From Steroidobacter agaridevorans (GTDB lineage: Bacteria > Pseudomonadota > Gammaproteobacteria > Steroidobacterales > Steroidobacteraceae): a DNA stretch of 64,000 nt. The notes under the pieces were generated by a model, which did no database searches, was not told where the DNA came from, and was given only the letters and a program-made list of their open reading frames with translations. Position 1 is the first letter of the stretch; each line of letters begins with the position of its first letter. The DNA is taken from positions 310,001 through 374,000 of the forward strand of contig NZ_BLJO01000003.1 in NCBI RefSeq assembly GCF_009932555.1, given 5' to 3'. The position numbers and the translations under genes are program-made. Of this stretch, positions 1 to 64,000 are shown piece after piece.

Positions 1-2
1 TC

Positions 3-1583
3 TTGATGGATGCCGGCTTCACCCTCGTGATGAGCGGCTGGCAGGCGGAGTATCCGCTACAAAATGCTCCGCCGATGTCCGTAGCGTTGGGCAGTCGCCT
101 GCCGCGTCAACCGAACTCGGCAGCACTCAGTGCCCGGTTGCCGACGGCCGCTGGCGTCACTGCGATGACTCGAGAACAGTTTTTCGACGTAGGCGCAGAG
201 GGTGCCTTCATCGGCTATCTCTCTTATCCAGCTGCGGACGTAAACGAGAAGGGCACGCTGACGATGCGCGAGCGCGATGCGGATCCTGCCGTATCGCCGG
301 CAAGCCTTGCGTGGCGATATCTCGATCCGTGGCGCATCGAAGTGACCAAGCCCGCGGGCACGAGCGCCGGCGCGTTGTTCGAGTTCGTCTACCGGGCCAA
401 GAACCCAGTGGTCTATGGGCTGGCACTGGCATCGATGCGCGATCTGGTCTCCTATCTGAGATACAGCGATGCGGAGGGCAATCCGCTTCGGTCGGCGATC
501 AAGAAAGTGATCGGCCTCGGCGCTTCCCAGACGGGCCGAACACTGAAAGAGCTGCTCTCTGAATTCAACGAAGACGAGTCCGGCCGCGTCGTGCTCGATG
601 GCGCCAACATCGTGATCTCCGGCGCGGGCCGCAACTCCGTCAACTCCCTGTTCGCGCGGCCGGGTCTCAAGGACGCACAACATACGAGCTGGGGATTGCG
701 TGGCGATGAGTTTCCTTTCAGCTATCCAGTAACTCGCGACGCGCTGAGCGGTCGCACCGATGGCGTGATGCGTCGTTGCTCGGCCACGCGCACCTGTCCT
801 CGCATCATTCATATCGACTCGGAGAACGAGCTCTGGCACGGCGGCACGCTCACATACGTGGATACGAGCAGCCGTGACCTCACGATGCCTGACAGCGTGC
901 GCGTGTATGTGTTTGCGGGCACCGAGCATACGTCGACGCCCCGTCCCGGCATGAGCCCACCATTCTGTGCAGCTCCAGCGCCAGCGAGGATTGATTGGAG
1001 CGTCTTCGCGCGAGCGCTATTCACGGCGTTGGATCGTTGGGTGACGAACGATGAAGCACCGCCGGCCAGTCGCTATCCCACCGTGGCGCGAGGTGAGTTG
1101 GTGGCGAAGTCCGCGTACAACTTTCCTAAGTTGCCCGAGGCCACGTACGTCGGCGCGTTCTCCGCGAAGCATTACTACGATTTCGGCCACGAACCGCCGA
1201 AGCGGGTCGGTTCCTATCCGTTGCTCGTGCCGCAAGCGGATGCGGACGGATTGATGATCGGAGGTATTCGTCATCCATTCGTCAGCGTGCCGCTCGCGAC
1301 CAACGCGGGATGGAACGTGCGTAAGCCGGGCTTCGGCGAAGGCGATCTGTGCATGGCGACGGGACTGCACGTGCCTTTCGCCGCGACTCGGCAAGAGCGC
1401 ATGGAGCGCAAGGATCCACGCTTGTCGATCGAGGAGCGCTACGCCTCGCGAGATGCGTATGTGCAGTCGGTGAAGCAGGCCGCCCTAGCACTGGTGAAGG
1501 ATCGTCTGCTATTGCCAGCCGATGCAGACGCAATCGTTGCCGAGGCGGGCGACCAGTATCAGAAGGCGCTCGCGCGTCGTTGA
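3..1583 (+). CDS. Alpha/beta hydrolase domain protein (Abhydrolase_10 type), 5' end cut by window
   Basis: The protein carries a serine-hydrolase nucleophile elbow GLGASQTGR (Ser about residue 175 of the visible part) and later acidic/His candidates in DSENE and GTEH. The opening MDAGF..SGWQ matches a motif that lies well inside full-length members of the alpha/beta-hydrolase-domain family, so roughly the first hundred or more residues are probably outside the window and the ATG near position 6 is not the start. The substrate is unknown; members are esterase-like and often sit in catabolic clusters. The stop overlaps a TTG codon of the following MFS gene, and MFS and MmgE/PrpD genes follow on the same strand, so the three are probably one operon for uptake and degradation of an organic acid or ester. 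Confidence 0.8.
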   Translation: MMDAGFTLVMSGWQAEYPLQNAPPMSVALGSRLPRQPNSAALSARLPTAAGVTAMTREQFFDVGAEGAFIGYLSYPAADVNEKGTLTMRERDADPAVSPASLAWRYLDPWRIEVTKPAGTSAGALFEFVYRAKNPVVYGLALASMRDLVSYLRYSDAEGNPLRSAIKKVIGLGASQTGRTLKELLSEFNEDESGRVVLDGANIVISGAGRNSVNSLFARPGLKDAQHTSWGLRGDEFPFSYPVTRDALSGRTDGVMRRCSATRTCPRIIHIDSENELWHGGTLTYVDTSSRDLTMPDSVRVYVFAGTEHTSTPRPGMSPPFCAAPAPARIDWSVFARALFTALDRWVTNDEAPPASRYPTVARGELVAKSAYNFPKLPEATYVGAFSAKHYYDFGHEPPKRVGSYPLLVPQADADGLMIGGIRHPFVSVPLATNAGWNVRKPGFGEGDLCMATGLHVPFAATRQERMERKDPRLSIEERYASRDAYVQSVKQAALALVKDRLLLPADADAIVAEAGDQYQKALARR

Positions 1584-1600
1584 AGCAGTCGGAGAGCGGC

Positions 1601-2923
1601 GTGGACATTCAGAAGCGCGTTGAACGAAAGCTGATGCTGCACGTCGCGAGCATCGTGTTCCTGCTGTATTTCTTTTTCGCCATCGATCGCGTCAATATCG
1701 GCTTCGCAGCGCTGCAGATGAACGACGCGCTGGGCTTGAGCGCGGAAGTGTTCGGCTGGGGCTCGGGCCTGTTCACGCTGGCTTATCTGCTGTTTCAGGC
1801 GCCGAATGCCGAGTTGCTGCGGCGTCTGGGGGCAAGTCGTGGCTTCGCGATCATCGCTTGCGCGTGGGGCCTGGTCTCCACGTCGACCGCCTTCGTGCCG
1901 GATCAGTTCTGGTTCCTGGTGAATCGATTCGCGCTCGGCATGGCGGAGGCCGGCTTCCATGCCTTCATGATTTACTACATCAGCCGTATTTTTCCGAAGC
2001 GCGTGCGCGGCTACGCAGTAGGCGTGAGCTTCGTCGCCGTGCCATGTTCGATGATCGTCGCGTCGCCGCTGTCGGGCGCATTGCTGGACGTGGACTGGGC
2101 GAGCTTGCACGGCTGGCAGTCGCTCTTCATTCTCGAAGGGGGGCCGTCCGTGCTCATGGGGCTGCTGTGTCTGAAGCTGATTCCCGATACACCCGCCGAT
2201 GCGAAGTTCCTCAATGACGAAGAACGCGCCTGGCTCATCGGTGAGCTGAGCCAGGTCGCCGACCAGTCGGAGCACACCGGCGCCCTGCGCAACATCCGCG
2301 AAGCGGCCTTCAATCCCATGGTATGGGCGCTGGGCTTCGTGCTGTTCACGATGGTGCTGGCGATCAATGTCATGACGATCTGGATGCCGCTGATGATCCG
2401 GCAGGTGTCGGGCGCCGGAAATCTCGCCGTCGGCGCACTCAATAGCTTGCCGTGGATTACTTTCAGCATCGGCTGCCTGATCGCCGGCCGAAGCTCGGAC
2501 AAAGTAAAGGATCGAGCGACACCCTTGCGGATCTCGGTGGCGATTGCCACGTTCGGATTCTTTTGCTCGGCAGCGCTGCAGGAATCGAGTACTGCGTTCG
2601 CGTTCGCCGCCTTCTTGCTGGCTTGTCTTGGCGCCGGTGGAGCCCAAGGCGTGTTCTGGGCGCTGGCCATGCAATTGTTGGAAGGGCGTGCCGCCGCGGC
2701 GGCGTTCGCGATGATCACCGTCGTCGGCAGTGGCTCCGGCGTTTTCGCGCATCCGTTGATCGGCAGCTTGCACGATTCCACCGGATCGTTCGGCGGCTTG
2801 GTGTGGACGCTCGCCGCCTTCTACATCGCCGCGCTCGCGACCCTCCATTGGATCTCACGCGCGCGAACACCCAACAATCCTGACGATGCTTCCAACGGGC
2901 TACAGCCCGACGCTGCCAAGTAA
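1601..2923 (+). CDS. MFS transporter, anion:cation symporter (ACS) family
   Basis: About 440 residues with the twelve hydrophobic segments of an MFS carrier. The first segment ends in the signature DRVNIGFAAL of the ACS family (phthalate, tartrate, galactonate and similar organic anions), and a hydrophilic loop separates the two halves (near residues 195-225). I chose GTG 1601 because GGAGAG lies about seven bases upstream; a TTG at 1580 overlapping the previous stop is the alternative and would add seven residues. It sits between a hydrolase and a MmgE/PrpD gene four bases downstream, so it probably imports the substrate of that pathway. The real substrate cannot be read from the sequence. 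Confidence 0.88.
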   Translation: MDIQKRVERKLMLHVASIVFLLYFFFAIDRVNIGFAALQMNDALGLSAEVFGWGSGLFTLAYLLFQAPNAELLRRLGASRGFAIIACAWGLVSTSTAFVPDQFWFLVNRFALGMAEAGFHAFMIYYISRIFPKRVRGYAVGVSFVAVPCSMIVASPLSGALLDVDWASLHGWQSLFILEGGPSVLMGLLCLKLIPDTPADAKFLNDEERAWLIGELSQVADQSEHTGALRNIREAAFNPMVWALGFVLFTMVLAINVMTIWMPLMIRQVSGAGNLAVGALNSLPWITFSIGCLIAGRSSDKVKDRATPLRISVAIATFGFFCSAALQESSTAFAFAAFLLACLGAGGAQGVFWALAMQLLEGRAAAAAFAMITVVGSGSGVFAHPLIGSLHDSTGSFGGLVWTLAAFYIAALATLHWISRARTPNNPDDASNGLQPDAAK

Positions 2924-2926
2924 CCG

Positions 2927-4318
2927 ATGACAGATTCGATCTCCCATGCGCTAGCGGCCTTCGTAGCGGGCACCCGCTACGAGAATATTCCTCAGCACAC
3001 TCGCGAGATGGCGAAACGTTGTTTGTTGGATGGCTTGGGCGTGTCGCTCGCAGCCACCGGACTGGCGCCTGTGTGCCGTCCGTTCGTCGACTTCGCAGTG
3101 GAGCAGGGTGGTCGACCGGAGAGCACCGTGTTCGCAACGGGCGCTCGGGTGCCCGCGGCGATGGCGGCGTTCGCAAACGGCGCTCTTGCACACGCATTGG
3201 ACTTCGAAGATGCGCATGATCGAGCGCTCTTGCATCCGAATGCGCCGACGATTCCAGCGGCGCTGGCCGTGTGCGAAGCCTTCGCTCCCATCGACGGCAA
3301 AGAGCTGATCGCAGCGCTCGCGGCCGGTTGCGACGTCGCGTGTCGCATTGGGCTCGCACTCCGGGTGCCGCTGGATGAGTATGGTTGGTATCCGCCTCCG
3401 ATCATCGCTGCGTTCGGAACGACTGCTGCCGTGGGCCGGCTCTTGAGGCTCGACGAATCGCAGCTGACGGATGCCTTCTCACTCACGCTCTGCCAGGCGA
3501 CCTGCAGTGCGGAGCTGAAGTTCAGTCCGCACTCTCACATTCGGGCCGTACGCGATGCATTCCCCGCGCAGATCGGCGTGACTTCCGCATTGCTCGCGCG
3601 CAAAGGAGTGAAGGGGTTCGATCGCCCGTTCGAGGGCCGAGCGGGCTTCTTTGCGTTGTATGCGAGAGGAGCGTATGAGCCCGAGGCGTTGACTCACTCG
3701 TTGGGTGAGCGTTTCGAAATCGATGACATTGCCTTCAAACCTTGGCCGTCCTGTCGCGGAACGCATGTTTATATCGAAGCAGCGGCGCAACTCGTCCGCG
3801 AGCACCGGATCGATCCGAACAATGTCGCCAGCGTGCGGTTGATCGGCAGCCGTCTCAATCTGATGTTGGCGGAGCCTGTCGTTCAGAAGCAGCGGCCGGC
3901 GACGGCCATCGATGCGAAGTTCAGTCTGCCGTTCACAGTGGCGACAGCGATGCATCGGGGCACTGTGACGCTGGATGATTTCACTGACGGTGCGCTCGGC
4001 AACGGGGCCGTGCTCGACCTCGCGAGTCGCGTGCATTTTGCAGCCGATCCCACGCGCTCGGCGACCGCCGGGGCCGATGTGTTACGCGGATCGGTGGAGT
4101 TGGAACTGAAAGACGGCAGGCGAGTGAAACTCGAGATCGACGAACCGTCCGGCAGTCCCCAACGCCCCGCATCGGACGCGGCGCTCATTGCAAAATTTCG
4201 CGACTGTTGCCAGCGGGCGCGCTCGCAACCCAGCGCTGTTACGATCGACTCGTGGGTCGAACGAATCATGACGCTGGAAAGTTGCACGGACGCGGGCGAG
4301 ATCGCGCGTTCGCTTTGA
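2927..4318 (+). CDS. MmgE/PrpD family protein
   Basis: A 463-residue member of the MmgE/PrpD fold, which includes 2-methylcitrate dehydratase, cis-aconitate decarboxylase and many uncharacterised dehydratases or isomerases. Family features seen are the LDGLGV segment near residue 30, GALAHALDFED near residue 87 (the catalytic His/Asp region) and FKPWPSCRGTH near residue 270. The usual partners of a true methylcitrate cycle (prpB, prpC) are absent here, so prpD is not assigned. The gene starts four bases after the MFS gene, and the hydrolase-MFS-MmgE order suggests one catabolic operon. Length is normal for the family. Confidence 0.85.
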   Translation: MTDSISHALAAFVAGTRYENIPQHTREMAKRCLLDGLGVSLAATGLAPVCRPFVDFAVEQGGRPESTVFATGARVPAAMAAFANGALAHALDFEDAHDRALLHPNAPTIPAALAVCEAFAPIDGKELIAALAAGCDVACRIGLALRVPLDEYGWYPPPIIAAFGTTAAVGRLLRLDESQLTDAFSLTLCQATCSAELKFSPHSHIRAVRDAFPAQIGVTSALLARKGVKGFDRPFEGRAGFFALYARGAYEPEALTHSLGERFEIDDIAFKPWPSCRGTHVYIEAAAQLVREHRIDPNNVASVRLIGSRLNLMLAEPVVQKQRPATAIDAKFSLPFTVATAMHRGTVTLDDFTDGALGNGAVLDLASRVHFAADPTRSATAGADVLRGSVELELKDGRRVKLEIDEPSGSPQRPASDAALIAKFRDCCQRARSQPSAVTIDSWVERIMTLESCTDAGEIARSL

Positions 4319-4443
4319 CCGTCACTGCGTTGCCCTTAGCCGCAGGCGGGCGATGCGTGGACCCCACAATCGTATTTCTACCCATGCGGCATCGTGCTGC
4401 CCGGCGATAGTGTCGGCCGTCAGGGGACGGTGACCAGGAGCCG

Positions 4444-6675
4444 ATGAGCGTACGGGACGGGCAATTCGTGCCTGGTAGGTTGGACCATCCACAAGAACAA
4501 TCTCGTTCTGGATGGCTGTTTCCAGGGGCGGTCGCGCTAGCCATCCTCGGGCTCGGGGCCGCGGTGACGGCGGCGTTCGCGCTGTCCATGGATGAGGCGG
4601 CACGCACTCTCACATTGAGCACGCTGGAAGAACGCGCCTCTCACAGTCAGCACGCCATCGAGGATCGATTGATGGCCTGTGAAGCGATGCTGCGCGCCGG
4701 CGCAGGTTTCATCGACGACGCCTGGCCTATTACCGAACAGCAATGGCGACGTTTCGCGCGGCCGCTGAACCTGGGCCAGGTGTTGGGCGGAGTGCAGGGA
4801 TTCGGGTTCACGGCAGTCGTCAGCAAGTTGAGTCCCGAACAGTTGCACGCTTTTCCCATCGAGCTCTGGAGCAATCCGGCTGGCCGCGACGAGCACCCGC
4901 AGACCGCGATTATTTTCCTGGAGCCGCAGGACGAACGGAACAAGCAGGCCTTGGGCTTCGACATGGCCAGCGAGGCCGTGCGCCGGGTCGCCATGGAGCG
5001 GGCCCGCGACGAGCAGATCGCGGCGGTGTCGGGCAAAGTGACCCTGGTGCAGGAAATCGACTCCAAGCCGCAGCCGGGCTTTCTGATGTATGTGCCGGTC
5101 TACCAGCGCGACTTGCCCACATCCTCGGCAACCGAGCGACGCGCGGCGCTGATCGGCTATGTCTATAGCCCATTCCGGGCCGGCGATTTCATGGAGCACG
5201 TATTCGAAGGCGATCCGCGCGACGTGGAGTTCGAGCTGTATGACGATCGGCAGCCGAACGCCGGCGCGCTGCTCTATCGACGCGCTCCCGATGATCCCAA
5301 CGTCGCCGAGTCGATGTACGTCCTACGCGATGTCGTCGTTGGCGGGCATCGCTGGACGCTGCGTGTGGCAGCCACGCCAACGATGATCAGGAAGAATCAG
5401 GTCGTGCCGGTGTGGATCGTCTGGATCGTCGGCGCGTGCGGCTCGTTGTTGTTGAGCAGCCTGGCGTTCGCGATGGCTCGCAGCCGGCACGTGCTGCATG
5501 AACGGGTGCTGGCCGACCAGCGTTTGCTGGAACAGGAGCGGGACGCGGCCACGATTCTGGAGAACTCGCTCGAGGTGTTCATCGTCATCGATGCCGAGGA
5601 CCGGATCCTCGAATGGAACAAGCAGGCGGTGCAGACCTTCGGCTGGACCAAGGTCGACGTGCTCGGCCGACGGCTGGCCGAGCTCATCGTGCCGGAGAGC
5701 CTGCGTGACGCGCACGTCGATGCGATAAAGAATTTTCATGTTCGCAGGCACACTGTGCTCGGCAAGCGGGTGGAGATGCCGGCGCTGCGACGGGACGGCA
5801 GCGAAATCATCGTCGCCATCTCGATTGCATCCACCCTGCGCCGTGGCCAGACGGTGTTCTTCGCGTCGCTGCGGGATATCACGGCGCGATGCCAGCAAGA
5901 AGAACAGGTGAAGCTGCTCAATGCGACGCTCGAACAACGGGTGAGCGAGCGTACGCAGGAATTGGAAACGGCCAATCGCCGCCTGGAAGCGGCATACCGG
6001 GATCTCGAAGCATTCACTCGCAGTGTGTCGCACGACTTGCGCGCGCCGCTGCGGGCGATCAAAGGTTACGCATCGTTGCTCGGCGAAGATCTGGGCACGG
6101 CCAGCGCGCCACGGATCCAGCGCCACATGGATGCGATCATGGACACGACCAAGCGCATGGACGCCATCATCGACAATCTGCTGAAGCTTGCCTCGGTGAG
6201 CCAGCGCGAGTTGCAGACTCAGCAGCTGGAGCTCGCCGATCTGATGCGGCAGGTGGTGGAGGAGGTGAATCCGCAACCGCCCGCCGAAGTGCACATCGCG
6301 TTGGCGTCCGAATGTGTGCGCGCCGATGCGGGCTTGCTCACGCTGGCGTTGCGCAACTTGATTTCGAATGCGGTCAAGTTTTCGCAGACCCGGCCCAATC
6401 CCGAGATCTGGGTGGGCGCCACCGAAGTCGAGGGCGATCGTGCTTATTTCGTCCGCGACAATGGTGTTGGATTCGATCCGCGCTATGCGCCACGCCTGTT
6501 CGGCGCCTTTCAACGCCTGCATTCCGAGCGCGAGTTCGAAGGCACGGGCCTGGGCCTCACCATCGTGAAATCGGTCATCGAAAAGCACGGCGGGCGTGTG
6601 TGGGCCGAGTCGCAACCCGGCGCGGGCGCGACGTTCTATTTCGTGCTGCCCGAGTGCCGGCCGGCCGCGGCCTGA
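4444..6675 (+). CDS. CHASE-PAS sensor histidine kinase
   Basis: A 743-residue membrane sensor kinase. Order of parts: N-terminal transmembrane helix (about 20-42), periplasmic CHASE domain (about 60-300, with the family pattern ALGFDMASE and GFLMYVPVY), second helix (about 320-342), PAS domain (about 372-480), coiled linker, HisKA domain with SVSHDLRAPLRAIKGY (phospho-acceptor His about 530), then HATPase with NLISNAVKFSQ, DNGVGFDP and GTGLGLTIVK. There is no receiver domain and no response regulator next to it, so the partner lies elsewhere. CHASE domains bind small extracellular ligands; the ligand here is unknown. AGGAG lies three bases before the ATG. Confidence 0.92.
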   Translation: MSVRDGQFVPGRLDHPQEQSRSGWLFPGAVALAILGLGAAVTAAFALSMDEAARTLTLSTLEERASHSQHAIEDRLMACEAMLRAGAGFIDDAWPITEQQWRRFARPLNLGQVLGGVQGFGFTAVVSKLSPEQLHAFPIELWSNPAGRDEHPQTAIIFLEPQDERNKQALGFDMASEAVRRVAMERARDEQIAAVSGKVTLVQEIDSKPQPGFLMYVPVYQRDLPTSSATERRAALIGYVYSPFRAGDFMEHVFEGDPRDVEFELYDDRQPNAGALLYRRAPDDPNVAESMYVLRDVVVGGHRWTLRVAATPTMIRKNQVVPVWIVWIVGACGSLLLSSLAFAMARSRHVLHERVLADQRLLEQERDAATILENSLEVFIVIDAEDRILEWNKQAVQTFGWTKVDVLGRRLAELIVPESLRDAHVDAIKNFHVRRHTVLGKRVEMPALRRDGSEIIVAISIASTLRRGQTVFFASLRDITARCQQEEQVKLLNATLEQRVSERTQELETANRRLEAAYRDLEAFTRSVSHDLRAPLRAIKGYASLLGEDLGTASAPRIQRHMDAIMDTTKRMDAIIDNLLKLASVSQRELQTQQLELADLMRQVVEEVNPQPPAEVHIALASECVRADAGLLTLALRNLISNAVKFSQTRPNPEIWVGATEVEGDRAYFVRDNGVGFDPRYAPRLFGAFQRLHSEREFEGTGLGLTIVKSVIEKHGGRVWAESQPGAGATFYFVLPECRPAAA

Positions 6676-6760
6676 ACGGAGTCGAATCCGCGAGGGTCGC
6701 GGCCGGGCGCATATCCCACTATGATCGACCTTATGGAATTTGGAGGGCGGTCGAGTCGAA

Positions 6761-7252
6761 ATGACGGATGGAGCAGCGGCAGGGCGGGAAACGGAGTTCC
6801 TGCGGCAACTCACGGAAGTGGTCCGGACGGAATCCAGCGACGGCGCCAGGCTGGTCGCGAACATCGCGGACAATCCTATTTGCCGGATCTCGGTGGATGC
6901 GGCGATTCCGTGCGTCATGCTGGTGTGGGGGCGCTACGCCACCAGCGCGCAATTGCGCTTCGTCCAGGAATGCGCTCTCGACCTGTTGCGACGGAATGCT
7001 TTACACAAAATTCTGGGTGACGACAGCGCGCTCGCGGTGATTCCGGCCGACGATCAGACCTGGCTTCGCGAGGACTGGTTGCCCCGCGCCCTGAGCGGCG
7101 GCCTGAAGGCGGTGGCGAGCAAATGCCCGAACGGATTTTTCGGCAAGCAGTCCGTCGCGAATGTCATGTCGCGAGCGCCGCGTGGGATAGCGATGCGCTC
7201 GTTCGAGAACCTCGATGAGGCCAAAGCGTGGCTGCAGACCGTGCAGATTTGA
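6761..7252 (+). CDS. STAS/SEC14-like domain protein
   Basis: A 163-residue soluble protein. The central part (CVMLVWGRYATSAQLRF, then a Wl..W.PRALSGGLK segment and a C-terminal FENLDEAKAWL) follows the layout of small bacterial STAS/SEC14-like proteins, which are annotated by fold and have no firmly known task. I chose ATG 6761 because GGAGGGCGG lies about ten bases upstream; a TTG at 6740 is also in frame. Its stop overlaps the likely TTG start of the downstream MbcA/ParS-like gene, so the two are probably translated together. The family call is from pattern recognition and is moderate. Confidence 0.6.
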   Translation: MTDGAAAGRETEFLRQLTEVVRTESSDGARLVANIADNPICRISVDAAIPCVMLVWGRYATSAQLRFVQECALDLLRRNALHKILGDDSALAVIPADDQTWLREDWLPRALSGGLKAVASKCPNGFFGKQSVANVMSRAPRGIAMRSFENLDEAKAWLQTVQI

Positions 7253-7629
7253 AGCAACTGTCCCCGGCCTTGCTGACCAAGGCGGTGTTTCGAGCCGTCG
7301 ATCAGCTCAACATGACAGAGAATTTATCTTCGCTGTTACATATGTCGGCCCACGAAGCGGCCCAATTGCGGGCGGGCGAACGCGTGCTCGATCCGCAGCG
7401 GGAAGAGTGGCAGGGCGCGCTGCAAGTCGTCGGCCTGTTTCGCACGATCGTGGAAGTGCTGGGATCGGTGGAACGGGCGAAGGCGTGGCTGGGTACGCCG
7501 AATGAAACATTGGGCGGCCGGCCTGCCGACCTGCTCGGCACACCAGACGCCGAGCGCGTGCATCGTTATCTCAATTCCGTGCGCAAACACGAGCTGCGCA
7601 TGCCGCCGCCGGTGAGACGCGAGCACTAG
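7249..7629 (+). CDS. MbcA/ParS/Xre (DUF2384) antitoxin-type protein without a RES toxin
   Basis: The C-terminal half reads [16 protein letters not shown] followed by [18 protein letters not shown], the hallmark of the DUF2384 antitoxin C-terminal domain (MbcA, ParS, Xre). The N-terminal half looks like the helix-turn-helix part of this family. Such antitoxins normally pair with a RES-domain toxin that modifies NAD; none is present on either side. Instead the gene overlaps the STAS/SEC14-like gene by four bases (TTGA). The start is uncertain: TTG 7249 gives 126 residues, GTG 7228 gives 133, ATG 7312 gives 105. Its stop overlaps the stop of the convergent baeR-like gene through a shared CTAG. 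Confidence 0.75.
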
Positions 7630-8312
7630 AGCGTAAAGCGGTAGCCCACGCCGTAGATCGATTCGATCAGCTCGTCGCCGGGATTCGCCTGCTGCAACTT
7701 GCGGCGCAGGTTCTTCACGTGACTATCGACGGTGCGATCGGTCACCACTCGATGATCCTCGTACAACGTATTCAGCAGCTGCTGACGCGAGAACACGCGG
7801 CCGGGCGACGCTGACAATGTTTTGAGCAGCCGAAACTCCACCGGCGTGAGATCCAGCGTCTGGCCATTGAGTGTGGCCTTGAACTGCGCTTCGTCGATCT
7901 TCAGCTTGGATTCGACCTGCGCCTGCACCTGTTGCGGACTCCGGCGCAGAATCGCCTTCACTCGCGCGACGACTTCGCGAGGGCTGAACGGTTTGCAGAT
8001 GTAATCGTCCGCCCCCAGCTCCAGGCCCAGCAGTCGATCGATCTCTTCGACCCGCGCCGTCACCATGACGATGGGAATGCTGCTGAACGCGCGCACGTCC
8101 TTGCACACTTCCAAACCGTCGCGACCTGGCAGCATCAGATCGAGCAGCATCAAATCGAAATGCGCTGACTTCAGTGCGGGCACGACTTCGCGACCGTCGC
8201 CGATCATCTGCGTGCAATAGCCCGCCGAGGTGAGATAGTCCGCGAGCAGTTGCGCGAGCTTGGGCTCGTCCTCGACGATGAGAATTCGCGTTTGCGGTGC
8301 GCCGTCGCTCAT
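7626..8312 (-). CDS. baeR: BaeR-like response regulator (OmpR family)
   Basis: A 228-residue response regulator with receiver domain ([14 protein letters not shown], phospho-Asp in LLDLMLPG, Lys in [12 protein letters not shown]) and a winged-helix output domain ([29 protein letters not shown]). The run [20 protein letters not shown] and the output domain are close to what I know of E. coli BaeR, so the symbol is reasonable though orthology is not proven. In enterobacteria BaeSR controls envelope-stress efflux pumps. Here the gene follows the kinase gene by one base and stands divergent to a MacAB-type exporter, which it probably controls. Its 3' end overlaps the convergent MbcA/ParS-like gene. 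Confidence 0.88.
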
Positions 8313-8313
8313 G

Positions 8314-9696
8314 TCAGACCTTCAACGTACGCAGTAGCGGCAGTCGAATGCTGATCAGCAAACCGCCCAGAGGCGCAGCGCTCGCCGTGATCGTACCGCC
8401 GTGAGCCTGGACGATGTTGGCACAGATGGCCAGGCCCAATCCCGCGCCGCCGTGCGAGCGATTGCGTGAAGCCTCCGCACGCACGAATCTTTCGAAGATT
8501 CGGGGCAGGATATCGGCCGGCACGCCAGGCCCGGAGTCCTCGATTTCAATGAGCACCTCGCCATTGGTGTTCCGGCAAGCGACTCGCATGGTGCCATCGG
8601 CTTGCGAGTAACGCGCGCAGTTCTCCAATAGGTTGTTGAACAGCTGCTGCAGCCGGCCTTCATCGCCATTGATCATGGCCGGCGAATCGATGTGCGTTTC
8701 CACTTTGAGTCCGCGCTCGGCCAGCCGTTGCTGGAAGGCTGCGAGCGTGGAGTGCAGCACCTCGCCGATATCCACATCGGTCATGCGATAGCTGAGCGCG
8801 CCGATGTCGGATAGCGACAGATCGTAGAGATCGCTGACCAGCTTGTTGAGCGTCGCAACTTCCGATTGCAGGGACGCCAGCGTCTCGGGCGTCATGCTGC
8901 GCACCCCGTCTTCGATGGCTTCGAGCTCGCCTTTCAGCACAGACAGCGGCGTGCGCAACTCGTGCGAGACATCCGCCATGAACGAGCGACGCAGCTGCTC
9001 GTTGTGGGCCAGCGCCTGGGCGAGCCGGTTGAAGTCTTGCGACAGTCCGCCGATCTCATCTTTCGACGTCACGGGAATCCGGACGGTGTAGTCGCCGCTC
9101 GCGAGATTGTGAGTGGCCGACGCGATTCTTGTGAGCGGCGTCACCAGCAAGCGCGACAACCACCATGCGGCCAGCGCCGCGATCAGAACGGTGCCGAGGC
9201 CGATCAGCCAGTTCTGCGTGAGCTGACGCTTTTGGAAACGCACGTCGGCGGCGGCCGTCGCCTGCTGATAGGGCACGAGCGCCAGCCAGCCCACGGTCTT
9301 GCCTTCGACCTCGATCGCCCGCATCGGCGCGCCGGGCGTCAGAGTGCGGTTGCCGATGACGATTTCCTTGTCCGCATCGAGCAGCGTCATTCGCAGCTGC
9401 ACGGCGGTGAAGTCGACTTCGGAAAATTGCGGCGGGCCTTCGCGACGCGGACGAGTGTCGAGCAGGCGGTACCAGGCACGGGGATTATGGTTCAGGAACT
9501 TCCAGCTGCCCTCGTTTTTGTAGGCTTCGGCCAATCGGGGAACGACCGATTCGACATAGGTCGTGCTCTGCTCATTGAGATAGCCGATAAAGCCGCGCGT
9601 GAAGCTGATGCGCGCGGACACGCCCATTGCAGCCACGGCTGCAATGCTGATCGCCACCAGGACCAGGAATAACTTGGTCGAAATGCTCCATTTCAT
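8314..9696 (-). CDS. baeS: BaeS-like sensor histidine kinase
   Basis: A 460-residue inner-membrane kinase: N-terminal helix (about 8-28), periplasmic region (about 29-160), second helix (about 163-185), HAMP (about 186-240), HisKA with [16 protein letters not shown] (phospho-His near 247) and HATPase with [18 protein letters not shown] and [10 protein letters not shown]. Domain order and size match BaeS. It is transcribed ahead of the response regulator with a one-base gap and is divergent from the macA-like gene, 132 bases away. The periplasmic signal is not evident from sequence. Confidence 0.87.
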
Positions 9697-9828
9697 AGGG
9701 CGTCATTAAGGCCCGCCGGGCGGCTTCCGGCAAGGCTTGGGGGCCAACTCCACAAAGTCTTCAATTTTCCTCCACGTTTGCCGCCCATGCTGATTCCCAT
9801 GAAAAACACGGGTGGCGAGGGCTGAGGC

Positions 9829-10998
9829 ATGCAGCAGACAGGAAAATTCAGCGGCTGGCGCAAGCTGCCGGTGCCGGCGGTGCTGGTGGCCGCGGTGGTG
9901 GCCGGGGCCTGCCATTACATTGGCAAGGACGACGATGCCGGCATGCGCACGGTGGCCGTGACCCGGGGCGACCTGCAAAAGAGCATCACCGCCGTGGGTT
10001 CCATCGAGCCCAAGGATTATGTCGACGTCGGCACTCAGGTGTCCGGCCGCGTCATGAAGATCCACGTGCAGATCGGCGACCGCGTTTCCAAAGGCGATCT
10101 GATCGCTGAGATCGATCCCACTGTGTACGAGTCCACGGTTCGAAAGGACCGCGCGACGCTCGAGAATCTCAAAGCGCAGCTGGATCAGCAGCTCGCGGAG
10201 TCCGCACTCGCAGCCACCGAGTTGAAGCGCAATCAGGAAATGCGTGCGGCTGACGCGATCAGCCAGACGACCGTGGATCAGTCTGACGCGCAGGCCAAAG
10301 TCGCGAACGCCACGGTCGCCGCGACACGCGCTCAGATCAAAGCCGCCGAAGCCACGCTCGCGGGTGACCTCGCCAACTTGGGCTACACCAAGATCTATGC
10401 GCCGCTCGATGGCACGGTCGCATCGCAGACGACGCTTGAAGGCCAGACGGTGAATGCCTCGCAATCCGCGCCCGTCATCGTGCAGGTCGCAAACCTGGAT
10501 GTGATGACGGCATGGGCGCAGGTGGCGGAAGCCGACGTGAGCCGCATCGCAGTGGGCATGCCGGCAACGTTCACGACCCTCGGCATGCCGGAAAAGAAGT
10601 GGCAGGGCAAGGTGCGTGCTGTATATCCAACGCCGGTCGTCGAGAACGATGTGGTGCTCTACAACGTGCTCATCGATGTGGACAACCACGAGAAGCTGTT
10701 GTTGCCGCAGATGACGGTGCAGGTGTTCTTCACCTTGGGTGAAGCAAAGGATGTGCCGCTCGCGCCGATCAATGCTCTGCAGGCGCAACGTGACGCCGGC
10801 GCGAATGTTTATAAGGCGAAGGTGCTGACCAACGACGGGGTCGTCGAGCGCGATGTGAAGGTGGGCCTCACCAATCGTTCGATGGCGCAGATCGTCTCCG
10901 GGCTATTGCCGGGTGATCAACTGGTGGTCGCGGCTGCGGTACCGCCGGCGGGCGGAGCTCCGCAAGGTGGTGGCCGACAGATGGGCCCGCGTCTCTAA
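9829..10998 (+). CDS. macA: MacA-like periplasmic adaptor of an ABC efflux pump
   Basis: A 389-residue membrane-fusion protein. It has an N-terminal membrane anchor (about 14-30), a lipoyl-like half-motif (VDVGTQVSGRVMKIHVQIGD), a long alpha-hairpin rich in Ala/Gln/Lys (about 100-180), a second lipoyl half (IYAPLDGTVAS) and beta-barrel domains, ending in a Gly/Pro-rich tail. In MacAB-TolC systems this part links the inner-membrane ABC permease to the outer-membrane channel. The macB-like gene starts 22 bases downstream and a NodT-type channel gene follows, giving a complete tripartite exporter. The cargo (antibiotic, lipopeptide or other) is not determinable. Confidence 0.9.
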   Translation: MQQTGKFSGWRKLPVPAVLVAAVVAGACHYIGKDDDAGMRTVAVTRGDLQKSITAVGSIEPKDYVDVGTQVSGRVMKIHVQIGDRVSKGDLIAEIDPTVYESTVRKDRATLENLKAQLDQQLAESALAATELKRNQEMRAADAISQTTVDQSDAQAKVANATVAATRAQIKAAEATLAGDLANLGYTKIYAPLDGTVASQTTLEGQTVNASQSAPVIVQVANLDVMTAWAQVAEADVSRIAVGMPATFTTLGMPEKKWQGKVRAVYPTPVVENDVVLYNVLIDVDNHEKLLLPQMTVQVFFTLGEAKDVPLAPINALQAQRDAGANVYKAKVLTNDGVVERDVKVGLTNRSMAQIVSGLLPGDQLVVAAAVPPAGGAPQGGGRQMGPRL

Positions 10999-11020
10999 AG
11001 CCGCACATCGGGAGAACACA

Positions 11021-12961
11021 ATGGACGCCAATACCCCGTTGATTCGAGTCGTCGACGCAAGTCGCGTCTATGTCAGCGGCGACTCCGAGATCCGCGCGCT
11101 CGACCATGCATCGCTGGAAATCCGGCGCGGCGAGTTCGTGGCCATCATGGGCCAGTCGGGCTCCGGCAAGTCGACGCTGATGAACATCCTCGGCTGCCTG
11201 GATCGACCGAGCGCAGGCCGCTACGAGGTCAACGGCGTCGATGTGGGCAGCTTGAATCCCGATGAGCTGGCGGCCCTGCGTCGCGACACGTTCGGGTTCG
11301 TGTTCCAGCGCTACAACTTGCTGGCCACGGTCACGGCGGCGGAGAACGTCGAGCTGCCTGCGATCTACGCGGGCATGGCGCAGGACGAGCGCAGGCAGCG
11401 CGCGAAGAGCCTGCTCGCCAAGCTGGGCTTGTGCGAGCGCACGGATCATCGGCCGAATCAGCTGTCCGGCGGCCAGCAACAGCGCGTGTCGATTGCTCGC
11501 GCTTTGATGAACGATGCGGAAGTCATTCTCGCAGACGAGCCGACGGGTGCGCTCGATAGTCGCAGCGGCGCCGAAGTGATGGCGCTGCTCAAGCAACTGC
11601 ACTCGGAGGGGCGCACGATCATCTTGATCACGCACGACGCCTCCGTCGCCGAGCATGCCGAGCGCATTCTGCATATCAAAGATGGGCGGATTGTCGATGA
11701 CTCGGGCGTCAAACGTGCGGTTGCCGGCAAGTCCTCCGAGCGTGCTTCGGCCGCGGCGCATGCGAATTGGTTCGACGACCTGGAGGAGGCGGTCAAGATG
11801 GCCATGCGATCGCTTCGTGCCAACAAGTTCCGCAGCGCTCTGACGCTGCTCGGTGTGATGATCGGCGTCGCCGCCGTCGTGACCATGCTCGCCATCGGTA
11901 ATGGCAGCAAAGAAGCCGTGATGAAGCAAATCTCGGCGATGGGCAGCAATCTGCTGCTCGTATTTCCTGGTGCGCCCGGCACGCGGCCGTCTGGTGACAT
12001 CGCCACGCTGGTTCCCACCGATGCGGAGGCGATCTCCGAGCTGGACAACGTGGTCGCCGTGTCGCCGGAGCGACGGACGCGCGCCACGCTGCGTATGGGC
12101 TCGATCGACTATCAGAGCAACATCACCGGCGTGTGGCCGACGTATCAGGTGACGCAGAACTGGCCGATGGAGAACGGCACGTTCATCACGGACGAGGATG
12201 TTCGCAGCTATGCGACCGTGATCGTGATCGGCAAGACCGTCGCGAAGAATCTGTTCCCGGACGATGAGGATCCGGTGGGAGAGTTCGTGCTGGTGGGCAA
12301 CACGCCGTTCGAAGTCATCGGTGTGCTCTCGACCAAGGGCGCGAATTCCTTCGGCTCCGACATGGACGACGCGGCGTTCGTGCCGCTGTCCACGGGCTTC
12401 AACCGGTTGTTCGGTCAGCAGTACCTCGGTTCGGTCAATGTGAAGCTGGCGTCGGATGAAAGGACGGCGGAGACGCAGGAGGAAATCCGTCAGTTGTTGA
12501 TGTCCCGGCATCACCTCGAGGACTTCCAGATCCGCAGCACCAGCTCGTTCATGGCCGCGGCTGCGTCGACGCAGAACACGCTGACGTTGCTGCTCGGCTG
12601 CGTGGCGGCGATCTCGCTGATCGTTGGCGGCATCGGTGTAATGAACATCATGCTGGTCAGTGTGACCGAGCGGACTCGTGAGATTGGGGTGCGTATGGCG
12701 ACTGGCGCGCGGGCCAGCAACATCCTGCTTCAGTTCAACACCGAAGCGTTGGTGGTTTGCGGCATCGGCGGCTTGATCGGAGTTGCGCTCGGCTTCTCGG
12801 CGGGCTTCATCGCGCGAGCTTTGGGAACGAACGTCGCTTTCACGCCGACGCCTGCTTTGCTGGCGCTTGCTTCAGCGCTGCTCACTGGCGTGCTGTTCGG
12901 ATATCTGCCGGCGCGGAAAGCGGCCTACATGGATCCCGTCGTCGCCCTGGCATCGGAGTAA
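11021..12961 (+). CDS. macB: MacB-like ABC transporter, ATPase-permease fusion
   Basis: A 646-residue protein with an N-terminal ATPase (Walker A GQSGSGKST, signature LSGGQQQR, Walker B VILADEPTGALDS, switch His in ILITHD), then a permease domain: one helix after residue 275, a large periplasmic domain (about 310-520), and three C-terminal helices. This is the MacB layout. I chose ATG 11021 because GGAGAA lies about eight bases upstream and the N-terminus then matches family members. The stop TAA shares its last base with the ATG of the next gene. ATP binding drives export through the MacA adaptor and the outer-membrane channel. Confidence 0.93.
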   Translation: MDANTPLIRVVDASRVYVSGDSEIRALDHASLEIRRGEFVAIMGQSGSGKSTLMNILGCLDRPSAGRYEVNGVDVGSLNPDELAALRRDTFGFVFQRYNLLATVTAAENVELPAIYAGMAQDERRQRAKSLLAKLGLCERTDHRPNQLSGGQQQRVSIARALMNDAEVILADEPTGALDSRSGAEVMALLKQLHSEGRTIILITHDASVAEHAERILHIKDGRIVDDSGVKRAVAGKSSERASAAAHANWFDDLEEAVKMAMRSLRANKFRSALTLLGVMIGVAAVVTMLAIGNGSKEAVMKQISAMGSNLLLVFPGAPGTRPSGDIATLVPTDAEAISELDNVVAVSPERRTRATLRMGSIDYQSNITGVWPTYQVTQNWPMENGTFITDEDVRSYATVIVIGKTVAKNLFPDDEDPVGEFVLVGNTPFEVIGVLSTKGANSFGSDMDDAAFVPLSTGFNRLFGQQYLGSVNVKLASDERTAETQEEIRQLLMSRHHLEDFQIRSTSSFMAAAASTQNTLTLLLGCVAAISLIVGGIGVMNIMLVSVTERTREIGVRMATGARASNILLQFNTEALVVCGIGGLIGVALGFSAGFIARALGTNVAFTPTPALLALASALLTGVLFGYLPARKAAYMDPVVALASE

Positions 12962-14334
12962 TGAACATGAGTACTTATTTGAAGCGGGCTGTGGCGGTTG
13001 CGGTGCTTGGAGTTCTCGCCGGCTGCAGCCTGACGCCGACGTATGAGCGGCCGAGCGCTGATTTGCCGGAGTCATGGGTGGATCAGGCGGTCGCGGCGAC
13101 GAGTGATTCGCCGAGCGAGTGGAATGATCTGTTCAAAGATGCGGAGCTGCAGCAGCTGATGTCTGAAGCGCTCGCTGCGAATCACGATCTCGCGGCGGCG
13201 GCGACCCGCATCGAGCAGGCGAAGGCGACGGCAAAGATGGCGAGCAGCCGGCTGGTGCCGTACGCGACGATGTCGGTCGGCGGCTCGCGGCAGAAAGAGT
13301 TGAATGGCGCGCGGTCACTGGCGTCGTCGGATGATTCGCAGCTGTCGGTGAGTTATGAGCTGGATCTGTGGGGCGGAAACCGAGCGAACGTGCAGGCGGC
13401 TGCGGCCCGCGTCGCGGCTCGCGAATATGATATGGAGTCGACGCGGCTGGTGTTGCAGGCGGATGTGGCTTCCTATTATTTCCAGACGCTGGCGTTGAAG
13501 GATCGGCTGGCCATTGCGCAGAAGAATCTCGAGGCGGCGCGGTCGCTGATGTCGCTGGTCGAAGTTCGCTACGACAAAGGTGCGGCGAGCGGTTTGGATG
13601 TCGCTCAGCAGCGCACGGCGTTGTTGAACATCGAGGCTGAGGTGCCTCAATTGCAGCAGAGTCTGACGGAGACGCAGAGCGCGCTGGCCTTGCTGCTCGG
13701 TCGCGTGCCGCAGGACTTCACTGTTCGAACTGAAACGCTTGCGGATACGCAGTTGCCTTCGATTGCGGCGGGTCAGCCTGGCGATCTATTGCAGCGTCGG
13801 CCTGATGTGCGCGCGGCTGAAGCGGACTTGGTTGCGGCGAACGCGGATATCGGCGTGGCGCGGGCGGCGCTGTACCCGAACATGGAATTGAGTGCGACAG
13901 GTGTGGTGACGAACTGGCTGACGGGCGGGTCGGCATCCGTTGCATCGCTTGCCGCGTCACTCACACAGGTCTTGTTTGATGGCGGCGAGTTGCGGGGTCA
14001 GGTGCAGTTGGCCGATGCGAGCCGTCGCGAGTTGGTGGAGACATACCTGCAGACGGTGCTGACAAGTGTGAAGGAAGTGAATGACAGCCTGAGCGCGGTG
14101 TCGACGGCGGATCAGCGCACGTTGTTGCTGACTCAGACGGTCGAGCAGGCGCAGCTGGCGCTTCGGCTCGCGACGACGAGATATCAGGCAGGGTCGGATG
14201 ACTTGCTGACCGTGCTTGAAAGCCAGACCTCGCAGCTCAACGCCGAAGACTCACTGGTGCAGGCTAAGCTGACGCGCGTAAATGCATCGATCACGTTGTT
14301 CAAGGCGCTCGGCGGTGGGTGGTCGGCTATCTGA
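12961..14334 (+). CDS. Outer-membrane efflux lipoprotein, NodT/TolC family
   Basis: A 457-residue outer-membrane channel protein. The N-terminus is a lipoprotein signal with lipobox VLAGCS (Cys about residue 22), followed by PTYERPS, typical of NodT-family factors. The body contains the two repeated long helical hairpins, with family motifs such as LDLWG and QRRPDVRAAEADL. It starts on the last base of the macB-like stop codon, so translation is probably coupled. It completes the tripartite exporter and gives this operon its own dedicated outer-membrane exit. Confidence 0.92.
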   Translation: MNMSTYLKRAVAVAVLGVLAGCSLTPTYERPSADLPESWVDQAVAATSDSPSEWNDLFKDAELQQLMSEALAANHDLAAAATRIEQAKATAKMASSRLVPYATMSVGGSRQKELNGARSLASSDDSQLSVSYELDLWGGNRANVQAAAARVAAREYDMESTRLVLQADVASYYFQTLALKDRLAIAQKNLEAARSLMSLVEVRYDKGAASGLDVAQQRTALLNIEAEVPQLQQSLTETQSALALLLGRVPQDFTVRTETLADTQLPSIAAGQPGDLLQRRPDVRAAEADLVAANADIGVARAALYPNMELSATGVVTNWLTGGSASVASLAASLTQVLFDGGELRGQVQLADASRRELVETYLQTVLTSVKEVNDSLSAVSTADQRTLLLTQTVEQAQLALRLATTRYQAGSDDLLTVLESQTSQLNAEDSLVQAKLTRVNASITLFKALGGGWSAI

Positions 14335-14362
14335 CCGGACCGGAGGCGTTGTGACTCGCGCC

Positions 14363-14389
14363 GCCGGGAGGGAGATGTGTCCTCCCGGC
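14363..14389 (+). terminator. Strong GC hairpin after the exporter operon
   Basis: Perfect 9-bp stem GCCGGGAGG / CCTCCCGGC with a 9-base loop, 28 bases after the efflux lipoprotein stop. No T-run follows, so it may slow or end transcription or protect the 3' end; it is not a classical intrinsic terminator. Confidence 0.5.
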
Positions 14390-14465
14390 ACCGGGCGGAG
14401 GTAACATGCTGGTCACATGTGGATTACGCTTGACCACCTGTCATCCGTGGCTCTAAATCCCGGCG

Positions 14466-15869
14466 GTGAGCATCACCACCGATACCGTCTCCGATTCTCC
14501 TCCCGCGGCGAACCCTCCGAGAACGGTCTCGTTCTCCGAGGCGCTCAAAGTCTGGTCTCGTATCGGCTGGCTCAGCTTCGGCGGCCCGGCGGGGCAGATC
14601 GCGCTCATGCATCGTGAGCTGGTGGAGCAGCGGCGGTGGATCAGTGAGTCTCGATTTCTTCACGCCTTGAACTACTGCATGTTGCTGCCCGGTCCCGAAG
14701 CGCAGCAGCTCGCGACCTACATCGGCTGGCTGATGCATCGAACCTGGGGCGGGATCGTCGCCGGTGGGTTGTTCGTCCTGCCGGGCGTCATCGCGATGTT
14801 GCTGCTGAGCTGGCTGTACGTTCGCTATGCCGATGTCGCGGCGATGACGGTTGTGTTCTTCGGGCTCAAGGCAGCCGTACTTGCCATTGTCGTCTCCGCC
14901 GTCCTGCGCATTGGCAGTCGGGCGCTGAAGAACAGCTTCATGGTCGGCATTGCCGCGGCGGCATTCATCACGATCTGGGCGTTTCATGTGCCGTTTCCGT
15001 TAGTCGTACTCGGCGCGGCCCTGATCGGATTCTTCGCAAAGAAGTACGTAGCGGGCAACTCGCATGGTTCGGCGTCTGACATCAGCGATGATGGCGAGTA
15101 CATCGTCGACCGCATGCAGGCCGACGGCCACCTCTCTCACGCGCAGCCCTCGACGCGTCGCGCCGTTGTCGTAACGATTACCTGCCTCGCCTTGTGGCTG
15201 GCCCCGGTCGCGGCAGTGGCGGTGTGGTTGGGGTCGCAGCACGTCCTGGTGAAAGAGGGCGTGATGTTCAGTCAAACCGCGGTCGTCACATTCGGCGGCG
15301 CGTACGCCGTGCTTGCGTACGTGGCGCAACGAGCCGTCGAACATCTTCAATGGCTGCAGCCGGGAGAAATGATCGATGGCTTGGCGCTCGCCGAAACGAC
15401 GCCCGGGCCGTTGATCATGGTGCTGCAGTTCGTCGGCTTCCTCGCTGCGTATCGTTTCGCGGAACCACTGAATCCGTGGGTGGCCGCGACGCTCGGAGCG
15501 CTACTGACCACTTGGGTCACGTTCCTGCCTTCGTTTCTATTTATCTTCCTGGGCGCACCCTATATGGAATCGCTGCGTCGCCATCGCGGCTTGAACGCGG
15601 CGCTCTCCTGCGTCACCGCGGCCGTCGTCGGTGTGATCCTGAACCTGTCGATCTGGTTTGCGATTCACACGCTGTTCGGCAAAGTGAATCGCATCGACGC
15701 CGGCCCGATGCGGCTCGACGTGCCGGAGTGGACAACTATCGAGCCGGGTGCGGTGCTGCTGAGCCTGGCCGCGTTCATCGCATTGGCGCGTTACAAGCTC
15801 AGCATGGTGTGGGTGCTGGTGGGTTGTGTGCTCGCCGGGGCGGCGTATTGGTGGATTCGCTACGGTTAA
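14466..15869 (+). CDS. chrA: Chromate transporter ChrA, two-domain form
   Basis: A 467-residue membrane protein with two CHR domains in tandem. The N-terminal copy has WLSFGGPAGQIALMH and YCMLLPGPEAQQLATYIG; the C-terminal copy has VTFGGAYAVLAYV and ALAETTPGPLIMVLQFVGF. This arrangement is the long-chain ChrA type that exports chromate (or sulfate-like oxyanions). There is no chrB regulator beside it. The start is GTG 14466. A promoter-like pair TTGACC (14430) and TCTAAA (14452) ends only about nine bases upstream, so the message may have almost no leader. Function in chromate export is inferred from family only. Confidence 0.88.
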   Translation: MSITTDTVSDSPPAANPPRTVSFSEALKVWSRIGWLSFGGPAGQIALMHRELVEQRRWISESRFLHALNYCMLLPGPEAQQLATYIGWLMHRTWGGIVAGGLFVLPGVIAMLLLSWLYVRYADVAAMTVVFFGLKAAVLAIVVSAVLRIGSRALKNSFMVGIAAAAFITIWAFHVPFPLVVLGAALIGFFAKKYVAGNSHGSASDISDDGEYIVDRMQADGHLSHAQPSTRRAVVVTITCLALWLAPVAAVAVWLGSQHVLVKEGVMFSQTAVVTFGGAYAVLAYVAQRAVEHLQWLQPGEMIDGLALAETTPGPLIMVLQFVGFLAAYRFAEPLNPWVAATLGALLTTWVTFLPSFLFIFLGAPYMESLRRHRGLNAALSCVTAAVVGVILNLSIWFAIHTLFGKVNRIDAGPMRLDVPEWTTIEPGAVLLSLAAFIALARYKLSMVWVLVGCVLAGAAYWWIRYG

Positions 15870-15949
15870 AGCATCATTGGTACACCTGTCCCGTATTGCG
15901 ATTGGGTAGCACTCATGTCGGACTGGCCCCGGACAAACGGAGGTTCGAC

Positions 15950-16495
15950 ATGGCGCAGTCCTCTCATCCCGGTCATCACGAACACGGCGGGAGCTCAGGC
16001 CGTCCCTATCTGATGATCTGGATCAACATGGCGCTGGGTTTGATTGTGATGTACGTCGTGATGTTCTCGATGATCGACCGAGGCCATGACTTCCGGAACA
16101 ATCTCAACATGTTCTACATGGCGGTGACCATGTGGGCGCCGATGGGGATCTTCATGCTGGCGACCATGCCGGGCATGTTTCCTCGAAAGCAGTTGAATAT
16201 CGCGCTCTACGTCGGATTCATCGTCCTCACGGTCGCTTCATATGTCGCGACACGCGCGCAGGCGCTGATCGATGACCGACAGTTCATCAGTTCAATGATC
16301 CCTCACCATTCGGGCGCCATCCTCATGTGTCGAGAAGCCGAGAAGCCGTTGAGCGCTAGCGCCCCGCAACCTTCGCTGCGATCTCCGCGACGTGCTTGCC
16401 CTGATAGCGCGCACCCTCTAGCTCGATTTTCGACGGCTGGCGGCTGCCATCCGTGCCTGCGATTGTCGACGCGCCATAGGGGGAGCCGCCCATGA
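15950..16495 (+). pseudogene. DUF305 (CopM-like) membrane protein, C-terminus lost
   Basis: GGAGG lies just upstream of ATG 15950. The first 130 residues look like a normal family member: His-rich start (HPGHHEHGG), three hydrophobic helices and the family signature DRQFISSMIPHHSGAILMCREA. In intact DUF305 proteins about 40 more residues follow, including a helix with the pattern E-I-x-x-L. Here the reading continues into [12 protein letters not shown] and then an Arg/Pro/His-rich tail that is simply the antisense of the convergent wrbA gene. The homologous part stops near position 16345, ten bases before the wrbA stop codon, so a deletion probably fused the two ends. Intact relatives bind copper or other metals in the periplasm; this one may be inactive. 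Confidence 0.7.
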
Positions 16496-16958
16496 CTTCG
16501 CTGACGCCCATTTGTCCCTGATAAGAGTAGGGCAGGCCGACGATGATGAAGCCCAGGTGCAACAGCACGGGGTGGAACGTCAGGATGGTCGACTCCTGAC
16601 CGCCGTGCTGAGTGTTGGATGACGAGAACACCGAGCCGACCTTGCCGACCAGAGCGCCTTTGAGCCACAGCGACCCGGTCTGATCGATGAAGGTCTTCAT
16701 CTGCGCCGTCATGTTGCCGTAGCGGGTGCCCGTGCCGAAGATGATCGCGTCGTATTGCGGCAGCTCGTCGACGGTGGCGATCGGTGCGGGCTGGTCCAGT
16801 TTGAAGCCGGACTTGCGTGCCACATCTTCGGGCACAGTTTCTGGGACGCGTTTGACCGCCACTTCAGCGCCAGCGGAGCGAGCGCCCTCGGCGACTGCAT
16901 TCGCCATCTGTTCGATGTGGCCATACGAGGAGTAGTAAAGCACCAGGACCTTTGCCAT
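16356..16958 (-). CDS. wrbA: NAD(P)H:quinone oxidoreductase WrbA
   Basis: A 200-residue flavodoxin-like protein with FMN-binding loops [16 protein letters not shown] near the start, [21 protein letters not shown] at residues 75-95, and the C-terminal [10 protein letters not shown] segment. Size and motifs match type IV WrbA, which reduces quinones by two electrons and protects against oxidative stress. It is on the same strand as the carboxylase genes upstream but 153 bases away. Its 3' end is overlapped by the degenerate tail of the DUF305 reading frame. Confidence 0.95.
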
Positions 16959-17111
16959 GACGTTCTCCGAGCCGACGCGAGACCCGTGGAACGCAAGGCC
17001 CGCTCATTGGTTCCAGTGTCGGCGATGGCACATACGTATGGCATGTACGGCCGTGCGGTTATTCGGACGTGGGGCAGCGATTGCCGCCCCGGCCGCATCG
17101 ATGCTTCGTCG

Positions 17112-19079
17112 TCAGGCGCTGGCCTGGAAGTCCACCAGCGGCACGCCTTCCTTCACTTGATCGCCGGCATTGCAAAGGTAGCTCACCAGCTTGCCCTTGC
17201 TCGGCGCGAACACGGTCAGCTCCATCTTCATCGCTTCCATCACGAGCAGCGGCGCGCCCTTGTCGATTTCCGCGCCGGGCTCAGCGAGCAGGGCGATGAT
17301 CTTGCCTGGCATCGGAGCGGTCAGTCCGCCCTGAGCTTCTTCGGTTTCGCCGGCGTGAACGAGCGGGTCGACGTAGGTCAGCGCGTGCTGTTGGCCGCGC
17401 AGGAACACGTGCATCTGCTCGCCGGATTTCACGACGGCGGTGTTGATGTGACGCTGACCAATCGTGATGCGCAGATCCGAATCCGACGTGCGTTGGACGC
17501 GCGCAGGCTCGTCGTCGATGACGTAGCCGCTCGCTGTGTAGCGAACTGAAACGGAAGCGCTCTGTTCGCCGGCGGAGAACTGCAACGCCCGGTTCTGCGT
17601 GCCGTTGATGCGCCAGCCGTCGGTGACGCTCCACGGAGAGTTCGACTGCGCCGTCTGCTCGCGCTCGGCAGCGAGTTGCGCGAGTGCGGCGACCTCGAAG
17701 ATTTCCTTCGGCAGCTCGGCAGCCGCCGGAATCAACGTGGCCCGTTCGCGCTCGATCAGGCCCGTATCGACGCGACCTTCGCGGAACGCCGCGTGCCCGA
17801 CCAGCCGCGACAGGAAATTCACATTGTGACCGACGCCAACGATGCGCGTTTCCGCCAACGCGCCGAGCATGCGCTCGATCGCAGCCTCACGAGTGCGATC
17901 CCAAACGATCAGTTTCGCGATCATCGGGTCGTAGTGCGGCGTGATCTCATCGCCTTGCTCGACGCCTGTGTCGAGCCGCACATGAGCGGAAGGCGCCGGC
18001 GTCTTGAAGTAGGCGAGCCGACCCACCGAAGGCAGGAAGCCTTTCTCGGGCTCCTCGGCGTAGATACGGACTTCAATGGAGTGTCCGTTCAGCGGCACCC
18101 GATCTTGCGTCAACGGCAAGTCTTCGCCGGCGGCGACGCGCAGCTGCCATTCGACCAGATCGAGGCCGGTGATCATTTCGGTGACCGGATGCTCGACCTG
18201 CAGGCGCGTGTTCATTTCCATGAAATAGAAGTTGCCCTGCGAGTCGGCGATGAACTCGACAGTGCCGGCGCCGACATAACCGACGGCGCGCGCGGCGTCA
18301 CAAGCGGCTTTGCCCATCGCCGCACGCTGAGTGGCATTCACGCTGGGAGCCGGCGCTTCTTCGACCACCTTTTGATGGCGACGCTGGGCTGAGCAGTCGC
18401 GCTCGTTGAGGCTGATCGTGTGGCCGGCTTGGTCGGCGAACACCTGGATCTCGATGTGGCGCGGCTGGAGCAGATACTTTTCGATGAGGACGTTGTCGTC
18501 GCCGAACGATGTACGAGCTTCGCGCTGACATGAAGCGAGCGCGGCGGCGAACTCATTCGGTGCGTTGACGACGCGCATGCCTTTGCCGCCGCCGCCCGCG
18601 GACGCCTTGATCAGCACGGGATAGCCGATGCGATCAGCCTCACGCTGCAATAACGCCGGATCTTGATCGGCGCCGTGATAGCCGGGCACCAATGGTACCT
18701 TGGCCTGTTGCATGAGCGCCTTGGCGGCGGACTTCAAACCCATCGCACGAATGCTCTTCACCGGCGGGCCGATGAACACGATCCCATTCTCTTCGCAGGC
18801 GTGCGCGAAGCTCTCGTTCTCGGAGAGGAAGCCGTAGCCGGGATGCACGGCCTGCGCGCCGGATTGTTTGCAGATTTCGATGATGCGGTCGATGCGGAGA
18901 TAGCTCTCGCGCGAGGCGGCCGGACCGACGCAGTAGGCCTCATCGGCAAGCCGGACGTGGCGCGCGCCGGCGTCGGCTTCGGAATAAACGGCGACCGTGC
19001 GGATGCCCAGCTTGCGACAAGTGGCGATGACCCGGCATGCAATCTCGCCGCGATTGGCGATCAGGATTTTTCTGAACAT
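17112..19079 (-). CDS. Acyl-CoA carboxylase biotin-carrying alpha subunit, methylcrotonyl-CoA type
   Basis: A 655-residue biotin-dependent carboxylase subunit. It has the biotin carboxylase domain (FRKILIANRGEIACRV at the start, ATP-grasp loop GGGGKGMRVV near 165, EMNTRLQVEHPVTE near 290), a linker domain, and a C-terminal biotinyl domain with MEAMKMEL (biotinylated Lys about residue 619). I chose ATG 19079: TAAGGAAAAG precedes it and the protein then begins like all family members. It lies eight bases after the beta-subunit gene. Together they carboxylate a branched acyl-CoA, most likely 3-methylcrotonyl-CoA in leucine breakdown. Other leucine genes (ivd, hydratase, HMG-CoA lyase) are not in the window. 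Confidence 0.9.
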   Translation of the reverse strand: MFRKILIANRGEIACRVIATCRKLGIRTVAVYSEADAGARHVRLADEAYCVGPAASRESYLRIDRIIEICKQSGAQAVHPGYGFLSENESFAHACEENGIVFIGPPVKSIRAMGLKSAAKALMQQAKVPLVPGYHGADQDPALLQREADRIGYPVLIKASAGGGGKGMRVVNAPNEFAAALASCQREARTSFGDDNVLIEKYLLQPRHIEIQVFADQAGHTISLNERDCSAQRRHQKVVEEAPAPSVNATQRAAMGKAACDAARAVGYVGAGTVEFIADSQGNFYFMEMNTRLQVEHPVTEMITGLDLVEWQLRVAAGEDLPLTQDRVPLNGHSIEVRIYAEEPEKGFLPSVGRLAYFKTPAPSAHVRLDTGVEQGDEITPHYDPMIAKLIVWDRTREAAIERMLGALAETRIVGVGHNVNFLSRLVGHAAFREGRVDTGLIERERATLIPAAAELPKEIFEVAALAQLAAEREQTAQSNSPWSVTDGWRINGTQNRALQFSAGEQSASVSVRYTASGYVIDDEPARVQRTSDSDLRITIGQRHINTAVVKSGEQMHVFLRGQQHALTYVDPLVHAGETEEAQGGLTAPMPGKIIALLAEPGAEIDKGAPLLVMEAMKMELTVFAPSKGKLVSYLCNAGDQVKEGVPLVDFQASA

Positions 19080-19087
19080 ACTTTTCC

Positions 19088-20692
19088 TTACATGCGGAAC
19101 ACGCCGAAGCGCGTGTCGCTCACCGGCGCATTGGCCGCAGCCGCGAGACCGAGACCCAGCGTGCGCCGCGTTTGTGCCGGATCGACGATGCCGTCGTCCC
19201 AGAGCCGCGCGGTGGCGTAGTAGGCACTGCCTTGCGCGTCGAACTGCGCCTTGGTCGGCGCTTTGAACGCTTCTTCCTCGGCCGCGCTCCACTGTTTGCC
19301 TTGAGCTTCGAGCGCGTCACGACGCACCGTCGCGAGCACATTGGCCGCTTGCTCGCCGCCCATCACCGAGATCTTCGAGTTCGGCCAGGTCCACAGGAAG
19401 CGAGGCGAGTAGGCGCGACCACACATGCCGTAATTGCCGGCGCCGTAGGAGCCGCCGATCAACACCGTGAACTTCGGCACTTGCGCCGTCGCAACCGCCG
19501 TCACCATTTTGGCGCCGTGACGAGCGATGCCTTCGTTCTCGTACTTGCGGCCGACCATGAAGCCGGTGATGTTCTGCAGGAACACCAACGGAATGCGACG
19601 CTGACAGCACAGCTCGATGAAGTGCGCCGCTTTTTGCGCGGACTCGGAGAACAGCACGCCGTTGTTGGCGATGATGCCCACCGGGTAGCCATACACATGC
19701 GCGAATCCCGTGACGAGCGTGGTTCCGAAGCGCGCTTTGAATTCGTCGAACCGTGAACCGTCGACGATGCGAGCAATCACTTCACGCACATCGAAGGGCT
19801 TGCGAGTATCGGCCGGGATGACGCCGTACAGTTCTTCGGGATCGTACAGAGGATCCTCGACGGACTGAGGCTGAAACAACGTATCGCGAGGGCCGAGGTT
19901 GCCAACGATGCGTCGAACGAGCGCGAGAGCGTGATGATCGTTCTCGGCGAGATGATCGGCGACGCCGGAGATCCGAGTGTGCACGTCGCCGCCGCCCAGG
20001 TCTTCAGCGCTCACGACTTCACCCGTGGCGGCTTTCACCAGCGGCGGGCCGCCCAGGAAGATCGTGCCTTGGTTGCGAACGATCACGGCTTCGTCGCTCA
20101 TCGCCGGCACATACGCACCGCCAGCAGTGCACGAGCCCATCACGCAGGCGATCTGCGGGATGCCGAGGGCGGACAGGTTCGCCTGGTTATAGAAGATGCG
20201 ACCGAAATGTTCCTTGTCCGGGAACACTTCATCCTGCATGGGCAGGAACGCGCCGCCAGAGTCGACGAGATACACGCAAGGCAGGCGGTTCTCACGCGCG
20301 ATCTCTTGAGCGCGCAAATGTTTCTTTACGGTGATCGGATAGTAAGTGCCGCCTTTGACTGTTGCGTCGTTGCCAACGATGACGCATTCGCGCCCATTGA
20401 TACGGCCGACGCCAGCGACCGCGCCCGAGCTCGCGACTTCGCCGCCATACATGCCGTAGGCGGCGAGGGCGGAGAGCTCGAGGAAGGGCGTGCCCGGATC
20501 GAGCAGCAGGTCGATACGATCGCGGACCAGGAGCTTGCCGCGGGAGGTGTGCTTCTGCCGGGCACTTTCGGAGCCGCCCAAGGCGACCGTCGCGGTCCGG
20601 TCGCGCAATTCATCGACGAGTGCGCGCAGGGCGGCACTGTTGGCGCGGTATTCGTCGCTGCTGGTCCGCAGCTTGGAAGTAATGACGTTCAT
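19088..20692 (-). CDS. Methylcrotonoyl-CoA carboxylase beta (carboxyltransferase) subunit
   Basis: A 534-residue carboxyltransferase with two crotonase-like halves. Diagnostic stretches are [49 protein letters not shown], and [19 protein letters not shown] with [11 protein letters not shown]. These match the MCC beta subunit more closely than propionyl-CoA carboxylase. I use ATG 20692, which gives the usual family length; ATG 20701 is possible. It is the first gene of the beta-alpha operon and is divergent from a TetR gene, with a palindrome 32 bases upstream of its start that probably serves as the operator. Confidence 0.9.
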
Positions 20693-20723
20693 GAAGGGCA
20701 TTGTAGGAGGGGTCGGCCAAGAA

Positions 20724-20739
20724 GTGAATCGGGATTCAC
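20724..20739. promoter_or_regulatory. Palindromic operator candidate between carboxylase operon and TetR gene
   Basis: GTGAATCGGGATTCAC is an inverted repeat with 7-bp arms GTGAATC / GATTCAC and a two-base centre. A further partial half-site (GTTCAC) lies at about 20753. The spot is right for a TetR repressor to control both the carboxylase operon and itself. Binding is inferred from position and symmetry. Confidence 0.65.
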
Positions 20740-20778
20740 AAAAAAAATCGACGTTCACTTCATGCTAGGATCCGGTCC

Positions 20779-21390
20779 GTGAGCTACAAGCGATCCTTCC
20801 TGATGGAGGAGCGCCTGGCCGATAACCGCCAGCGCATCCTCAAGGCGGCGCGCGCCCTGGTTGCCGAGGGCGGGTTCAATCACGCCTCCATTGCCGCGGT
20901 GGCCGCGAGTGCCGGGATGTCCGCCGGGGCCATCTATCGTTACTTTCCGTCGAAATCGGCGCTATTCGTCGAAGTGCTGACCAGCGCCATCGATCACGAG
21001 ATCGCGATCCTGCAGGCCATCGTGCAGGGGGAAGGCGATGTGACGGCGCGGCTGCGCGCCTGCGTGGAATCGTTTGCGAACCGCGCGCTCGAGGGGCCGT
21101 ATCTGGCTTATGCCTTCATCGCCGAGCCGGCCGAGCAGGAGGTCGACGAGGCTCGCTTGCTCGGTCGCATTCGATTCGGCGAGGTGTTCAAGTCGTTGTT
21201 GATCGAGGGCATCGAGAAGCGGGAATTCCCGGCTCAATCCATCGATATCGGCGCGGCCTGCATCGTCGGCGCATTCACCGAAGCGTTGGTCCGACCGATC
21301 GCGCCCCGAGCCAAGCGGGACGGGCGCGCGGAACTGGTGGAGGGCATCGTGGCGTTCTGTTTACGGGCCGTCGGTGCAAAGATTTTCTAA
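20779..21390 (+). CDS. TetR/AcrR family transcriptional regulator
   Basis: A 203-residue regulator with an N-terminal helix-turn-helix (RQRILKAARALVAEGGF, then IAAVAASAGMSAGAIYRYFPSKSALF) and a variable helical ligand domain. Start GTG 20779 is used; ATG 20803 is an alternative. It is divergent from the methylcrotonyl-CoA carboxylase operon, so the likely effector is an acyl-CoA of leucine or related breakdown, in line with TetR regulators (LiuQ/PsrA-like) of such pathways in other proteobacteria. The yjbQ-like gene follows four bases after its stop and may be co-transcribed. Confidence 0.88.
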   Translation: MSYKRSFLMEERLADNRQRILKAARALVAEGGFNHASIAAVAASAGMSAGAIYRYFPSKSALFVEVLTSAIDHEIAILQAIVQGEGDVTARLRACVESFANRALEGPYLAYAFIAEPAEQEVDEARLLGRIRFGEVFKSLLIEGIEKREFPAQSIDIGAACIVGAFTEALVRPIAPRAKRDGRAELVEGIVAFCLRAVGAKIF

Positions 21391-21394
21391 AGTC

Positions 21395-21814
21395 ATGCGT
21401 CAGTTCACCCAGGTTCTTTCGATTCGCACGACCAGGCGCGGCTTGGTGGAGTTCACGCGCGAAGTTCGAGCGTGGGTGGACGCTCAGCATGTCACCACCG
21501 GATTGCTGACGATCTTTTGCAAGCACACCTCGGCGTCATTGCTGATCCAGGAGAATGCGGCCCGCGAGGTGCGCACCGATCTGGAAGCCTTTTTCGAGCA
21601 GATCGCGCCGGAAGATCCGGACCGCTATGAGCACGACGACGAAGGTCCCGACGACATGCCGGCTCATCTGCGCACGGCATTGACCCAAGTGCAGTTATCC
21701 ATCCCCGTGCTTGATGGCGAGCCGGCGCTCGGCACCTGGCAAGGCATCTACCTGTTCGAGCATCGCCAGCGGCCGCATCAGCGGGAAATCGTGCTGCATC
21801 TGTTGGGCGAGTAG
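21395..21814 (+). CDS. yjbQ: YjbQ family (UPF0047) secondary thiamine-phosphate synthase-like protein
   Basis: A 139-residue protein with family motifs HVTTGLLTIFCKHTSASLLI, ENA..EVRTDLE, and the C-terminal LGTWQGIYLFEHR segment. Members are small trimeric enzymes; some can make thiamine phosphate weakly, but the true role is unclear. The ATG at 21395 lies four bases after the tetR stop. It may be coupled to the TetR gene by accident of gene packing. It is not next to the thiamine operon at 27-32 kb. Confidence 0.9.
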   Translation: MRQFTQVLSIRTTRRGLVEFTREVRAWVDAQHVTTGLLTIFCKHTSASLLIQENAAREVRTDLEAFFEQIAPEDPDRYEHDDEGPDDMPAHLRTALTQVQLSIPVLDGEPALGTWQGIYLFEHRQRPHQREIVLHLLGE

Positions 21815-21953
21815 CCGACCCAAGTCGCCTTGTCGCTTTCTCGACGAAAGGTGTCGATCTTGTTAGGGACGCCGCGTCACGGACTGCTTACACTTGCCTC
21901 CGATCCGCCTCCGGGCAGTGCCGTCCGGAGCGATTCTCCCTGGGAGCATCCTT

Positions 21954-23171
21954 TTGAATTCTTCGGCCGAGGCTCGCGATCCTGCCAGCTGGCGGGACGA
22001 GACCGCTTTTCCCGTGATCATTGCGATCAGCTGCTGCCACTTGTTGAACGACACGATGCAGTCGCTGTTGCAAGGCTCGTATCCCGCGCTCAAGGCGAGC
22101 CACCACCTGACGTTCGCGGAGCTGGGCTGGATCTCGCTGGCGTATCAGCTGACGGCGTCGATGCTTCAGCCGGTCGTCGGTTATGTCGCCGACCGCCGGC
22201 CCGCGCCGTTCTCGCTGCCGGCGGGCACGTTGTTCACGGCGCTGGGATTGCTGGTGATCTCGCTGGCAAGCAACTTCGAATGGCTGCTGGCTGGCGCGGC
22301 GATGCTTGGCATGGGCTCTTCGGTATTTCACCCTGAGGCCTCACGCGTTGCTCGCATGGCAGCGGGCGGCCGGCATTCGCTAGCGCAGTCCTTGTTTCAA
22401 TTGGGCGGCAACGCCGGCCAGGCCATCGGTCCGTTGTTTGCGGCGCTGGTGGTCGTGCAGTGGGGGCAGTCGAGTCTCGGCGCGTTTGCGCTCGTGACGC
22501 TGGTATCGACGGTCATCCTTTGGAACGTGGGCGTTTGGTACAAGCACCATGGATTGCCCCGATTGCAGCGGGCGCATGCGCCACGCAAGCAGGATTCGCC
22601 CATTCCTCGGGCGACCGTCGTGCGCGGCATGACCATCCTGCTGCTGCTGATCTTTTCCAAGTATGCCTACATGTCGAGCCTGACCAACTACTACACGTTC
22701 TATCTCATCGAGCGTTTCCAGATGGGCGTCGTCGAGGCTCAGGTGCATTTGTTCCTGTTCCTGGGCTCGATCGCGGTGGGCACGCTGCTCGGCGGATACT
22801 TCGGCGATCGTTTCAGTCGCAAGGCGGTGATCCAATTCTCGGTGCTCGGCGCGTTGCCGTTCACGCTCATGCTGCCGTTCGTGAGCCTGGCGTGGACCGA
22901 AGTGCTCACCGTGGTGATCGGGCTCACGATTGCGTCTGCGTTCCCGGCCATCGTCGTGTTCGCACAGGAGCTGTTGCCGACGCGCGTCGGCATGATGTCC
23001 GGATTGATGTTCGGTTTCTCGTTCGGCATCGGCGGCCTGGCCGCGGCGTCGTTCGGACATCTGGCGGACGTTTACGGCATCGCGCTGGTGTACAAGATCA
23101 GCGCTGTGCTGCCGTTGCTCGGCGTGCTGTCCCTGTGGTTGCCCGATTTACAGCGGGCTAAAGCCGCTTAG
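21954..23171 (+). CDS. MFS transporter, fosmidomycin-resistance (Fsr) type
   Basis: About 405 residues with twelve hydrophobic helices. The first helix region, CCHLLNDTMQSLLQGSYPALK, is typical of the Fsr subfamily of drug exporters, as is GMGSSVFHPEASRVARMA near residue 115. I chose TTG 21954 because GGGAG lies about nine bases upstream and family members begin close to this point; upstream extension lacks a good site. An AraC regulator follows two bases after the stop, in the same direction, so it probably senses the exported compound. The drug or metabolite is unknown. Confidence 0.85.
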   Translation: MNSSAEARDPASWRDETAFPVIIAISCCHLLNDTMQSLLQGSYPALKASHHLTFAELGWISLAYQLTASMLQPVVGYVADRRPAPFSLPAGTLFTALGLLVISLASNFEWLLAGAAMLGMGSSVFHPEASRVARMAAGGRHSLAQSLFQLGGNAGQAIGPLFAALVVVQWGQSSLGAFALVTLVSTVILWNVGVWYKHHGLPRLQRAHAPRKQDSPIPRATVVRGMTILLLLIFSKYAYMSSLTNYYTFYLIERFQMGVVEAQVHLFLFLGSIAVGTLLGGYFGDRFSRKAVIQFSVLGALPFTLMLPFVSLAWTEVLTVVIGLTIASAFPAIVVFAQELLPTRVGMMSGLMFGFSFGIGGLAAASFGHLADVYGIALVYKISAVLPLLGVLSLWLPDLQRAKAA

Positions 23172-23173
23172 CA

Positions 23174-23998
23174 ATGAGTGCGTGCATGCCCGTCAACGGC
23201 TCGGCCTGGGCGATCGTGCGGAAACTGGAGGAGAGTCCGCAGCCGATCGTCGCGTTCGCGCGCGATTATCCGGCCGGTTATTTGATCGAGCGCCATCAGC
23301 ACGACCGGGCGCAGCTCATCCATGCGTCGGCCGGCATCATGCGAGTCGATACGCCGAGCGGGATCTGGGTTGTGCCGCCGATGCGTGCGATCTGGGTGCC
23401 GTCGCAAGTGCCTCATGAGATCCGCGCGAACAGCGCAGTGAAGATGCGCACGTTGTTCTTCCGTCCCGATGCACGGAGCGATTTGCCCACGGACTGCTGC
23501 GTCATCGAAGTTACGCCGCTGCTTCGTGAAATGATTCTGCGAATGGTGGCGCTTACTGAAGCCGAGCCTCGGGTGCCGCCATCGGTACATCTGATCGAAT
23601 TGATTCTGAGCGAGATCCGTGAGATCGGCACGTTGCCGCTGCATATTCCGATGCCGGAAGACACTCGCGTGCGTCGTATTTGCCAGGCGATCCTGCAAGA
23701 TCCTGCGGATTGCAGGACGAGCGCGGAGTGGGGCGCGACGGTGGGCGCGAGCTCACGCACGCTCGAGCGTTTGTTTCACAAAGAGACGGGGATTACGTTC
23801 GGCTCGTGGCGCCGGCAAGCGCGATTGCTGGCGGCGATGACGCAGCTTGCGGCGGGCCGGCCAGTGGGGAATGTGGCCGGCGATCTCGGTTACGACAGTC
23901 CGAGCGCCTTCACTGCGATGTTCAAGCGGGTGTTGGGCCACCCGCCGAGTCAGTTCTGTCCGTCACTCACGCAACGTGAGTTGCCCACAGATCGTTGA
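23174..23998 (+). CDS. AraC family regulator with cupin sensor domain
   Basis: A 274-residue regulator: N-terminal cupin-like half with HQHDRAQLIHASAGIMRV and VPPMRAIWVP, and C-terminal AraC helix-turn-helix pair (ASSRTLERLFHKETGITFGSW.. and GDLGYDSPSAFTAMFKRVLG). This is the NimR/YeaM-like type that often controls a neighbouring MFS exporter. The start lies two bases after the Fsr-type gene, so the two form an operon. Its last 32 bases overlap the 3' end of the convergent HD-GYP gene. Confidence 0.88.
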   Translation: MSACMPVNGSAWAIVRKLEESPQPIVAFARDYPAGYLIERHQHDRAQLIHASAGIMRVDTPSGIWVVPPMRAIWVPSQVPHEIRANSAVKMRTLFFRPDARSDLPTDCCVIEVTPLLREMILRMVALTEAEPRVPPSVHLIELILSEIREIGTLPLHIPMPEDTRVRRICQAILQDPADCRTSAEWGATVGASSRTLERLFHKETGITFGSWRRQARLLAAMTQLAAGRPVGNVAGDLGYDSPSAFTAMFKRVLGHPPSQFCPSLTQRELPTDR

Positions 23999-25169
23999 GA
24001 TAGCCGAAGCTCCAGTTCTCAGGCGGCTCGCGCGCCACGATCTTGTCGGTGACGTGCGATTCGGTCAGGTCCACCAGCTTCGGCTCGAACGGCATGCCCG
24101 ACTTGGTGGAGAAGAACAGCTTCACTTTCGGCGCGGTGAGCCTGGTGGGATTCTGTTCCACGACCACGCCCAGCTTGCCGGACGCCATGCGCACCAGCGA
24201 GCCGACCGGATAGATGCCGATGGTCTTGATGAACGTCTGCAGGACCATCGAATCGAAATGACCTTCCCACGACGCCATGCGCGCGACCGATTCGGCCGGA
24301 TCCCAGCCGGCTTTGTAAGGCCGGTCTGAAGTGACGGCATCGTAAACGTCGCAGACCGCGCTCATGCGGGCGATCAAAGAAATTTTGTCGGCGCTCAGCG
24401 CGTCGGGATAACCCTTGCCGTCGATGCGCTCGTGATGATGACGCGCGACATCGAGCACGCGCTCGTTGTTGACGCCGCTCTCGAGCAGCATCTCGTGGCC
24501 GCGCACCGGATGCGACTTGATGATGGTGAACTCTTCGTCGGTGAGCTTGCCAGGCTTGTTGATGATCTCTTGCGGCATCACCGCCTTGCCGAGATCGTGC
24601 AGCAGCCCCGCCATGCCGGCATCGCGCAATGTCGGCTCATCGAGGCCGAGCTGCTTGCCGAGCGAGACCATCAGCGCGCACACCGACACCGAATGCATGT
24701 AAGTGTATTCGTCGGCGGTTTTCAGTCGGCACAGGCTGATCAGTGCGTGGGAGTTGCTGTCGACGGAATCGACGATGTCATTGACCAGCGGCGCACAGTC
24801 GCTGGTGTTGACGGCGTTGCCCATGCGCGCTTCGGCGAACAGCGAGTTGACCGCCTGCTTGGAGCGCTTCAACACATTGGCCGCGTTGTGCAACTCGTCG
24901 CCCATGGAGCGCCGGACTCTGGGTTTCGACGCCGGCGGAGCGCTCGGAACGATCTCGATGATCGGAGTCTCGGCCTTGGGGCGCGCAACGTCGAGCCCCT
25001 TGGAAGTATCGATCCAGCATTCGGCGAGGCCGGAGCTTTTCAGCCGGGCCAGCGACTCCGCATCCACCAGGAAGCGGGTTTTCCAAAAGGAATGTTTTAG
25101 CCACGGTCCCTCGACCGAAGCCACGAACATCCCGGTTCGAACTTCAGATATGGCGATTTTTTTCAGCAT
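23967..25169 (-). CDS. HD-GYP cyclic-di-GMP phosphodiesterase with DUF3391
   Basis: A 400-residue protein. The N-terminal 130 residues match DUF3391 (KIAISEVRTGMFV). The HD-GYP domain follows: HSVSVCALMVSLGK, HDLGKAVMPQEIINKPGKLT (HD pair), HPVRGHEML, HHHERIDGKGYP (the GYP motif) and DVYDAVTSDRPYK. All metal-binding residues are present, so it should hydrolyse c-di-GMP. I chose ATG 25169, where the family N-terminus begins; an upstream extension to 25289 has no support. The 3' end overlaps the convergent AraC gene by 32 bases. Confidence 0.92.
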   Translation of the reverse strand: MLKKIAISEVRTGMFVASVEGPWLKHSFWKTRFLVDAESLARLKSSGLAECWIDTSKGLDVARPKAETPIIEIVPSAPPASKPRVRRSMGDELHNAANVLKRSKQAVNSLFAEARMGNAVNTSDCAPLVNDIVDSVDSNSHALISLCRLKTADEYTYMHSVSVCALMVSLGKQLGLDEPTLRDAGMAGLLHDLGKAVMPQEIINKPGKLTDEEFTIIKSHPVRGHEMLLESGVNNERVLDVARHHHERIDGKGYPDALSADKISLIARMSAVCDVYDAVTSDRPYKAGWDPAESVARMASWEGHFDSMVLQTFIKTIGIYPVGSLVRMASGKLGVVVEQNPTRLTAPKVKLFFSTKSGMPFEPKLVDLTESHVTDKIVAREPPENWSFGYLNDLWATHVA

Positions 25170-25317
25170 TGGCCTCAGGGCGGCAACGAGTCGCCGCCGC
25201 GCGTTATCCGTCGTCTGATGACCTGCATCGGCAGGCGACGCGGAAAAATTACGGTGATCCCGTAGCGGATTTTGAGAGGTCCGTCGCAAAGCGGACGCGG
25301 CGACGGCAAACGAGCAA

Positions 25318-25362
25318 GCGGGCCCGCGAACGTTCAGGGCTTCCCCGAGCGGCGGGCCCGCC
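25318..25362. repeat. Pair of self-complementary GC palindromes
   Basis: GCGGGCCCGC (25318-25327) and GGCGGGCCCGCC (25351-25362) are each perfect palindromes and also pair with each other, giving a 10-bp stem around a 23-base loop. The element lies 20 bases beyond the stop of the protease gene and 150 bases upstream of the HD-GYP start, so it may end protease transcription. There is no T-run. The rest of 25170-25381 holds nothing else I can name. Confidence 0.45.
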
Positions 25363-25381
25363 CAATCGATTAACTAGTCGA

Positions 25382-26239
25382 TCAAGGCAGCGGAACGACG
25401 CTCACCGTTTCGCCCTCGGGCACGTTGGCGAGAATAAACTCAATCAACTCGGCCTGGTCGGTGCGGTACGAGAAGTCGACGCCGGCGCAGACGTTGCTGG
25501 ACAGACCGAACGACGTAATGCCGACGATCAGGTTGGAGCTCGAGCTGCCGTAGAACACCGGCCCACCGGAATCGCCGAAGCAGGTGCCGCCGCCGATGCC
25601 GGGGTTGTTCGTGGTCTGCAGATTGAAGCCGCCGTTGAGTGCACTCCGCAGATTCACCAGCCGTGAGGAAGCCATGAGGCGCTCGCGGAACGAGATCGTT
25701 TGTGCCGGATTCGTGTAGGTCAGGCCGTAGCCGCTCACCGTGAAATCGATGGCTTGATGGCCACGCCGGGTGGCCAGCGCGTCGAGCGAGCCCGCCGTCG
25801 CGAGTACGCCGTATTCGCTCAGGTTGATGGGCTCATCCAGGATGAGCAGCGCCGCGTCGCGTGTATTTGGCAAGGGCTCCGGATAACCATAGCTGATCAG
25901 CTCGCTGGAGGTCGTACAGGGCTGGGTCAGACAGGTTTCCGGATAGCCCGTGACGGGATCGACTTCGGTCTCCGGATCGTAGTTCGCCCCCGCATCCTGC
26001 TGGAAATAAACCCGCGCGCTCGCCGCGCCTTCGATGCAGTGTCCGGCTGTTAGAAACAATGACGGCGACAACAGCGAGCCGGAACAGCGACCGATGAACT
26101 CGCCGGCCTCGTCATAGAACACCGCGAGCCCCACGAATGGATGCTCAAAGTCTTTGACGTATTTCCCCGTGATCGCCTGCGCCGGACTCGAGGCCAGCGC
26201 CGCGAGCAGCACAATGGTAAGTAGGTGGATCTTGCGCAC
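25382..26239 (-). CDS. Secreted trypsin-like serine protease (S1 family)
   Basis: A 285-residue exported protease: signal peptide (1-22, ending SPAQA), catalytic His67 in LTAGHC, Asp128 in NTRDAALLIL and Ser224 in GDSGGP. Three further Cys pairs are plausible. The triad is complete, so it should be active; specificity is not clear because the residue at the base of the S1 pocket cannot be placed with certainty. There is no obvious propeptide or C-terminal anchor. It stands alone, divergent from the MOSC gene. Confidence 0.88.
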   Translation of the reverse strand: MRKIHLLTIVLLAALASSPAQAITGKYVKDFEHPFVGLAVFYDEAGEFIGRCSGSLLSPSLFLTAGHCIEGAASARVYFQQDAGANYDPETEVDPVTGYPETCLTQPCTTSSELISYGYPEPLPNTRDAALLILDEPINLSEYGVLATAGSLDALATRRGHQAIDFTVSGYGLTYTNPAQTISFRERLMASSRLVNLRSALNGGFNLQTTNNPGIGGGTCFGDSGGPVFYGSSSSNLIVGITSFGLSSNVCAGVDFSYRTDQAELIEFILANVPEGETVSVVPLP

Positions 26240-26335
26240 GACTCGTTCCCCCTCGGTTGTGATAGCAGCGAATATGAGCTGGGGAAAAATCTACCTGCAA
26301 GTAGCGGTTCTCCACATGGCTGAAGCGAGGATGGA

Positions 26336-26352
26336 AGCTATGATGCATAGCT
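26336..26352. promoter_or_regulatory. Inverted repeat upstream of the MOSC gene
   Basis: AGCTATGATGCATAGCT has 7-bp arms (AGCTATG / CATAGCT) and a three-base centre. It lies 45 bases before the MOSC start and about 100 bases upstream of the divergent protease gene, a fair place for an operator. A TATACA box-like run follows at 26384. No regulator gene is adjacent. Confidence 0.4.
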
Positions 26353-26397
26353 GCTCGTACCGAGAAATGTCGAAGAGCGCTTGTATACATTGGTACG

Positions 26398-26934
26398 ATG
26401 CCCGGCATGGCTGAAGGCTTCCACGTTTTGCTCTCGAGCGTGCCCCAGATCGGCAGGGTCGAATGGATTGGTGTACGACCCGCGCGGCGCGAGCCCATGA
26501 TTGTTGTCGACAGCGTCGAAGCATGCGAAGGACGTGGCTTGACGGGAGATCGATTCAGCGGCGGCGCGTCGAGCAAGAGACAGGTGACATTGATCCAGAG
26601 CGAACATCTGCCCGCGATTGCGCAACTCCTTGGCAAGAATCGTATCGATCCCGCGCTGTTGCGACGGAACATTGTCGTCAGTGGCATCAATCTGCTGTCG
26701 CTGAACGGCGCGCAGTTCACGATTGGAGGCGCTCTGATGGAAGGTACGGGGCCGTGCCATCCATGTTCGAGAATGGAGGAAGCATTTGGACCGGGCGGAT
26801 ACAGCGCCGTCCGCGGACACGGCGGAATCACGGCGCGCGTGCTCAGCGGAGGGATCGTTCGCGTCGGCGAACCGGTCAGTTTTGTTCGGCGATCCGGCGG
26901 AGCGTCTGAAAAGCAAAATGAGCTCGCATTGTGA
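26398..26934 (+). CDS. MOSC domain protein
   Basis: A 178-residue protein covering one MOSC domain. Visible family features are the early RVEWIGVRP, EGRGLTGDRFSG, VTLIQSEHLPAI, RRNIVVSGINL, and the conserved Cys region GTGPCHPCSRMEE. MOSC domains handle sulfur carried on the molybdenum cofactor or related sulfur transfer; small stand-alone ones such as YiiM are linked to detoxification of N-hydroxylated compounds. ATG 26398 is used; ATG 26407 is possible. It ends 37 bases before the TPP riboswitch and is probably not part of that unit. Confidence 0.87.
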   Translation: MPGMAEGFHVLLSSVPQIGRVEWIGVRPARREPMIVVDSVEACEGRGLTGDRFSGGASSKRQVTLIQSEHLPAIAQLLGKNRIDPALLRRNIVVSGINLLSLNGAQFTIGGALMEGTGPCHPCSRMEEAFGPGGYSAVRGHGGITARVLSGGIVRVGEPVSFVRRSGGASEKQNELAL

Positions 26935-26971
26935 GCGCAGCTTGACGCACATCGCGCGCAAAAGGTAACGT

Positions 26972-27084
26972 CGCGCTCGCTAGGGGAGTCCCTATAGGGG
27001 CTGAGAGGTCATTGGCGCTCGTGCGCGATATGGCGACCCTTACACCTGATCCAGGTCATGCTGGCGTAGGAAAGTCTGAGCGCG
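26972..27084 (+). ncRNA. TPP riboswitch (THI element)
   Basis: The closing stem P1 is CGCGCTC (26972-26978) with GAGCGCG (27078-27084). The conserved core CTGAGAGG starts at 27001, and the pyrophosphate-sensing half ACCCTTACACCTGATCC runs from 27036, followed by the GGCGTAGG segment near 27063. A variable P3 arm lies between the two halves. This is the standard thiamine pyrophosphate aptamer and sits directly before thiC. It should turn the operon down when TPP is plentiful. Confidence 0.96.
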
Positions 27085-27086
27085 AA

Positions 27087-27125
27087 GCGACGGTCCCTGT
27101 CTCGATTGCCTTTGGGACGTCGCGT
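27087..27125 (+). promoter_or_regulatory. Hairpin in the thiC leader between aptamer and start
   Basis: GCGACGGTCCC (27087-27097) can pair with GGGACGTCGC (about 27115-27124), with one bulged G and a loop of about 17 bases. It begins right after P1, so it may form part of the switching region. No T-run follows, which speaks against a terminator and for control of translation. Confidence 0.5.
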
Positions 27126-27140
27126 GGGCGCGTGCTTTAG

Positions 27141-28952
<1,812 letters not shown>

Positions 28953-28957
28953 TCCAC

Positions 28958-29953
28958 GTGCGTGTGTCGATCATTGGTGCCGGCGTCGCGGGGATGACCT
29001 GCGCCGTCGAGTTCGCCGAACGCGGCGTTGCCACGGAGGTGTTCGAAAGGGCCGATAGCTTCGGCCCGCAGAGCTGCTCGTGGTTTGCCGGCGGCATGCT
29101 CGCGCCCTGGTGCGAGTGCGATCATTCGGCCGATCTGGTGGCGACGTTTGGCGAGCGGAGCCTCGCGTGGTGGAAGAAGCGGATGCCGACCTTGGACCAG
29201 CAGGGGAGCTTGTTGGTCGCACATGGCCGACACGCATCGGCGTTGGTCGAGCTCAGTCGGCGGACGACGCGATATGAATGGTTGAACGCGAATGGCATCG
29301 GCGAGCTGGAGCCAGCGCTCGGAAACCGCTTTCCGAAGGGTTTGTTCTTCAAGGATGAGGCTCACATAGATCCGCGCGAGGCTCTGCCCTGTCTGGCAAA
29401 CAGACTGGCTTCGCTGGGCGGTCGAATTCATTTCGGTGCTTCGGGCAGTGCCAGGCCCGAGGGCGATCATGTCGTTGTCGATTGCACCGGTCTGGCCGCG
29501 AGGGAGGCTCTGCGGGAGCTTCGCGGGGTCAAAGGAGAAATGCTGGTGCTGCGGTCCAAAGAGATCACGCTCAATCGGCCGGTCCGGTTGGTCGATCCGC
29601 GAATTCCAGCGTACATCGTGCCGCGCCCCAATGGCGTGTTCATGGTAGGCGCCACCATGATCGAGAGCGACGATTCGAACCGTGTCACGGCAAGATCGGT
29701 GCTGGAGCTCCTCAGCGCTGCGTGTTCGTTACATCCGGCGTTCGCGGAGGCGGAGGTTCTGGAGTTGGGCACGCAAGTACGTCCGGCTTTTCCAGACAAC
29801 ATGCCGCGCATCGTGAGGCGACCCGGTCGCGTTTATATCAATGGCTTCTTCCGGCATGGATTTCTGCTCGCGCCAGCATTTGCGCAGATGGCCGCGGACG
29901 CCGTGTTGACTGGCGAACCTTGCTCTGAGGTGGCTCATGAAGATCACGCTTAA
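28958..29953 (+). CDS. thiO: Glycine oxidase ThiO
   Basis: A 331-residue FAD-dependent amine oxidase. The N-terminal dinucleotide-binding motif reads IIGAGVAGMTCAVEFAERG, followed by a DAO-type fold with SWFAGGMLAPWCE and a C-terminal INGFFRHGFLLAP segment. ThiO oxidises glycine to iminoglycine for thiazole formation. Start GTG 28958. Presence of thiO rather than thiH shows the aerobic route of thiazole synthesis. It overlaps thiS by 17 bases. Confidence 0.93.
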   Translation: MRVSIIGAGVAGMTCAVEFAERGVATEVFERADSFGPQSCSWFAGGMLAPWCECDHSADLVATFGERSLAWWKKRMPTLDQQGSLLVAHGRHASALVELSRRTTRYEWLNANGIGELEPALGNRFPKGLFFKDEAHIDPREALPCLANRLASLGGRIHFGASGSARPEGDHVVVDCTGLAAREALRELRGVKGEMLVLRSKEITLNRPVRLVDPRIPAYIVPRPNGVFMVGATMIESDDSNRVTARSVLELLSAACSLHPAFAEAEVLELGTQVRPAFPDNMPRIVRRPGRVYINGFFRHGFLLAPAFAQMAADAVLTGEPCSEVAHEDHA

Positions 29954-30134
29954 CGGCGTCGAGCGGGAAGTCTCGGAAAACTTGCTGGATCAGGCGCTGC
30001 GCGAGTTGGGCTATTGCGACGGCGCCATTGCGACCGCGGTAAACGGTGAGTTCATTCCAAAGACTCAGCGGCTGGACATCGTCCTCAGCGAGGGCGATCG
30101 CATCGAAGTCGTGGCCCCGATGCAAGGAGGATGA
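29937..30134 (+). CDS. thiS: Sulfur carrier protein ThiS
   Basis: A 65-residue ubiquitin-like protein ending in the required Gly-Gly (PMQGG). The terminal glycine is thiocarboxylated and gives sulfur to the thiazole. The adenylating partner ThiF is not in this operon and must lie elsewhere. The gene overlaps the 3' end of thiO and ends one base before the thiG start. Confidence 0.95.
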
Positions 30135-30135
30135 C

Positions 30136-30906
30136 GTGCTGGTTTACGACACGCAGCTGAGCTCGCGGCTGTTGCTGGGAACCTCGAGATATCCGTCACC
30201 GGCTGTGTTGACCGAGGCGGTCAAGGCGTCGGGGACCGGCGTCGTGACTGTGTCGCTGCGGCGTGAATCGAGCAACGAACGTTCCGGGCAAGGATTCTTT
30301 TCGATCATTCGTTCGCTGGGTGTGCGCGTGCTGCCGAATACCGCGGGCTGTCACTCGGTGAAGGAGGCCGTCACGACGGCGCACATGGCCCGCGAAGTGT
30401 TCGGCACATCCTGGATCAAACTCGAAGTCATCGGCGATCGCACCACGTTGCAGCCAGATGTATTCGGGCTCGTGGAGGCCGCGAAGATTCTGTGCGACGA
30501 CGGGTTCCAGGTCTTTCCATATACCACCGAAGACCTGGTGGTTGCGGACAAGCTGCTGGATGCCGGTTGTCGCGTGCTGATGCCGTGGGGTGCGCCGATC
30601 GGCTCAGGGCAAGGCTTGAACAACGTACCCGGCTTGCGCGCCATGCGTGCTCGGTTCGCTGAAGTGCCGCTAATCGTGGATGCGGGCATCGGCGTGCCAT
30701 CACATGCGGCACGAGCCTTGGAGTTGGGTATGGATGGTGTGCTGATCAACACCGCGGTCGCGCGAGCGGGAGATCCGGTTGGAATGGCGCGGGCGTTTGC
30801 AGACGCTGTTAAAGCAGGTCGCTCAGCGTTTATCGCGCAACCGATGCTGCCGAGTGACGTAGCGATTCCTTCGACGCCCGAAATCGGCCTGGCGCATCTG
30901 GTATGA
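30136..30906 (+). CDS. thiG: Thiazole synthase ThiG
   Basis: A 256-residue (beta/alpha)8 barrel. Motifs seen: [11 protein letters not shown] near the start, [23 protein letters not shown] (Schiff-base Lys), [15 protein letters not shown] and [18 protein letters not shown] with NTAVARA. It joins deoxyxylulose phosphate, iminoglycine and ThiS sulfur into the thiazole phosphate. GTG 30136 follows AAGGAGG by five bases, the best ribosome site in the operon. The stop overlaps thiE by four bases. Confidence 0.97.
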
Positions 30907-31514
30907 AGCTCGATCCGTTTTATCTGATCGTCGACGATGTGTCGTGGCTACGGCGGTTGCTGCCGATGGGCGTGAGGCTGGTCCAGCTGCGCATCAAGGA
31001 CCGATCGGACCCGGAGATTCGTGAGCAAGTGGTCACGGCCAGGTCGCTGTGTGCGCGGGCGGGGGCGTGCTTGATCGTCAACGACTATTGGCGGATCGCG
31101 CTGGATGAGGGCTGCGATTTCGTGCACCTCGGTCAGTCGGATCTCGATGAGGCCGATGTGCCCGCGTTGAAGAAGGCGGGCGTTCGGATCGGCATCAGTA
31201 CGCATAGTCCCGATGAGCTGGAGCGAGCGCTGACATTCAAGCCCGACTACATCGCACTCGGGCCGGTGTATCCAACGACGTTGAAAGTGATGCCCTGGGC
31301 GCCGCAGGGACTGGCGCGCGTTGCAGAGTGGAAACGGCTGATCGCGCCGATTCCACTGGTCGCCATCGGCGGGCTCACCGTCGAGCGGCTGCCAGGTATT
31401 TTTAGAGCTGGTGCAGATAGCGCCGCTGTCGTTTCAGATGTCATTCGGCACGCAACGCCAGAGACGAGGGCGCGCGAATGGATCGAGGCGACTCGCAGCA
31501 TGGCTGCGAAGTAG
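30903..31514 (+). CDS. thiE: Thiamine phosphate synthase ThiE
   Basis: A 203-residue TIM barrel with the TMP synthase pattern: [59 protein letters not shown] and [12 protein letters not shown]. It couples the pyrimidine diphosphate with the thiazole phosphate. It overlaps thiG (ATGA) and is followed by thiD after one base. Somewhat diverged from E. coli ThiE but with all phosphate-binding loops. Confidence 0.93.
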
Positions 31515-31515
31515 C

Positions 31516-32274
31516 ATGCCAAGCACGGCACAAGTCCTTGTCATCGCCGGCACCGATTCGAGCGGTGGCGCCGGTCTGGTGAGAGACGTTGAAGTCATCA
31601 CCGAACTCGGCGCTCGCGCGTCTTGCGTGGTCACTGCCGTTACGGCGCAAACAAATAGCTGTGTCGAAGCCTCCTGCGCGCTCTCGCCGGAACTGGTGAG
31701 ACAACAACTGCGCACAGCACTGCGCTCGAATGCCATCCGCGCCATCAAGATCGGCATGCTCGGTACGGGCGAGATCGTGCGTGCCGTTCTCGATGAGTTG
31801 CCCGATAGACGTGAGATCCCGATCGTCGTGGATCCCGTGCTGTGCTCGACCTCGGCCGCGGCGCTGCTGGATCCAGAGGGGCTGCAATTGCTGCGAGATC
31901 AGCTGCTACCTCGGTGCTCGCTGATGACGCCCAACTTGATCGAAGCCGGCGCGCTGCTGGGCGAGCACGTTGCCCGAACCAGCTCGGAGCAAGCTGGGCA
32001 AGCACGTGCCTTACTCCGCTTTGGCTCGGAGGGCGTCCTGCTTAAAGGTGGGCACGGGACCGACGCGGAGTCCGTGGACGTCCTTGTAAATCATGCCGGA
32101 CCGCTAGTCTTGCTTCGGGCTCCGCGCCTGGATGTAACCATGCGCGGCACGGGCTGTGCGCTCAGCTCGGCCATCGCCGCTCTGATGGCATCGGGCGAGC
32201 CGATGGAGTCCGCCTGTCAGCGAGCCAAGTCATACGTTCATGACAAGCTGTTGACCCTAAGACCCGCCAGCTGA
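31516..32274 (+). CDS. thiD: Hydroxymethylpyrimidine/phosphomethylpyrimidine kinase ThiD
   Basis: A 252-residue ribokinase-fold enzyme: VLVIAGTDSSGGAGL at the start, VTAVTAQTN, IKIGMLGTGEI, VVDPVLCSTS, LMTPNLIEA, LLKGGHG, and the C-terminal anion hole TMRGTGCALSSAIAA. It phosphorylates HMP and HMP-P for the ThiE step. Start ATG 31516 lies one base after the thiE stop. It is the last gene of the operon; no clear terminator follows before the esterase gene. Confidence 0.95.
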   Translation: MPSTAQVLVIAGTDSSGGAGLVRDVEVITELGARASCVVTAVTAQTNSCVEASCALSPELVRQQLRTALRSNAIRAIKIGMLGTGEIVRAVLDELPDRREIPIVVDPVLCSTSAAALLDPEGLQLLRDQLLPRCSLMTPNLIEAGALLGEHVARTSSEQAGQARALLRFGSEGVLLKGGHGTDAESVDVLVNHAGPLVLLRAPRLDVTMRGTGCALSSAIAALMASGEPMESACQRAKSYVHDKLLTLRPAS

Positions 32275-32301
32275 GCGGATCACATCGGCTATAGTTTGCC
32301 G

Positions 32302-33624
32302 ATGACTGTTCCTTCCTTCGACGCACCGGCGGGCCGCATCATCGGTTGGCGCGACGGGCGGGTGATTCGGGCGACGGGTATCCGTTACGCCCGTGCCGCT
32401 CGTTTTCAGCCGCCGACGCCGGAGCCTGCCTCGCCGACCGGCATCGAGGCCACCGGATGGGCGCCAGCCTGTGCGCAGGCCGATCATCCGTTCGGCATGG
32501 GGCTGATGAAGTCGTCGGTTCGCACGCTCGCCACGACTGAAGATTGCCTGCGTTTGTCCATTACGCGGCCCGACGACATTGCGCCCGGCGATCAGCGACC
32601 CGTGATGGTCTGGATCCACGGCGGTTCGTATGTTTTCGGCGCAGGCGATGCGGCGATTTATGACGCTCGCTCCTTGGTGGAAGAACAGAATGTCATTGTC
32701 GTTTCGGTCACGTATCGATTGGGGTTGTTGGGATTCCTCGGCGGCTCTGGGGGGCGAGCCGCGAACGTCGGGTTGCTCGACATCATCGAAGCGTTGCGCT
32801 GGGTGAAAGCAAACATTGCGGCATTCGGCGGCGACGCGGACAACATCACCTTGTTCGGCCAGTCCGCGGGCGGCGACGCAATCGCGCATTTGATGATCGC
32901 TGACGGTGCGCAAGATCTGTTTCGACGAGCGATCATTCAGAGCGCCCCGTTGGGCATTAGTCTGGGGCGTCGCAAGATGTACGAAGCGATGATGAAGATC
33001 GCCGCCCGCGTTGCTCACGATGCGCCCACCGACGATGTGATCGCAGCACAAGCCTCTGTCGTCTCGGCTTCGGCAGGATTTGGCTGGCCGGCGAGCATGC
33101 CGTTTGGCACACAGTACGGACATCATCCGTTGCCGGCCGAGGAAGACCTTGACTCGGCGTGGTCACGATGCGCGCGCCGCTTCGATGTGCTGATCGGCTC
33201 GACGGCAGAGGAGGGCTCGTTCTTCATCCCCATCATCGAGCCGCTGCGAAAACTTGCAGCCCTGCCGATGCTGGGCAACGCCATTCGGCGCGCGGCCATC
33301 GGCACCATCACGCGCAAGGTGTACGCCACTGCGGCGGATCGCTTCGCGAAGCGTCACGCTCGGGCGGGCGGGCGCGCCTACACGTACAAAATCCATTGGG
33401 GTTCGAAGACCAATCAGCTGGGCGCGACGCATGCCATCGACTTGCCGCTGTTGTTCGGTGACGAGCAAACCTGGCACGACGCCGATCTGGTGGCCGGGTT
33501 GAGCTGGTCCGAGGTGCACGCCAGTGCCCAAAAAATCCGCGCATTATGGTCACTGTTTGCGCGAACCGGCAGTCTGGAGGCCGGGGCGATCGAACCGGCG
33601 TTGATAAGTTACCGCAGGGCGTAG
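32302..33624 (+). CDS. Type-B carboxylesterase family protein
   Basis: A 440-residue alpha/beta hydrolase of the carboxylesterase/lipase type: PVMVWIHGGSYVFG (oxyanion loop), nucleophile in FGQSAGGDA (Ser188), Glu in STAEEGSF and His in ATHAIDLPLLF. The triad is complete. No signal peptide is visible, so it is likely cytoplasmic. ATG 32302 is chosen; an in-frame TTG lies six bases earlier. Substrate unknown. It follows thiD by 27 bases but is unlikely to be related in function. Confidence 0.87.
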   Translation: MTVPSFDAPAGRIIGWRDGRVIRATGIRYARAARFQPPTPEPASPTGIEATGWAPACAQADHPFGMGLMKSSVRTLATTEDCLRLSITRPDDIAPGDQRPVMVWIHGGSYVFGAGDAAIYDARSLVEEQNVIVVSVTYRLGLLGFLGGSGGRAANVGLLDIIEALRWVKANIAAFGGDADNITLFGQSAGGDAIAHLMIADGAQDLFRRAIIQSAPLGISLGRRKMYEAMMKIAARVAHDAPTDDVIAAQASVVSASAGFGWPASMPFGTQYGHHPLPAEEDLDSAWSRCARRFDVLIGSTAEEGSFFIPIIEPLRKLAALPMLGNAIRRAAIGTITRKVYATAADRFAKRHARAGGRAYTYKIHWGSKTNQLGATHAIDLPLLFGDEQTWHDADLVAGLSWSEVHASAQKIRALWSLFARTGSLEAGAIEPALISYRRA

Positions 33625-33803
33625 CGCCACACCCCAAATCTATCGCCGCCAGCGCGAATCCAATACTCGCCAGTCGCGCCCCGATGCAAGAATCGACGGT
33701 GGTCACCAGGCCGGCGCGACTCCAAGCTTACGCCGGTGTCAGGAAGCAAGCGGTCTGCAGGGGATGCGGGGCCCTCGAAGTCCAAGAATCCAGAGCGAGA
33801 GTA

Positions 33804-35684
33804 ATGAACCGAAGACAACTGACGATGAGCATCGCCGCGGCGATCCTGTCCCTGCAATGTGCTGTTCCATTCACCGCCCAGGCCGATGTTGCCAAGCAGG
33901 GCGTCATGCTGATGAATCGGATCGGGCCGACGTCCTCAGAGCTGTTTGTCGCGAACGCCGATGGCACTGGCGAGCGCAAGCTGCTGCAGAGCTCGGTGTT
34001 CGACTATCACCCGTCGTATTCCGCGGACGGCAAATGGATTGTCTTTACATCCGAGCGCGGCGGGCTCGGGCAGGCGGACATCTATCGTGCGCGCGCCGAT
34101 GGCACGGGCATCGAGCAGTTGACCAAAGATCCTGCGGTCGATGACCAAGCAACGCTATCGCCGGATGGCTCGCGCATCGCTTTCATGTCGACGCGTGGCA
34201 GCTTGAAGGCGAACATCTGGACGCTCGATATCAAGTCGGGTCAGTTGCGCAATCTCACCGCGACCGCGCGGACGGCGCAGGATTCGGGCAAGCCGGATGG
34301 TTTCTTCCGGCCGTCGTGGTCTCCCGACGGCAAGTGGATCGCGTTCTCGTCGGATCGCGGCACGGAGTGGCGCGGCCACGATGCACCTCATGGGTGGGAG
34401 CACACTCAAGAACTGAGCATCTATGTGGTCGGCGCGGACGGCAAGAATTTGCGCAAGATCGCGACGAAGCCGGGCTACTGCCTCGGCTCACCGAAGTGGT
34501 CGCCGGACAGCAAGCGCGTCGTGTTCTATGAGACGACGACCGAGGAAACATGGGGAGCCCGCCGCCCGGAAGGAATTGCGAAGGTGTCGTCGCAGATCGT
34601 GTCGGTGGACATCAAGAGCGGCGAGCGCATCGAGCATACGTCGGGCCCGGGCTTCAAAGTGGCGCCGCAGTTCGTCAATAACAAAGACATCGCTTATCAC
34701 ATCAAGGGCGGTCCGCTGGAAGGTCTGTACAACACGACGGGCTCCGCGACGGTGAAGGCCCAGCTGCGCTCGCCGGTGTGGTCGTCGAATGGCGCACAAG
34801 TCCTCTACGAGAAGGTGGACTTCAAACCGCGCGCGCAGAACTTGCCGCTCTACAGCTGGGATCCGGAATGGGACTATCAGTACACCGATGTGTTCCCTGC
34901 GCTGTCGAACGACGGCAAGCTGGTGTACAGCGAGAAACATCGCAACTCATCGGTTGTGATCAGCGATCCGGACGGCACGAATCGGCAAGTTGTTTTTGAG
35001 GTTGCGACGAGCGGCCTGGATAAGACGCAGTCTTCGCGCGGCTTGGCCGGCGCCTTCCAACCCGCGTGGTCGCCGGATGGGCAGTGGATCGCGTTCGGCC
35101 TGGGGCAATGGTTTCAAGAGCGTCGTCATGGCACCGCGAAGATCATGCGCGTGCGTCGCGATGGCACGGGATTGGAAGAGCTGACTGACGGCACCGTTCA
35201 CTCCGGCTTCCCCAGCTACTCCGCCGATGGCAAGCAGGTGGTGTTCCGCGTGTACAGCGAGAAAGAGAAGGGCCTGCGAATTCTCGATCTGGAGACTCGC
35301 AAGGTTCGTGCTCTGACAAACGAGCCTGACAATTTGCCGGGTTGGTCGCCCGATGGCAGCGCCATTGTGTTCACACGCCGCGTCGATGAGGTGAACTTCG
35401 ATGTCTTCACGATTCGCCCGGACGGCACAGAGCTGAAACGTCTGACGACCTCCGGCGCGAACGACGGTCACGCCGTGTGGACGGCGGACGGCAAGCAGAT
35501 CCTTTGGAACACGGGCGAATACGGCTTCCGGGACGAAGCATCGCTCTACGACCGCACGTTCCAGCCATACGGTCAGAACTGGGCGATGAACGCCGACGGT
35601 ACCGGCAAACGCATGCTGACGGACAGCCCGTGGGAGGATTCGATGCCGTTGTATATTCCGGCGAAGTTCCTGGCGAAGAAATAA
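33804..35684 (+). CDS. Periplasmic PD40/TolB-like beta-propeller protein
   Basis: A 626-residue exported protein: signal peptide (about 1-26, ending TAQA) followed by many PD40 repeats of the form HPSYSADGKWIVFTSERGG and PSWSPDGKWIAFSSDRG, enough for two propellers. Such proteins bind other proteins or act as amidohydrolase-like partners, but nothing catalytic is seen here. A TonB-dependent receptor follows on the same strand 195 bases later, and a carboxylesterase lies upstream, so it may belong to an uptake or breakdown locus. The upstream region 33625-33803 shows no gene. Confidence 0.8.
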   Translation: MNRRQLTMSIAAAILSLQCAVPFTAQADVAKQGVMLMNRIGPTSSELFVANADGTGERKLLQSSVFDYHPSYSADGKWIVFTSERGGLGQADIYRARADGTGIEQLTKDPAVDDQATLSPDGSRIAFMSTRGSLKANIWTLDIKSGQLRNLTATARTAQDSGKPDGFFRPSWSPDGKWIAFSSDRGTEWRGHDAPHGWEHTQELSIYVVGADGKNLRKIATKPGYCLGSPKWSPDSKRVVFYETTTEETWGARRPEGIAKVSSQIVSVDIKSGERIEHTSGPGFKVAPQFVNNKDIAYHIKGGPLEGLYNTTGSATVKAQLRSPVWSSNGAQVLYEKVDFKPRAQNLPLYSWDPEWDYQYTDVFPALSNDGKLVYSEKHRNSSVVISDPDGTNRQVVFEVATSGLDKTQSSRGLAGAFQPAWSPDGQWIAFGLGQWFQERRHGTAKIMRVRRDGTGLEELTDGTVHSGFPSYSADGKQVVFRVYSEKEKGLRILDLETRKVRALTNEPDNLPGWSPDGSAIVFTRRVDEVNFDVFTIRPDGTELKRLTTSGANDGHAVWTADGKQILWNTGEYGFRDEASLYDRTFQPYGQNWAMNADGTGKRMLTDSPWEDSMPLYIPAKFLAKK

Positions 35685-35697
35685 CCGACAAAAAAAT

Positions 35698-35719
35698 GCC
35701 GGGCCAGCAATGGCCCGGC
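35698..35719. terminator. GC hairpin with an A-run on its left side
   Basis: Perfect 8-bp stem GCCGGGCC / GGCCCGGC with loop AGCAAT, 13 bases after the propeller gene stop. On the + strand no T-run follows; seven A residues precede it (35691-35697), so read on the minus strand it is a textbook intrinsic terminator. It may act in both directions. Confidence 0.6.
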
Positions 35720-35879
35720 GTCAGGGGGATGGCGAGATCCTAAGGCTCCGCCGGCTCCTGAACGTGAAAAGAAATGAATCACGCCTGATCAGTTTTCCGC
35801 GCATGCCGTTGTTTCGGCAAACGCAGCACTTAGCATGTGTGAAGACTATGAGGCGATAGCGAAAAACTGGGGGGCTAAG

Positions 35880-38126
35880 ATGAAGACGTTGAATGCGGCA
35901 CGCCACGGGGCGGCGATGCTTGCCAGCACGATTCTGGTCACGACGTTCGCGCAGGCACAGGAAGCATCGGCTCCGCCCGACAGCGGTCTGGAAGAAGTGA
36001 TCGTCACCGCGCAGAAGCGCGAAGAGAACGCACAGGACGTGCCCATTGCGATTACCGCGCTCAATGCGGATGACCTCGCGGCCGCAGGCACCACGAGCAC
36101 CGTCGATCTGAAGTCGGTGGTGCCGGCCCTCAATATCACAACCGGCGTGGCCGGCTTCGGTATGCCTCGTCTGCGCGGCATCGGTGCGTCGGGGCAGGGG
36201 CCTGGCATCGAGAATCCGGTCGCCGTCTATATCGACGATGTCTATTACGGCGCGACCTTCGGCAACATCCAATCGTTGTTCGACACCGCGCAGGTCGTCG
36301 TTTCCAAGGGGCCGCAAGGGACGCTGTACGGCCGAAATACCACCGGCGGTCTGATTCAGATCCGCACGCGCGATCCCGAGTTCGATCTGGCCGGCAAAGC
36401 GCAAATCGGCTACGGCAACTACGACACCGCCAACGGCGGTTTCTTCCTCACTGGCGGATTGAGCGATTCGGTCGCCATGAGCGTCTCGGCGCAGTACGAC
36501 AATCGTGACGAGGGCTACGGCGTCAATCGTTTCACCGGCAACGAGGTGATGACCTCGGAGAGCTGGGCAGGCCGGGTGAAGTTGCTGTGGAAAATCGCGG
36601 ATGACACCGATCTGCGCATCTCGTTGGACAGCAGCGGCCGCGACGGCGCCGATCCGACCTTCCGGAATTTCGAGCTCAACTCGCTCGGTCAGAACGTCAA
36701 CACGCTCATCAGGAATGCTGGCGGCGATCCCGACTACGATATCTATAGCGACGTGGATCCAGAGCTGCACGCCCGGCAGAGCGGCGGCAGTGTGATCCTC
36801 GAGCATGACTTCGATGCCTTTACGTTCAAGAGCGTCACCGCTTATCGCGATACGAGCTTGAGCACTTACTTCGATCCCGATGGCACGACCCTGCCGCGCC
36901 TCAGGATCTTCAACGACAACTTCGACGAACAGTTCACGCAGGAAATCGACCTGATCTCCACCGACGACGGCGCGTTCAAGTGGACCGTGGGCGCGTTCTA
37001 TATGTGGAACTCCGCGGGCCAGGACCCCGGCCGGACCACCGGCCTCACGACGTTCGGCGGCAATGGCTACAGCGATACGATCACCGATGTCCGGCTCAAT
37101 TCGATCTCCGGCTTCGCCGAGGGCACTTACGCGTTGACCGACGCGACCAACGTGACGGCCGGCATTCGCTACACCAACGACGAGCGCGAGTTCGAAGCGA
37201 AGACGGTCACATACAACGGCAACACCAACGTCACGACGACGAGCCCGGCGATTCGCGATATGCGCACCTTTGGCGATCCGAGCTGGAAGCTGTCGATCGA
37301 CCACCGCTTCTCCGATCAGCTGATGGTTTACGCCAGCTACAACCGCGGCTTTCGCAGCGGCACGTTCGTGCCTCAGGCGACGCCGGTCATCCAGCTCGAG
37401 CCCGAGGAGATCGATGGCTACGAAGTCGGCCTCAAATCCGATCTGTTCGATCAGCACCTGCGCCTGAATGTCGCGGGTTATTACTACGACCAGACCAATG
37501 TGCAGGTTCAGCAGGTCATCGCCGGCGTGAACAATGTCTATAACGCGGATGGAGCGGAGATCTACGGTGCCGATGCGGACCTCATCCTGTCGGTCACCGA
37601 CAACTTCCGTTTGTTTGGCGGCGTCGGCTGGACGGATGCCACTTACACCGATTTCACCAACGCGATCATCTCTGTTCCTTATCCGCTGCCGGCCGGTTTC
37701 GCGATTCCAGCGGGGCAGACGTGTCTGGGCACGTTCGGCAATCCCTTCGCGCAGCTCGGCGGGAACTGTCTGATCCGCGGCGATGCCTCGGGCAATCAGC
37801 TGCAGAACACACCGGAAATGACCGGTAGCTTCGGCGGCAGTTTGGCGATTCCAACGGGCATCGGCACGTTTACGTTGGCGGCCAACTATTATTACAACGA
37901 CGGCTTCGTCGCCACGGCTGACGAGCGCGTGGCTCAGGACAGTTACAGTCTGGTCGATGCCTCGGTTACGTGGCGTGACGTGAATGAGCGGATGTATGTG
38001 CGGCTGTGGGGTAACAACCTCGCTGAGGAGTACTACCGTTCGCAGCTCAGCGCTACCAACTCCGGCGACAACGGCACTCCCGGCGCGCCGCGCACTTATG
38101 GGTTGACGCTTGGGGTGGAGTTCTAA
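35880..38126 (+). CDS. TonB-dependent outer-membrane receptor
   Basis: A 748-residue receptor with a signal peptide ending TFAQAQ, TonB-box-like EEVIVTAQKRE, plug domain (PAITALN.., LRGIGASGQGPGIENPVAVYIDDVYYG region) and a 22-strand-type barrel ending in GLTLGVEF with terminal Phe. It resembles the large Xanthomonas/Sphingomonas-type group of receptors that import carbohydrates or other organic compounds rather than siderophores, but the ligand is not readable. ATG 35880 gives a good signal peptide; the reading frame continues upstream to 35835 without one. The hairpins after the stop mark its end. Confidence 0.93.
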   Translation: MKTLNAARHGAAMLASTILVTTFAQAQEASAPPDSGLEEVIVTAQKREENAQDVPIAITALNADDLAAAGTTSTVDLKSVVPALNITTGVAGFGMPRLRGIGASGQGPGIENPVAVYIDDVYYGATFGNIQSLFDTAQVVVSKGPQGTLYGRNTTGGLIQIRTRDPEFDLAGKAQIGYGNYDTANGGFFLTGGLSDSVAMSVSAQYDNRDEGYGVNRFTGNEVMTSESWAGRVKLLWKIADDTDLRISLDSSGRDGADPTFRNFELNSLGQNVNTLIRNAGGDPDYDIYSDVDPELHARQSGGSVILEHDFDAFTFKSVTAYRDTSLSTYFDPDGTTLPRLRIFNDNFDEQFTQEIDLISTDDGAFKWTVGAFYMWNSAGQDPGRTTGLTTFGGNGYSDTITDVRLNSISGFAEGTYALTDATNVTAGIRYTNDEREFEAKTVTYNGNTNVTTTSPAIRDMRTFGDPSWKLSIDHRFSDQLMVYASYNRGFRSGTFVPQATPVIQLEPEEIDGYEVGLKSDLFDQHLRLNVAGYYYDQTNVQVQQVIAGVNNVYNADGAEIYGADADLILSVTDNFRLFGGVGWTDATYTDFTNAIISVPYPLPAGFAIPAGQTCLGTFGNPFAQLGGNCLIRGDASGNQLQNTPEMTGSFGGSLAIPTGIGTFTLAANYYYNDGFVATADERVAQDSYSLVDASVTWRDVNERMYVRLWGNNLAEEYYRSQLSATNSGDNGTPGAPRTYGLTLGVEF

Positions 38127-38136
38127 GCAAGGTCAG

Positions 38137-38182
38137 GTGCGGGCGGCATCGGGCGCCCGCACGTCAGGCCCGAATTCGGGCC
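38137..38182. terminator. Double hairpin after the TonB receptor gene
   Basis: First stem GTGCGGGCG / CGCCCGCAC (38137-38162), 9 perfect pairs with an 8-base loop; then the 16-base perfect palindrome GGCCCGAATTCGGGCC (38167-38182). They begin 10 bases after the receptor stop. No T-run follows either, so termination is inferred from position and stability. Confidence 0.5.
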
Positions 38183-38225
38183 AAGCCCTGGCCGTCAGGC
38201 AGTGGTGCCCGGTACCATTCTTGGT

Positions 38226-38663
38226 ATGAGCGAGTTGGAAGCGATCCACCAGAGTCCAGATTTCGCAGCCGCGCTTCGACTACTCGACAGCGCCGACCTG
38301 CCGACTTCTGACCTGACCGAGGCGCATCTCCGCCATTTCTTCTACCTCGGCTTGTCAACCGCGCCGGCGGGTCTCGTAGGCGTTGAGTTCCACGGCCCTG
38401 ACGCGTTGCTACGTTCGCTGGTGGTTGCGCCCGAGTACCGCTCCCGAGGCACTGGCGCTCGGTTGGTGGCGCGAGCCGAGGCGTACGCTCGTGATCATGG
38501 CGCAGTCGCGGTTTACATCCTGACGACGACAGCGGAACGTTTCTTTCGCGCTCGCGGATATATCACCGCGTCCCGCGAGCAAGCACCGGTTGCGATCCGG
38601 GAGACGCCGGAGTTTTCATCGTTGTGTCCGGCGAGTTCGGCGTTCCTTCTCAAGCGGCTGTGA
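38226..38663 (+). CDS. arsN2: ArsN2-like GNAT acetyltransferase
   Basis: A 145-residue GNAT protein: acetyl-CoA loop VVAPEYRSRGTGARLVARAE, and the C-terminal TTAERFFRARGY..REQAPVAIRETPEFSSLCPASS run that is typical of the ArsN2 group linked to arsenic resistance. No ars gene is nearby, so the symbol rests on sequence pattern alone. Start ATG 38226; upstream GTG/other codons lack support. It may acetylate an arsenical or another toxic amine. Confidence 0.72.
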   Translation: MSELEAIHQSPDFAAALRLLDSADLPTSDLTEAHLRHFFYLGLSTAPAGLVGVEFHGPDALLRSLVVAPEYRSRGTGARLVARAEAYARDHGAVAVYILTTTAERFFRARGYITASREQAPVAIRETPEFSSLCPASSAFLLKRL

Positions 38664-38695
38664 GCGAAGCCGTAGATTCGCTGCCCTGCCAATTA

Positions 38696-39355
38696 CTACA
38701 TCGCTCCGCCGAGCAATCGCTCGCGTTCCGTCTGCAAGCGGCGGCGGAGATATTCGTCGCGGCTCAGGCCGTCTGGGATGGTCTGTAGCGATAGGGTTTC
38801 GGCGACGATCTGACTCTCCCGAACCTTGTACAGTTGAAACATCGGATCGGACTGTGCGGTCGACAGAGCGGTGCGTTGACGGGCAGCTGCCGCGTAGCGT
38901 TCCTTGAGTGCGCGGATCTGCGTTATCTGTTGTTGTTCATCGGCAACGGTATATCGAATCAATCCAGCACGAAGCAGAAAGGTTTCGCCTGCGGACAGGC
39001 CTCCAGACTGTTCGATGCGCGAGAGCTCCTGTGAGAGATCGGCTGCTCGCTGACGAGCCTCCTCGGGCGACAAGGCCGGCGCTTGGGCGAAAAATTCTCG
39101 GGCCTGTTCATTGAATCTTGCTCGCGCTTGGACATCGACAGAGCTCGCACTCTTGCCTGCATGGGTGGGCGCATCGGCAGGAGCAGGTGCAGGCGGATCG
39201 GCGGGAGCATCCCGGGTCTCCCGAGCTTCACCGACGACCCCGCGGTCGTCGGTCGGCTTCGTTCGTTCCGCTGTGGGCCTGCTCAAATGCAAAGCCCAGC
39301 CAGCGGCCACGCCGGCAAGCGTAAGACCAATGATTGTTGTCCGCCGAGCTCGCAT
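38696..39355 (-). CDS. Membrane-anchored helical protein, partner of the acetylesterase-like protein
   Basis: A 219-residue protein with an N-terminal hydrophobic anchor (about 6-24), a Pro/Ala-rich stretch (about 45-70) and a charged all-helical C-terminal part (about 75-219) rich in Glu, Arg and Gln. This layout is like lipase-specific foldases (Lif), which are anchored in the inner membrane and help fold one secreted hydrolase; the Lif RxxFDY motif was not found. It starts eight bases after the pectinacetylesterase-family gene, so a chaperone role for that protein is a fair guess and nothing more. Confidence 0.55.
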   Translation of the reverse strand: MRARRTTIIGLTLAGVAAGWALHLSRPTAERTKPTDDRGVVGEARETRDAPADPPAPAPADAPTHAGKSASSVDVQARARFNEQAREFFAQAPALSPEEARQRAADLSQELSRIEQSGGLSAGETFLLRAGLIRYTVADEQQQITQIRALKERYAAAARQRTALSTAQSDPMFQLYKVRESQIVAETLSLQTIPDGLSRDEYLRRRLQTERERLLGGAM

Positions 39356-39363
39356 CGACGCGC

Positions 39364-40776
39364 CTACAACAGCGATTCGATCAGCTGATAAAGCAGATTG
39401 GGCGCCTTGGCGCGGTCGGCTTGATCGCTGGCTTCGGACGCGTCCAGCACGGCGCCGCTGCCTTCGAGCACGCTGTCGATGAAGTTACGCAGCTCCAGCG
39501 AGCGTTCTTGAATGTCGCCATTCTCAAAATCGACGATGGTCGTGCAGTGGCTTTCGTTCAGCGCGCGGAATTGCGGGAAGTAGCCGCCGAAGTTGGACAG
39601 CGTCTGCAACGTCTGTCTCAGGCGCTCTGTATCCGTGCCCCACTTGGCGTGGATCAGCGCCTCTTTCGCAGCCTGACTCGGCGCGTTGACGATTTCTGGA
39701 AAGAAGCGCTCGTACGAGTACGACGAATAATTCAGGTCCTGCCAGAAATGCGTGTGGCCGAGGCGATCGTTCGGCACTTTCGCGGCCAGCGCCGCGTAGA
39801 TGCTGCCGAAATTGTTGCTGTTGAAGCCGGGCAGCACCGTGGCGAGATACGGCATCGGCCCCTGATCCAATCCCCAAGCGGAGCGAATCTGAGTATGTAA
39901 TGGCACCGACGGGTACTGTGTGGGATTGCCGCCGACGGGCGCGGAGAACGACGGCCCGGAGTCGTTGATCAGATATCCGTAGGTCGGCGCCAGGTCGCGC
40001 CGGACAGTAGCGTAGCTGTTGAGGCTGCCGATGCCGCCGGCACTGCAGCCCGTCGACAGCATCTGCGTCGGCCGAGGCAATCGATTCTTCAGCCACGCGA
40101 GGACGGCGCGGGTATTGCGGGCGCCATTGTGATGAAACACCAGCGGACTGTTCTGTCCGCTGGGGTCGCTGTACACCGCGACTCTGTCGCCGCTATAGAC
40201 GTCTCCGGTGCAGTAGGGAACATAGACCATGTTCCAGTTCTGAGTTTTGACCGACGACCACGGATGCGCGCGCACGACGAAGGGACTGACCAGGCTGCTC
40301 GCCGGACTGAGCAAGCTCATGTAGTCGTCTGGAATGCCATTCGGATTGCGAGCGCCGCGGATGCCGGTCTGACCGGTGCAACTTGCGTAGTCCCAGCACG
40401 CACCGCCGCCTTCCATGTAAATGATGGTGTTCCGAGTGTTGGGCACCCGGTTCACGAAAAATTTGTATTGCGAACCGTTGCCGCACACCGCGCCTGTTGA
40501 GGGCGCGAGTTTGACTGTCTGCCATTGATAGTAGGCGCCGGGACTGAAGCCGTCATTGAACCCGGACGGATTCGGCAACATCGGATATGGCCCTTGCATC
40601 TGCGCCGGCGTGACCGGGTTGTCGGCAGGCGGCGGGGACACCAGATTCACGATTGTTTGCAAGGCGCTGTAATCGCCTGCTTCGGCACGCGCCTGCGACG
40701 TGGCGCAAACAGTGCAGGCGATCAGGGCTAGCGAGGAAAGCATCGTGCGCGCAGGGGAGAAAACGAGTCTGGCCAT
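39364..40776 (-). CDS. Secreted pectinacetylesterase-family hydrolase
   Basis: A 470-residue exported protein: signal peptide (about 1-32, ending SQARA), then the pectinacetylesterase/Notum fold with NTIIYMEGGGACWDY (oxyanion loop) and the nucleophile STGCSAGGIGSLN. A later DRLGHTHFWQDL segment and DFENGD/ESHCTT offer acid and His candidates. Pectin-lyase genes are absent, so the natural ester may be another polymer. ATG 40776 is preceded by AAGGAGAAGG. It is followed by the helical membrane protein in one operon. Confidence 0.82.
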   Translation of the reverse strand: MARLVFSPARTMLSSLALIACTVCATSQARAEAGDYSALQTIVNLVSPPPADNPVTPAQMQGPYPMLPNPSGFNDGFSPGAYYQWQTVKLAPSTGAVCGNGSQYKFFVNRVPNTRNTIIYMEGGGACWDYASCTGQTGIRGARNPNGIPDDYMSLLSPASSLVSPFVVRAHPWSSVKTQNWNMVYVPYCTGDVYSGDRVAVYSDPSGQNSPLVFHHNGARNTRAVLAWLKNRLPRPTQMLSTGCSAGGIGSLNSYATVRRDLAPTYGYLINDSGPSFSAPVGGNPTQYPSVPLHTQIRSAWGLDQGPMPYLATVLPGFNSNNFGSIYAALAAKVPNDRLGHTHFWQDLNYSSYSYERFFPEIVNAPSQAAKEALIHAKWGTDTERLRQTLQTLSNFGGYFPQFRALNESHCTTIVDFENGDIQERSLELRNFIDSVLEGSGAVLDASEASDQADRAKAPNLLYQLIESLL

Positions 40777-40929
40777 GACCTTCTCCTTCGGATCCGTCCG
40801 CGACTTTACGGCAACGGCGTTCGTGAGCACTGCCTTATAGCTCGAAGGCATGCTGCTCCACTATTTAGATCATTGTCAACAAATGCACCGGCGACGATTT
40901 CGTCGGGCTTGCCAATCACGTGGCCCACT

Positions 40930-40953
40930 TGTACCATGGGATCGAGTGGTACA
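40930..40953. promoter_or_regulatory. Operator candidate upstream of the GntR gene
   Basis: TGTACCA (40930-40936) and TGGTACA (40947-40953) form an inverted repeat with 7-bp arms and a 10-base centre, 17 bases before the GntR start. YtrA-type regulators commonly control their own operon through such sites, so autoregulation is likely. Confidence 0.6.
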
Positions 40954-40970
40954 TAGGAGCGAGCGCGCCG

Positions 40971-41357
40971 ATGGAAATCACCATCGACATCGACAACCCC
41001 GTGCCCCAGTTCGAGCAGCTGATCGAGCAGATCAAGGCTGCCGTCACGGCCGGTGTCTTGAAGCCGGGCGATGCGCTGCCTTCGATCCGTCAGCTCGCCA
41101 ACGATCTCGAGCTCAACAGCAAGACCGTGGCGAAGGCTTACAAGCTGCTGGAGCGGGATTCGATCATCGAAGCCAAGGGTTACCGCGGCACCTATGTCCA
41201 TCCCAAGGCCAAAGCAAACTGCAAATTCAATCTGCAGGAATGGACTCTGCGCAAGCTCGGCGAAACGATCGCCGAGTTGCGCGAGGCAGGCGTGACCGAT
41301 TCGGAGATACGCAATGCCTTCGCCGGCGCCATCGGCCGGCAAGCGCCGGCAAAGTGA
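40971..41357 (+). CDS. GntR family regulator, YtrA subfamily
   Basis: A 128-residue regulator: winged helix (PVPQFEQLIEQIKAAV, LPSIRQLANDLELNSKTVAKAYKLLERD, YRGTYVH) plus a short helical tail of about 50 residues, as in the YtrA subgroup, which lacks a large effector domain. ATG 40971 is used, with AGGAG ten bases upstream. YtrA regulators usually sit with ABC transporter genes; here a multi-helix membrane protein follows nine bases later and no ATPase gene is present. Confidence 0.88.
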   Translation: MEITIDIDNPVPQFEQLIEQIKAAVTAGVLKPGDALPSIRQLANDLELNSKTVAKAYKLLERDSIIEAKGYRGTYVHPKAKANCKFNLQEWTLRKLGETIAELREAGVTDSEIRNAFAGAIGRQAPAK

Positions 41358-41366
41358 GGTGCCGTC

Positions 41367-42257
41367 ATGATCGAAGCCTATGCCTTCTTTGCGATGTTCG
41401 TGATCCAGATAGTGGCGATGTCAGGTCTGTATCCGGCCTGGTTCACCAGATACGCGCGACGGCAGACGGCGAGCCTCCCCGCCGAAAGGCTGGCGCAGCT
41501 TTACCCGGGTGTCGACGTCGGCCGCGTTCAAGAGCGGTTTCTGACGCGCTATCGCGCGATGAATATCGGCGTCGCAGTGCTCGGCGTGTTGCTGCTGGGC
41601 TGGCTGTTCAATTACATGCAGCGCCCCGACTGGGAGGACGGTCCGGTGGAAGCGCTGGTCTGCGGGTATTTTCTGGTGCAGGTGTTGCCGATCGGTCTCA
41701 TTGCCTGGCTCGCGGTCCGATTCAACAACGTATACAAGCCCGCGTTGCTGGAGGGCAAGCGCAAGGCCGTCCTGCAACGCCGGGGGCTGTTCGATTTCGT
41801 CTCGCCGTCGGTCGTCGGCCTGGCCATCTTGGGATATTTCCTGTTCGTCGCGTTCGTGATTTATATTTTGCGCGACCCGTTCCCGGGATTTGCCGGGCCC
41901 GTCAGCATCGGCGGCATGACGCTGGTGTACGTGCTGCAAGGTGCTGTGGTTTACGCGATGCTTTACGGCAAGAAACCCAATCCGTTCGAGACGCACGCGG
42001 GTCGGGTGCGGACGATCGGGCTGGTAGTGAAGTCCAGTGTCTACACCTGCATCGCCTGCGTCGCGTTCGTGTCGCTCAACTTCACGCTGGTGCTGCTGGA
42101 GTTGCAGAGGTGGGAGCCATTCGCGCTGAGTGTGTTTTTCGTGATCACCGCTCTGCTCAGTGTCATGGGCATGATGTCGCCGCCGCGCTCGTCGGACGAC
42201 GATGGGCTCGACACCGAAGAGCGCACGACTCCCGAAGCGCGAGATTTACCAGCGTAG
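41367..42257 (+). CDS. Multi-pass membrane protein of unknown function
   Basis: A 296-residue protein with about seven hydrophobic helices (near 2-22, 68-86, 100-120, 150-170, 180-200, 225-245, 250-272) and a charged C-terminal tail. The first helix is followed by PAWFTRYARRQ and a loop with YPGVD. No transport motif is recognised. It is nine bases downstream of the YtrA-type regulator, so it is probably the main target of that regulator. Its 3' end converges with the secreted protein gene 26 bases away. Confidence 0.7.
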   Translation: MIEAYAFFAMFVIQIVAMSGLYPAWFTRYARRQTASLPAERLAQLYPGVDVGRVQERFLTRYRAMNIGVAVLGVLLLGWLFNYMQRPDWEDGPVEALVCGYFLVQVLPIGLIAWLAVRFNNVYKPALLEGKRKAVLQRRGLFDFVSPSVVGLAILGYFLFVAFVIYILRDPFPGFAGPVSIGGMTLVYVLQGAVVYAMLYGKKPNPFETHAGRVRTIGLVVKSSVYTCIACVAFVSLNFTLVLLELQRWEPFALSVFFVITALLSVMGMMSPPRSSDDDGLDTEERTTPEARDLPA

Positions 42258-42282
42258 ACGCGGAAGCCAGTGCGACATGGCG

Positions 42283-43365
42283 CTACTGCTTCTTCTCCGC
42301 CTTCGCTTGTTCCTCCGCGCGGGCGCCTGCCAGGATACCGGGGAGCGCGTAGTTGCCCTCGTGGCAGGCGTATTCGTGAATCAACTCGTCGATGCGGTTG
42401 AACGGCAGCTCACCGCTGAACGGCGCGGTAAAGGTCGAGGGATCTTCCACCGTGAATTTGTACAGCAAGACATTCGGCCCCGTTCGCGTGAAACGCTCGG
42501 TCACTTTCAGTTTCTCTGAGGCTCCGCGATAGGGCCACAACGGCGAAGTCTGCGCCAGTTGGGTCGGATGGATGTTCGTGGTCTCGACGACGAGCGTGTC
42601 GCCTTCCCAATGGCCGATCGAATCTCCGAACCAGGGCTGCACCTGCGAGGGCGCGTGCGCAGTGGCCCGCAAGCGAATCACACGCGCGTCATGATTCATT
42701 TCAGTCATGATCATGACGTGGTCCTGGGTCTGCACAATGGTGTAATTGTTGTTATAGAAATAGTTCGGCAGCATCGGCGGTCCGGCGTTGGACCCGAATG
42801 AAATGATGCAGCGGTCGGAGAGCGGCCGGACTTCGGGGTGATCGTACTCGCCGAACTTCCTCATCAGCGCCATGCGTTCCGACACGCGCTGTTTGCCTTC
42901 AGCGGTCAATGCGGGAATACGGCCGTCGGGTGGGTCGACGATGATGGAACTGCGCGCGACGCCGTCGATACGGATGACCTTGTTGCCCGGATCGAGCCAG
43001 AAGCCGTTGTAGCCGCCGACAGCGCCACCGGCTGCCTCGGCAATCTGCTCGACAAACGTTTTGTTACCCGGTGGAGAGAGTGCGCCGTCGCCGCCCTTCG
43101 AAGGTGGCGGGGCGTCCGGGTCACTGGGCCGGTCGCGGAACTCCTCCACCAGTTGGGCGCGGTTCTCGAGCGCAGCCGCTTGCTCGTCGGTCAGCGTGGG
43201 GCCTTGCTTGCCCATGCGCTCGAGAGGCGTCTGGGTTTCGTTGCTCCAGTTACCCTGCAGGTCGGGTTTTCCGTCGGCGGTGCGTGGTGCGACCCAATCG
43301 GACGCCTGCGCTCCGAGAGAGATCATCGCGATCGTCAAAAGACCTGTCGACAGAACTCTGACCAT
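42283..43365 (-). CDS. Secreted protein of unknown function
   Basis: A 360-residue exported protein with a signal peptide (1-21, ending LGAQA) and conserved-looking segments DGKPDLQGNWSNETQTPLER, SDRCIISFGSNAGPPMLP, WFGDSIGHWEGDTLVVET and a C-terminal YACHEGNYALPGIL. I know this kind of protein as a recurring unnamed family in soil proteobacteria and acidobacteria, but no function is established. ATG 43365 has AAGGAGAG upstream. It follows the retropepsin-like gene by 51 bases on the same strand. Confidence 0.65.
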   Translation of the reverse strand: MVRVLSTGLLTIAMISLGAQASDWVAPRTADGKPDLQGNWSNETQTPLERMGKQGPTLTDEQAAALENRAQLVEEFRDRPSDPDAPPPSKGGDGALSPPGNKTFVEQIAEAAGGAVGGYNGFWLDPGNKVIRIDGVARSSIIVDPPDGRIPALTAEGKQRVSERMALMRKFGEYDHPEVRPLSDRCIISFGSNAGPPMLPNYFYNNNYTIVQTQDHVMIMTEMNHDARVIRLRATAHAPSQVQPWFGDSIGHWEGDTLVVETTNIHPTQLAQTSPLWPYRGASEKLKVTERFTRTGPNVLLYKFTVEDPSTFTAPFSGELPFNRIDELIHEYACHEGNYALPGILAGARAEEQAKAEKKQ

Positions 43366-43416
43366 CGTGATGCTCTCCTTGCAGGCGTCGGTCCGCAGCC
43401 TTGCCGTAGTTGTGAC

Positions 43417-44391
43417 TCAGCTGCGCGCTCTTAGATGCAGCTCGCGTCGTTTGTAATCGATGATCAGCACGTCGAGCAGGCCGATGATGTCCATGCCGAT
43501 GAGCAGGGCGGGGGTGTCGGTCATGTTCCAGGCGTCGAAGATGTACATGTCGCCGAACGTCACGTGCATGCCGCGCAGAGTGAGATCGCCGAGCTCGACG
43601 GCGGGGGCGAGGACCGTCTCGCCTTTCTGGACATCGAGTGTCACGCCGATGATGGTGTTCTCCACGCCTTTGCGTTTTCTCTTCGCCAGCGCCTCGTGCA
43701 GGCTTCGGTTGCCGATCGTGGTTTGTGCGCCGGTGTCGAGCATCGCACGCGTGCGGACGCCGGCGAGCTTCACTTCGAACATCAGCAGGTGGCCGTAGCG
43801 CAGCTTCACCGGAATGCGGGTGTAGCCGTTGCCGCGCATCGGGCCGGTCGAGCGCAGGATGGAAATCTGATCGTTCTTGAAATCGATGTGGACGCGCTTG
43901 TCGCTGAGGCCGTCCGCGCCGAGCACGCCTTCGGCGCCGCCGAACACGTCGGGCACGATCGCGACCTGGCGATCGCCCAGAAACAGGTCGCCGACTTCGA
44001 TGCTGTCGACCTTGATGGCGGGCACGATGGAGGAGCCGGTCGCGCCGAGCACCTTCAGCACATTCGTGCCGGCCGGGGTGCCAATCTTTTTGGCGAGCGC
44101 GGGAATGACGGCGGTGCGGTTGGCGCCCGTGTCGAGCACCAGTTTGTAGGGCCCTTTGCCATTGATATAGACCGGCGCCCACACGCGGCCGATGCGATCT
44201 CTGAGCGTGGGCGCGACGTAACGCGGCTCGGGTGCGGCGACGACGACTTCCTCGACACTATCTTCGGAGCTCGCTGCCTCGGTGCTCGCGGCCACCGGTG
44301 GCGGCGGAGCGGGCGGCACATCGACATCGTTCGCCAAGCACGCGAACGGTGCCAGCGATACAAGCGCGAACCAAAGCACACGCGGGGCCAT
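43417..44391 (-). CDS. Tandem retropepsin-like aspartic protease
   Basis: A 324-residue exported protein: signal peptide (about 1-20), Pro/Ala-rich linker, then two retropepsin-like halves. The first has LVLDTGANRTAV (Asp87) with its flap-side partner GVLGADGL; the second has AMLDTGAQTTIG (Asp219) with LLIGMDIIGLLD. Retroviral proteases need two chains to bring two DTG/DSG motifs together; here both are on one chain, so it could form a pseudo-dimer on its own. ATG 44391 is chosen because GAGAG lies just upstream and gives a normal signal peptide; ATG 44409 is possible. Confidence 0.8.
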   Translation of the reverse strand: MAPRVLWFALVSLAPFACLANDVDVPPAPPPPVAASTEAASSEDSVEEVVVAAPEPRYVAPTLRDRIGRVWAPVYINGKGPYKLVLDTGANRTAVIPALAKKIGTPAGTNVLKVLGATGSSIVPAIKVDSIEVGDLFLGDRQVAIVPDVFGGAEGVLGADGLSDKRVHIDFKNDQISILRSTGPMRGNGYTRIPVKLRYGHLLMFEVKLAGVRTRAMLDTGAQTTIGNRSLHEALAKRKRKGVENTIIGVTLDVQKGETVLAPAVELGDLTLRGMHVTFGDMYIFDAWNMTDTPALLIGMDIIGLLDVLIIDYKRRELHLRARS

Positions 44392-44494
44392 ATTTCTCTC
44401 GACACCCATCCGGCGCCAGCCTCCCCAATTCCCCCAGATCGTCATGATTCTCCGAGTCGTTGTTGCTCGCCCGGTCGAATCCTAGCCTTGCGCT

Positions 44495-46021
44495 TTAGAG
44501 CGTGTCGTCGGCCATTCGTTCCGACTTCTCGACCCATTCACCGCTCCAGCGCTCGGCTTCGTATCGGGTGGTCATCGGAAAGCCCGGTGGCCGTCGCTGC
44601 TCGAAGCGACTGTCGTACTCGATTTCGGTCGCGTAGCGCGGCTCGCTGGCTGACAAGCTGCCCGCCGACAGGCTCCCGAAAACCTTCAATGTTGCCGAGC
44701 GCGGATGATCGATGTCGCGCACGACAAAGCGGCGGCCAGCAAAAATGGCCGCATGAATCGTCAGGTCGCCCGGACCGGTCGAGCCGGGCGAAGCGACTTC
44801 GATGTAGCGATCGCTCACCAGCCCGAGATAGTCGCGCGAGCTCGGGTCGCGGCGCGGATCGTTGGCATAAGTCAGATCGTCCTCGATCACGATCTTGGTC
44901 GGCGAGTAGACCAGCATGTTGCCGGCGACGACGCCTTGCACGTACAGCGTCGAGCCCACGTTGCCGACGAAGTACACCGGATGCTCCGAGGGCTTGTTCA
45001 TGTAACCCGAGCCCGGCGCATTACTCGTGCGCCACATATAGCTGCCATCGGCGAAGAAGCGGATGCGCGTGTCGTCCGTGAGCTGATGGATGCGGGCTTC
45101 GGGGTCGTACGGCGCCCAGGCGAAAGGCTGCAGCGATTGCGGCAGGTTGATGCGGTTCGTGCGTGTTTCGACGCCACCGGCGAATATGTCCGATTGACGC
45201 CCGCGGCCTCGGGCAGACATTTCGAAACTTTTCGCGGCGGTCGTGACCTTGCCCAGAAACTTCGGCCCGACGCGCGAGTCGTGCAGCACGTTGAACTGCG
45301 AATTGCTGTGAAACCGGCCGACGATGACGTCATCGTGCAGCTGGACCATTGGATCCCAGCGATCCACCACCTGGGTGAACTGCGAGAACGCGAGCCGTTT
45401 GAGCATGATCCGCGTCGACATGAGTTTGCCGTGATCCGATGCGCTCACCTCCGCGACGACCCGGTCGAGCGCGGACCCGTCTCGGGCGCGCTCCCAGATC
45501 ATCTTGGCGGTGTACTGCTTGCCGTCCTGCTCCCATTGCAACGGTGTTTCGGGCTTGTTTTGCAGCTCTTCGGCGAGCTCGGCGAGGCGTTGCGGGAGCG
45601 AGGTCTGTTCCTGGATCGAGGCCAGGAACGTCACTTCGGGTTGCGCGACTGGCGGCGTTACCGGCGGCAGCGGCGGCGCTTCGATTTGCGGCGGCGTGAT
45701 CTGCTGGTCTTCCGGCTCGCTGCGCACCGCCTCGGAGGCGGGCAGCGGCGGGTCGGGCATGTCCATGGAAATCTCGGCAGGCAGAACGGATGCCTGCATC
45801 GGCTCGATGGGGCGCAGCTCGACGCCCTCGGCGCGGTCGACCTCGGGCGCTTCGATCAGCACCAGTTGCGCAAACGCCTGGTCGTTGGAGCCGATGCCTT
45901 CCTGGGTGCCGCCCAGGACGAAGGCGACGATGAAAATCGTGAGGTGAAGCGCTCCCGACGCAACGGCCGCCACCGTGCGTTGCGCGTTCTTTGTCTCTAG
46001 TAGGCCAGCAAGCGCGACCAT
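44495..46021 (-). CDS. Membrane-anchored protein with TonB-like N-terminus and a long periplasmic domain
   Basis: A 508-residue protein. Residues 1-40 hold one transmembrane helix (HLTIFIVAFVLGG), followed by a Pro-rich stretch (about 85-130, PPLPPVTPPVAQP) as in TonB proteins. The C-terminal 350 residues contain beta-rich segments (SNSQFNVLHDSRVGPKF, DDTRIRFFADGSYMW, MLVYSPTKIVIEDDLTYA) that remind me of DUF4900-type pilus-linked domains; this is a weak match. No TonB C-terminal domain is seen. Function unknown. It stands between the retropepsin-like gene and the subtilase operon, all on the minus strand. Confidence 0.6.
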   Translation of the reverse strand: MVALAGLLETKNAQRTVAAVASGALHLTIFIVAFVLGGTQEGIGSNDQAFAQLVLIEAPEVDRAEGVELRPIEPMQASVLPAEISMDMPDPPLPASEAVRSEPEDQQITPPQIEAPPLPPVTPPVAQPEVTFLASIQEQTSLPQRLAELAEELQNKPETPLQWEQDGKQYTAKMIWERARDGSALDRVVAEVSASDHGKLMSTRIMLKRLAFSQFTQVVDRWDPMVQLHDDVIVGRFHSNSQFNVLHDSRVGPKFLGKVTTAAKSFEMSARGRGRQSDIFAGGVETRTNRINLPQSLQPFAWAPYDPEARIHQLTDDTRIRFFADGSYMWRTSNAPGSGYMNKPSEHPVYFVGNVGSTLYVQGVVAGNMLVYSPTKIVIEDDLTYANDPRRDPSSRDYLGLVSDRYIEVASPGSTGPGDLTIHAAIFAGRRFVVRDIDHPRSATLKVFGSLSAGSLSASEPRYATEIEYDSRFEQRRPPGFPMTTRYEAERWSGEWVEKSERMADDTL

Positions 46022-46149
46022 GTGCCCCCCTGCATGAAGGCAGGGATAGAGTATGCCTGCGGCGGAAAAAAAACAGCCCGGCAGCCGAAGAACCCACCCC
46101 CTGGCCCCCTGCCGTGTACGGGAGGGGCAAAATCCGTTGTTTGTTCGAA

Positions 46150-47412
46150 CTAATCTGAACGGGAGGCGCGGGATACCGTGGGCAGGCAGCGCTCGTGGGC
46201 CTGGCGGCCGGCGAGGGCGACACAGAGGTTGATGCTGTCGCCGGTCGGGGCGGTCTGTGCCAGGATTTCGCGGACCTCGTTGGCCTTCAACCGATGTGAC
46301 AGTAATAAGGCGATGCCGCCCGAGACATTGGCTGCCGCCATCGAGCTGCCCGAGACAAAGTCATAACCATTGGGCGGCGCCAGGGTGAGCACATCCGTGC
46401 CCGGGGCGAGCAGGACGTCGCGGGCAGTATGCGCATGGCCCACCGCATCGACGACCACCACGCCAGGAATTTCCGACGGGAAGCCGCTCGCCGCGCCGGT
46501 GCCGGGCAGGGCGGCGACAAAAATCATATTGCGCGCGAGGCCGTGTTCGACCAGCCGGCGCAACAGGGGATCGCTGGGTCCGCCGAGACTCAGGTTCACG
46601 ATGTTTGCTTTCAGCTCGATGGCGTTCGCCAAAGCGATGGCCAGCGTGAAGCTGTCGCAGACCGCTTGCGAGGGATTGGCCGCTGCCGACCAGCACGCAG
46701 CCAATACATGGACGTCCGCTTCCGGCGCGACCCCGACGATGCCAAGACGATTGCCACCGGTCGCGGCGATGATGCCGGTCACTGCCGTCCCGTGGGCGGC
46801 GGGACGCAGCCGTTGTCCTGTGAAATTGCTGACAGAGACATGACTGCCCGCAAAGTCGGCGTGGGAGGCATCCACGCCTGTGTCGATCACCGCGATGTTC
46901 ACGCCTTTGCCTCGCGACCAGGCATGTGCCTGCGGCACGCCCATCGCCGCGAGACTGCCTTGGAGCCCGGCGTAGGGATCGTTGTATGGCCCGTTTTCGG
47001 CCTGGCCCATCGTGGTGAACGAGTTCAACGGCTGCGCCGATTCGACCCGCGCATCGCTGCGCAGCCGCCGGAGCAGATCGGACTGCGATTCGCCGGCATT
47101 CATTTCATAGACGATGCAATGAACGCTCAGTTGCGCGATGGGCCACTCGCGCACCGGCTTCATACGATAATGAGTGGCGAGCTCGCGAGCGGTCGCCCGC
47201 GTGGTCGGCGCGATTGCATAGGGCATGGTCGAGCCGTAATCCCGCGGTGACGAGCCGGCGCGAGCGGATGGCATCGTGTCGGTGTTGTGTAACGTGATGA
47301 CCACGAACCGTTCGGGATGAGTGCGAATCAACTCCTCATCCGTCGTCTCGCGCGCGACCTGCATGCAGCCGGCGAAGACCAGCATCGCGAGCAGTGCGGC
47401 CAGGCGTTTCAT
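46150..47412 (-). CDS. Subtilisin-like (S8) serine protease lipoprotein
   Basis: A 420-residue lipoprotein (lipobox LVFAGC, Cys16) with a propeptide-like region (about 25-130) and an S8 domain: Asp177 in VIDTGVD, His207 in AAHGTAVTG and Ser357 in GSSMAAANVSGG. The triad is complete. The oxyanion-hole Asn, normally in an AAGN segment, is not seen; the place reads FVAALPGTG, so activity may be weak or altered. The start overlaps the anti-sigma gene (ATGA), and the sigma gene lies before that, so all three are translated together. The enzyme probably acts on the outer or inner membrane surface. Confidence 0.85.
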   Translation of the reverse strand: MKRLAALLAMLVFAGCMQVARETTDEELIRTHPERFVVITLHNTDTMPSARAGSSPRDYGSTMPYAIAPTTRATARELATHYRMKPVREWPIAQLSVHCIVYEMNAGESQSDLLRRLRSDARVESAQPLNSFTTMGQAENGPYNDPYAGLQGSLAAMGVPQAHAWSRGKGVNIAVIDTGVDASHADFAGSHVSVSNFTGQRLRPAAHGTAVTGIIAATGGNRLGIVGVAPEADVHVLAACWSAAANPSQAVCDSFTLAIALANAIELKANIVNLSLGGPSDPLLRRLVEHGLARNMIFVAALPGTGAASGFPSEIPGVVVVDAVGHAHTARDVLLAPGTDVLTLAPPNGYDFVSGSSMAAANVSGGIALLLSHRLKANEVREILAQTAPTGDSINLCVALAGRQAHERCLPTVSRASRSD

Positions 47413-48056
47413 TGGCGGGATCCAGCGGCGAGCTGACTCGGTTCGGCAAACAGAACTTCCGGGTGGGCGCGCAATGTCAGGATGATTCGTTGCACGTCCT
47501 TGCCGGCCGGCGCCGACAGCGTATAGACGCCAGCTTCGCTGGGCCCGGCAACGATGTTTCCTTCGACCCGTCGCAACAGCTCGTTGACCTGGCTCAACGA
47601 AGCCTCCGGAGCGAACACCACGCGCACCGCTGCTCGGGGATCGGAAATTTCCGGCGTCGGCGTGGAGAGCGTTTTGTATTCCGGCTGTCGCACTGTAGTA
47701 AACAACGCACTGGCGAGCGCGGCGATGGCAACCCACTGCAGCCACAGCGCCGCGATCAGCCAAGGCCGCCTGAGCCGGCGAGACTCGACCGGCTCGGCCG
47801 TGGGCTGCTCATCGATCTGCGCCAGCAGTTTCTGCAACGATGCGTTCGGCGCCGGGATCACATCGTCGCTGCCGCGCATGTGACTGAGAAGAGTGCGATG
47901 CCGCTGTAGTTCGTCCCGGCATTCGGTGCACGTTTCCGCATGGGTCAGCACCGCGCGCTGTTCGGCGTCCGTGGCCCGGCCGTTCACGATCCAGGGAATC
48001 AACTCCCAGCAGTGCTCATGGTCGGCGTGCATTCGGGGGTGCATGCGAATTCTCAC
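47409..48056 (-). CDS. Anti-sigma factor with zinc finger and subtilase-propeptide-like domain
   Basis: A 215-residue protein. The N-terminal part has the zinc-finger anti-sigma pattern H..C..C (HAETCTEC, residues 39-46, with an upstream His in HEHCWEL), then one transmembrane helix (about 98-122) and a periplasmic domain. The latter, VNELLRRVEGNIVAGPSEAGVYTL with LRAHPEVLFAEPS, looks like the inhibitor I9 propeptide of subtilases. GTG start overlaps the sigma gene stop (GTGA) and its own stop overlaps the subtilase start. It should hold the sigma factor inactive at the membrane. Confidence 0.8.
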   Translation of the reverse strand: MRIRMHPRMHADHEHCWELIPWIVNGRATDAEQRAVLTHAETCTECRDELQRHRTLLSHMRGSDDVIPAPNASLQKLLAQIDEQPTAEPVESRRLRRPWLIAALWLQWVAIAALASALFTTVRQPEYKTLSTPTPEISDPRAAVRVVFAPEASLSQVNELLRRVEGNIVAGPSEAGVYTLSAPAGKDVQRIILTLRAHPEVLFAEPSQLAAGSRQ

Positions 48057-48685
48057 GGGCTCTGGTTATTGTTCGGAGGAGTGTTCGGTGGATTACCGGC
48101 CAGGCGCGGCAGCAGCGTGCTCAGCTTGCGGCGAGCGTGATACAGCCGTGTCTTGACGGTGTTGACCGGACAGCTGGTGATTACGGAAATTTCTTCGCAG
48201 GAGTGGCCGAGCACATAAGCCAGCTCCAGGCACATGCGCTGCTCGATGGGCAGTTCCTCCAACGCCTCTTCGATCCACTCCTGGGTCTCGCAGGCCTGCA
48301 AGCCATCGACGCCGACCAGCGAATCGGTCGCTTCCAGTTCGAGCAACTCGAACGAACGTCGTCGCCGGATGCTTTTCAGTGCGCGCCGGTACGCGATGCC
48401 GACGATCCAGGTGGAAACACGGGAGTCGCCGCGAAATCGATCGGCGCTGTTCCATACCACCAGCAAGGTGTCGTTGATCACTTCCTCGGCGACGTCCTGC
48501 CGTTGTGTCAGGCGCATCAGGAAGCGCGACAGGCGCCGGTGATACAGCAGGTAGAGCTCCCGTAGCGCGGCGCGGTCGCGCAGACTCACGCGACGAATCA
48601 GCGCGAGCTCCGCTTCGTTATTGCTGAGCGTGGACGGTTTCGCCACCGCCAGTCTCGGGCCCGATTCGTTATGAGTGCGCGTCAT
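48053..48685 (-). CDS. ECF-type RNA polymerase sigma factor
   Basis: A 210-residue sigma-70 family protein with region 2 (DRAALRELYLLYHRRLSRFLMR, DVAEEVINDTLLVVW, FRGDSRVSTWIVGIAYRRAL) and region 4 (ALEELPIEQRMCLELAYVLGHSCEEISVITSCPVNTVKTRLYHARRKL). There is no region 1 or 3, as in ECF factors. ATG 48685 is used; a GTG lies one codon upstream. It is the first gene of the sigma/anti-sigma/subtilase operon. Whether it controls its own promoter cannot be seen. Confidence 0.92.
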   Translation of the reverse strand: MTRTHNESGPRLAVAKPSTLSNNEAELALIRRVSLRDRAALRELYLLYHRRLSRFLMRLTQRQDVAEEVINDTLLVVWNSADRFRGDSRVSTWIVGIAYRRALKSIRRRRSFELLELEATDSLVGVDGLQACETQEWIEEALEELPIEQRMCLELAYVLGHSCEEISVITSCPVNTVKTRLYHARRKLSTLLPRLAGNPPNTPPNNNQSP

Positions 48686-48719
48686 CACGCAGGTAAGTTC
48701 CCGAGGCAGGCCGGACGGT

Positions 48720-49502
48720 TCAATGCAGCGGGCCGAATCTCCAGATCACGGTGCCCAACCAGGTAATCGCCGCCCGCTCGTGGCCGAACAGCTCACGCGC
48801 CGTGCGGTCCACATACGTATAGGTGAGGTGGATGGTGAACCGGTCCGTCGCATGCATCAGCCCTGCGTGGCCATACCAGTATTGCTCATCGAACAGGTCG
48901 CTCAGATCGCGGTAACCGACGCCGACATTGCCGGACCAACCGGCGAACAGCGGCTGATTGGCGCTCAACTCATAGGACAGCGCCGAGCGGTCATCCGCGT
49001 AACCCTCGTAACTGACATCGCCGTAGTTCGGCGACCAGGCGACCGTTGCAAACAGCATGGATCGAAACCCCACCGACGCGGCGACTTCATCGTAGTCGTA
49101 GCTCACATACGGCGAGTCGTCCGGATAGAAATAGTGCGTGGCCGTCACCGATGTGACCCAGTCCGGACTGAGCCGCCACGCGCGCGCCGCATAGAGGTCG
49201 ATCTCGGTGCTCGCGCCTTGCCCATGATACCGATCGATCGCGGAGGCCCAGGCGCCGACTGTCCAGCGCTCGTCGATCTGCGCACGCAATCCGCCTTGCA
49301 GTGCCGGCTCCCCCTGCGTTTGTGACAACCCTTGTTGAATGTAGTCGCTGGTCACGGCCAGCGAGCCTGCCCATTTGATCTCGGCGTGCGCTGCGTGGAG
49401 CGGAGCGATGCAGCCAAACGCACACGCGACCCCTGAAACAATCCCTGAAACAATGGCGGGCCGAGCAATCGGCGAGGCATCGTTGGCGATGAACGTGCTC
49501 AT
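48720..49502 (-). CDS. TorF-like putative outer-membrane porin
   Basis: A 260-residue exported protein: long signal region (about 1-40), then a barrel with the TorF-family opening SLAVTSDYIQQGLSQTQGEPALQGG and alternating aromatic strands, ending in Phe-Gly-Pro-Leu-His. TorF-type proteins are poorly characterised barrels in proteobacteria. It begins about 120 bases after the CHRD-cytochrome gene stop and ends just before the sigma gene start, on the same strand. The final strand does not end in the usual Phe/Trp. Confidence 0.72.
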   Translation of the reverse strand: MSTFIANDASPIARPAIVSGIVSGVACAFGCIAPLHAAHAEIKWAGSLAVTSDYIQQGLSQTQGEPALQGGLRAQIDERWTVGAWASAIDRYHGQGASTEIDLYAARAWRLSPDWVTSVTATHYFYPDDSPYVSYDYDEVAASVGFRSMLFATVAWSPNYGDVSYEGYADDRSALSYELSANQPLFAGWSGNVGVGYRDLSDLFDEQYWYGHAGLMHATDRFTIHLTYTYVDRTARELFGHERAAITWLGTVIWRFGPLH

Positions 49503-49621
49503 GTCGGGCCGTTGGCGCGCTGCGAATCCGAGAGCATTCCCGGTAGCGGCAGCATACGCGCATCGACGGCCCGATGAGTACTGTCAAATGTCCTCGCCCG
49601 ATGGCGATCGATCGTTGCTCA

Positions 49622-51079
49622 TCAATTGTTTTGGGCGCCTTCGCTGATCCACGTTCTGACGTTGGCGATCAACGCCGGATCGAGCGGTGCACCGCCCAGC
49701 GGCATGCGGCCGCCCGTGATGCCGGCGGCGCCTTCGATCTTGTGGACCAGATAACTCGCGTCGGGATTGCCGGCGCTCACTCGCAGCACCGACGGTTGTT
49801 CTGTACTTGCGACACCTACAAGCGCCGCGAACGATGCGGCGGCATCGGACAGGTTCATCGAGGAGGGCAGCGAGCTGCCGCCGCCGGTGTGACATCCAGA
49901 ACAGATCGGCGTGAAGATCGTGCTTTGGAGCTGCGTCAGTGTCACGGTCGCGGCCGGTGGTGGCGGGGGCGCCGCTGCGTTCACTGACAACTGACCGCGC
50001 AAAGCCCCTGCGAGCGCCGCGGGTGTATGCACATCGACGTACAGCAGGTCTGCCGCCAGCGCATCTCGATCGGCCTGGGTAACGCTTTGCCCCTCCAGTA
50101 ACCAATGCGTGGGCGCCGCGGGGTCCTTCATCAACGAGAACAGCGGCGCCGTAGCATTCTCGCCGGCGGGCGCGTTGTGCACGTGAGCTTCCGTTGCATC
50201 GTCCACCCCCGTCGTTTGCATATGCACGGTCGCGGTGTTCGCGGCTTCGTCGACGGTCATCGCGGCGAAACCAGTCGCTGTAGTCGTCACTGCTGGCACC
50301 ACGCTGCTGCCATCCATTCCTGCGACGGCAACGACGATTCCTTGCGGGCGAACCTGTCCGCGAATCTCACCGCCGGGGAAGGCGGCGGTGTGCACGTTTA
50401 CATACAACTGACCGGCGAGCAGCGCGTTCACCTGGTCTGTGGTCAACGTACCGCCCGCCACTACATCCCAGCGATTCGGATCGGTGCCGCTCTGCACGAA
50501 GTCGACGATCACCGGGCCATTGGTGCCGGCGATTCCCTGATGAATATGTGCGAGCGTCGCTGTGATGCCCGTGAGCGTGACGCCACCGGTCACCGCGCCT
50601 GTCACCAGATTGAATGTGAGTTGTCCTGCGCCTGTCGCGCCGGAGTTGGTTCTCGGAAAGACTTCGGCCGCGCTCACGGCGACGTCGATCGTGGGGGAGT
50701 TCAACACCGTGACGGTGACTGGCGTCGATGTCGCAGAAACATTTGCGCTGTCGATCGTGCGTGCTGTCAGTTGATGCGAGCCATCGGCGATGGTCGAAGT
50801 ATCCCAGCTGGCCTCATAGGGCGCGGTGGTGTCGGTCGCGATGACGGTGCCGTCGACGAGGAACTCGACGCGATTGACGCCCGCTCCCGCAGTAGCCGTG
50901 GCGGTCAGCTGCACCGTTCTGTTGACCGATGCGCCGCTCGGGGCAGTGATCGAGGCTGTAGGTGCAGCGGCCTGTTGGGCCTGACTCGAGCCGCCTCCAT
51001 AGCCGCCGCCGCCACCGCAGCCGCTCACTGCAATCATCGTCATTGCGAGCGAAGCTCGGATTGCTCTGTGCATGCGCAT
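49622..51079 (-). CDS. CHRD-domain lipoprotein with Ig-like domain and monohaem cytochrome module
   Basis: A 485-residue lipoprotein (lipobox AVSGC, Cys21) built from an Ig-like domain (about 43-125, PTASITAPSGASV), two CHRD domains (about 130-245 and 245-365; AHIHQGIAG and EAHVHNAPAG) and a C-terminal monohaem module with ICSGCHTGGG (about 415). The haem module is about 105 residues and also occurs at the N-terminus of the divergent gene at 51219. CHRD domains occur in animal chordin and in bacterial surface proteins; function unknown. ATG 51079 has GGGGAAG upstream. Confidence 0.82.
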   Translation of the reverse strand: MRMHRAIRASLAMTMIAVSGCGGGGGYGGGSSQAQQAAAPTASITAPSGASVNRTVQLTATATAGAGVNRVEFLVDGTVIATDTTAPYEASWDTSTIADGSHQLTARTIDSANVSATSTPVTVTVLNSPTIDVAVSAAEVFPRTNSGATGAGQLTFNLVTGAVTGGVTLTGITATLAHIHQGIAGTNGPVIVDFVQSGTDPNRWDVVAGGTLTTDQVNALLAGQLYVNVHTAAFPGGEIRGQVRPQGIVVAVAGMDGSSVVPAVTTTATGFAAMTVDEAANTATVHMQTTGVDDATEAHVHNAPAGENATAPLFSLMKDPAAPTHWLLEGQSVTQADRDALAADLLYVDVHTPAALAGALRGQLSVNAAAPPPPPAATVTLTQLQSTIFTPICSGCHTGGGSSLPSSMNLSDAAASFAALVGVASTEQPSVLRVSAGNPDASYLVHKIEGAAGITGGRMPLGGAPLDPALIANVRTWISEGAQNN

Positions 51080-51218
51080 GTTTATCTTCCCCACGAGCGT
51101 CTCTGCCAGGGTTACATGCATGAGTACTGCGCGTTGTTGGGAAAGTTCAACGCGCATCGATGAACCTGCCCGGCGTTCGCAGGCACTCATGCCACGAACA
51201 ACAAGTCTGGGTGAGAGC

Positions 51219-52079
51219 ATGAGGAAGGCGAAGCTCCTGGCGCTGTGCACGTCGTGTGCGCTCGCTGCCTGCGCTGGCGACGGTAGTGGCCTCGATGAGA
51301 ACGGTCGGCCGGAAGGCGAGAGCAGCGGCACCCTGCAGCCGAACTTCCAATCCATCCAGGACAATGTGTTCACGCCCGTTTGCACGGGATGTCATGCCGG
51401 CGCCGCTGCGCCATTGGGCTTGCGGCTCGATGAGGGCGCGTCATACGCGTTGCTCGTGAATGCGCCGAGCGTCGAGGTGCCATCGCTGCAACGCGTGCAA
51501 CCGAGCAATCCCGATGCCAGTTATCTCATCCAGAAGCTGGAGGGCACGGCGGCCGTCGGTGCGCGCATGCCGCTCAATCAACCGGCGCTGCCTGCAGAGA
51601 CGATCGCAGTCATTCGCCAATGGATCACGGACGGTGCGTCGAACAACACTGGCACTGGAGCGGGCGGCAGTGGGAAGTCGCGCTTCGAGCTCGTGGAGTT
51701 GACGGCGGTATCGCCGGCGCGCGATGAGATCGTGCCGGGGCCGGTGCGGGACGTGGTCGTCGCATCTAACGTCGAGCTCGATGCAACGCTGCTGCAATCG
51801 AGCGTGATCGAGCTGCGCGCCAGCGGCGGTGACGGAACCTTCGACTCGGGCAACGAACGTGCAGTGCCCGTCGATGCGACGGTTCGGTCCGATCGGCCCT
51901 CCGTTCTCGCAATCACTCCGCGTCTCGCGCCACTCAGTGCGGACTCATATGAACTGCGTATCAGCGGCACCGATCCGGTCGCAATGGCCGATCTGCAAGC
52001 GCGCCCCATCGACGGCGATGGTGACGGCGCGCCGGGCGGGGACTTCGTGTTGCGCTTCACCGTGGAGATGACTCAATGA
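51219..52079 (+). CDS. Monohaem cytochrome lipoprotein with Ig-like C-terminal domain
   Basis: A 286-residue lipoprotein (lipobox ALAAC, Cys18). Residues 40-145 form a haem module with VCTGCHAGA (haem motif at 55-59), NPDASYLIQKLEG and ARMPLNQPALP, near-identical in layout to the C-terminus of the divergent CHRD protein. The rest (about 155-286) is an Ig-like domain with ELVELTAVSPARDEIVP and LRISGTDPVA. It overlaps the next gene by four bases (ATGA), so it is co-translated with the haem barrel protein. Confidence 0.82.
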   Translation: MRKAKLLALCTSCALAACAGDGSGLDENGRPEGESSGTLQPNFQSIQDNVFTPVCTGCHAGAAAPLGLRLDEGASYALLVNAPSVEVPSLQRVQPSNPDASYLIQKLEGTAAVGARMPLNQPALPAETIAVIRQWITDGASNNTGTGAGGSGKSRFELVELTAVSPARDEIVPGPVRDVVVASNVELDATLLQSSVIELRASGGDGTFDSGNERAVPVDATVRSDRPSVLAITPRLAPLSADSYELRISGTDPVAMADLQARPIDGDGDGAPGGDFVLRFTVEMTQ

Positions 52080-53179
52080 GGTCGGCCACCGTACTACGGA
52101 ACATTTGCGCGCTGGTGGCGCTCGTCCTCGTCTCCAGTCTTCATATCGCTCAGGCCGAGCCGTATTTCGCCGTTCGCGAGGGACTGAAATGCGCCAGCTG
52201 TCATTTCAATCCGGCCGGCGGCGGTATGCGCAACGCCTTTGGCAACGGTTGGGCACAGAGCGCATTGCCGGCGCGCCGCATTGAAGGCACGGGAACCGAT
52301 GCGTGGACAGGTGTGCTGAATTCTTTCGTCGCGCTCGGCGGAAATCTGCGCGCGAACGCGACGTACACCGATGTGCCCGATGCCGCTGCCACGTCCGAAT
52401 TCGAGCTCGAAGAAATGCGAGCGTATCTCGCGATCAGCGCAGTTCCGGACCGACTGGCCGTTTATATCGACCAGCGCATCGCGCCGGGCGGTAGCCAGAA
52501 TCTGGAGGCGTTCGCGCGTTACACGACGAAAGATCAACGATGGAATGTTCAGGCGGGGCAGTTCTATCTGCCATATGGCTGGCGGCTCGAGGATGACGAT
52601 GCGTACATCCGCCAGGTGACCGGCATCAACTTCGCGACGCCGGATCGCGGCGTGCAGGTCGGCTATGAGTCAGCCCAATGGTCTGCGCAGCTCGCTGTTT
52701 CCAACGGCACGGCGAGCGGGCCTGAGCCCGACCAAGGCAAGCAGGTGAGCTTGCGGGCTGAGCATATCCAGAACGTCTGGCGCTTTGGCGCGGGCTTCAA
52801 TAACAATCACACGGACGCGGGCGATCGGCAAATGCAAGGCGTGTTCGCCGGCGTCCGCACCGGGCCGATTGCGTGGCTGGCCGAAGCGGACTATCTGACG
52901 GACGAAACCCTGGGACCGGTCGAGCGCAAGCAATGGGTAGGATTGATCGAGGCGAACTGGCTGGTCGGCAAAGGTCAGAATCTGAAACTGACCGCGGAGG
53001 TGTTCGAGCCCGACACCGACGTCGACGAAGACGAGCAGAATCGCTACAGCCTGGTTTGGGAGTATGTGCCGTTCCAGTTCATGCAACTGAGAGTCGGGGC
53101 GCGCATCTATGACGGTATTCCCCAGAACGATCTGCAGAATCGGAAAATCTACTTTGCGCAGGTGAATGGGTTCTTTTAA
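52076..53179 (+). CDS. Outer-membrane barrel with N-terminal c-type haem site
   Basis: A 367-residue exported protein. Signal peptide about 1-27 (ending HIAQA), then a short haem segment FAVREGLKCASCHFNPAGGGMRN (CxxCH at 39-43), then a beta-barrel-like region of amphipathic strands (GNLRANATYTD, LAVYIDQRIAPG, WNVQAGQFYLPYGW, FGAGFNNNHTDAG) ending NGFF with terminal Phe. This one-chain mix of haem and porin would allow electrons to cross or reach the outer membrane. It is co-translated with the haem lipoprotein upstream. Sequence similarity to a named family is not known to me. Confidence 0.72.
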   Translation: MRSATVLRNICALVALVLVSSLHIAQAEPYFAVREGLKCASCHFNPAGGGMRNAFGNGWAQSALPARRIEGTGTDAWTGVLNSFVALGGNLRANATYTDVPDAAATSEFELEEMRAYLAISAVPDRLAVYIDQRIAPGGSQNLEAFARYTTKDQRWNVQAGQFYLPYGWRLEDDDAYIRQVTGINFATPDRGVQVGYESAQWSAQLAVSNGTASGPEPDQGKQVSLRAEHIQNVWRFGAGFNNNHTDAGDRQMQGVFAGVRTGPIAWLAEADYLTDETLGPVERKQWVGLIEANWLVGKGQNLKLTAEVFEPDTDVDEDEQNRYSLVWEYVPFQFMQLRVGARIYDGIPQNDLQNRKIYFAQVNGFF

Positions 53180-53283
53180 GGGCGATCAGGGCGACTCTGT
53201 TGCCGGGCTTCGATCTGGTCTTGCAGCTTCTGAGCTCGCTCGTGGGTGGAGGCAAGTTCCTTGCGCCTGCTCTGGCACCCGGT

Positions 53284-54000
53284 TCATGGATTATCCACTC
53301 GGCTGGCCTGTGTCTCGGGCGGTGCTGCAGAGTGGTTTGCGAGGCTGGCGCGCTCGAATTCCGCCAGCGCAGACCATTGCTCGGTTGTTAGCAAAGGTCG
53401 GACTTCGTCGAGAAAGGCGCGTTCGTGGTGTTCGATACCCGCTGCGGCCACGTCGCGTGCGTACGCGCGTTCCATCGCTGGAATGTTTGCTTCATCCAGT
53501 TCGGAATCGAGCACCAGCAGCTGCGCGGCGGTTGAGTGATTCAATTTCGCGAGCAGGAGACCGCGCCGCTGTTCGGGATGCAGCGGCGACGTTGTTTCAA
53601 CCTGGTTCGCGAAGGCTTGCAGGTGAGCTTGAATGGCATCGGACCCGCGAAGCTGCTCGTACAGCGAATATTCCTCCGCACTCAGCAGCAGGGAGATTTC
53701 GCGCTCGCGTGCGGCGAGAAGGGCGAGGTCCGTTACTTGCTCCGAGTCCGCAAGCAATGTCTGCAAGCGCGAGACGGTGACGGGTGGTAGTTGATCTAGC
53801 AGCACGGCGTACATCGGAGAGTTTGCAACAGCCGGCCGGTGCTCATCAGCGCTGGGTGCAGGCGGCGCCGCATCGACTGGCGAATCAATCCGTTCTACAT
53901 GCGGCGGCGGTAGCGGAGTGGATTGAGGGTTCGATGTTTCCTCCGAGCCCATCCACCACGCCACCGCCACCGCACCCACACATGCGACCAGGAGGCGCAT
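53284..54000 (-). CDS. Membrane-anchored helical protein, partner of the secreted esterase
   Basis: A 238-residue protein: hydrophobic anchor (about 2-17), Pro-rich linker (about 25-60), then an all-helical domain with long Leu/Glu-rich stretches (LQTLLADSEQVTDLALLAARE, MERAYARDVAAAGIEHHERAF). Its ATG overlaps the esterase stop (TGATG), so the two are made together. The same plan is seen in the partner of the acetylesterase-like protein at 38.7 kb. A foldase or anchor role is inferred. It has no known domain. Confidence 0.6.
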   Translation of the reverse strand: MRLLVACVGAVAVAWWMGSEETSNPQSTPLPPPHVERIDSPVDAAPPAPSADEHRPAVANSPMYAVLLDQLPPVTVSRLQTLLADSEQVTDLALLAAREREISLLLSAEEYSLYEQLRGSDAIQAHLQAFANQVETTSPLHPEQRRGLLLAKLNHSTAAQLLVLDSELDEANIPAMERAYARDVAAAGIEHHERAFLDEVRPLLTTEQWSALAEFERASLANHSAAPPETQASRVDNP

Positions 54001-55220
54001 CACCAGTTCTTGCTTCTCGTCGACCAGATGCCGCCGCAGAAGTAACAGCCGGCGCCGATGAACATGCCGCGACGATCGGTCTCGCCGCCGATCTGCCAGC
54101 GCAGCCACGCGGTGATGGCGGGCAAGCCCGAGCGGGCCGCGTTGATGTGATCGACGTTGTCCATGATGGTGAACACGATCGGCACCGTCGTGGCGCTGTA
54201 ATCGCGCTCGCAGTTGGGTGTTGCCGTCGTGTCATTCTCGCCGCAGATGTAGATCGCGGGATTGCGCAAGTTGCGCGAGCCGTTGCCATCGAACGAGCCG
54301 CCGGCGACATGAATCGTGGTTTTCAGTCGCGAATCGCTGGCGATGGCGAAGGTGCCGATCGAGCCGCGTGAGTGGCCGCCGGCCGCCATGCGATCCAGAG
54401 CGAGACGTTGATAGTAGGGACTGCCGGCGCGCCCGTTCTCGCTCACCAGCCAATCCAACGCGGCTCGAATCTCGCTGCCGCTGCTCGTCGAGACTTCCGA
54501 GTAGACGACGAATCCATGCGAAGCGAGGCGTCGCAGATGGAATTCATAGCTGCTCGGCGTCGCGCCCGCGCCAGGCCCCCAGACGAACACCGGATGCCGC
54601 AAGCCGTTTTGACCGAGCGTCGTCGGACGCACGACCCAGCCGCTGCGACCGGAGCCTGCATTCATGTCGATGGTCGTCGAGAAGGGGCCGTCGGTCTCGA
54701 TGCTGGACACCGGCGGCAGCACGCCACCGCCCGGATCGGGATCCGAGCCGCCCGTACCATCGAGCACGATGTTTGCGACGGTGTACGTCTCCAGCAGGCT
54801 GCTGGCGTTCACTGCGAAGCGCAGGAACACGCGGCTCTGATTGTTTGCTCCGGCGCCGAGGCTCAGCGTCACGCGGCCGCTGGCAGTTCGAACGGATTCG
54901 AGCTGAGTGAAGGTGCTGCCGTCCGTCGAGAACGAGGCGACCGCAGCTTCGCCCAGGTCGAGCCCGGACGTGGTGCGATCGAAGCTCAGCTGGACGTTCG
55001 TGAAGCCCGCGGTGCTGATGGCGGCAGAGGTAATCTGCGCGCCACCAGAGAGACCGCCGCGCATGCGTGCGCCATAGCTTCCCGTCGCCACACTGCCGCT
55101 GGAGGTGAATGTGCCCAAGCCTCCGGCAAAGTTCTCCTGAAAGATGGTGGCCGCCGACGCGCCGGCACTCACCAGCGCGCCGATCGCGATTGTCGCGAAT
55201 GTAAGCAGTCTCATGGTCAT
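54000..55220 (-). CDS. Secreted esterase/hydrolase with N-terminal beta-sandwich domain
   Basis: A 406-residue exported protein: signal peptide (about 1-23), a beta-sandwich domain (about 24-155), a Gly/Pro/Asp linker (GGSDPDPGGG) and an alpha/beta-hydrolase domain of the polyester-hydrolase/dienelactone-hydrolase type with nucleophile GGHSRGS (Ser284), Asp330 in CGEND or nearby, and His358 in NVDHINAA. Cys326 and Cys337 may form a disulfide. The beta-sandwich is shared with the cytochrome encoded just upstream. Start ATG 55220 (or 55214) with GGAGG upstream. A polymer or large ester is a likely substrate, judging from the added binding domain. Confidence 0.78.
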   Translation of the reverse strand: MTMRLLTFATIAIGALVSAGASAATIFQENFAGGLGTFTSSGSVATGSYGARMRGGLSGGAQITSAAISTAGFTNVQLSFDRTTSGLDLGEAAVASFSTDGSTFTQLESVRTASGRVTLSLGAGANNQSRVFLRFAVNASSLLETYTVANIVLDGTGGSDPDPGGGVLPPVSSIETDGPFSTTIDMNAGSGRSGWVVRPTTLGQNGLRHPVFVWGPGAGATPSSYEFHLRRLASHGFVVYSEVSTSSGSEIRAALDWLVSENGRAGSPYYQRLALDRMAAGGHSRGSIGTFAIASDSRLKTTIHVAGGSFDGNGSRNLRNPAIYICGENDTTATPNCERDYSATTVPIVFTIMDNVDHINAARSGLPAITAWLRWQIGGETDRRGMFIGAGCYFCGGIWSTRSKNW

Positions 55221-55240
55221 GGCCCTCCGTTGCCTATGCC

Positions 55241-58200
55241 TCAGGTCTCATCACGATCGAGCACGTTGTCCGAATCGCGGTCGACACCGATGCGCGAACC
55301 ATTTCCCGGCGGCGCGCACGTGAATGTGACCGTCGTTCCGGCCGAGCTGACTTGATTCAACAGCCCCTGCAGTGTCAGAGTCGCCTCGGACGCAGCGTTC
55401 GGCACGAAGCTCTGGCTGCCGTTCATGACCCAGCCTTTGGCGACGTTTTGTATCACTGCCTTCGCGACCAGCTCGCACTCGGGCCGAGGCGTCGTGACCA
55501 ACGCACGCTGCACGAGCAGATTCACGCGTGCGACGACATCGCTTTGCGCCACGTTGGCTGGAGTCGCTGTGACCTGCTGGCCGACGATGGGATTCATCTC
55601 GGACGGCATCGCGAGCACGAACTGCTCGACCTGGGATCGCTGGGTTGCGTTCAAGGTGAACACCGGCGCGCTCAGGAACAGGCTGACCGTGCCGGACGCA
55701 CCCGAGTTGTCGAAGCCAAAGCCGCGAATCTGATCGCCGAGGAAAGGCGAGGTGGTCTGGGTGTTCTCGGCGAACATGCCGACCTTCTGATACATGTTGC
55801 GCAGATGCGGGATCTTGAAGTCTTCATCGACGCCCGCACCTTCGATCGCCATCGTGCCGTCGGTGCCGAAGCGGTTCTGCGCCGGGTTGACGACGTGACA
55901 GCCATTGCAGGTGGTCAGCGTGTCGGAAGTGACGGTGTTGTAGATCTGCTGGCCCTGCGCCTGGATTGTCGTCAGCGAGTTGTCCAGATTCGCGATGGGG
56001 TTCGGCGGATACGTGAGTCGCAGGGCGAACTTCGCGAACGCATCCATCTCCGTTTCGGTGAGCTGTGTCGCGCGGCCGAGCAAACCGGTGAACGCGACGT
56101 TGAAGTCCTCGAACGCCTGCTCCTCGAGCGTTTCGTTGGCGTCACGGCTCACGCCTGTGCGATCGCCGCGCCAGTGCATCGGGCCGTTGCCCTTCAGGCC
56201 GCGCAGACTTTGCGTGGTCATCGGCCCTTTCATCGGATGCAGATTGCGGTTGCGGCCGAAGATGGGAATGTTGGTGTTGTAGGCGGTCGGGTTCTGGACC
56301 AGCACATCGTCGGGATTGCCCAGATCCCACGCGAGCTGATCCATGTCGCCGAAGATGTGACAGCCGGCGCAGGATGAGTCGCCGCGGCTGGACGTGGCGT
56401 TCGCGTCGTAAAGGAAGGGTCGGCCGGTGGTGACCACCGCGGGCTCTGGATTGAACATCCGGATGTGCGCGGCCTCGGTGAGCTGCGTTGTATTGACGAC
56501 GGAGATGCCGTTGTCGAAGCGAGTCAGCACGTACGCGCGGGCACGTGCTTCATCCAGCACCACGCCGGTTGGGCCGCCGCCCGATAGTGTCAATTGATTC
56601 GCCGCCGCCGGAGTGAAGGTGTTCGCCTCCAGCTGCGACGTGCTGAAGCGCGCGAGTTTGCCGGAACCCATCGCGACGATGAACAAGTTGCTGCCATCGG
56701 CGCTCACCGCCATCTCGAGCGGCGTGGCCAGGCTCAGCGCGCGCTCCGCAGCCGTGCCGACGCTGCTGTTGTAGCTGGTGATGTGTTTGTTGAGATGGCG
56801 GGGCGACACGGACGTGCCGCTGATGACAGTGATGCGGCTCTCCGCAAAGTGGCCGCGAACTGTCGTTGCGCGACTGCCAGGTCCCTCGAAGCGAGTGCGG
56901 TTGAGCGCTTCAGTATTGCTCACATACACGACGCCGGTGCGCGGATTCACGGCCAGGTTGAACAACGTCGTGCCGACACCGCTGATCCGGCTCGTGACCT
57001 GCGGCAATGTGCCGGTGGTGTCGATCGCGAACACATCGTAGTCAGGCAAAGTGAGCTTGACGCGATTGTTCCAGATCTGTGGCGCAACGCCGGTTCTTGG
57101 ATCGCCGCCGTCCAGCCAGTTCGTGCCATTGAATTGCACGATCAGTCCGGTGCCCGGCTGTGTCGTGCCGTCGGCTGCGTTGAACGGCGTTGGCTTGGAA
57201 ATGCCGCCTTCGCCGATGTCATCTGTGAGCACGGTGCTGCGGTTGCCGGAGTTCAATACGGCGGCGTACACGCGACTGCCATCGGCAGTTCGTGCAAGCC
57301 CGCGCAGCGTGTCGCCGAACATGTTGAGGACTGTGGCTGGCGCGCCGCCGAGCTTCGTGCCGAGGTTGTTTCGCGCGAAAACCCAGACATCCGCGCGACC
57401 GATGCCCGCTGTCGTCAGTTGCGGATTGAACGGAGCATTCTGGCCTCGATGCGCGGCGGTGATGAATGCCCAGGCATTCGAAGGTCCAGCGAACACGATG
57501 TCGCGCGGCTCATCGCCGACCAGCAGTGTGTTGACGATTCGTGCCGGCTGCGATGACACGTCGACGATGCTGACGCTATCGGACAAGTGATTGACGACCC
57601 ACAGCTCGTTATCGTTGGCGAGCGCGACTGCGACTGGCTCCAATCCCACCGAAATGGATTGCAGCAGGGTAGGCGTAGCGCCGGTCGTATCGAACACTTC
57701 GACCCGATTGTCCGGCGTGTTGACCGCATACAGACGGGAACCGTTGCTCGACAACGCCAGCGGCCGTACCTGGCCCGTCTCGAATGTCACAAATTCTCCC
57801 AGCGCCGGCCGCGGGCCGCCTGGGTTGCCGCCGCCACGCGTGCCTGACAGCGAAACGTTATCGACGTCGTAGGTTTCGAGCGTGCTGCTCGCATTGATGC
57901 TGAAGCGAATGACGATGCGGCTGGCGTTTGCAGCGGACGCGCCCAGTGGAAACGTGACGCGGCCGGCGGCCGTGCGGCTCGACTCCAGCGTGACGTACGC
58001 GCCGCCGTTGATGGAAACAGCGGCGATGCCGGCTTCGCCGAGATCCAGGCCCGATGAGGAACGATCGAAGCTCAACGAAATGTCCGTGAATCCCTGCGCG
58101 TTGATGGCGGTCGACGTGATCGTTCCATCGTCGCTGCCCAGGCTGCCACGCAGGCGTGCGGCGCCGGTAGTTGTCGATACGGTGCCTGTCGATGTGAATT

Positions 58201-58342
58201 GGCCCAACCCGGTGGAGAAGGCTTCCTGAAAAATCACATCGGCGCGAGTGATGCCTGCAAACATGCAGCAGGCCGCCAATAAAATACTGAGGCAAGAGAG
58301 CTTGCGCCGGCGCGGAACGCGCGGCGTGAACGAGTGAAACAT
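55241..58342 (-). CDS. Secreted dihaem cytochrome with beta-propeller and beta-sandwich domain
   Basis: A 1033-residue exported protein. After the signal peptide (about 1-34) comes a beta-sandwich (about 35-165) like that of the downstream esterase, then a YncE-like seven-bladed propeller (about 180-620) and a C-terminal cytochrome part with two haem motifs, SSCAGCHIFGD (about 660) and TTCNGCHVVNP (about 815), and a peroxidase-like stretch IPHLRNMYQKVGMF. The layout recalls dihaem peroxidase/MauG relatives fused to a propeller. ATG 58342 is preceded by GGGGGA. The esterase gene starts 20 bases later, so both are in one operon. Confidence 0.75.
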   Translation of the reverse strand: MFHSFTPRVPRRRKLSCLSILLAACCMFAGITRADVIFQEAFSTGLGQFTSTGTVSTTTGAARLRGSLGSDDGTITSTAINAQGFTDISLSFDRSSSGLDLGEAGIAAVSINGGAYVTLESSRTAAGRVTFPLGASAANASRIVIRFSINASSTLETYDVDNVSLSGTRGGGNPGGPRPALGEFVTFETGQVRPLALSSNGSRLYAVNTPDNRVEVFDTTGATPTLLQSISVGLEPVAVALANDNELWVVNHLSDSVSIVDVSSQPARIVNTLLVGDEPRDIVFAGPSNAWAFITAAHRGQNAPFNPQLTTAGIGRADVWVFARNNLGTKLGGAPATVLNMFGDTLRGLARTADGSRVYAAVLNSGNRSTVLTDDIGEGGISKPTPFNAADGTTQPGTGLIVQFNGTNWLDGGDPRTGVAPQIWNNRVKLTLPDYDVFAIDTTGTLPQVTSRISGVGTTLFNLAVNPRTGVVYVSNTEALNRTRFEGPGSRATTVRGHFAESRITVISGTSVSPRHLNKHITSYNSSVGTAAERALSLATPLEMAVSADGSNLFIVAMGSGKLARFSTSQLEANTFTPAAANQLTLSGGGPTGVVLDEARARAYVLTRFDNGISVVNTTQLTEAAHIRMFNPEPAVVTTGRPFLYDANATSSRGDSSCAGCHIFGDMDQLAWDLGNPDDVLVQNPTAYNTNIPIFGRNRNLHPMKGPMTTQSLRGLKGNGPMHWRGDRTGVSRDANETLEEQAFEDFNVAFTGLLGRATQLTETEMDAFAKFALRLTYPPNPIANLDNSLTTIQAQGQQIYNTVTSDTLTTCNGCHVVNPAQNRFGTDGTMAIEGAGVDEDFKIPHLRNMYQKVGMFAENTQTTSPFLGDQIRGFGFDNSGASGTVSLFLSAPVFTLNATQRSQVEQFVLAMPSEMNPIVGQQVTATPANVAQSDVVARVNLLVQRALVTTPRPECELVAKAVIQNVAKGWVMNGSQSFVPNAASEATLTLQGLLNQVSSAGTTVTFTCAPPGNGSRIGVDRDSDNVLDRDET

Positions 58343-58421
58343 TGGATCGTCCCCCTGTAACGTGCGTCCCGCGTGGAGACGCAATCGTGATGCTGTGCCG
58401 GGCCGATCCTAAAGACTGGCG

Positions 58422-59540
58422 CTACGAACGCGCTATGACACGACTTACCGCTTTGCTGGAGAATTGGCGTGTGTTGATGCGACGTGCGGCGCTCGGTGGT
58501 GGCGCTTCCCGCATCGTGCCCGCAGCGCTGCCGCTCCAATTCCGTATGGCGCGACGCAGACTGGATGCGCACGAGAAACCCATCAGTTCCGCGATCTGAT
58601 CGACGCTCAAGCGCGAGCAGCGCAGGTGATGTGCCGTGAGCTCCATGCGAACCTCGTGAGTGATCTCACGGAAGGTGATGCCTTCGCTGGCAAGACGCCG
58701 TGTCAGAGCGCGAGGCGTGACGCTCAGCATGGAGGCGATCTCGTTGAGTGGCGGGCGCTTGTTGAAGCCGGCGAACACGTGCCAGCGCACCTTCGCGCGA
58801 TAGCTCGGCTCGACCTGCGATTCGACCAGCTCCTGCTCGCAGCGCTGGATGATTCGATCGAACGCGCGCCGTCGGAATGGACGAAACGGCTCCAATACGA
58901 AATGCCGATGCGCAGCGATGTAGGAGCGCGGGCAATCGAACCGGACCGACGTGCAGGGGAGCGAGCGATACAGATGGGCGTAACTGGGCTCGGAATGATT
59001 CAGACACACACGGATCGAGGTGTCGGGTGCTGCTTTGTTGCCACACGAGTCCCAGATGCGGAGCTGCATGGCGAGACGGAACTCACTTTCGAATTGCCGC
59101 AAGGGCTCGGGCGCGCCACCCGCAGGAAAGCAGTCCAGTGGATCGACGATCATGCCGTCGAGATCCAAGTACGTCGTCGCCCGGCGACCGCGGAAGGCGT
59201 ACCACGGTTGCGCGATCATCAGGTAACGCTGGAAGGCTTCGCCGGCGGCACGCAGGCTGGGACTACATTGCACGACCCCGCCGACGCTGCCGTAATAACT
59301 CCAATCGAACATCTGACCGACGAGCAGGCCGAGCCCCGGGCGATGACATTGCGACAGGCCGTTGGCGATCAGCCGTGCTTGCTGTGCATATGAAATACGT
59401 GCACGCGGATCGTCGAGCATCGACTGCGAGATGCCAGTACCGCGGAGCAGAGTGGCAAGGCTGGCGTCGAGCTGCGTGAAGGCTTCGATGAATCCCAAGG
59501 GATGAAGCTGCAGCGGAATGACGGCTGCGTCGGCGTCCAT
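58422..59540 (-). CDS. AraC family transcriptional regulator
   Basis: A 372-residue regulator of the OruR-like group: N-terminal sensor domain (LGFIEAFTQLDASLATLLRGTG, SYAQQARLIANGL) and C-terminal AraC helix-turn-helix (MLSVTPRALTRRLASEGITFREI and DQIAELMGFSCASSLRRAIRNWSG). It lies directly upstream of the cytochrome-esterase-partner genes, same strand, 79 bases away, so it probably activates them. The effector is unknown. The C-terminal 35 residues are an extra Arg/Ser-rich tail. The 155 bases upstream (59541-59695) hold no gene. Confidence 0.85.
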   Translation of the reverse strand: MDADAAVIPLQLHPLGFIEAFTQLDASLATLLRGTGISQSMLDDPRARISYAQQARLIANGLSQCHRPGLGLLVGQMFDWSYYGSVGGVVQCSPSLRAAGEAFQRYLMIAQPWYAFRGRRATTYLDLDGMIVDPLDCFPAGGAPEPLRQFESEFRLAMQLRIWDSCGNKAAPDTSIRVCLNHSEPSYAHLYRSLPCTSVRFDCPRSYIAAHRHFVLEPFRPFRRRAFDRIIQRCEQELVESQVEPSYRAKVRWHVFAGFNKRPPLNEIASMLSVTPRALTRRLASEGITFREITHEVRMELTAHHLRCSRLSVDQIAELMGFSCASSLRRAIRNWSGSAAGTMREAPPPSAARRINTRQFSSKAVSRVIARS

Positions 59541-59695
59541 GTCCTTCCCCCCGTGCGTCGCTTACGTCCGCTCGTCCGTGGCGGACGTTCGGCCGTATAG
59601 CACGGGCCGGAGAATATTGTCACGCGGGGGCGGCGATGTTCAGTTCTGACAGTTCTGCACAGCGCCACCCGCGTGGGCTCGCCCTCGAGCGATAT

Positions 59696-60937
59696 TCAGA
59701 ATGACAGGTAGGCGCCGATGTTGAAGTTGTTGCTGTCGTTCTCGATGCCGTTGTGAGCTTCGGCGTGGATATCCGAGAATTCGGCGATCAGTGTCAGATT
59801 CTCGGTCAGCGAGTGATAGACGCCGACAGTATATTTCTCGTTGGTTTCCACCAGATCCGAGGGCGCTTCGCCGGAGGCGAGATCGAGATTGCTCTGACCG
59901 AAGTTGATGCCGACCTTGGTGTCGCCGAACTTGTAGGTGGCCTGAGCCAGGAAACCGTCGGAGTCGCGCTCCTGGCCGGTGACGGTGGCGCCGAATAGAT
60001 ACAAGGCCGTCGTGCCCATGCCTTTGCCGTTGTAGTACCAGCCGAGCACTTCGAAGTCGCCCAACGTCACTTTGCCGCCGACGTCGAAGCCGCGGCTATC
60101 GAAGTCGCCGATGTTGAGCGGGCCTTCGTGCTTTTGTGAGATGAAGCTCGCGGAGGCGTAGAACACGTCGGATTTGAACGCAATCTTGGCATGGTAGCCC
60201 GGACTGCCTTCGGGCGTCGCCGTTCCTTGAGTGATGGGCTCGAGCGGGTCGAAGATGCCGAGGGTGATCTTCAAGCCGCCGAAACTCGGCGTGGTGTAAT
60301 TGATCTGGCCGAGCCAGTCGGCGTAGATGTAACCGAGGCCGATCGATCCCAGCGACGTGTTCGCTGGCGCCGCGTAGTTGCCGTTACCCCCGCCGACGCC
60401 GGGCAGCGTCATATCGTTCAAAATCACATCGGCGCCGAACAGGCCGATGTCTCGGCCGAGCTTGAACTCGCCCATCTTGTCATTGCCGAACGTCATGAAC
60501 ACCTGGCGCATGTCGATGGCCGTGGTGCCGAGCGCCGTGTTCAGCAGATCCGCGCCTTGCTGCAGATTCGGGCTGCCGTCGTTGGTGCTGATGCCCGGGT
60601 AAAAGCCGAAAGTCACCGACAGATCGATGCCTTTCTGAGTGGTCTTGGCCCCGATCGCGAGTGCTGCCGGAAGCAGGCCGTTGCTGACCGACGAACTGCT
60701 GTCTTCGCCAGCTGCGCCACGGCACGCGAGCCCGCCGGTGATGCCGAGCGTCGTTTGTTCCTCGCAACTGGAATGGATGTAGTAAACATTCACATTGCCG
60801 CTGGCGGTGAGGGTCCAGTCGCCGGCGGCGACTTCGACCGCGGCTGCAGTGCGAGGCATGAAACTTGTGGCGACCACGGCCGTAGCCGTGTAGCACAAGA
60901 TATAGGCGAGACCATTTCGGCGTTCTTTGATGCGCAT
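59696..60937 (-). CDS. Outer-membrane porin
   Basis: A 413-residue exported barrel: signal peptide (about 1-33), then repeating beta strands (WTLTASGNVNVYYIH, GIDLSVTFGFYPG, GEFKLGRDIGLFG, YTTPSFGGLKITLGIF, FEVLGWYYNG, YTVGVYHSLTENLTLIAEF) and C-terminal Phe (NIGAYLSF), as in Gram-negative porins. One disulfide (HSSCEEQ and LACRGA) is possible near the N-terminus. ATG 60937 has GGGGGAAAG upstream. Substrate unknown. A strong inverted repeat lies 185 bases upstream. Confidence 0.82.
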   Translation of the reverse strand: MRIKERRNGLAYILCYTATAVVATSFMPRTAAAVEVAAGDWTLTASGNVNVYYIHSSCEEQTTLGITGGLACRGAAGEDSSSSVSNGLLPAALAIGAKTTQKGIDLSVTFGFYPGISTNDGSPNLQQGADLLNTALGTTAIDMRQVFMTFGNDKMGEFKLGRDIGLFGADVILNDMTLPGVGGGNGNYAAPANTSLGSIGLGYIYADWLGQINYTTPSFGGLKITLGIFDPLEPITQGTATPEGSPGYHAKIAFKSDVFYASASFISQKHEGPLNIGDFDSRGFDVGGKVTLGDFEVLGWYYNGKGMGTTALYLFGATVTGQERDSDGFLAQATYKFGDTKVGINFGQSNLDLASGEAPSDLVETNEKYTVGVYHSLTENLTLIAEFSDIHAEAHNGIENDSNNFNIGAYLSF

Positions 60938-61322
60938 GGCTTTCCCCCAAACGGCGTTGTCCGTTGCCCACCTGTAGCAAGGGCTATGCCACTTCGGGAT
61001 CGTGCTGATGCGCCTGCACATCGCGCGCCAGCATCGTAGTCAATCGACATGGATCGGCGCATTGTTTGCAATGAGCAGAGGATGGACGGCGTGGCGTGTG
61101 GTTACAGCAACAACTCACAATGTGTCATTACGTGACACTGTTACGGCACACACCGGCACAGTGATACAGTCGTTGCGATAGCGAAACATTTCTGGAATGG
61201 GAACGAAGCGTGCTTGCCAGGAAACATCGGGCGAGTTTGTGGCAGTGCAGATCGGTGCTCGCCGGCCTCGATCTCTCCCAGCGCGACGTTCGATCCCTGA
61301 ATCGATCTGTGGGGCGAGCCGC
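60938..61322. other. Intergenic region upstream of the porin
   Basis: Non-coding stretch of 385 bases between the porin start and the hybrid kinase stop. It holds an inverted repeat GTGTCA / TGACAC with five-base centre (61122-61138) and a run of further GTTAC/GTGAC words just after it (61139-61170). I see no gene or RNA family in the remainder. Confidence 0.6.
61122..61138. promoter_or_regulatory. Inverted repeat, operator candidate for the porin
   Basis: GTGTCATTACGTGACAC has 6-bp perfect arms (GTGTCA / TGACAC) around TTACG. It lies about 185 bases upstream of the porin start. No dedicated regulator is beside it, so the binding protein is unknown. Confidence 0.4.
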
Positions 61323-63650
61323 CTAGCCGGTCGGCAGCATGCGACGCTCGAAGTGATCGTCGCTGCCCGGGCTGCGCAGTCGTGCGAGTGCTTCGGCGAG
61401 CTCGGTGGCGAGATAAGGCTTGCGGAGGAACGGCCAATCGCCGCCATGCGCGAGCGATTCTTCCAATGTTTCTCCGGCGTAGCCCGAGCTCAGCAATATC
61501 TTGATGCCGGGCCGCAGCTGCTCGGCGCGCTTGGCCAGCGCCACGCCATTCATGTCGCCAGGCATGACGACATCGCTCACCAGCACGTCGATCCGCACAT
61601 CCGATTGCAGCACGCGCAGCGCTTCCTCGGCGTTCTCGGCACGGACCACTCGATGGCCAAGATCGGCCAGCATGACTTCGACGATGCCAGCGACCGATGG
61701 GTCGTCTTCGGTCAGCAGGATATTCCACGTGTCGCCGGACGATTCGATCGCCGGCTCGGGAGCTTCCGGCACCGGCAGGCTGGCGCCGATCGGCACATAC
61801 ACGCTGAATGTCGTGCCCGCGCCGGGCGCGCTGCGGACTTGCACCTCACCGCCGGATTGACGCACGAAGCCATACACCTGGCTCAAGCCGAGACCGGTGC
61901 CCTTGCCCGGCGATTTGGTCGTGAAGAACGGTTCGAAGATCCGGCTCATCACCGCTTCGTTCATGCCTTCGCCTCGATCGGCGACGGTGAGTTGAAGGTA
62001 GCGGCCCGCCGGCAGATTCGAAACTTCCGCGGACGACAGCTCGACGACCTGCGTCTGCACGACGATTTCACCGCCGGCGGCGCTCGCGTCGGTCGCGTTC
62101 ACCAGCAGATTCAACATCGACGCTTCGAATTGCGCAGGATCGATCAGCGCGACGGCTTCGTCGGAGCACAAACGCAGCACCAGCGAGATCGATTCTCCGG
62201 TCGCGCGTTTCAACAACGGCTCGCATTCGCGGATCAGGACATTGAGATCGCACGCCTGCGGCTGCAACGGTTGACGACGCGCGAATGCCAGCAGTTGCGC
62301 AGTGAGTCGTTCGCCGCGCCGGGCGGCGGCGAGCGCGGCTTCGCCGAGTCGCTTGCGTCGAGCGGCGTTCTCCGGGTGTTTGAGAATGACATCGAGTGCA
62401 CCGATCACGACTGTCAGCAGATTGTTGAAGTCGTGAGCGACGCCGCCGGTCAAACGGCCGATCGCATCGAGCCGTTGTGCATGCATCAGTGCCGCTTCCG
62501 CATCCGATTTCGCGGCGATGGCTTCAGCGGCGCGATGTTCGGCAACCAGCTTGGCAGTGACGTCCTGGAATGCGGCGACCGTCAGCCGTTCCTGGTCGCC
62601 GGCCTGCACCGGGGCGGCGGTCGTTTCGAACTGCACGACTGCGCCGTCGGGCCGGCGATAACTTTGCAGCTGCGGGCCGACGCGACGGTTCTCCGCCATC
62701 GCCTTGTAGAGCACGTATTCCCTGGGCAGCAGCTGGTTGCCCGTTTGGTCGACCACGCCGTCCGCGATCTGCTGATCCCAGATCGCCTGCGATGCGATGG
62801 GCCGACCGAGCAGCCGTTCCGCTTCGGCGTTCGCGAAGCGCACCTCGCCGGCGGGCGACGCTGCGACCAGGACGCCGATCGGCAGATTGTCGAGGACGGC
62901 GCGCAGCTGTTGTTCGCTTTGCAAGGCGGCCCGTAGCGCCAGCGCTTCGACCCGGCGATCGTGCAGGGCTGCGATCAATGTCAGTAACAGGATGAAGAAG
63001 GTGCCCGCGGCCACGCCGATGGCCAGCACGATCGAGTCGATGCCGGCCGGCTCGATGTCGTGCAGCGAGCTCGCATCGATCTGAACGCCGAGCATCGCTG
63101 AGTAGTGCATGCCGACGATGGCGAAGCCCAGCGCGCATGCTCCCAGCGCACGTTGCGCACCCGTCGTGTTCTTTGCGGCCATCATCAGCGCACCGGTGGA
63201 TGCGCTGACCGCCACGATGAACGCGAGCACTGCATACACCGGCTCGTAAGTGAGCACGACTCCGGTGATCAACGCCGCCATGCCGACGTAATGCATGGTG
63301 CAGATGCCTGCCCCCATGGTCACGCCGGCGAATACTTGCCGATGCAACGACCGATGCCGGGAAGCAAAAAAGAACGCGAAGGCGGTGGTGGCGATCGCCA
63401 GCCCCAGCGATAACAGCGTCAGCCCGATCTCGTAGCGCACCTCGCCGCCGGGATCGAAACCGAGCATGGCGATGAAATGCATCGACCAGATGCTCAGGCC
63501 CATCGCGATGCCCGCCGCGGCGATCCAGGCCACGCGCCACGCGCCGCCATGAGCTCGCACCCGACGGAACAGATCGAGCGCGGTCCAGGAACCGAACCAC
63601 GCTGTAAGGATCGATAAAACAACGAAAATAGGGTGATGAGCCGCGTGCAT
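61323..63650 (-). CDS. MHYT-PAS hybrid sensor histidine kinase
   Basis: A 775-residue membrane kinase. Residues 1-240 form an MHYT sensor with seven helices and three MHYT-type motifs (SMHFIAM, TMHYVGM, GMHYSAM), thought to bind copper and sense O2, CO or NO. Then follow a PAS domain, HisKA ([17 protein letters not shown]), HATPase ([32 protein letters not shown]) and a C-terminal receiver ([32 protein letters not shown]). The HisKA type is that of PAS-linked DHp proteins with the HDFNN motif. ATG 63650 fits the first MHYT helix; a longer frame to 63713 is unlikely. Confidence 0.9.
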
Positions 63651-63810
63651 GTCTTCTGAGCACACTTCCGTGCTGTGGCCGCCAGCATAGAGCCAGAAAA
63701 ATCGGCAAAACAATAGGACGGGCCGTGTTTCGCACCTGGGGACTGGGTTAAGCCGACTAACGGATTACCCGAGGGCCCCTGCGGTAGAACGAAGGCGTTG
63801 ACGAATCAGA

Positions 63811-63837
63811 GGGACTGTCGCTCGCCGACGACAGCCC
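63811..63837. terminator. Hairpin downstream of the right-edge gene
   Basis: GGGACTGTCG (63811-63820) pairs with CGACGACAGCCC (63826-63837) except for small bulges. It lies just beyond the stop of the partial minus-strand gene. There is no T-run, so termination is only possible. Confidence 0.35.
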
Positions 63838-63843
63838 GGCCGT

Positions 63844-64000
63844 TCAGCGTAGCGGCTGCAGCTCTTCGTCGCTCCACGGCTCGTCGCGATGGGCGACGAC
63901 GCCCCGAATGGATTCGACGGTGCGTGGATCGATGGGGCTCGCTTCGTTGCCCCACGAGCGACGCACGTAGGTGAGGATCGAGGCGATGGTCTCGTCGTCG
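63844..64000 (-). CDS. C-terminal end of a cytochrome-like protein, cut by window
   Basis: Only 51 residues are visible, reading DDETIASILTYVRRSWGN and then EASPIDPRTVESIRG before the stop. The LTYVRRSWGN..SPI pattern is typical of the last helix of class I cytochrome c domains found in alcohol or PQQ-type dehydrogenase complexes. The haem site would lie outside the window. Another redox gene next to the cytochrome region fits the context. Confidence 0.55.
   Translation of the reverse strand, partial: DDETIASILTYVRRSWGNEASPIDPRTVESIRGVVAHRDEPWSDEELQPLR

Follow-up and report, generated by a model that had tools for sequence, protein, structure and literature searches.

A domain shared by neighboring PETase-family hydrolase and propeller-dihaem cytochrome genes in a possible AraC-linked polyester-attack locus

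Layout of the locus

All locus coordinates are positions within the window, the whole 64,000-nt stretch of DNA that was analysed, which lies in the 8.0 Mb genome of a soil bacterium. Genes for an AraC-type regulator, an exported cytochrome (P0002), an esterase (P0001), and a helical protein follow one another in that order, all on the minus strand. The features are as follows.

58422–59540, minus strand: AraC-type regulator, with Pfam matches to Arabinose_bd (PF12625, 81.5 bits) and HTH_18 (50.2 bits)
55241–58342, minus strand: exported cytochrome P0002, 1033 residues, with a signal region, the shared domain, a β-propeller, and a CCP/MauG-like dihaem part
57833–58237, minus strand: cytochrome copy of the shared domain, residues 36–170, 57% identical to the esterase copy
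54000–55220, minus strand: PETase-family hydrolase P0001, 406 residues, with the shared domain at its N-terminus (PF12740)
54744–55151, minus strand: esterase copy of the shared domain, residues 24–159, a predicted jelly roll
53284–54000, minus strand: open reading frame for a helical protein of 238 residues with an N-terminal hydrophobic segment; the frame overlaps the stop of the esterase gene
53202–53267, minus strand: probable deletion scar, in which 53202–53242 match the 3′ end of the lipase-chaperone gene of strain KA5-B

The AraC-type gene is directly upstream of the cytochrome gene, and it occupies the same position in Peristeroidobacter agariperforans KA5-B (G011). KA5-B and the window's own genome are classed in one genus, and are referred to below as the two Peristeroidobacter genomes. 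The intergenic gaps are 79 bp between the AraC-type and cytochrome genes and 20 bp between the cytochrome and esterase genes, and the helical-protein ATG has one base in common with the esterase stop. These positions bear out the sequence-only reading, which had named an upstream AraC gene and a translationally coupled helical protein as parts of the unit. From the spacing, the four genes probably form one transcript. A promoter and terminator scan of the locus gave no signal above shuffles.

The shared domain: distribution, descent, and predicted fold

Esterase residues 24–159 align with cytochrome residues 36–170 with a single internal one-residue gap. The local BLOSUM62 score of the pair is 345, against a mean of 45.2, a standard deviation of 7.9, and a maximum of 74 for 500 shuffles, and the alignment of the two N-terminal domains noticed from the letters alone is thus confirmed. 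A Gly/Pro-rich linker joins the domain to the rest of the protein in both the esterase and the cytochrome sequences.

The window's own genome contains two copies of the uncommon domain. A third, weak match (E 0.006) has an internal stop and is antisense to another open frame, and we take it as chance. With two copies in this 8.0 Mb genome, a general export or sorting tag is ruled out; that is, the domain is not carried by dozens of unrelated exported proteins, the finding that the sequence-only reading had named as fatal to its proposal. That reading had also proposed a search of genomes for the partners of the domain. The sampled genomes yielded 11 distinct strong copies, whose partners are of just the two types found in the window. 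Eight are on PF12740 hydrolases, two from Peristeroidobacter and six from the order of Streptomyces aidingensis; in one of these six, from genome G460, the frame stops early within the hydrolase part. The other three are on β-propeller dihaem cytochromes, in the window, in KA5-B, and in the deltaproteobacterial MAG DP_38.

The samples behind these counts overlap, and the large searches used a fast first pass in which at most 14–16 candidates per genome were scored (at most three for the cytochrome). A contig scan with two short peptide patterns led to three loci, in KA5-B, S. aidingensis, and DP_38. Domain profile searches at E ≤ 1e-6 gave matches in 5/282 genomes of the phylum of DP_38, one of them strong, and in 7/293 genomes of the order of S. 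aidingensis, six of them strong. In the own-class sample (258 genomes), a single weak match was found besides the own genome, and the sample of the S. aidingensis phylum (276 genomes) gave two matches, both already known. Eight of 60 relatives, own genome included, had a domain match at E ≤ 0.01, strong in the own genome and KA5-B only, and the module is present in one of 13 other same-genus genomes. Among sampled genomes, esterase and cytochrome both carry the domain in the two Peristeroidobacter genomes only. Elsewhere there is one domain copy per genome, on the esterase in Streptomycetales genomes and on the cytochrome in DP_38. Weak hits on non-partner proteins numbered four in the DP_38 phylum, one in the S. 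aidingensis order, and one in the own class. Distant relatives of the domain (E 2e-11 to 4e-7) are on other secreted-looking proteins, subtilase-, sedolisin-, and metalloprotease-like ones among them as judged by eye.

Spread of the domain by plasmids, phages, or viruses was considered and set aside, with no matches in the records of any of the three: 72,556 plasmid records had no match to the domain copy of the esterase, 50,697 phage records had none to that of the cytochrome, a phage search with the esterase found nothing, and neither did one of viral contigs with the domain alignment.

In the domain tree, a branch with 96/92 support separates the esterase copies from the cytochrome copies. 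The tree thus gives no support to a recent copying event from one neighboring gene to the other. When five remote relatives are included, the separation of esterase and cytochrome copies is no longer clean and the root is without support. Five esterases from the S. aidingensis order are complete, and their hydrolase parts are 54–58% identical to those of Peristeroidobacter; the cytochrome cores of Peristeroidobacter and DP_38 are 74% identical. Among 192 genomes sampled from the S. aidingensis order, 13 had an esterase match at E ≤ 1e-25; three of these esterases, at 56–57% identity, carry the domain, whereas ten, at 29–38%, do not.

The two genes might simply be chance neighbors, that is, unrelated exported proteins which drew on a common module pool and have no joint function. 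This would fit the finding of both proteins together in two genomes only, and the place of the domain in a wider group of similar modules. We nevertheless consider it quite improbable, as the window esterase domain is closer to the window cytochrome domain (57%) than to the Streptomycetales esterase domains (44–50%), and the genes are adjacent, on the same strand with a 20 bp gap, and retained in KA5-B at 90% DNA identity.

Pfam and NCBIfam searches with the 11 copies at E ≤ 10 assigned no family. The weak Pfam matches were to GEVED (4 of 11 copies, best E 0.011), F5/8 type C models (two copies each), InhA-like MAM (one copy, E 0.018), and DUF2807 (one copy); NCBIfam gave two odd single matches. 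No copy matched a CBM family in Pfam at E ≤ 10, and a profile of the 11 copies found nothing significant in the PDB. An AlphaFold2 model built from six rows predicts esterase residues 31–150 as all-strand, with a pLDDT of 82–94 in each ten-residue block; the hydrolase part of the same model is poor, and over the whole esterase 243 of 406 residues have a pLDDT below 50. With the whole esterase model as the query, the Foldseek matches listed (50 of 105, E ≤ 0.001) include CBM29, CBM16, CBM22, CBM61, a porphyran CBM, MAM, and Eph ligand-binding domains, interspersed with unrelated chains. The matches are loose, with TM-scores by target of 0.35–0.60 and rmsd of 3.9–6.5 for single-CBM chains. The structure check for a CBM- or lectin-like fold that had been suggested thus points to a predicted CBM/MAM-like jelly roll, or β-sandwich. 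Trp is absent from all 11 copies, and a classical aromatic carbohydrate-binding face is therefore not apparent; each copy has 1–6 Tyr and 6–9 Phe, counted irrespective of surface exposure.

MAM-like jelly rolls are able to pair with one another. The domain could accordingly be a docking module that holds the hydrolase and the cytochrome in one complex, or attaches both to the same outer-membrane partner. The MAM and Eph ligand-binding folds among the matches to the model and the weak InhA-like MAM match are consistent with docking, as is the N-terminus of the DP_38 cytochrome, which by eye resembles a lipoprotein signal. However, the only domain copy of S. aidingensis is in the esterase, and that of DP_38, a MAG, is in the cytochrome. 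It follows that pairing of the esterase and cytochrome domains is probably not the general function, and we regard docking as improbable.

The hydrolase and the cytochrome

The esterase matches PF12740 with 55.6 bits, above the gathering cut-off of 28. Its best solved matches, 9hl5, 9k0h, 9w68, and 2fx5, are named as alpha/beta hydrolase, PETase, or lipase, and the hydrolase part matches 2fx5, 9hl5, and 9k0h with E 3e-35 to 3e-36. The Ser-Asp-His triad aligns with those of the same three structures, the Ser being within GHSRGS. We infer that 2fx5, 9hl5, and 9k0h are PmC, HaloPETase1, and dsPETase05, respectively, the latter two from residue numbering. These type III PETases are active on PET and other polyesters (PMC13396203). 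The catalytic Ser, Asp, and His and the C-terminal Cys pair of the type III enzymes align with the window esterase, which differs from them as follows. The type III GHSQG is GHSRG; Tyr192 and Thr100 of dsPETase05, at the clamp positions, are replaced by His and Ala (9k0h alignment, numbering of PMC13396203 with an offset of 33 set by hand); of the two type III disulphides, the C-terminal Cys pair is present but not the N-terminal one; and a 136-residue N-terminal domain is added. Given the missing type III signatures, the window esterase belongs to a sister branch rather than to type III itself.

A natural PETase-family enzyme with an additional N-terminal domain, as in the window esterase, has been described in BbPETase. 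There, the extra domain is reported to raise thermal stability and perhaps to impair adhesion to PET; the catalytic domain, in contrast to that of the window esterase, is nearly identical to IsPETase, and the available part of the account does not mention sharing of the domain with a redox protein (PMC10546322). BbPETase is a precedent for another reading of the shared domain, namely that it is a stabilizing or folding add-on, a handy secreted β-sandwich that moved into two unrelated enzymes and is uninformative about the substrate. The lack of Trp and the distant relatives on other secreted-looking proteins, protease-like ones (typed by eye) included, are in keeping with an add-on. The close copies, however, are confined to two partner types, most dihaem relatives do without the domain, and the Gly/Pro-rich linker is typical of an independent module. 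On balance, we think the add-on reading unlikely, though it deserves serious weight.

The cytochrome's propeller matches Lactonase (PF10282, 26 bits, cut-off 21.7) and the YVTN repeat (TIGR02276, 32.7 bits, cut-off 27.85). In the dihaem part, the two CXXCH motifs, H723, and W724 are invariant in 37/37 aligned family members, and M856 is found in 89%; the alignment was restricted to members with a best BLAST match that covers at least about 780 of the 851 positions, with a duplicate and a fragment removed. By analogy with CCP, the H723, W724, and M856 positions are candidate distal ligands. The match of the window cytochrome to PF03150 (di-haem CCP/MauG), at 20.4 bits, is below the gathering cut-off of 25.6, and 24 of 30 members scanned have a CCP_MauG match at E ≤ 0.01 (best 1.4e-5). 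A structure model from three sequences was not usable (pLDDT 29).

The sole PDB match of the cytochrome at E ≤ 0.01 is the hydrazine synthase gamma subunit 5c2v (0.0018). A profile built from 30 of these 37 members also finds hydrazine synthase gamma best (2.9e-8), and dihaem enzymes weakly. The hydrazine synthase beta-gamma fusion has a propeller followed by a dihaem part, as does the window cytochrome; unlike the fusion, the window protein has the shared domain, and its score with the beta-gamma NCBIfam model is 28.1 against a cut-off of 1250 bits. Fused beta-gamma homologues are highly prevalent in environmental bacteria, and in the available part of the same source we found no tested function for them (PMC12758564). 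The one homologue found on a plasmid, 39.9% identical over 82% of P0002, is a YncE-family protein encoded by the last hol-cluster gene on pTML1, from a thiomarinol producer. Gene order indicates that it is probably HolH, whose function is given as unknown (PMC3069032). HolH differs from the window cytochrome in its antibiotic-cluster context and in being without the shared domain.

The rubber oxygenases RoxA and RoxB of Steroidobacter cummioxidans are c-type cytochromes with two haems that work outside the cell on an insoluble polymer (PMC5979037). The likeness to the window cytochrome lies in the two haems and in a host of a related genus. At E ≤ 1 the dihaem profile matched five chains, none of them named RoxA. 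RoxA is not known to have a propeller.

Relatives of the cytochrome core were found in 58/282 genomes of the phylum of DP_38 (E ≤ 1e-20), many with several, and in 3/299 genomes of the own-phylum sample, own genome included. Among the cytochrome relatives examined, those of the window, KA5-B, and DP_38 alone have the shared domain. The own genome has two further dihaem paralogues without it, at 46–52% identity depending on the method, and each of these is beside a LuxR/MalT-type regulator, not an esterase. No relative of the esterase, the KA5-B PETase, the chaperone, the helical protein, or the AraC protein was present in 16 flanks of cytochrome relatives (E ≤ 1e-3).

The KA5-B locus and a possible role in polyester attack

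The esterase–cytochrome locus is retained in KA5-B, where the domain-esterase gene is frameshifted and split near the active-site Ser. Past the helical-protein gene, KA5-B has a canonical PETase/cutinase gene (L012:9145-10029; 395 bits to PF12740 and 395 bits to 8eu1) and then a lipase-chaperone gene (L012:10045-10797; PF03280, Lipase_chap, E 2.9e-12). These two genes are in the 1,864 extra bases that KA5-B has where the window has the scar. The blastn pieces at the scar, in window locus/KA5-B coordinates, are 6265–6334/8812–8881 and 6359–6399/10746–10785. Because a 41-base remnant of the chaperone 3′ end is left over in the window, loss is favored: the window lineage most likely lost the PETase–chaperone pair, and a gain in KA5-B is less likely. 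The pair is also found in genome G005, where the 11.9 kb examined contain neither the esterase nor the cytochrome. The presence of a PETase and a lipase chaperone in the KA5-B locus puts the module in a polyester-degrading setting.

The helical protein had no Pfam match at E ≤ 1, PF03280 included, and a profile comparison with the KA5-B chaperone was not significant; the idea that it is a lipase chaperone thus finds no support. In the own genome, the gene for a paralogue (30% identity) comes immediately after a pectate lyase gene, and in KA5-B immediately after the likely ortholog of that lyase (Pfam was run on the own-genome copy). The pectate lyase neighbor suggests plant material. The helical protein is possibly a helper of an exported enzyme.

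Our preferred, if tentative, reading, to which we give a little less than an even chance, is that the shared accessory domain co-locates the hydrolase and the redox protein on a polyester or a surface, in an AraC-linked polyester-attack locus. The target would probably be a polyester of plants, for example cutin or suberin, and binding of the substrate by the domain is plausible. The locus might work as follows. The AraC protein would turn on the unit, perhaps upon released fatty or aromatic acids. The domain would keep both enzymes at the same insoluble substrate or the same cell-surface site, where the PETase-family hydrolase would cleave ester bonds. The CCP/MauG-like dihaem part might oxidize attached aromatic or unsaturated groups, or handle peroxides or electrons, and the helical protein may assist folding or exit of the exported hydrolase.

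The shared-substrate idea of the sequence-only reading is partly supported. It gains from the two genome copies, the two partner types, and the PETase and chaperone of KA5-B; it loses from the occurrence of the pair in two genomes only and from the missing Trp. A bolder form of the proposal, which we think rather unlikely, is that a single surface-binding domain targets two enzymes, a PETase-family hydrolase and a haem-dependent oxidase or peroxidase, to one solid polyester, where oxidation would take place beside hydrolysis. By analogy, and with the same considerable doubt, this would be a bacterial polyester counterpart of the oxidase-plus-hydrolase strategy for polysaccharides.

Several observations count against the preferred reading. 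Co-occurrence is limited to the two Peristeroidobacter genomes, with both proteins in one of the 13 other same-genus genomes. There are dihaem paralogues without the domain in the own genome, and the 16 flanks of cytochrome relatives are without partner genes. The KA5-B domain-esterase is frameshifted, and the window is without a canonical PETase. The domain lacks Trp, its Foldseek matches are loose, and remote relatives blur the split in its tree.

Among the matches listed by a full-text literature search, with subscription papers largely outside its scope, the pair, the domain, and a locus of such a cytochrome are undescribed, and the available parts of PMC9871534 and PMC10519993 contain nothing on this locus. 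The same literature yielded no tested role for the propeller-dihaem family. If the preferred reading is true, the locus would show two enzymes, a redox cytochrome and a polyester hydrolase, paired in nature by a common domain that takes both to one surface, and it would offer a functional handle on a propeller-dihaem family distantly related to hydrazine synthase beta-gamma. The comparison also sets apart, as a branch of its own within the PETase family, the domain-bearing enzymes of Streptomycetales and Steroidobacteraceae, which may be relevant to cutin and plastics.

Haem-motif genes beside the module and their KA5-B counterparts

The neighbourhood of the esterase–cytochrome module is as follows.

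Window 49622-53179: three genes, encoding a CHRD/Big_7 protein, a lipoprotein-like protein and a beta-barrel

The beta-barrel matches Porin_O_P (23.9 bits vs 20.9) and carries CASCH in its N-terminus, which makes it a fused cytochrome-porin layout. CSGCH lies at the C-terminus of the CHRD/Big_7 protein, and the lipoprotein-like protein contains CTGCH. All three proteins are retained in Peristeroidobacter agariperforans KA5-B, where the domain esterase occupies two frames, with the break near the catalytic Ser (L012:6938-8151); the split is either a true break or a sequencing error.

Relatives of the dihaem propeller cytochrome

L065:8123-11020: additional dihaem propeller cytochrome, window's own genome
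L066:8870-11713: additional dihaem propeller cytochrome, window's own genome
L064:11941-14982: YncE-family gene, end of the pyrrothine cluster, plasmid pTML1

A LuxR/MalT-type regulator adjoins each of these additional cytochromes (2/2). The pTML1 gene is a member of the propeller-dihaem family, and its product is probably HolH, whose function PMC3069032 describes as unknown.

Small helical protein: paralogue at a pectate lyase locus

L100:3811-5856: pectate lyase gene (PF03211), with the helical-protein paralogue directly after

This arrangement matches that of the esterase locus, an enzyme gene with the small helical protein directly behind. Perhaps the two helical proteins belong to a helper family for exported enzymes.
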